From positions 1-23,307 of IMG/VR virus record IMGVR_UViG_3300044613_000939: 23,307 nt of DNA. One strand, given 5' to 3'. Of this stretch, positions 1 through 23,307 are shown one piece after another. The position numbers were made by a program, and so were the translations under genes. Every line of letters starts with the position of its first letter. The stretch's first letter is position 1. The notes below the pieces were generated by a model, which worked only from the letters and a program-made list of their open reading frames with translations, made no database searches and had not been told where the DNA came from. Origin of the DNA: a virus.

Positions 1-2102
1 GACCCACCAACATCACCGGTCAACGTAATCGTCTGGTCGCCAGTGTTGGTGCCCGAGGACGTGCCGCTCAGGTTTGATCCAGTGACCGTGCCCGATGCAG
101 CCACCGAGGTGGGCACGATGGCCCCAAGGACAATCGTGATGGCCGGGGTAGTGGTGTCATTGGCCACCGTACCGCTGACTCCGTTTGCAGTGACCACCGA
201 GGTCGTGGTGACCGTGCCGGCGTTGCTGGTGTACCCACTGGGGTTGGCCGCGGGATAGGCTCCCAACGAAGTAAGGGCTGCAGCAGCGCTGGTGGCTCCT
301 GTGCCGCCATTGGTGAGCGCCAAAGTGCCGCCGAGGGTCAGAGTGCCCGAAGTGGTTATCGGGCCGCCTGTGAAGCTCATGCCCGTGGTCGAGCCATCGG
401 CATTGACCGAGGTCACCGTGCCCGTGCCTGGTGCCGAGGCCGACAGCGTGTTGCCTACCATCGCCAGGTTTGAGCCCAAGATGATTTCCTGAACGCTGTT
501 GCCCGTAGCATCGGAGCCGAGCAAGCGCTTGATAGCAGAAGTCGACTGGATCTTGTCGTAGGTCACCGCGCCATTGGTGATCGTGGTCGCGAAGGAACCT
601 GTCCCGCTGCCTGTCACCGGCCCGGTCAGCGTGATGGTCTGGTCACCGGTGTTTGCTCCCGAGGTGGTCCCGGAGATGTTGGTGCCTGTTACCGTGCCGG
701 TGGAGGCTACCGAGGTGGGCGTGATTGCTCCCAGGCCTAGCGAGATAGCCGGGGTTGTCGTTGAAGTGCCCACCGAGGCTGTGATGCCGTTGGAAGGAGT
801 CACAGTGACGTCGGTCACCGTCCCCCCGGTGCCTGTGGCTGAGAGCACAGTGCCGGCAAACGAGATCCCGGTGCCGAGACTGATCTCCTCCACTGCTCCC
901 GCGCTATTGACCCTACCAAGCAGGCGGTTAGCGGTGACCACCGTGAGGCCCGAGGTCGTGATCGGACCCACTGGGACAGCCCCAAGTGTGGTTCGTTGAT
1001 CTGCAGCACTAGCGTCGTCCAGGATGGCCCGGCCTGCCGCGGTGCAGGTGATCTCTTCGATCAGCCCTGGCCCTGCAGATTGACGCCCCAACAGCCTGTC
1101 AGTGGCGCTCACATACTGCATCTTGTCGTAGGTGACAGCCTGCGGGGTGATCACAGCCGGGATGCGGCCTGTGCCCTGCCCGGTTACGTCACCGGTCTCC
1201 AGGATGTAGTCGCCGGACTCGGTGATCAGGAAGTCGCTGCCCTCGGTCAGCATCCGGTCGCCGCTCAGGATGATCACCTGGTCGCCGGTGTTGACGCCTG
1301 AAAGGTTGGAGCCCGTGACCGTAGCACCGGCAGATATTGCACCTGATGCAGTCACACTGGTGGGAGTGATTGCTCCCAGGGCTAGAGTGATGGCCGGCGT
1401 TGTTGTGGACGTTGCTACGGAGCCCGACACGCCGTTTGCGGTAACCACAGATACGTCCGTAACCGTTCCGCCTCCAGCCGGTCCCGGGGGTCCAGCAGGG
1501 CCTACAGGTCCAGCCGGGCCAGGTGCGCCCTGAATGCCCGATCCACCGGAGGGCTTGGTCATTCCAGTGTCTAGCCTGGTGATCTCGCAGATGGCGTAGA
1601 TTTCATCAATGTTGGCCAGGCTGGTAGGAATACCGAGGTGATTAGTGCCCGATGATTGGATGTAGTACTCCAGCCTGTAGACGTTGTCCTTGTGGGGCTG
1701 TACCCGGAGATTTAGGTCGATGTACGTGTTGGCCTGGTTGGAGACCTCGCTGGACACGCTGTACCCGATGACCACATCGACCACGGGGGGCTCTGCGCTG
1801 GCTGTGACGTCATAGATCCGCATCCTGGTGTGCCCAGTGTGGCGGAAGGCAGCCATAGCCCGGATCTGGTAGGCACCTGCAGCCAGTTTGAAAGTATTGC
1901 TTTCCAACTGAAGGATCAGCCCGTTGGGATCGACGGCAATGGTGTTGAGCGTCCGGGTCGACCAGGTAGTCGCCACACCGTTGCCACCACTGGTGCCCGA
2001 GGTCTTGCTGTCGGTGAGGACAGCGACCTTAAGAGTCAGGCTGTCGACGTCCTTCCTGAGCTTGTTGATCAGGGTGGTGCTGGTCTGTGAATCGTAGCTC
2101 AT
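1..2102 (-). CDS. Large tail fibre with C1q-like domain, collagen-like stretch and long repeats, 3' end cut
   Basis: ATG 2102 overlaps the preceding stop (ATGA), with AAGGG 6 bases upstream. I translated the frame line by line to base 1: 700 codons and no stop, so the C terminus lies beyond the left edge. A short coiled coil (TLINKLRKDVDSLTLKV) is followed by a jelly-roll-like domain, residues about 40-180 (FKLAAGAYQIRAMAAF, RMRIYDV, YIQSSG), resembling the C1q-like domains of phage fibres. Residues 192-209 are six Gly-X-Y triplets (GAPGPAGPVGPAGPPGPA). Then come three copies of a shaft repeat starting near residues 212, 427 and 629, each with 'TPAI.L.LGAI.PTSV' and 'NTGDQ.I.L.G'. It likely mediates adsorption; the receptor-binding tip is not in the window. 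Confidence 0.88.
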   Translation of the reverse strand, partial: MSYDSQTSTTLINKLRKDVDSLTLKVAVLTDSKTSGTSGGNGVATTWSTRTLNTIAVDPNGLILQLESNTFKLAAGAYQIRAMAAFRHTGHTRMRIYDVTASAEPPVVDVVIGYSVSSEVSNQANTYIDLNLRVQPHKDNVYRLEYYIQSSGTNHLGIPTSLANIDEIYAICEITRLDTGMTKPSGGSGIQGAPGPAGPVGPAGPPGPAGGGTVTDVSVVTANGVSGSVATSTTTPAITLALGAITPTSVTASGAISAGATVTGSNLSGVNTGDQVIILSGDRMLTEGSDFLITESGDYILETGDVTGQGTGRIPAVITPQAVTYDKMQYVSATDRLLGRQSAGPGLIEEITCTAAGRAILDDASAADQRTTLGAVPVGPITTSGLTVVTANRLLGRVNSAGAVEEISLGTGISFAGTVLSATGTGGTVTDVTVTPSNGITASVGTSTTTPAISLGLGAITPTSVASTGTVTGTNISGTTSGANTGDQTITLTGPVTGSGTGSFATTITNGAVTYDKIQSTSAIKRLLGSDATGNSVQEIILGSNLAMVGNTLSASAPGTGTVTSVNADGSTTGMSFTGGPITTSGTLTLGGTLALTNGGTGATSAAAALTSLGAYPAANPSGYTSNAGTVTTTSVVTANGVSGTVANDTTTPAITIVLGAIVPTSVAASGTVTGSNLSGTSSGTNTGDQTITLTGDVGG
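12..1475 (-). repeat. Three-copy shaft repeat in the large fibre
   Basis: Copies begin near residues 212, 427 and 629 of the fibre (starting near minus-strand positions 1469, 824 and 218). Each begins G-T-V-T, runs through NG(V/I)..(S/T)V.(T)STTTPAI and PTSV.A(S)G, and ends TNTGDQTITLTGD or a close variant. Copies 1 and 2 are followed by a second unit with AVTYDK(M/I)Q..SA..RLLG. Period is about 215 and 202 residues; the third copy reaches the window edge, so more may follow. Confidence 0.85.
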
Positions 2103-5100
2103 CGGTTGCCCTTACGTCGGAGTATTCGTTGCGCCTCGTCAAGGCTGCTGGCGATGCCTATAAGGCTGCCTGCGGGGCCGTAGAGGCGAAGGCTGCCCTT
2201 GGCCTTGCCTGGGAGGGCACGGTAGCCACCAGGGAACGAGTAGGCCCCGGGCATGGCTGAGTCGGGCTGGGGCATATAGCGTATGTCCTCCGAGGTTGCC
2301 TTGAACCGCTGCGAGAGGGGGATGACGTTGCCGGCGTTGTCCTTGGTGATCGCATCAACCAGTTTGACCTGGCTTGAATCTGCGACGTAGTAGATACGCT
2401 CGTTGCCGGGTAGTTCGACAATGCCAGCCTTGGTAGGTTGATTTTCCGCACTGAACCCAGACATCACTTGCCCAAGCGTTTGCGGTGTAGCTTGGAATAC
2501 GGGAGCACCTTCAGGAATGCGCAGGAAGACCCGCTTCACTTCGGGCGCGGCCTTTGTCGAGGTCATCACCTTGGCCGCCTCAATGAAGTTGTCGGACAAC
2601 CTTTTGTTGATAGGCTTCAGGTCTTTAGCGTAACCACGCAGCTCCTTAATGAACTCAGGGACGTCGTCAATGGAACCCCAGTCGAACTCGGGCAGCATTC
2701 CATCATCGACCGAGGAGTATCCCTTAGAGGTGAAGTATTCCTGCGCTGCTATATCCTCGTCGAACATACGCATCGCGTCGTTGGCAACGCGCAGGCCGGC
2801 GTCTAATCGCACAGCCTCGTCACCAAGGCGCTTGGAATAGTTTTCAGCAGCCTTCTTGTCAGTGGTAAACGAGAACGCTTGGCGGGACACACCCGAGGTC
2901 TCGCCGCGCATCCGCTTGTCGAACACGTTGAACCCACCCGTAGGTGTCCCGTGGTAAACAGGACCGATGGTGTACCCTGCCGCCTTCGCCGCCTCATCGA
3001 CCATCCGCTGGGCGGTGGCTGTGTCGCCCTTCTTCACCGCGGAGAGGTAGTCGGTGTCCGAGGCAGGCATATTCCGAATGCCGATGGCCGCCGCAATCTT
3101 CTTGGAGGGCACCGCCCACAGGTTCTCTGGGTCGTAATTTTCGATCTCGGTGACCTTCTTCAGGCGGATGGGATCCTCCATGCCGTCGTAGGGAGCCCCG
3201 TAGATCCGATAGCCCTTCTCAAACAGATCCACAGCCTCGCCGTAATCCTTGACGCTACGGCCCGAGGCCATGTCCGAGGCAGGCATGAAGCGCTGCTCGC
3301 CGCTTACTTCTTGCCGAGGCGCTTGGCCTCCATTCGCTGCGTCCAGGACATTGCTCCCTCCATCCCCCCCGATTGCACGAACTCGTCCTGTGCCTCCTGC
3401 ATAGACGTCAGACGGTCTTCCAACCACTGACTGATAAAGGGAGGAGGCTGCGGAGGCATAGTCTGACTCTCCTGATTTGCTGCGATAGTTGAGTTTTTCA
3501 TAGAGTTCCTTTTCAAGATACCACAGCACGGCCTGCAGGTCAGCGTTCTCCAGCTCAATGCCTTTGGAACGCAAGTCCTTCTGCACTTCTGCGATACGCT
3601 CACGAATCCACCGTCGATGAGTCCCGTCAACTGGAGCCTCGACCAAGGGATTCAAGCCCTTTTTTAGGGCATTGGCAAATTTTCTTGTTTCCTCAAGCGC
3701 GGATTGACCGGACTCGGCTGACTGTTTTGCCGTGTCTCGCAGAGATTTCTTGGCGAACCTGCCGGATATGGTCGTTGCAGAGCCGTCGATAGATGTCCCC
3801 TTTAAGTCACCACGCTTGATACCAAGCAATTCAAACTCAGACGGGGTAAGTCTAGCGACTGCATCGCGCAAGTTGTTGCGCATTTCACGCACCTTGGATC
3901 CGGCTAGTGGCTCCACCTGAGTACCTGTCAGGCGTCCGATGGTGCGCATAAACCACCGGTCCATGGTCACCGATGAGAAGTCTCCGTACAGGTTGTTGAA
4001 AAACGAACCCAGCTTAGGTCCGAGCACCACCGCAAACGGAACAACCTCGTCGGTCAATTCAGAGGAACCAACACCTTGCGCTTCCTTCTTGGTCCATCCA
4101 AAGGTGTCAATTAACGCCTGACGAACCTCTTTGACGGTGCCTTTGCGCGTGAAGAAGTCCTTGGTCTTTTCCCACCCAATGGAGTTTACCATCTCATTGA
4201 ACATCTTTAGGTTGCCCTTAATGTTCTCGATGCGGTCACCGGATACAAAGTCGCCGGAGATTTTGCCGGTGTTTTTCCAGTTGGAGTACTCCTTCCAACT
4301 CTGTTGGAACTGTGGTCCCACCTTGTTGCCATCTGATGTGGAGGCAAGGATGACCTTGAAGATGAAGTCGTTTTCTGGCTTTGCGAGATCTGGATCCAGA
4401 TCCCGTATGACGTCCATGGTCAGCTTGATGTTCTCGTCGTACCATCCCTTGGCCTCGGGGTGCAGCTCAACAGCACGCTGAATCTCTTGCACCAGTGCAT
4501 TGGATAGCCTGGCGTTGTCCTGAGGGTTGGGTTTGCGATACTCAATCGCCTTTCCAAAGCGGTCTTGGAATGCGTTGGCAATATCCAAGACCTTTGGCCG
4601 TTTAGAAAGGTTGAGCTCCAGCTCGTTGTCCAAGACAGCAAGACCCGCACTTTTGCCCTCGGGCATGAACCTTACATCATCCGCTTGTCGTACCGCCCCG
4701 CCTTCGCCTTGGCCTTCTTGGCCACGCTCAACGCGATTGCGACCGCCTGCTTCTGTGGCTTGCCGGCCTTCATCTCCCGCTTGACGTTGCTGCTGACGGA
4801 CTTCTGGCTGTAGCCTTGTTTGAGTGGCATAATCTTTTTCTGCTTTGAGTTTGGCTTGTTCCTGAGTGTCGAAGATCCCAACGGTTGATCCATCGGGGCC
4901 GTACAGGCGGAACTTTCCGTTCTTCGACAAGATTCGATAGCCGCCATTCTCATCGGTGCTGACCCTGGTCTCACCAATGGCCTCTGCAGGCATGAAGTTG
5001 AGCTGAGTGCGGCGGTAGCTCGACTGCTCGCCCATGTCGCCTGTCCAGGGGATCTTGGCCTTAGTGGAGTCGGCATTCTGGATGCGCTCAAGACGCAGAT

Positions 5101-8083
5101 CCTGATAGACCGATCCTCCCTTACGGTTGGCGACGTAGCCGGCAGTCGGGAAGTTGACCATGACGTCCCCCTTCTTGGGAACTGCACCCATGATCTCGTT
5201 GAACATATTGCGCTTCTTAGCGCCCTCGATGCCTCCACCGAGCGCCTCAGCGGAAGGCACAGCACCGGTCTCAGCAATGTTCTTCAGGTACACGTCACGC
5301 ATCGTGGACATGGCCTGGTCGTAGTTGTTGAAGAGGCTCTTGTAGGCCGGCTTGCTCAGTGCCTTGTACATCCTGGCCTGCACCTTGCCCCAGTCGACCA
5401 CCTTGACGTTGACGCCGCCCTTGCTGTTGATCGAGATGCCGTAGGGCAGGAACAGCTTCTGGGACTCTCCAAACACGCCGGATCGCCCGGTGGATCCGTA
5501 GACCTTCCAGTAGCTGCCTTCCATGAGCGTGCCATCCCGGATTGCGGTGGCGATGTCGATCAATGTCCTGGAAGAGGATGGCCCGAAGATACCGCTCTTC
5601 GATACTGCATCGGCCTCGGCCAGGCTAAGTCTTCCTTCAATGACCGGGTTTCCGTAGGCATCCATGCCCGAGATGCTGGTGCGTTCAGCCTGAGGAACAG
5701 ACTCGACGACACGCATCGTGCGGTTGGCTATGTCAGCAGTCCGGGCTGCAATCTCCGCCTTAGACAACGGCCTGACGATGCTGCCATCCGGGGCAGTCAT
5801 AAACAGGTCCGAGTCGCCCCGGGGCATGATGACCGCATTCTGCTGCGCCTGGGTCATCTTGTTGATGTCGACCCGTTGCTCGGTTGGCTCGTAGCCTTCC
5901 TTCGGAGTCACCAGGTTCTTGATGGCATCCTCCATCCAGTCGAGCTTGATGCGCCGTCCGTTGGCGTCGTAGAAGGTACGGGCAACAGGGTCGAAACCAG
6001 CCTGCAATGCACGCCTAGTGAACCGTTCCGAAACAGCCTCCTTGGCGTTGTTCAGCGCCATCTCAATGAAGGAAGGAATGCGACCCGGAAGCATCGTCTT
6101 CGGGTCTTTGCCTTTGAGCATTTCCTGCGTGTAGTACGCGGCAAACTCATCGGTGATGCGTTTAAGAGACTCAACCTTTTGAGCCCGTTGTTGAGCAGGA
6201 TCAAAAGCATCCCGGAGCTCAGTGCGGATGCGGTCAGCAACCACGCGCCCACCAGCCGATTGTAGTTTGTCGGCGTACTTGTTAGCGAAGTCGGTGAATT
6301 GCCTCTGGAAGTTGGGATCAGCAGAGGCAGTGTCGATGGCTTTAGCCCCAAGCTGACTCACCATGTCCTGCGTGATGCGTGCGTGCAGGATCTCATGCGG
6401 GAGTGCTTCGGGGCTGGCCTTGTCGACATTGATCAGGATCGTCGGCTTTCCGCTCTTGATGTTGTCGGGACCGATTGCAACACCGGCATAATTCACGTTC
6501 TGCAGTCCAGCAGGGACCGTGTCTGCATCGGTGTGGAAGATGACATCGACTCCAGCGCCTTCAGCACCTGCAACCTCGGACAGCGCCTTAGTGAGCTGCT
6601 TGTTGTTGAGGCGTCCGTACAGGGTGGCGCGTGCCTCGGAATCCTTGATGGTCGCAGTCTGCTCGCCGGTACGGTCAATGTAGGTGAACTGCACGTCGGT
6701 GGGACGAGTGTTGAGATCATCCACCGCGGTCTGTCGGACACGCCCACCATTGAAGGCGTTGGCTTGAACAGCCTTAGCGAGCGTGAACCCACCGTCAAAA
6801 ACGCCAAAGCCAGCACCGCTGCCAATAGCCGCGGCAACAGCATCCCCTTCTTCTCCGGTCAATGCAGCGAGGGCACCGCCGGCAACGCCAGCACCTGCCA
6901 TCGGCAAAAGAATTGTTGCAGCTCCCCTTACCGGAGTCTCAAGGCCGCTCCTGGCGAGAGCGGTGCCTAAGGCCCGAGCCCTAGATGATGCGCCTTCAGC
7001 CGCGGCAATACGCTCGCCAGCCCCCAGAAGGCCGCGCTGGGTCGCCGTAAGGCTTGGACCACCGGATACAGTTCCAGCTTCTCCAACGGTCTCCATGGCC
7101 CCTCCTAGGCCCTTGGTTGCAGTGATTGTCTTAGCAACAGTTCCTAGACCAGGAACATTCATGGTGATCGGAAGGCCAGCAGCTTCACCCAAGGTGATTC
7201 CTGTGGTTCCTTTGGCGATACCTTCCTGCACCGCTTGGCCCATTTGCTCGGACCCGGTGATGCCAGCAGTGATTCTGCCTGCTATGTTTTCGGGGCCGCG
7301 GCCTAGATTAGAGATGCGTTCGCCAGCGCGTTGGAGAATCTGACCTGCCCGAGGGATTAGCGGGATAGCACGCTGCGCCAATGCAGACGCCAGCTTTCCG
7401 CCGCCGGCAAAAGCAATGGATGACGGGTCAGCAAGGAACCCACCGACATCCAAGCCCTCCTGGCTGATTGCTTCCTGGGGGATGCCATAGGCCTGCAAGA
7501 CATCCTGAGAGGCAGGAACACGCTGGTCTCCTGGTGCATTGGCACGGGCCAACTGCCGCTTGATCTCGGCAGCAGCAAGGAAGGCCTCGTACTTGTCGTC
7601 GTCGTTGCGGAGCTTTCCGGTAATGTCCGACAGCTTGTTCAGCGCGGTGTCAATCAGTCCGCGGCCCATGTTCTCGGCTTTGAGCCTGGATTGGACTGCG
7701 ATTTCTGCAGCGGTTCCACCGGCAAGCTGCATCGGTGTGACGCCTTCAGGAGGGTCCATGTACTGCCCAATGGCCTCACCTAGCTTGTAAGGCATTGAGG
7801 CAATGTCCTCCACCGTTTGGACGGCAGCGGTGCCAATGGTTTCCAGTGGCTTCTCGCCAAGCAGTGGCTTGGTCTTGGAGACCTTCAGGTAGTCGAGAAA
7901 CTCTTGCTTGCTGGGAGTGTAGTCGGTCTGCGCTCCTTGAAACTGCAGCACCTTGTTATAAGAGTCCTCGGGCGTTGGATCGACTTCGATTCCTCCCTGC
8001 ACAAAACCGCCTTGCGCCATCTGAGGCGAGGCCTGTTGCTGTGGTTCTTCATCGACAACAATTCCGCCTTCAACGAATGGCAT
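2099..8083 (-). CDS. Giant virion polyvalent protein: zincin-like plus ADP-ribosyltransferase-like domains
   Basis: The product is 1994 residues. Visible parts in order: N-terminal duplicated FVxGGIxVD motif (residues 3-11 and 27-35); a helical, Gly/Ala-rich region with a hydrophobic stretch near 385-420; a zincin-like domain with HEILH at 563-567 and Glu646 (DEFAAYY) as a possible third metal ligand; a domain of unknown type with FLPYGISINSKGGVNVKVVD; a first RLYGPxGS module around Tyr1061; a helical domain between about 1140 and 1600 with GPKLGSFFNNLYGDF; and a C-terminal ART-like domain with YHGT at 1710-1713, FSFTTD at 1737-1742 and GNVIPLSQRF near the end. A second RLYGPxGS module (Tyr1968) closes the protein. 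Large polyvalent proteins of this build (Iyer and colleagues) are packaged and injected to act on the host. The stop overlaps the next ATG (ATGA). Confidence 0.82.
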   Translation of the reverse strand: MPFVEGGIVVDEEPQQQASPQMAQGGFVQGGIEVDPTPEDSYNKVLQFQGAQTDYTPSKQEFLDYLKVSKTKPLLGEKPLETIGTAAVQTVEDIASMPYKLGEAIGQYMDPPEGVTPMQLAGGTAAEIAVQSRLKAENMGRGLIDTALNKLSDITGKLRNDDDKYEAFLAAAEIKRQLARANAPGDQRVPASQDVLQAYGIPQEAISQEGLDVGGFLADPSSIAFAGGGKLASALAQRAIPLIPRAGQILQRAGERISNLGRGPENIAGRITAGITGSEQMGQAVQEGIAKGTTGITLGEAAGLPITMNVPGLGTVAKTITATKGLGGAMETVGEAGTVSGGPSLTATQRGLLGAGERIAAAEGASSRARALGTALARSGLETPVRGAATILLPMAGAGVAGGALAALTGEEGDAVAAAIGSGAGFGVFDGGFTLAKAVQANAFNGGRVRQTAVDDLNTRPTDVQFTYIDRTGEQTATIKDSEARATLYGRLNNKQLTKALSEVAGAEGAGVDVIFHTDADTVPAGLQNVNYAGVAIGPDNIKSGKPTILINVDKASPEALPHEILHARITQDMVSQLGAKAIDTASADPNFQRQFTDFANKYADKLQSAGGRVVADRIRTELRDAFDPAQQRAQKVESLKRITDEFAAYYTQEMLKGKDPKTMLPGRIPSFIEMALNNAKEAVSERFTRRALQAGFDPVARTFYDANGRRIKLDWMEDAIKNLVTPKEGYEPTEQRVDINKMTQAQQNAVIMPRGDSDLFMTAPDGSIVRPLSKAEIAARTADIANRTMRVVESVPQAERTSISGMDAYGNPVIEGRLSLAEADAVSKSGIFGPSSSRTLIDIATAIRDGTLMEGSYWKVYGSTGRSGVFGESQKLFLPYGISINSKGGVNVKVVDWGKVQARMYKALSKPAYKSLFNNYDQAMSTMRDVYLKNIAETGAVPSAEALGGGIEGAKKRNMFNEIMGAVPKKGDVMVNFPTAGYVANRKGGSVYQDLRLERIQNADSTKAKIPWTGDMGEQSSYRRTQLNFMPAEAIGETRVSTDENGGYRILSKNGKFRLYGPDGSTVGIFDTQEQAKLKAEKDYATQTRLQPEVRQQQRQAGDEGRQATEAGGRNRVERGQEGQGEGGAVRQADDVRFMPEGKSAGLAVLDNELELNLSKRPKVLDIANAFQDRFGKAIEYRKPNPQDNARLSNALVQEIQRAVELHPEAKGWYDENIKLTMDVIRDLDPDLAKPENDFIFKVILASTSDGNKVGPQFQQSWKEYSNWKNTGKISGDFVSGDRIENIKGNLKMFNEMVNSIGWEKTKDFFTRKGTVKEVRQALIDTFGWTKKEAQGVGSSELTDEVVPFAVVLGPKLGSFFNNLYGDFSSVTMDRWFMRTIGRLTGTQVEPLAGSKVREMRNNLRDAVARLTPSEFELLGIKRGDLKGTSIDGSATTISGRFAKKSLRDTAKQSAESGQSALEETRKFANALKKGLNPLVEAPVDGTHRRWIRERIAEVQKDLRSKGIELENADLQAVLWYLEKELYEKLNYRSKSGESDYASAASSLYQSVVGRPSDVYAGGTGRVRAIGGDGGSNVLDAANGGQAPRQEVSGEQRFMPASDMASGRSVKDYGEAVDLFEKGYRIYGAPYDGMEDPIRLKKVTEIENYDPENLWAVPSKKIAAAIGIRNMPASDTDYLSAVKKGDTATAQRMVDEAAKAAGYTIGPVYHGTPTGGFNVFDKRMRGETSGVSRQAFSFTTDKKAAENYSKRLGDEAVRLDAGLRVANDAMRMFDEDIAAQEYFTSKGYSSVDDGMLPEFDWGSIDDVPEFIKELRGYAKDLKPINKRLSDNFIEAAKVMTSTKAAPEVKRVFLRIPEGAPVFQATPQTLGQVMSGFSAENQPTKAGIVELPGNERIYYVADSSQVKLVDAITKDNAGNVIPLSQRFKATSEDIRYMPQPDSAMPGAYSFPGGYRALPGKAKGSLRLYGPAGSLIGIASSLDEAQRILRRKGNR

Positions 8084-8086
8084 AGG

Positions 8087-9487
8087 TCAGTCTTGAAATT
8101 CTTGGTATTTTCCGGTGGCAGGATTGAAAACAAGGCCGCGCTTAATGCCTTGAGCACGCATATCTTCGGGCGATTGGAAACGCTGCATAGATTCCGCAGC
8201 GCTTTGAGCAGACATTGACCTCCACGCCTTCAATGAGCTCTCAGGAAGGATAAGCATTTCAGGCACTCCACGATATTTCGCCTGACTTACAGTATCACTA
8301 ATCGTCGACTCAACAGCTTTGAGTGAACCACGCACGATTGAATCAGCAGACTTTTTAATATCTCTCCGGATTTCAGGAGTCAGCTTGTTTCCGGTGGTAT
8401 AGCTGTTGTAGATGTTTTGAATTTGAGTAGGAAGACCTCCAGCGTTTCCTACGGTTTGAAATTCGTTGTCACGGACAACGCTAGTGGGATCTAGCGTCTT
8501 CATGTACTTGAAGATCAGCGCAATATCATCGGAAGGGGTTGTTCCCAGTTCCTTTATCTCCATCAGATTCTTGAACTGTTCTCCAACTGCCTTGATTTGC
8601 GGGTTCTTATTAATATCGCTAAGTGTATCGTTTGCCCATTTCTGCTGGGCTTCAGGAAGTTTATCAATTTCGGCCTGAATCTTTGGTTGAGCTTTAATTG
8701 GTGCGCCGGCTGCCTTCCCTGAAATCATTGGCTGAACGTAGTCAGTGCCTGGGACAGGCATAGAGGTGACCGTAGCCGGCAATCCGTATTCCACTTTGGT
8801 CCCCTCGGGTCCGATAGTCGCACCGAGCGCAGTCATGTTTGCGGGAATAGACTGCCCCATCCTGCGCATCATTGGGATCAACGACTGCATCTGGGTCGGA
8901 GTCAGTTTGTCGCCGTACTTTCCAAGCATCTCCTGCGTCACGTTGGAGTACGGAACGGAAGGAGCCTGACCGGGCTGCATCGACATGACGTCGGAAAGCG
9001 CCTGCGTGAAATACGGAGCAGCAGCAGCTTCGCGTTGAGCAGTGCCCAACTGCAACGCTCCCATAGCCAACTGCTGCTGTGCGGCTGCAGACTGGATGTC
9101 CTGCATCTCCCGAGCCTTCGCCTTGTCAGCCCGATCTAGGAAGAACTCGGCATTCAGTAGCGTAGCCTTCTTCTGCGGTATGGACATCGACGAGAATTTC
9201 TCAATGTCTCCGAGCAGCTTCGACTCGGGGGTGTTCTTGTCCATGATGTTGCCGCTCTGAGCAACGGTTTGGAGATACGGAGCCAGCGACTCAAGGCGTG
9301 ACGTGAGGAACTGGTTCTCCTCTTTGTTCTGCCCATACCGCTGCAGCGACTCGCCGATGGCACTGCCTATGGCTTGAGCGCCTTGGCCGATATTTCTACC
9401 AGCCTGAGCGTATGCCTCGATAAAACCAGAAGGGACGGCCTGTGGACCGCCCCCCTGGTAGCCTGCGGAGTATCCGTATTGTGCCAT
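8087..9487 (-). CDS. Ejection-type internal virion protein
   Basis: The protein has 466 residues, starting at ATG 9487, 12 bases after the preceding stop. After a Gly/Tyr-rich N terminus (YGYSAGYQGGGPQAVPSGF) come amphipathic helices (FIEAYAQAGRNIGQGAQAIG), an Ala/Gln-rich segment near residues 128-160, and a C-terminal helical domain. Residues 321-345 (DIALIFKYMKTLDPTSVVRD then NEFQT) match a motif repeatedly found in large phage virion and polyvalent proteins ('aL...yMK.lDPtSVVR..Ef'). The 3' half of the gene is more A/T-rich than the 5' half. Order (fibre, small GNAT-like, two helical proteins, giant protein) parallels the internal core genes of podoviruses. No peptidoglycan hydrolase motif was seen. 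Confidence 0.7.
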   Translation of the reverse strand: MAQYGYSAGYQGGGPQAVPSGFIEAYAQAGRNIGQGAQAIGSAIGESLQRYGQNKEENQFLTSRLESLAPYLQTVAQSGNIMDKNTPESKLLGDIEKFSSMSIPQKKATLLNAEFFLDRADKAKAREMQDIQSAAAQQQLAMGALQLGTAQREAAAAPYFTQALSDVMSMQPGQAPSVPYSNVTQEMLGKYGDKLTPTQMQSLIPMMRRMGQSIPANMTALGATIGPEGTKVEYGLPATVTSMPVPGTDYVQPMISGKAAGAPIKAQPKIQAEIDKLPEAQQKWANDTLSDINKNPQIKAVGEQFKNLMEIKELGTTPSDDIALIFKYMKTLDPTSVVRDNEFQTVGNAGGLPTQIQNIYNSYTTGNKLTPEIRRDIKKSADSIVRGSLKAVESTISDTVSQAKYRGVPEMLILPESSLKAWRSMSAQSAAESMQRFQSPEDMRAQGIKRGLVFNPATGKYQEFQD

Positions 9488-9499
9488 AATTTTAAGAAA

Positions 9500-10330
9500 T
9501 TAACCGCCCCCACGACCGCGACCAGCCAAAGCGCCACCGCCGAGAGATCCGAGGCCGCCCATAATGCCTCCAATGATTCCAGACGTAGCCGATGCACCGG
9601 CAGCATTAGCCGCCATCTGGGACTGCTGGTTGCCGCCGTAGATGTTGCCGGCGTAAGCGCTCTCGGGCTGGAACAACATTCCCGGGTTAAATCCCTGGGC
9701 CTGGCCTAGGAAGCCTTGAGATCCGGCAAAGGCCTGGGACGGGCGTCCAAGCACCTGCTGGAACACGTCACCGTACACACCCTGGCCGGCTTGCAATGCG
9801 CCCATAGCCTGCTGCTGGCGCTGCTGTTGAAGGCCTGCACCTGCCATCTGGGAGCGTAGCGCCTCCTGGAATGCAGCATTGGGACTCTGAGCTATACCAC
9901 GTGCGGAAGATGCCATACGGGACTGCTGCTGCGCCATGCGCTGCTGCTCCGGGGTCAACTGGCTGCCGGCCAATAGACCGGAGGTAGCGTTGGCAGCCAG
10001 GATGTCAGCAATCCGAGTCTGGTCCGGGGAAAATCCTTGAATGGCAGCACGCGCCTGGGGACCGAGGCGGGAGATGTCGGCAATGTCACCGGCACGCGAG
10101 GCTGCACGGCTGGCGGCCTCGGTACGGCCCATAGCGGGGGCAATCTGCTGTTCGTACAGGCGCAGCAGCTCAGGCGTAGCCTGGTTGAGCAGGTCCATCT
10201 GCAGCGCCTGATACTTCGGGGCAAATTGAGCCTCGGCAGCATACCTTTCCGGTGCCAGTTGGAGCTGGGTACGAAGCGTATCCGCGGTCTCTTGGGCGTA
10301 GTTGCGTGGTGCTGGTGCGTCGACTGTCAT
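9500..10330 (-). CDS. Ejection-type internal virion protein with Gly-rich membrane-like tail
   Basis: The protein has 276 residues and is very rich in Ala, Gln and Gly. The N-terminal section is helical, with YAQETADTLRTQLQLAPERY and PKYQALQMDLLNQATPELLR, a pattern common in phage proteins encoded next to ejection proteins. A Gln-rich middle (LQQQRQQQAMGALQAGQGVY) follows. The C terminus (SGIIGGIMGGLGSLGGGALA, then GRGRGGG) is a Gly-zipper-like hydrophobic helix with a basic end, suited to membrane insertion. Together with the two following genes it probably forms the set of proteins delivered from the virion to make a DNA channel through the cell envelope. That role is inferred from order and composition. 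Confidence 0.7.
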   Translation of the reverse strand: MTVDAPAPRNYAQETADTLRTQLQLAPERYAAEAQFAPKYQALQMDLLNQATPELLRLYEQQIAPAMGRTEAASRAASRAGDIADISRLGPQARAAIQGFSPDQTRIADILAANATSGLLAGSQLTPEQQRMAQQQSRMASSARGIAQSPNAAFQEALRSQMAGAGLQQQRQQQAMGALQAGQGVYGDVFQQVLGRPSQAFAGSQGFLGQAQGFNPGMLFQPESAYAGNIYGGNQQSQMAANAAGASATSGIIGGIMGGLGSLGGGALAGRGRGGG

Positions 10331-10731
10331 AAATGCTTGGATGCTGCCCTATAGATCGGCATCGAGCCTTTCTTGTAGGTGGTTAGTTTGCCGTTGCGAT
10401 AACCGATAGCCGGGAGAATTGCCGACTCCGGTGCGTCGTGAAAGAACTTAGCCGCCACTGCCATTGCGAATAGTGCGCAATCGGCGGCGAACTGGTGCCA
10501 GTACCAATGGTCGCCATTGGGATCGGACTTCTGCCAGGTCCACTCTTTAGGCTCCGGCCCCATCTGCCTCCAGCCTACCAGCACAGCGACAACGTGCCCG
10601 TCCTGCAGGGCCACCTTGAGCGTGCCCTGCTCGGCATGGAACATCACATAGTCCTCCACAGCCTCACGGGTCCAGCCTCGAAAGCTGTCCGGGAGCTTGT
10701 GCAATAGGTAGTCTGTGACGAGGGGGATCAA
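10327..10731 (-). CDS. Small GNAT-like virion-associated protein, TTG start
   Basis: The frame starts at TTG 10731, overlapping the fibre stop as TTGA, with only a weak AAGAG upstream; the next Met is at residue 30 and would remove a well-formed helix. The product is 134 residues: an N-terminal helix, a beta hairpin LKVALQDGHVVAVLVGWRQM, a DHWYWHQFAADCALFAMAVA helix, a short FHDAPESAILPAIGYRNGKL and a terminal KKGSMPIYRAA. The hairpin and the 'YR.GkL..y..g....YR' ending recall GNAT-like small proteins that podoviruses carry beside their ejection genes (T7 gp13 fills this position). No acetyl-CoA binding loop is clear, so catalysis is doubtful. Stop overlaps the next ATG (ATGA). Confidence 0.6.
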   Translation of the reverse strand: MIPLVTDYLLHKLPDSFRGWTREAVEDYVMFHAEQGTLKVALQDGHVVAVLVGWRQMGPEPKEWTWQKSDPNGDHWYWHQFAADCALFAMAVAAKFFHDAPESAILPAIGYRNGKLTTYKKGSMPIYRAASKHL

Positions 10732-11657
10732 GGCAGGATCTCTTGGAGGATTACTTGGGAGGTGGCGCGGGTATAACCAGAGCTATCAGTGTTGTTTGAT
10801 GTTCTATTTAAATAAAAAACATTTGCAGCACTTCCGTATACCTTAACCCTGTAAGACACGGATGCTGTTGATGTAGGTGAATCAACGAATATAATAGGGA
10901 CTATTGACTGAGTTGAGTTTGTATCCCCATCACTTGGTTGAACCCTGATTCCGTTTATTCTACTTCCGGCTGATGTCGGAATCCCAAGTTCTTGAACTGC
11001 AGCTCCAATAACACGCTCAAGAATAAACCCACATTGAATAGCAACTTCGCATGATATATTGAATTGAACCAATACCTTTGAGGTGGCTGTTTGAGGAGTA
11101 ATTGATGTGGTTAACTGCGTTATTTCAAGTGCGCCATTTCTAGTTGTTGGAAGCGTGTAAGTTACAACATCAGTGTAGTTTGTAAAAGAAACAGCCGGCC
11201 TCAACGCATTCAGCGTACTCCCAGTCGTAGTAAGGTTAGATCCAACGCTTAGGTTGGTCTCAATGTTTCCGACTGCCGTGGTAAATCTTCCCAGTATCTT
11301 TGGGGTGCTTCCATCAATTTGCAGCAGCTTGTCGGCAGTGATCGTGTTAGTGGCTATTTTAGCCGCAGTAACAGCCCCATCCTTAATATTGACGGTCGTT
11401 GCCGTCAGCACTAAGTCGGTCGTCGTAAGCGCCACTGGGCTGGCACTCGATCCTGCACCATTACCAACTATTGTCTGATCGTTCTGAGCGTATAACGAAG
11501 GAAGCGGTACGGACTGAACTCCGAGCGTTATCGACCCGCCATCTACCGTACCGGTGACGTCGACACTGGGCGTGCCTAGCAGGTTGAGAGTGGACGCATC
11601 CAGCGTGGTGGAGCTGGTGACGGTGGTTCCTGGCGTGACGGTGACAAAGAGTGGCAT
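10728..11657 (-). CDS. Tail fibre protein
   Basis: The protein has 309 residues. The N terminus, TVTPGTTVTSSTTLDASTLN followed by LLGTPSVDVTGTV, is a recurrent phage pattern that probably docks the fibre to the tail. A shaft section follows, containing IKDGAVTAAKIATNTITADK and a LLQIDGSTPKILGRFT unit also present in the large fibre at the left edge. The C-terminal domain, from about residue 165, contains SKVLVQFNISCEVA, GFILERVIGAAVQELG, a DSPTSTASVSYRVKVYG segment at residues 259-275, and ends SQVILQEILP. This DSP-T...YrVk pattern is typical of the receptor-side globular domain of environmental phage fibres. The C-terminal coding part is clearly more A/T-rich than the N-terminal part. It starts 3 bases after the nozzle stop. 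Confidence 0.78.
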   Translation of the reverse strand: MPLFVTVTPGTTVTSSTTLDASTLNLLGTPSVDVTGTVDGGSITLGVQSVPLPSLYAQNDQTIVGNGAGSSASPVALTTTDLVLTATTVNIKDGAVTAAKIATNTITADKLLQIDGSTPKILGRFTTAVGNIETNLSVGSNLTTTGSTLNALRPAVSFTNYTDVVTYTLPTTRNGALEITQLTTSITPQTATSKVLVQFNISCEVAIQCGFILERVIGAAVQELGIPTSAGSRINGIRVQPSDGDTNSTQSIVPIIFVDSPTSTASVSYRVKVYGSAANVFYLNRTSNNTDSSGYTRATSQVILQEILP

Positions 11658-11660
11658 AGG

Positions 11661-14600
11661 TTAGACGTCGGTTTTTCCGTAAAGTCGGAAAGGGATTGCG
11701 ATGGATTTGACGCTGTAAATGTTCAACGCACCGGTGGTAGTGGTAACCACAGGCTGCATGGTAATGGAGTGGCGGCGCAAGCGAGCCTTCTGCGAGAACG
11801 ATTGTACAAGCCCCGCTTGGAATCCGGCAGTGTTACATCGAATACCCGGCAATGTAGAGTAATCCTCGCGATATGGGTCGAGGAAGTTGTTCCCGGAGTT
11901 GTTGGTGACGTAGGTTCCGCTGCCATAAATGTAGTAGGCCGTGCGGCTCTTGGTCTCGTTAGTGGCAATCGGGTAGGACTCATTCACACCATCAAAGTTG
12001 GCAGTGATGGAATAAGTCGGATTCCATGAGGCAAACTCAAACTGCAGGTTGGTCCACTGCTTGTGGTCGACGTTGTTATCACCTGCATGGCCCCGGAAGG
12101 AGACCGAGGTGGCAATCTGTTGGATCGTGCCTACACGATTGCGGTCCTGCAGTGCCTGGTAGTCGAAGTTGTGGATGAACCCGCTGTTGTCAGCCCAGCA
12201 GAGCGTGTCTGTGCCAGCGACCACCAGACGAGTGTAATACCGTGGAACAAGCAGCGAGCCTTCCCAGTATCCTTCCCACGCTTGGTTCAGGAAGTTGTAG
12301 ACCAGGGTGCGTTGGTTTGTCCCGTCGCCACCTTCCACCGGGACGCTCAGGATGTAGCGGTTGTTGTAGTAGGCCCCACATGACTTTCTCCAGTTAGCTT
12401 GGTCGATCTCCTCTATGACATCCTGAATCGGATCTGACAACGGCAGCACCACCGACTGGCTGATGCCAAACTCGGTCTGCTTGAGACTGATTACACCGCG
12501 CTGACTAAGGAAGACGATGTCTGACCCGGTGGACGCAATAGACGCCTGGCTGATGCATCCAAACTCCCGGGTAACCTCGGTGAGCCGGGTAGTCGACAGG
12601 TCGCCGTAGAGGTTCTCCACAGCAAGAATGCTGCGTTCCTTGAAGACTATCAGCGTGGTCGTGTTGAACGGGTACAGGGCCACCACAGCGTCATTGGCAC
12701 CGGTGTTCAATTTGAACTCATTCAGGATCGGGCTGTAGTGCAACGGATCCAGCACGTCAGACACTGCCAGGTAGTCGGGACCGTAGAGCAGCAGCAGGCG
12801 GTTTTGAAAGTATAAGCCTTCACGGCCAGCCGGGACGTTTGCACCGGAGGCAGAGGACTTCTTGATCGTGCCAGTAACGGTGTCTGACGTAATTTCTTTC
12901 AGCGTCGAAGGATTTGAAGCTGAAACCGTAATTGCTGTGTAGTTAGCCCCAGGATTTACAATGGTAACAGACGTGACCTTGCCGTCTTCAATCGCTGCTG
13001 TGGCGCTTGCATTTGTTCCAGCGCCAGCAGTAAGCGTAAGTGTCGGTGCGGTAAGATAGCCTGCACCTTGATTGACAATGGTAAGCGCCGTCAGACCGTC
13101 TGTAGTCGGAACGATGATCGTGATTGTTGCTAGTGATGGAGAGTATCCAGTGCCACCATTAACAATGGTATACCCAGTCACCTTTCCGTTTGCAACGGTC
13201 AGCGTAATGTTGGCTGCTGATCCACCGCCACCGTTTGCATTGACCGTAGCCGTGGCGCTGAGATAGCCCGCCCCTGCATTTGTTATGTTTACCGCGGTGA
13301 TCGTTCCAGATCCATTGATTGTCAGCGTAGCGGTCGCCGTAGTGCGTCCTATAGTGGCTGTTATGTTTGGGAAAGCCGCCGTGTTGAGAGAATCAAGCTC
13401 CTCGGAAGATCCGCTGAACAGCTTCAGCGAGTTCTTGTCAGTAGGGAAGACGTAGTAGATTCCGTTCGCAACACCTGCAGATACATTGCTGATGGTCACC
13501 TGATCACCAGCAACGAAAGGATGGTTCGGGACCGTGATGGTGTCGTCCGTATTTGATGACGCTACAATAGCATTGACCGATGCAATCCGGTTGAAGCCGT
13601 TATCAAGCGCCGATACAGGCACACCAGCATTGTAGGAGGCCTCCATTATCAACGGTAAGCCATCGTTGTAGAAGTCGCTGACGCCTTGCGTTACGTCGTA
13701 CCCAGTCGTGTTGTTCGACAGTTCAAAGTAGTACCGGTTGGCACTAGTGAGACCGGACGTAAGTTCAACCGGAGATGATCCAGTTTGAGCGGCTCCCTGG
13801 GATAAATGTAACGTGCAGACTCCTCCGCCCTTCACGTTTACGAACATCGCGAAGCCTTGTCCGGCTGTGGTCGATGTTACAGTCCACAGGTTTGGAGCCA
13901 CACCAACCTGAACAACCTCAATCCGATCACCGGACTCCATGTCTGGCGGGACGTTGAGAGTCACCGTATCGTTGGCAGTATTGACGTCTGCGCCGGTGAA
14001 ATAGTACCGGGCATTGCCGGGTCGCAGCATGACCACCGCATTGGTAGCCTGCATCAGACGCACCGGGCTGTAGATGTCGTGCCCGTTCATCGGTATCTCC
14101 AGGTCCGACTGGTTGGGTCGTACCAGATACATCCGGCCCTGACCGCCATCTTCTGTTGCCAATGTACGGGCCTCGTTGGTGGCCACAACTAGGGCTTGGT
14201 AGCCGGTGTCAGGATCGCGGAAAGGCAGCACACCGAGGATGTCGGTGAAGGCATCTGTGGAGCTGTAGAATTGGACGTTTTTGTTTACCGGCGGCCCAGC
14301 AAACGAGATTGCCGCCGTCGACATTGAGACGTTGGTGTTTGCGTCATCCAAAATGCATCTGGTTCCATTAGGGAACACCAATGAGTTTATGCTTTGATCG
14401 GAGCAAACGATGGATCCGGCAGGGATAGTGGTTCCGCTCACTCCCACCGCTGTTGCAGAGCTTGAGGTGACCGTGACCGTCCTAGTTGCAGTAGTCCATT
14501 TACCGCCCCACTTAGGCTGCACAATGCCCCACCTGTTTGTGATGAGCTGATTCTGGAAGATCCGGTTGATCGCCTGGCTGACGTACTGCGCCGGCACCTG

Positions 14601-14672
14601 GGCGGGATCTAGGCGGCTGATTACACCTTTGAACCCATCGTCGACCGACATGATCTCGGGTAAGTCGGGCAT
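11661..14672 (-). CDS. Tail nozzle / stabilisation-type protein with Gly-Tyr repeat insert
   Basis: The protein is 1003 residues from ATG 14672. An in-frame TTG at 14690 lies within the adaptor's last codons without a ribosome site; ATG 14672 follows the adaptor stop by one base. The N terminus (EIMSVDDGFKGVISRLDPAQ then QYVSQAINRIFQNQLITNR) and the later parts (NRLLLLYGPDYLAVSD, LYPFNTTTLIVFKERSI, FGCISQASIASTGSDIVFLS, NRYILSVP, TLVYNFLNQAWEGYW) give a beta-propeller-like series of strands typical of podovirus nozzle proteins (the role filled by T7 gp12 and P22 gp10). Residues about 447-584 are an insert with four 'N.G..Y' turns (Tyr470, 510, 539, 578). The exact family is not identified. 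Confidence 0.78.
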   Translation of the reverse strand: MPDLPEIMSVDDGFKGVISRLDPAQVPAQYVSQAINRIFQNQLITNRWGIVQPKWGGKWTTATRTVTVTSSSATAVGVSGTTIPAGSIVCSDQSINSLVFPNGTRCILDDANTNVSMSTAAISFAGPPVNKNVQFYSSTDAFTDILGVLPFRDPDTGYQALVVATNEARTLATEDGGQGRMYLVRPNQSDLEIPMNGHDIYSPVRLMQATNAVVMLRPGNARYYFTGADVNTANDTVTLNVPPDMESGDRIEVVQVGVAPNLWTVTSTTAGQGFAMFVNVKGGGVCTLHLSQGAAQTGSSPVELTSGLTSANRYYFELSNNTTGYDVTQGVSDFYNDGLPLIMEASYNAGVPVSALDNGFNRIASVNAIVASSNTDDTITVPNHPFVAGDQVTISNVSAGVANGIYYVFPTDKNSLKLFSGSSEELDSLNTAAFPNITATIGRTTATATLTINGSGTITAVNITNAGAGYLSATATVNANGGGGSAANITLTVANGKVTGYTIVNGGTGYSPSLATITIIVPTTDGLTALTIVNQGAGYLTAPTLTLTAGAGTNASATAAIEDGKVTSVTIVNPGANYTAITVSASNPSTLKEITSDTVTGTIKKSSASGANVPAGREGLYFQNRLLLLYGPDYLAVSDVLDPLHYSPILNEFKLNTGANDAVVALYPFNTTTLIVFKERSILAVENLYGDLSTTRLTEVTREFGCISQASIASTGSDIVFLSQRGVISLKQTEFGISQSVVLPLSDPIQDVIEEIDQANWRKSCGAYYNNRYILSVPVEGGDGTNQRTLVYNFLNQAWEGYWEGSLLVPRYYTRLVVAGTDTLCWADNSGFIHNFDYQALQDRNRVGTIQQIATSVSFRGHAGDNNVDHKQWTNLQFEFASWNPTYSITANFDGVNESYPIATNETKSRTAYYIYGSGTYVTNNSGNNFLDPYREDYSTLPGIRCNTAGFQAGLVQSFSQKARLRRHSITMQPVVTTTTGALNIYSVKSIAIPFRLYGKTDV
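12920..13330 (-). repeat. Tandem N-x-G-x-x-Y beta repeats within the nozzle gene
   Basis: The protein region contains four related units, each built as 'K/G-V-T-x-x-x-I-x-N-x-G-x-x-Y'. The conserved Tyr residues are at 470, 510, 539 and 578, spaced 40, 29 and 39. Between them lie short Gly/Ala/Thr-rich strands (for example GAGTNASATAAIEDGKVTSV). It is a beta-rich insertion compared with a plain propeller. Confidence 0.7.
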
Positions 14673-14673
14673 A

Positions 14674-15597
14674 TTATCGGCCTGGGACAATTATCTGGCG
14701 CACATACTTCTCTTGAAGAGCCACCTTGTCGATCTCCTTGGTCAGCTCAACCTCACCGAGCTCAAGGAAGGTGTTGCCTAGGTCGATCTTGCCATCTACC
14801 CGGAGCATTTGGCCGGCAGCCTTCAACGAACACACCTCGCAGAAGCGATAGGGGAAAGCATAAGCAGTAGCCTCGCCGGCAGTCGAAAGCAGCGGAGGGC
14901 TCTTACGAAACTCAATCCAGACAAACGGGAGCTGCTCACCAATCAGGATACCGTAATCGGTGAGCGTGTAGGCTGGCTCATGCTGCCTCCAGGTTATCCG
15001 GGGGTCAGTAGGCCATACACTGAATGTCTCGCCAATCTCGACAGCCCGGGTAGTCCCGCTTGGGTTGAGCTGTTGGTTGATGTAGCGCAGGAACTTGTTC
15101 AGTTGTCCCCAGAAGGAAGCGTTGGTGGGAACAGTTCCGGCGGAAGCAGTCGCAAAGAGCTGGTAGTATTCCTGGTCCTCAGGGTACAGCACGATGTCGC
15201 CGATGTTGTAGACGGTCGTCGTATCCCAGGTCGCAGTGCTGCCGTAGCTCGGCTGTGCCAGCGCCCAGAACTGCGAGTTCAGCGTTCCTCCAGGGCCGTT
15301 GAGAGTCGGAGGGTTGTTGGAGTTGATGGCCCCAACGTACTGGTAGTACTTCTGCTCGGTGGGGTAGTAGACCACCATGCCACCGGAGTAGACCTGCGCC
15401 GCGCTGTAGTTGGCCGCAAAATACTCCTGCTGATACACGGTCTGCTCGGGCCAGTTGAAGCACTCCCAGGCGCTCCGTAATGACATGGAGATGAACGTGC
15501 GGAAGAGATTAGACTCCTCGGTCGTTAGCGATGAGAAAACGCGCCCAGTGAGCTCACAGGCACGCTGCAGTACATAGTCGTAGGTGACGGTTCTCAT
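14674..15597 (-). CDS. Head-tail adaptor with two carbohydrate-binding-like inserts
   Basis: The protein has 307 residues. The N-terminal helices (YVLQRACELTGRVFSSLTTE, SLRSAWECFNWPE) and the C-terminal helices (FCEVCSLKAAGQMLRV, EVELTKEIDKVALQEKYVRQ) fit the helical core of adaptor proteins that join the portal to the nozzle. Inserted between them are two modules, about residues 63-113 and 121-165. Each has the run 'VY..G..V.Y...Q.YYQ......P......FW..L' that resembles chitin-binding CBM5/12 folds with exposed aromatics. After the modules comes an FSVWPTDPR / PFVWIEFR beta region. It lies directly before the nozzle gene. The adaptor role follows from order and core; the CBM likeness is by pattern. 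Confidence 0.75.
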   Translation of the reverse strand: MRTVTYDYVLQRACELTGRVFSSLTTEESNLFRTFISMSLRSAWECFNWPEQTVYQQEYFAANYSAAQVYSGGMVVYYPTEQKYYQYVGAINSNNPPTLNGPGGTLNSQFWALAQPSYGSTATWDTTTVYNIGDIVLYPEDQEYYQLFATASAGTVPTNASFWGQLNKFLRYINQQLNPSGTTRAVEIGETFSVWPTDPRITWRQHEPAYTLTDYGILIGEQLPFVWIEFRKSPPLLSTAGEATAYAFPYRFCEVCSLKAAGQMLRVDGKIDLGNTFLELGEVELTKEIDKVALQEKYVRQIIVPGR

Positions 15598-15600
15598 TGG

Positions 15601-15849
15601 TTACTTCCAGGATTTGCAGGCCCAGTACTTGGCGGAGAGTTTAGTGCCGGGGTTGTCGCAGCCGTGACGGGCGTTGAAGCTCTTCTTGTTGTCCGGGATG
15701 TGCTTCTTGATGGTCATGCCCGGATCGCCAAAACGCACTAGGGCAACCTTATTGCCCTCCTTAGCGAGCACCGCGGACTTCTTGCTTTCGCCAGGGGTGG
15801 CCTTGGGCTTGTTATAGCCCGAGAACTTGTTTCCCTTGTAGTTGATCAT
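15601..15849 (-). CDS. Small basic Cys/His protein, conserved in phages, function unknown
   Basis: From ATG 15849, which overlaps the upstream stop (ATGA), the product is 82 residues. An in-frame TTG at 15873 would lengthen it by 8, but the overlap start fits the habit of this gene cluster. The protein is very basic. Its C-terminal part, KKSFNARHGCDNPGTKLSAK followed by YWACKSW, matches a pattern I know from many environmental tailed phages (K.F.aRH.Cd.Pg.K..a.YW.C..W). The conserved His and two Cys could bind a metal, although that is untested. The gene sits between the lysis-like cluster and the head-tail adaptor, 3 bases from the latter. A minor virion role is possible. Confidence 0.75.
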   Translation of the reverse strand: MINYKGNKFSGYNKPKATPGESKKSAVLAKEGNKVALVRFGDPGMTIKKHIPDNKKSFNARHGCDNPGTKLSAKYWACKSWK

Positions 15850-16079
15850 TGGCTCTTCGGTAAAACGTACCAACCTGCCGGCAGCACCACCTTAGATGGC
15901 CCCACCAGCTTCTTATCAGAATCGAATCCGTACACGCTGGCCTTCACCGGCTGGGCCAGCATCACAGGATCACCGGAAGGGACCAGGACCACCTTCGTCT
16001 GCTGGCAACCCAGGCAGATCGGCAACACGGCCAGCCAGATCATTCTTGAGATCATCAGGTGCTTTGCCATGTTGCACAT
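15846..16079 (-). CDS. Predicted lipoprotein, possible outer-membrane spanin
   Basis: The protein is 77 residues from ATG 16079; Met4 (16070) and Met9 (16055) are also possible starts, and none has a clear ribosome site. A basic stretch (KHLMISR) is followed by a hydrophobic core (MIWLAVLPICLG) and Cys25. This is a lipoprotein-type signal with G-C at the cleavage point and a non-standard Cys at the -3 position. The mature part includes VVLVPSGDPVMLAQPVKASV and ends LPAGWYVLPKSQ, which resembles small phage proteins near lysis genes. The 5' third overlaps another ORF out of frame. A role in disrupting the outer membrane of a Gram-negative host is inference. The stop overlaps the next ATG (ATGA). 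Confidence 0.65.
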   Translation of the reverse strand: MCNMAKHLMISRMIWLAVLPICLGCQQTKVVLVPSGDPVMLAQPVKASVYGFDSDKKLVGPSKVVLPAGWYVLPKSQ

Positions 16080-16143
16080 CGGTGGGTGGTGTTTCGCGGA
16101 GGAAATCCAGCAGAGCCTTGAGGATCTGATAGATCCAGTTCAC
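15970..16143 (-). CDS. 57-residue ORF started by GTG, overlapping the lipoprotein gene
   Basis: GTG at 16143-16141 overlaps the preceding TGA (GTGA) and the frame runs to TGA at 15972-15970. The product begins MNWIYQILKALLDFLRETPP, an amphipathic helix, followed by a charged linker and a Gly/Pro-rich end (DLPGLPADEGGPGPFR). The last 110 bases overlap the lipoprotein gene in a different frame. Overlapping small ORFs where the second codes a lipoprotein are the arrangement of Rz/Rz1 spanins, but the N-terminal helix here is too polar to be a clear membrane anchor, so an inner-membrane spanin is only one possibility. The start codon overlap and the sensible composition are the support for the gene being real. 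Confidence 0.55.
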   Translation of the reverse strand: MNWIYQILKALLDFLRETPPTDVQHGKAPDDLKNDLAGRVADLPGLPADEGGPGPFR

Positions 16144-16331
16144 GGCTTAGGAGCTTCGGCTTCCTTGGCATCCTTAGCCATGATAAGGCCGATTCCGGCG
16201 GTCACCGCTGCGATGGTCGAAGCGATGTCGATGTTGGTGCTGGGATCGGCGTCGAAGGTGGCCCGAAGGGCCCCACCAACAGCGACGAGGATAGCACCAA
16301 CACCAGCGAGAGTTGTTTTCGTGTTTTTCAT
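16140..16331 (-). CDS. Small two-span membrane protein, holin candidate
   Basis: The protein has 63 residues. Two hydrophobic segments are visible: TLAGVGAILVAVGGALRA near the N terminus and IASTIAAVTAGIGLIMAKDA in the second half, separated by a short polar loop (TFDADPSTNID), with a charged C terminus. A 'GIGLI.AKD' ending to the second span recurs in short phage-encoded membrane proteins that are often listed as holins or of unknown function. Start ATG 16331 overlaps the previous stop and the TGA overlaps the next start as GTGA. Holin function, timed permeabilisation of the inner membrane, is inference from topology and neighbours. Confidence 0.65.
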   Translation of the reverse strand: MKNTKTTLAGVGAILVAVGGALRATFDADPSTNIDIASTIAAVTAGIGLIMAKDAKEAEAPKP

Positions 16332-16498
16332 TTGGATTTAAATAAGCGATACGCTCCGTAACAGGCGCAAAGTAAGCCTATCAGCGCGGTGATAAGCCTT
16401 ACCCAGTCAGTGAGCACTGGAATAAACGAAACAGCGGTGGCACCTGCCGCTGCTGCTAGGCTTAGTCCAGGGCTGGTGCTGCTGTTCGTTGGTTCCAT
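16328..16498 (-). CDS. 56-residue membrane protein
   Basis: ATG 16498 shares a base with the preceding TAA (TAATG) and the stop overlaps the next ATG (ATGA). The product is 56 residues: a Ser/Thr/Ala-rich N terminus and a strongly hydrophobic C-terminal half (WVRLITALIGLLCACYGAYR) that would make one transmembrane helix, ending in a short basic tail LFKSK. The Ala-rich segment at residues 14-29 could be a second, weaker membrane span. Its size, topology and place beside another small membrane protein make it a candidate holin or holin partner, but no family was recognised. Confidence 0.65.
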   Translation of the reverse strand: MEPTNSSTSPGLSLAAAAGATAVSFIPVLTDWVRLITALIGLLCACYGAYRLFKSK

Positions 16499-16647
16499 TA
16501 CTCGGATTTAGGCTGTGCGGCTGCGACTATGAGGTCAACAAGCGGAAGGGCTGCACGGGCGTTAGCAACGCCACCAGCCTTAACCGCGATGTCGATGAGT
16601 TGGAGGAGGCTATTGGCCTGCTCCTGGGTGAGTTCGATCTTGATCAT
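16498..16647 (-). CDS. 49-residue helical protein
   Basis: ATG at 16647 overlaps the previous stop (ATGA) and the frame ends with TAA at 16500-16498, giving 49 residues. The sequence starts MIKIELTQEQANSLLQLID and ends with a hydrophobic helix LPLVDLIVAAAQ. It reads as two amphipathic helices, with a 'LTQEQAN.LLqLIDiAVKAGG' pattern that I have seen in small phage proteins. Overlap at both ends with its neighbours (ATGA and TAATG) makes it a credible gene despite the length. Function is unknown; it may be accessory to the membrane proteins that follow. Confidence 0.65.
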   Translation of the reverse strand: MIKIELTQEQANSLLQLIDIAVKAGGVANARAALPLVDLIVAAAQPKSE

Positions 16648-17042
16648 GCGGAGGGAGCGTCAGCGATAACCACAGGCTCCGCAACCTTAACCGGAGGCGG
16701 CACCGGAACCCACGGCAGCGGAGGAGCGATGATCGGAGGATTGATCTGGTCGTTGATCTGCTGCGTGACGTTCGCTTCGATGGCGGTCTTATCGACTCCA
16801 TTGGCGTAGCACCAGTTCAAGACCTGTTCCTGCGTCAGGTCAGGATATGGCGTAAAGCTACCAGACGGCGGCTGGAACGAGCATGAGCCGTAGCAGGTGC
16901 CGCTGTAGGTCTTTGCGTCGTCGCCGGTGCCGATGGTTTCAATGCCGTTGCAGCGCCAATCGGCGGTGATTACAACATCGGTGAGGGAGCCTTCGGTCGG
17001 CTTAACGAGAAGGCGTTCGATGATCCAGAGGATGGTAGGCAT
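16644..17042 (-). CDS. Conserved phage protein, DUF7936-like
   Basis: The protein is 132 residues long. Its N-terminal half is a small beta domain (ILWIIERLLVKPTEGSLTDV, then ITADWRCNGIE and a YSGTCYGSCSF segment). After that comes a helical stretch, LTQEQVLNWCYANGVDKTAI, and a Pro-rich tail (PPIIAPPLPWVPVPPPV). The order 'V..a.Wr......Y.gt.yG...F' followed by 'LTqEQV..W......d...iEa...qqI..q..P' is the pattern I know from a family of small phage proteins (DUF7936, recalled from memory). Function is unknown. Its stop overlaps the next ATG as ATGA. The four Cys residues in residues 31-65 are unusual for a virion beta domain. Confidence 0.7.
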   Translation of the reverse strand: MPTILWIIERLLVKPTEGSLTDVVITADWRCNGIETIGTGDDAKTYSGTCYGSCSFQPPSGSFTPYPDLTQEQVLNWCYANGVDKTAIEANVTQQINDQINPPIIAPPLPWVPVPPPVKVAEPVVIADAPSA

Positions 17043-17053
17043 AGTCTTTTAGA

Positions 17054-18031
17054 TTAGGCGGCTGCGATTGTGGTGATGGTGCCAGAGCTTCCACGGAACT
17101 TCAGCGCACCGGATTCAACGTAGAGTTGGCCGCCAGTGACGTTAGCCGTAGGAGCGGTTCCGTTGGCGATCTGGATCGTTTTTGCAGCGGTGGTTCCGGC
17201 TGTGGTAAGACCCACCAGCAAATTCCCACTCGCATCGAGGGTCATTGCTTGAACGAACGCATTTGCTCCACTGATGGCGTTACCAGCGGTTCCAGCGGGA
17301 GCGGTAAACCATTGGAATCCGGTTCCGATGATGTGCTTGTAAGCTACACCATTGGCAATGTAGATGTCGTTTGTACCGTCGTTAAAAGCGTTATTAAACG
17401 AAGCAAGACCAAGAGAACCACTTCCCTGAATGGAATTTCCTCCGGGGAATTGAATCACGGAACGATTGCTGCCACCCCACGCACTCGGCGTAACCCCCAC
17501 GCCCAACCCCGTAGAGTTCAGGGTCATGGCGGTGGTGGCATTGATTCCAAACTCTAGCGCACCACCGTTGGCGAACAGATATTCAGAATTCGCATTATCC
17601 ACAGCATTTGAAAAACCAATGAACGAACCACGGCGCATCTGGATGTCACCACTACCTGTAACAGCAGTGTTGATGCAGAACTTGTTTGTTGCACTAGTGG
17701 TTCCTAGGTGGAGAGCGACAGCGGGGGTAGCGTAATTAATACCCACCCGATTGTTCGTCGAATCAACCTTCAGCGTCGAGGTGTCCACCGTCAGATCGCC
17801 GGTGATGGCGGCGGAGGCGAGTGTAGAAGCTCCCGTCACGCCCAGTGTCGTCCCCACCGTAGCCGCGCCGGTGATGGTGGCGGAGGCGAGGGTGGCGGTG
17901 CCGCCGGAGCCTAGGATCTGGTTGGTGGTGATCTTCTTGGTGACGCCTCCAACATTGACCACAGGCAACACATCGGTGGCCGGGGTAAGCGTTGTAATTG
18001 CGTCGAGCTGTGAAATCTTAAGGTCTGCCAT
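17054..18031 (-). CDS. Fibre-like structural protein
   Basis: This 325-residue protein has the composition of a trimeric fibre: rich in Ala, Thr, Gly, Ser and Asn, with few charged residues. The N terminus ([20 protein letters not shown]...[14 protein letters not shown]) is a recurrent phage pattern that I associate with virion attachment. It is followed by TLASATITG / TLASAAITG repeats, a [20 protein letters not shown] segment and, at the end, [20 protein letters not shown]. This succession of 'VGI..a.P...L', '...[11 protein letters not shown]' and '[10 protein letters not shown]' pieces is typical of tail fibre shafts. The protein has no recognisable receptor-binding head. Its start is separated by 1 base from the previous stop. 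Confidence 0.75.
17797..17889 (-). repeat. Two-copy 24-base direct repeat inside the fibre-like gene
   Basis: Positions 17797-17820 and 17866-17889 are identical except for one base. The spacing is 69 bases, exactly 23 codons, so the repeat is in frame and corresponds to the SAAITGD / SATITGA units of the fibre shaft. It reflects protein repeat expansion rather than a mobile element. Confidence 0.7.
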
Positions 18032-18032
18032 A

Positions 18033-18272
18033 TTAGTAAATTGCTAGGACGAGTTTACCGAGATCCTCCTGCACCAAAAACTCACCGCTTTCAGCCAGGA
18101 GAGAATCGAATGTTCCGAAAGTGATGACTAGGCGACCGCCGTCTTCTTGCACCAGGTAGTCGCCGTTCTCGCACAGGATGTCGCGCCGTTCGATGGGAGG
18201 ATCAGGCGGAACTCCACCAGCGCCAATGCGCCGGTAGGATCCGAGTCCTAGTCCTAGTCCAAGGCGTGCCAT
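18033..18272 (-). CDS. Small repeat protein with GLGLGLG start and two LxExGxxLVQED repeats
   Basis: The protein has 79 residues. Residues 4-11 are alternating Leu-Gly, coded by repeated GGACTA-type hexamers, followed by a short basic and Pro-rich linker. Two tandem repeats of about 20 residues follow: residues 31-50 ([19 protein letters not shown]) and 57-76 ([20 protein letters not shown]). The repeat is likely a two-strand beta unit. A similar unit is found in the big fibre at the left edge (its residues 284-305), which suggests both belong to the same tail or adsorption apparatus. Leu-Gly starts of this kind occur in small proteins of environmental phages. The function is unknown. Confidence 0.7.
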
Positions 18273-18274
18273 TA

Positions 18275-18529
18275 TCAGCCGTACTTGCGGTTATATGCCA
18301 CCACAGAGCCGCTTGAAATTGCGATTGATGTCCACACACCCGGAAGCTCATCGCCAGCCTGTATTGTCACGCCAGCGGGAAAGTTGGTGATGTTGGACAC
18401 GGTCGCACCGAGGATGGTGATCTCAAGCGCGTGGATGGACTGGAAGTTACCGGTCACAGTGCCGGATGCGCTGGAGATGTACTGGCCACCGTATTCGCCG
18501 GCGAGCTGACGATTAGATCCAACATTCAT
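18275..18529 (-). CDS. Small beta-rich phage structural protein
   Basis: This protein of 84 residues starts at ATG 18529, overlapping the previous stop (ATGA). It is beta-rich and uncharged, with segments such as FQSIHALEITILGATVSNI, then AGVTIQAGDELPG and a C-terminal SGSVVAYNR. The pattern 'I.aG..ipG..t.i...SG.viAYn' recurs in small phage proteins found among head and tail genes, but no biochemical function is known to me. It could be a decoration or minor neck protein, or a fibre-associated piece. It sits in a tight run of small genes after the capsid and ends 2 bases before the next ATG. Confidence 0.7.
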   Translation of the reverse strand: MNVGSNRQLAGEYGGQYISSASGTVTGNFQSIHALEITILGATVSNITNFPAGVTIQAGDELPGVWTSIAISSGSVVAYNRKYG

Positions 18530-18903
18530 AATGGAAATTTCTGACTGCTTCTTTTGGCTCCTTCAAACCCAACTTGCAAGCGTGTACCTCCCGATTTCAC
18601 ACGCACCTCGGGATTGTCGCGCTCGACCTCTCGCAGGAACTGGCCATCCCTCCAGCAATCGTACCCGAGGCGAGTGCCCCAGGCGTGGTAGAGGGTTGGG
18701 TCAATACGCATCCGCAATCGTCCGATGCCATCAATAGACCGTATGTCTCGTTGGGAATCCTTGGCGATGCGCTTCTGGTCTATTCCAGCCTTCACCCAGT
18801 CCTTCTGGATGCCTTTCTGGAACTCTTTGATGACTGCAATGCGGAGTTCTCCGGGCAGATCGTCCAGAGCGTTTGCGATGACTGAAGATGCGGTTGGTTT
18901 CAT
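18526..18903 (-). CDS. Conserved phage protein downstream of capsid, function unknown
   Basis: The protein is 125 residues from ATG 18903. A longer frame can be opened from a TTG at 18951, but that extension would translate the terminator hairpin and T tract (giving a PPFFF-type sequence), so ATG 18903 is preferred. No good ribosome site precedes it. The N-terminal half is helical and basic; the C-terminal half holds RLRMRIDPTLYHAWG, LGYDCWRDGQFLRE and DNPEVRVKS segments that I recognise as a recurring pattern in environmental phage proteins without assigned function. The position, first after the capsid gene, suggests a neck or head-completion role, which is inference. Its stop overlaps the next start as ATGA. 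Confidence 0.7.
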   Translation of the reverse strand: MKPTASSVIANALDDLPGELRIAVIKEFQKGIQKDWVKAGIDQKRIAKDSQRDIRSIDGIGRLRMRIDPTLYHAWGTRLGYDCWRDGQFLREVERDNPEVRVKSGGTRLQVGFEGAKRSSQKFPL

Positions 18904-18906
18904 TCT

Positions 18907-18947
18907 AAAAAAGAAGGGAGGCCCCCGGAAATTTCCAGTAGCCTCCC
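18907..18947 (-). terminator. Rho-independent terminator after the capsid gene
   Basis: On the minus strand GGGAGGC (18947-18941) pairs perfectly with GCCTCCC (18922-18916). The loop holds a second small palindrome (GGAAATTTCC). The hairpin is followed at once by TTCTTTTTT (18915-18907). It lies between the capsid stop (18966) and the next ATG (18903). It would end or thin out transcripts from the head genes and leave the downstream genes to read-through or a separate promoter. It is not mirrored by a T tract on the other strand. Confidence 0.85.
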
Positions 18948-18965
18948 CCAATTTGCAATCAAAGA

Positions 18966-20033
18966 TTAGGTTGTACCGTTGAAGAAACCAAAGCCAGACG
19001 GGTTCTTACAAACCAGACCAGCAATGGCCTCAACCAAACGAGCAGGGCCGCCGCCGGCGTCAGGCAACTGCTTCACCTGAGGCAACTTGGCATAACGCAC
19101 CTCGACCATGTCCATGGGGATGATGTAGCCCTTGGTGGCTTGAGAAACAAAGTCGGTTCCATCCTTAGCACCGATAAAAGTGGAAGGATGCAGAATAAGC
19201 CGTCCGAAGTCGCCCTCGAAAATATCGATTGAAGACTTGAATGTGTCGCTAGCCAGGTCTTGGTTGAAGGTGCGGACGGAAGTCTGCGTGTAGGTGTTGG
19301 TAGTGCCAGCTCCGTTGATAGAAGAGAGGCCACCAACGGTCAGGTTGGTGAACGCACGCTTAAGCGTGGAACCCAAGATACAGTCGTAGTCGCGGAAGGT
19401 GCCAGTGTTGCCGTAAATGGCAGTCAGCACGTTCTGGATGACGGTTTCGGTGATCGAAGCCGTAGCAGTGGTGATAACAGCGCCGGAGGCCGGCTTGAAA
19501 GCCGAACCGGAGGCGACCGCACCAATGTTTGCAGAGTTGTCAGCATTAAGCCAGTTACCAAGGGAACCGGTCAAATAAGCATTTGATCCGTTGTCAGCAA
19601 CAGCGGCTTGATTGGCACACATGAAAGTCGCCTCCATGTCTCGCTTCAACTCAACGAGCTTCTTGGCAATACCGTTGGCCAACTCATCGGTCACACCAGC
19701 GACGTCCTGAGTCTCAGCGATAAAGCCGACACGCAGATCTCGACGGAAAGCCTGTGCGTAGTTGTTCAAACGGGTACGAGAAACCACCGCGTTAGAAGCG
19801 TTGGCAACGGTCACATCGGTGCCGTCAACAACACCACCCATTTTCGGGGCTAGGTAATTATCTACGAGCCAAGAAAATTGCATATTTCCAATGTCTTTTC
19901 CTTTCGGAGACATTGAAATAAACGGGGTCGATTTCGCATCGACAATGGCAATGTAGTCCGCCAGATCTTCACGAGCAGCGGAGGTGGAAGCGAGCGGAAC
20001 AGATCCGCCCTGGTTGGGTTGCAGTAGTGGCAT
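18966..20033 (-). CDS. Major capsid protein, SU10/DUF5309-like HK97 fold
   Basis: This 355-residue protein is the probable main shell subunit. The N-terminal region (REDLADYIAIVDAKSTPF, then a short FSWLVD segment) matches the pattern of the SU10 major capsid family (also listed as DUF5309), where a 'TPF' segment is followed by a strand containing W..D. Further features are the NNYAQAFRRDLRVGF strand region around residue 90, a helix with VELKRDMEA near residue 127, and a C-terminal ILHPSTF strand typical of the family. Length fits. It follows the scaffold gene by 3 bases and is followed by an intrinsic terminator. The family call is from memory of the pattern; a profile search would settle it. 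Confidence 0.87.
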   Translation of the reverse strand: MPLLQPNQGGSVPLASTSAAREDLADYIAIVDAKSTPFISMSPKGKDIGNMQFSWLVDNYLAPKMGGVVDGTDVTVANASNAVVSRTRLNNYAQAFRRDLRVGFIAETQDVAGVTDELANGIAKKLVELKRDMEATFMCANQAAVADNGSNAYLTGSLGNWLNADNSANIGAVASGSAFKPASGAVITTATASITETVIQNVLTAIYGNTGTFRDYDCILGSTLKRAFTNLTVGGLSSINGAGTTNTYTQTSVRTFNQDLASDTFKSSIDIFEGDFGRLILHPSTFIGAKDGTDFVSQATKGYIIPMDMVEVRYAKLPQVKQLPDAGGGPARLVEAIAGLVCKNPSGFGFFNGTT

Positions 20034-20036
20034 AAA

Positions 20037-21050
20037 TCAGAGCATCCTTTTCAATACTTGAGCCAATTCAGACGTACCTCCTGTTTTTTCAAACCGGGAC
20101 TTAGCAAACTGCAGGTTGGCTTTGGCTGCGTCCTTTTTCACGGGAGCAGCAGTGGGCTTTCCTGGCTGGCTTGGAGCTTTTACAGGAACACGGACTGGGG
20201 TTTTACTTTTCATTTCACGTTCCATTCGCAACCTTCTTCCTTCTAGGAAATCTCCAACAAGCACCTGGTGCTCCGGTAACGCAGAGAGCTGTGGCAACTG
20301 CCGCAACACTGCCTGCGCCTCGGTGTACTGAGCGCTCTTTCGATCCTTCCAGAAAGGATAGATCTGCTCTGCGATAGGCTGGATCTGCTTGTAGTTGTTC
20401 AGGAACCGGGCTCTCGACGGGATGTGCATATCCAGCGCGTCTTCAACGCGCCGCTTGATCTGCTTGATCTCGCTAGAACTGTATTCCTTGTCACCTATTT
20501 CGCAGCCGTCGATGTTGTCCTCGCACCAGCGTTTGAGATCTCGGGCCTTGTTCCACTCTTCATCGAGTTTCTTCGCGTCCCAGACATCGGCAAACGGATC
20601 GGTTTGATTTACCACCGGAACCGGCCTATCTGACTGATTTTGCTCCAGCTTAGTTTTGGTCTCGTTCAGCTCCCGCTCTAACGCATCGGCTTTTTCTAAA
20701 GCCTCCCGCTTTTGACGGGTCAGCTTGTCGATGCGTTTACGGTAGCCAGACGGTTCCTCCTCAGCTTGGTCTTCGGTCTTATTATCAGAAAGAACATCCT
20801 CAGGCGACTCGGCCTGATTATCCTCTTGTTCAGCGGTAGGATCCGCTTCCTCGGCCTGAGACTCCGCATCCGCGGACTCGGGCTCTGTGTTTTCCTCGAT
20901 TTGCTGCTTCGGCGTTTCTTCCTCCCCACTGAATCGTGTCTTCAGTAGCTTTGCCAGCGCCCCCTCATCGAAGTTGATTGGGTTCGGCAATTGGGATCGT
21001 ACCGTGTTTTCTCCAGGTGTCGCTTCCTGCTTAGTATTGATTGAATCCAT
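20037..21050 (-). CDS. Capsid scaffolding protein
   Basis: Scaffold proteins direct procapsid assembly and leave or are degraded on maturation. The protein of 337 residues has the classic layout: an acidic, Glu/Gln-rich low-complexity N-terminal half, a predicted coiled coil (around KRIDKLTRQKREALEKADAL), a helical middle, and a basic Lys/Pro/Ala-rich C-terminal tail that would bind the capsid protein. It lies immediately before the major capsid gene, the usual position. I chose ATG 21050 over the in-frame TTG at 21068, because an AGGG lies 10 bases upstream of the ATG and nothing resembling a ribosome site precedes the TTG. The stop is 3 bases from the capsid start. No sequence family was recognised, so the call rests on composition and order. 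Confidence 0.8.
   Translation of the reverse strand: MDSINTKQEATPGENTVRSQLPNPINFDEGALAKLLKTRFSGEEETPKQQIEENTEPESADAESQAEEADPTAEQEDNQAESPEDVLSDNKTEDQAEEEPSGYRKRIDKLTRQKREALEKADALERELNETKTKLEQNQSDRPVPVVNQTDPFADVWDAKKLDEEWNKARDLKRWCEDNIDGCEIGDKEYSSSEIKQIKRRVEDALDMHIPSRARFLNNYKQIQPIAEQIYPFWKDRKSAQYTEAQAVLRQLPQLSALPEHQVLVGDFLEGRRLRMEREMKSKTPVRVPVKAPSQPGKPTAAPVKKDAAKANLQFAKSRFEKTGGTSELAQVLKRML
20045..20049 (-). promoter_or_regulatory. Ribosome binding site of the major capsid gene
   Basis: AAGGA on the minus strand, inside the last codons of the scaffold gene, lies 11 bases before the capsid ATG at 20033. It is one of the clearer Shine-Dalgarno sequences in a window where many starts have weak ones, which fits high expression of the capsid protein. 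Confidence 0.6.
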
Positions 21051-21129
21051 GCTGTTTAGACCCTGCAAGCTGGGTATTGTGCGCCATGGTTGTTAAGGTC
21101 AACCAAGAAACCGTTGTGGTAAAGAGGTA

Positions 21130-21375
21130 CTACTTGGATTGATCCGTCAAACCATTAGCTGCCCTCAAATTGTCAATGTAGCTCGATAAATCCTTGAGTG
21201 AAGAAGCTCTACCACAGTTGTAAGCCCTTCCTGAGTCCGTTAAATCGGACTGCACGCAACTCAACACCTCGGACTCAATCATGTCCGACAGCATTTGCAG
21301 CAACGCGGCCATTAGCGGTGAATTGTCCCCCGCTGAAACGAAGGCCTCTTGGATTTTAGCGTCTGAAAGTCTCAT
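21130..21375 (-). CDS. Small conserved phage protein between portal and scaffold
   Basis: This 81-residue protein has no function I recognise. It is predicted mainly helical, with a hydrophobic N-terminal half (PLMAALLQMLSDMIESEVLS) and a C-terminal stretch GRAYNCGRASSLKDLSSYID. A 'GRA..L..L' pattern of this sort recurs in short proteins next to phage portals. It starts at ATG 21375, which overlaps the portal stop as ATGA, with a GGAG ribosome site inside the portal's last codons, so it is probably translationally coupled to the portal. It ends with TAG. About 80 bases separate it from the scaffold start; they hold no gene or clear promoter that I can support. A minor head or packaging accessory role is inference from position only. 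Confidence 0.7.
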   Translation of the reverse strand: MRLSDAKIQEAFVSAGDNSPLMAALLQMLSDMIESEVLSCVQSDLTDSGRAYNCGRASSLKDLSSYIDNLRAANGLTDQSK

Positions 21376-23307
21376 TGTTGAACTCCTAGGCGTCCGGTCA
21401 CGGCGTTTTGCTGCTGTTGAACCGAGAATTGCAGATTTTCGATGTATTTCTGCAGGTTAGCTTGGAACAACTGGTCCTGCTGGAGCTGTTGCTGGTACTT
21501 CGGATTGCTCTGGAGCACCTGTTGGCTGAATTGCAGCCGCATCGCTGCCGTAGGGTCGTTCTCGCGCAATTGCGGAGGGTTCCCGAGGCTTATCAGCGCC
21601 AACTCATCGTTGGTTTCGTTGAACATTTTCTGGCTTGCAGGCCCCTGTTGCATCACCAGCTCGCTTGCAAGGTTCGGATCAATGGCCCGGAGCGCCACAG
21701 AGATCAACTTAGCGCGGTCAATGACGCCGGCAGTGTCCAGAGGCAGCACCAGGGTGCTGATAGCCTTCAATTTCTCGGTGACCAAGTCGGTCGAGAGCTC
21801 CCGGACATCGAACTTCAGCATCACATCGAAGTCTTGGATGTCTTGAGGCAATGCAGTCTGCGAAGCGGTCACGCGCTGGATCTCTTCGGGCCCCACATAT
21901 TGCAGGGTCAACGTCAGCACCTGGCGGAAGGCCTCGGTCCAACCATGCAGCCAGTTGTTGATGATGCGCTGCTGCCGCATCTGGGTCACAGCAGGAGCCA
22001 CCTTCTCGGTGGGCCTGCCGAAGTACCTGTCGGTCTGCGCCATTACAGCCTCAATGAGCTGGAATGCCACTCCAGGCTCACGGGCAGGCGGTTGTAGGAA
22101 CCCAATCTCGCCGCGGCGTAGCACCGGGATCTGGATGGCCGGCCCGATCTTCAGGTTACCGCCCCGAGTCTTGGGCACCTCGATGGGAGGCAATGTGGCC
22201 AGGCTAGTGTAATCGAAGATGCTATCGCGCTGGGCCTTCACTTCCTCCTGCCAGGTCATGCACACCTCGGGCACACCGCGGCTCTCGCAAATCTGCCGAT
22301 GGATCATCTCGGAGCGCCAGATCACAAACGGATACTGCCCGTGCCCGTAGTCCAAGGCCTCAAAGTAGCCCCACTTGTCGCCTACCTGGGGACTGAACAC
22401 CGTGTAGAACACTCCCGGAACACCGTCTTCATCAATCGACTTCTGATAGGCGTACACGATCTCGATCAGGTTCTCACGGTCCATGACCGAGTTGTTAGCC
22501 AGGCCGCTGGTGTAGGAATAGTCCGCGTAGTTGCTAAACCGGCCCATCGTGTTGATGGCCTCCTGCGCCCACTCCTCATCCCAGTCGTCGGTCTTCACCT
22601 TGTTGAGCAACTGGGCCTCGGTCATGTAGTAGCGGCGGAACACCACCCGGGCACTCTGGATGTCGGTGGTCTCCGGGGGGAACGTCAGCTCATCCCATGG
22701 CGCCAGGGCTGCTACCATCGGCTTGTTGGTGACCATGGTGGGCACCGGGAAGTCGCACTCGCCCTGGTCACGCAACTCACGCACAGCCTTCAGTGCCCGG
22801 CGCTTTTTTAAGTTGGGAAAGGCAGCCATGATCAGTTCCGCGGACTGGTCATCGGCCTCGGGGTTGGCAATGAGGTTGGGGAAGTCAGCCAGAACCGAGC
22901 CCTCTGGCGATTGGGCGGCCAGTGCCATCACCTGGTCCATGGTCAGGTACTGCTCCTTCTGCCCCATCTCCTGCTGCCAGGTGATGTGAACGCCGGCCCA
23001 GCCGTAGGTCCACAGGTACTGCGACAGCAACTCAACGTCCCGGGTCAGGTCGTTGTACATCTTCGCATTCACAGTCCAGTCCATCAGGTTGTGGGCGGTC
23101 ACAGCCTGGTCGAGCTGGCTGACGTTGGTGGGGCTGACTCGGAGCATTGAGCGCCAGAAGGCAGTCGAGCACAGATCCACCATCCCGTTGATGACCTCAT
23201 CGGCTAGCGGTATGCGAGTGTCGGACGCACCGTCCCAGGGGAACGCAGGCTTATTACGGCCACTGTCGTTCCACTTCTTGCCGTCGTCGGTTTGTCCTGG
23301 CCATTGG
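21372..23307 (-). CDS. Portal protein (head-tail connector), 5' end cut by window edge
   Basis: Portal proteins form the dodecameric ring at the capsid vertex through which DNA is packaged and ejected. The reading frame is open to the right edge, so the N terminus lies outside the window and about 644 residues are visible. A Met at 23183 is internal: sequence upstream of it in the same frame reads naturally, including a Pro-Trp-Asp-Gly-Ala-Ser-Asp segment (FPWDGASD) of the kind seen near the N terminus of many phage portals. The C terminus (last about 70 residues) is very Gln-rich, as in the disordered tails of podovirus portals. Position directly before a scaffold and the capsid gene supports the call. 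The stop overlaps the next start as ATGA, and a GGAG lies 7 bases upstream of that start. Family assignment is from motif, size and context only. Confidence 0.85.
   Translation of the reverse strand, partial: QWPGQTDDGKKWNDSGRNKPAFPWDGASDTRIPLADEVINGMVDLCSTAFWRSMLRVSPTNVSQLDQAVTAHNLMDWTVNAKMYNDLTRDVELLSQYLWTYGWAGVHITWQQEMGQKEQYLTMDQVMALAAQSPEGSVLADFPNLIANPEADDQSAELIMAAFPNLKKRRALKAVRELRDQGECDFPVPTMVTNKPMVAALAPWDELTFPPETTDIQSARVVFRRYYMTEAQLLNKVKTDDWDEEWAQEAINTMGRFSNYADYSYTSGLANNSVMDRENLIEIVYAYQKSIDEDGVPGVFYTVFSPQVGDKWGYFEALDYGHGQYPFVIWRSEMIHRQICESRGVPEVCMTWQEEVKAQRDSIFDYTSLATLPPIEVPKTRGGNLKIGPAIQIPVLRRGEIGFLQPPAREPGVAFQLIEAVMAQTDRYFGRPTEKVAPAVTQMRQQRIINNWLHGWTEAFRQVLTLTLQYVGPEEIQRVTASQTALPQDIQDFDVMLKFDVRELSTDLVTEKLKAISTLVLPLDTAGVIDRAKLISVALRAIDPNLASELVMQQGPASQKMFNETNDELALISLGNPPQLRENDPTAAMRLQFSQQVLQSNPKYQQQLQQDQLFQANLQKYIENLQFSVQQQQNAVTGRLGVQQ

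Follow-up and report, generated by a model that had tools for sequence, protein, structure and literature searches.

The C-terminal half of the large phage protein P0001 is, across 68 non-redundant relatives (the family set of ORFs after redundancy removal), a row of exchangeable cassettes, which are nearly always separated by the tetrapeptide R-[F/Y/W]-M-P. The cassette repertoire includes about ten ART cores, a PBECR5 nuclease, a DUF7178-like domain and others. We propose, with a probability of roughly 0.45, that these tokens are processing sites of a zincin-like peptidase embedded in the same protein, and that the effectors would be released around the time of injection.

Locus and relatives

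The window analyzed here is the whole of a 23.3-kb virus record, and its features are listed in Table 1. P0001 is encoded on the minus strand, with the reading frame running from window position 8083 to 2099; the plus strand across 2099-8083 is stop-rich. In transcription order, the gene is preceded by portal-like, scaffold and major capsid genes, a gene for a 1009-aa protein with weak similarity to amidase and internal-virion-protein, and small genes. The 466-aa gene, the polyvalent gene and the fibre gene recur in this order across the family, and the position between structural genes and tail fibre holds across it as well. P0001 is presumably located in the virion. A 43.9-kb contig (L013/G399) encodes a protein 100% identical to P0001 and carries, beyond the content of the window, genes for a terminase, a DnaB helicase, a primosomal protein, an exonuclease and a methyltransferase. 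The phage behind P0001 is probably a freshwater phage, with a freshwater host suspected.

Table 1. Coordinates of the features discussed, in window positions
Feature	Position	Strand	Remark
Polyvalent protein gene P0001	2099..8083	-	ATG start, 1994 aa; viral relatives found
Upstream neighbour gene, 466 aa, phrog_13634	8087..9487	-	position conserved
Downstream DUF5907-repeat protein, probable tail fibre	3..2102	-	980 aa in L013; clipped by window end
Zincin-like metallopeptidase core, residues ~489-660	6104..6619	-	invariant catalytic residues and element order
HEILH, residues 563-567	6383..6397	-	sole HExxH in P0001
Glu646 (EFAA), presumed third zinc ligand	6146..6148	-	invariant in 31 sequences
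Border token NFMP, residues 1029-1032	4988..4999	-	RWMP in many relatives
Border token RFMP, residues 1138-1141	4661..4672	-	linker, pLDDT ~30
Cassette M1, residues 1140-1599, all-helical, DUF7178-like	3287..4666	-	weak DUF7178 match; model
Border token RFMP, residues 1598-1601	3281..3292	-	motif
Degenerate token RNMP, residues 1670-1673	3065..3076	-	RFMP in relatives with bare ART cassette
ART-like cassette, residues 1672-1936	2276..3070	-	header SDTDYLSAV..GDT..AQRMVDEAAKAAGY, tail GNVIPLSQRFKATSEDIRY, both constant
His1711 of YHGT (ART strand 1)	2951..2953	-	motif and alignment
Border token RYMP, residues 1935-1938	2270..2281	-	motif
Constant C-terminal tail, residues 1937-1994, RLYGPxGSxIGI domain	2102..2275	-	used as scan query

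A scan of viral contigs with the P0001 sequence returned 38 related loci, 23 of them long relatives, and 76 were returned when the constant C-terminal tail of 58 aa served as the query. The scan of genome contigs gave one locus; of 398 genomes from the phylum to which the Pantoea hit belongs, that one genome alone contained ART-PolyVal. Only three isolated or named phages matched P0001, solely via residues 1146-1576, and Limnohabitans phage DC33 was among them. The DC33 record (L040, PQ492659.1) is 39 kb long and encodes a 3125-aa polyvalent-type protein, yet it is filed under Inoviridae, a taxonomy line that looks wrong. In another locus (L249), the zincin part (1363-6588) and the FMP-token cassette part (6556-12387) lie in two overlapping reading frames, which may reflect a split gene, a frameshift or a sequencing error.

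P0001 falls into an established class, the phage polyvalent proteins, in which at least two disparate conflict-related domains occur in one chain: it combines zincin-like, DUF7178-like and ART-like domains, and its relatives also carry PBECR5 and other ART-PolyVal modules. The fold matches to P0001 models in BFVD included uncultured-phage proteins named 'Large polyvalent protein associated' or 'ART-PolyVal-like', with E values down to 9.5e-20.

Exchangeable cassettes and their borders

To define modules, we cut the family proteins at [x][FY]MP. This yielded an N-core and a C-tail common to the family and about 20 module types that recur in many different orders, including three ART-PolyVal kinds, the PBECR5 nuclease (E=9e-29) and the DUF7178-like M1, together with GNAT-like and ASCH-like modules recognized by eye. 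At least 16 different modules followed the N-core, and 14 distinct left neighbours were seen for the ART-type cluster. The initial annotation had suggested that the order of modules may be undescribed, which undersold the finding: the order is not fixed, because cassettes swap between RFMP tokens. Since the modules had been cut with the motif itself, an independent test of the borders was needed. In whole-protein BLAST alignments, 63% of the alignment ends beyond residue 1000 fell within 20 aa of a token, compared with 16% for random positions.

The M1 cassette was modelled with pLDDT mostly between 80 and 98 over the folded part, and its match to DUF7178 was weak (E=0.019 in P0001 and E=0.001 in L002). 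It contains the near-invariant motif GxK[LI]GxF..NL......VTMDRWFMRT and is present in many phage polyvalent proteins, including L025-L040. We also considered M1 as an HhH-GPD DNA glycosylase, based on the resemblance of GxK...VTMD.W..R and a weak glycosylase match in L236 (E=0.008); this evidence was suggestive only, and the assignment was not adopted. A small RLYGPxGSxxGIxxxxxxA domain occurs in two related copies, at residues ~1047-1078 (window 4800-4970) and, in the C-tail, at residues ~1952-1985, and a DUF2188 protein was among the weak viral fold matches to the model containing the first copy.

We then counted all tripeptides in the family without reference to the motif. FMP was the most enriched (80 distinct contexts versus 1.9 expected); RFM, YMP and RYM came next, and WMP and RWM ranked just below them. 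The residue at position -1, which had not been fixed in the search, was Arg in 113 of 126 distinct contexts, and the flanks varied. The polyvalent ORFs, totalling 112,030 aa, contained R[FWY]MP 190 times; it was absent from the other ORFs (>=200 aa) on the same contigs, which total 217,302 aa, a figure that takes in antisense and other non-coding frames and so overstates the real proteome. In members whose zincin lies at the usual position, the first 900 residues were free of tokens, and in the model of residues 445-1150 the tokens sit in linkers with pLDDT below 50. At a few borders the token is not clean (RNMP, DMMP, DLMP). The codons of the token varied (AGG TTC ATG CCG, CGC TTC ATG CCT, CGC TAT ATG CCC and 14 others, giving 17 different 12-mers), indicating that the protein sequence is what is kept and that there is no fixed DNA seam. 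In L185, two tokens lie just 9 residues apart (residues 2029-2045, RFMPASDDIRFMP), as if a cassette had been lost and its borders left.

Zincin-like domain

The initial annotation had described the protein as combining a zincin-like and an ART-like domain, and all the motifs it named (HEILH, Glu646, YHGT, FSFTTD and GNVIPLSQRF) lie at the residues it gave in the minus-strand gene, a strand that it had left unspecified. H563, the general-base E564, H567 and E646 were invariant across 31 family sequences with 21-90% identity to P0001, and each of the 51 family ORFs above 1300 aa in length had HExxH. At least two versions of the domain, HEILH and HE[LIM]FH, have diverged strongly from each other. 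In the AlphaFold model, which covers residues 445-1150, HExxH lies within one helix (558-569) and Glu646 within a later one (641-656), and the model elements H50-65, E69-73, E91-93, E104-108, H114-125 and H197-212 follow the zincin order at pLDDT ~60-85.

Neither Pfam nor NCBIfam gave a curated peptidase family match to P0001. Foldseek searches of the PDB with the zincin model found nothing under E=0.001, with MATCAP and vasohibin chains appearing only at E about 1-3, and PDB sequence searches with P0001 and with profiles of both halves found nothing significant. The catalytic residues and the order of elements, rather than the fold, thus support a zincin-like domain, which probably binds zinc. 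The helix pair that had been expected is present in the model, at moderate pLDDT. Ahead of the zincin, the residues around 385-440 (window 6760-6930) form a Gly/Ala-rich hydrophobic stretch (ATILLPMAGAGVAGGALAALTG), possibly a membrane segment.

ART-like cassette

In P0001, YHGT starts at residue 1710, FSFTTD at 1737 and GNVIPLSQRF at 1918. Pfam ART-PolyVal (PF18760) matched residues 1709-1794 with E=2.6e-5 and 25.4 bits, below the cutoff of 31.2; the same cassette in L008 reached E=7e-7 and 30.5 bits, also under the cutoff, and other family cassettes passed it (L020, E=4e-13; L021, E=1e-19). Iyer et al. described a HYD clade of ARTs with H and D residues (PMC5512222). Alignment with the other cassettes showed that P0001 has His1711 and Asp1902 (VADSSQVK) of this clade, and Ser1738 in the Tyr column, so the triad of His in strand 1, Tyr in strand 2 and Asp in strand 5 is incomplete in P0001. 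The cassette resembles PF18760 in YHGT, in FTxD of the second strand and in the Asp before SxQVK, and differs from it in the score below the curated cutoff, in Ser1738 for Tyr and in a large insert in the core. The ART region was modelled with low confidence (pLDDT about 40-80), and Foldseek against the PDB found nothing under E=0.001. The ART-like assignment of residues 1672-1936 is thus partly supported: the profile match below the cutoff, the stronger matches of other family cassettes and the His and Asp residues count for it, whereas Ser1738 takes the place of the Tyr and the fold is modelled at low confidence. The ART of P0001 would act on host proteins.

The initial annotation had taken GNVIPLSQRF as the end of the ART pattern. 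This is not the case, because the segment is part of a constant cassette tail, DxITKDxxGNVIPLSQRFKATSEDIR[FY], which is common to about ten different ART cores and lies outside the catalytic core. The ART-type cores found between the constant header and tail in different phages are marked by YHGT, YHNT, YRGS, WHGG, WHGT, FHGA, FHGS, YHGG, VHLT or FWRS. Several of them have no usual His, so their substrate or even their activity may differ.

Tokens in other phages

The tail of the ART cassette, GNVIPLSxRF...DIR[FY], is common among other phages, and MP follows it in 40 of 76 distinct contexts. These 40 MP carriers contained 107 R[FY]MP compared with 0.3 expected by shuffling, whereas 28 other carriers, in which the tail mostly continues with S or Q, contained 1 compared with 0.2 expected. 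The same tail thus ends as DIR[FY]MP in the P0001 family and as DIR[FY]S- or Q-type elsewhere; the tail ending and the token counts track together, indicating that a cassette ends with the token of its carrier protein.

FMP tokens were also found outside the family (L085, L109, L236, L241, L254, L267, L272 and L278). Each of these proteins has an upstream HExxH zincin-like domain, and ART-PolyVal, PBECR5 and DUF7178 matches again lie between the tokens. In the distant M1-bearing proteins L025-L040, no token enrichment was found. Across 72 diverse ART-PolyVal proteins, the excess of own tokens was weak overall (195 versus 151 expected), so a universal token rule is not claimed; it was strong in some of them, such as L109 (FMP six times) and L056/L071 (RYSP). 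The ART-PolyVal proteins L051-L130 end in (N)PDIR[FY]xx, with SR, SL, SV, SP, QR, LP or MP after the aromatic residue, and some repeat the same ending elsewhere within the protein. In the zincin tree, token type was clustered (10 changes versus 25.6 in shuffles), and FMP occurred with several distant zincins rather than in one clade. We did not use this co-inheritance of token and zincin as support, as it is confounded by phage relatedness, which explains at least part of the clustering.

Discussion

We propose that the conserved N-terminal part of about 1000 aa, with its zincin-like peptidase, carries and may process a variable effector row, which in P0001 would consist of the all-helical DUF7178-like module and the ART-like module, followed by the constant C-tail. 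The tokens in the flexible linkers would be recognition sites of the zincin, which could cut in cis or between copies. Cutting during or after entry with the DNA would release each effector into the host, and cassettes could be swapped freely between phages if they bear the token. A constant peptidase carrier, serial variable effectors and the same linker motif at each border, with none in the N-core or in the rest of the proteome examined, fit a self-processing polyprotein. As read from the sequences, the modules swap, the tokens are confined to the part of the polyvalent protein after the N-core, and the catalytic residues are invariant; zinc binding, cleavage at the token, virion packaging, injection and an ART activity on host proteins are inferred. 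The constant aromatic residue of the token would suit an S1' pocket. Among about 20 proteins scanned from the 44-kb contig L013, no other peptidase was recognized except an intramolecular S74 chaperone. Tentatively, RFMP may be a cleavage code, with lineage-specific tetrapeptides (R-aromatic-M-P here, R-aromatic-S/Q-x in other phages), such that a new effector need only bring the token. Against processing, related zincins in L029 and L034 lie in proteins without tokens, so the peptidase can exist independently of them; the missing PDB fold match, the few borders without a clean token the pairing of FMP with several distant zincins and the uncleaved packaging of the MPTase-bearing N4 virion RNAP (PMC5512222) also count against it.

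Tokens that recur along flexible linkers, each cassette bringing its own, could instead dock the protein to a virion partner (portal, core or ejection proteins), serve packaging or ejection, or help to thread the chain through the tail, with the zincin a separate effector or acting elsewhere. The location of the gene among structural genes and next to the tail fibre fits such a role, as does the N4 virion RNAP, also MPTase-bearing, which is packaged uncleaved and whose MPTase-containing region is needed for encapsidation (PMC5512222). However, the 900-aa N-core, where a fixed packaging signal would be expected, is token-free, there is one token per cassette border although a single docking site would suffice, and no partner is known; we consider this explanation unlikely. 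It is improbable that the token is just a tolerated linker or recombination seam, with borders converging on RFMP because exchange occurs there and without recognition by any protein. Homology breakpoints do cluster at tokens and some tokens are degenerate (RNMP, DMMP), but the 17 different 12-mers keep no fixed DNA seam, unrelated modules keep aromatic-M-P at their borders, and one and the same ART tail switches from S- or Q-type to MP with its carrier.

We give still less credence to a reading along the lines of the initial annotation, in which the zincin and the ART are separate effectors within a single injected protein that stays intact, and attack or protect host targets unprocessed. Both ARTs and MPTases have been proposed as polyvalent-protein effectors (PMC5512222), and the ART core is highly diversified, as arms-race effectors should be; this leaves the token pattern unexplained, and the zincin is the constant part while the effectors vary. 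Processing at the tokens by the embedded zincin remains our preferred reading.

That the MPTase processes polyvalent proteins was a prediction of Iyer et al. 2017 (PMC5512222). The polyvalent proteins of that paper are, like P0001, very large and multidomain, with an MPTase hub and ART, PBECR or GNAT-like modules in varying order, and injection and peptidase processing were proposed for them; the P0001 family differs in its fixed tetrapeptide at nearly every cassette border, and we found no border motif or cleavage code in the sections of the paper searched. DdrB and DarA of phage P1 are antirestriction proteins packaged in the head and proteolytically processed, DdrB having a C-terminal MPTase (PMC5512222), and DarA is cut by the prohead protease Pro (PMC12810830). 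Unlike for P0001, the relevant sections of these sources describe no repeated border token or swappable effector row for them. The border token and its carrier dependence appear to be undescribed, as we found no description in the literature searched, mostly outside subscription journals. Polymorphic toxins such as Rhs effectors have a conserved carrier and exchangeable C-terminal toxin modules at a conserved border; in contrast, P0001 is encoded within a cluster of phage structural genes and strings together several cassettes, every one of which has a token of its own.

These findings make the RFMP token a candidate cutting or docking signal for such presumably injected phage proteins, and the 2017 proposal of processing by the protein's own zincin now has a concrete candidate site to mutate and map. 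If the token is a cleavage code, it would predict the ends of released effectors in many phages, resolve giant proteins that lack annotation into separable enzymes (ARTs, nucleases and others), and offer a straightforward means of searching for new anti-host and counter-defence modules.
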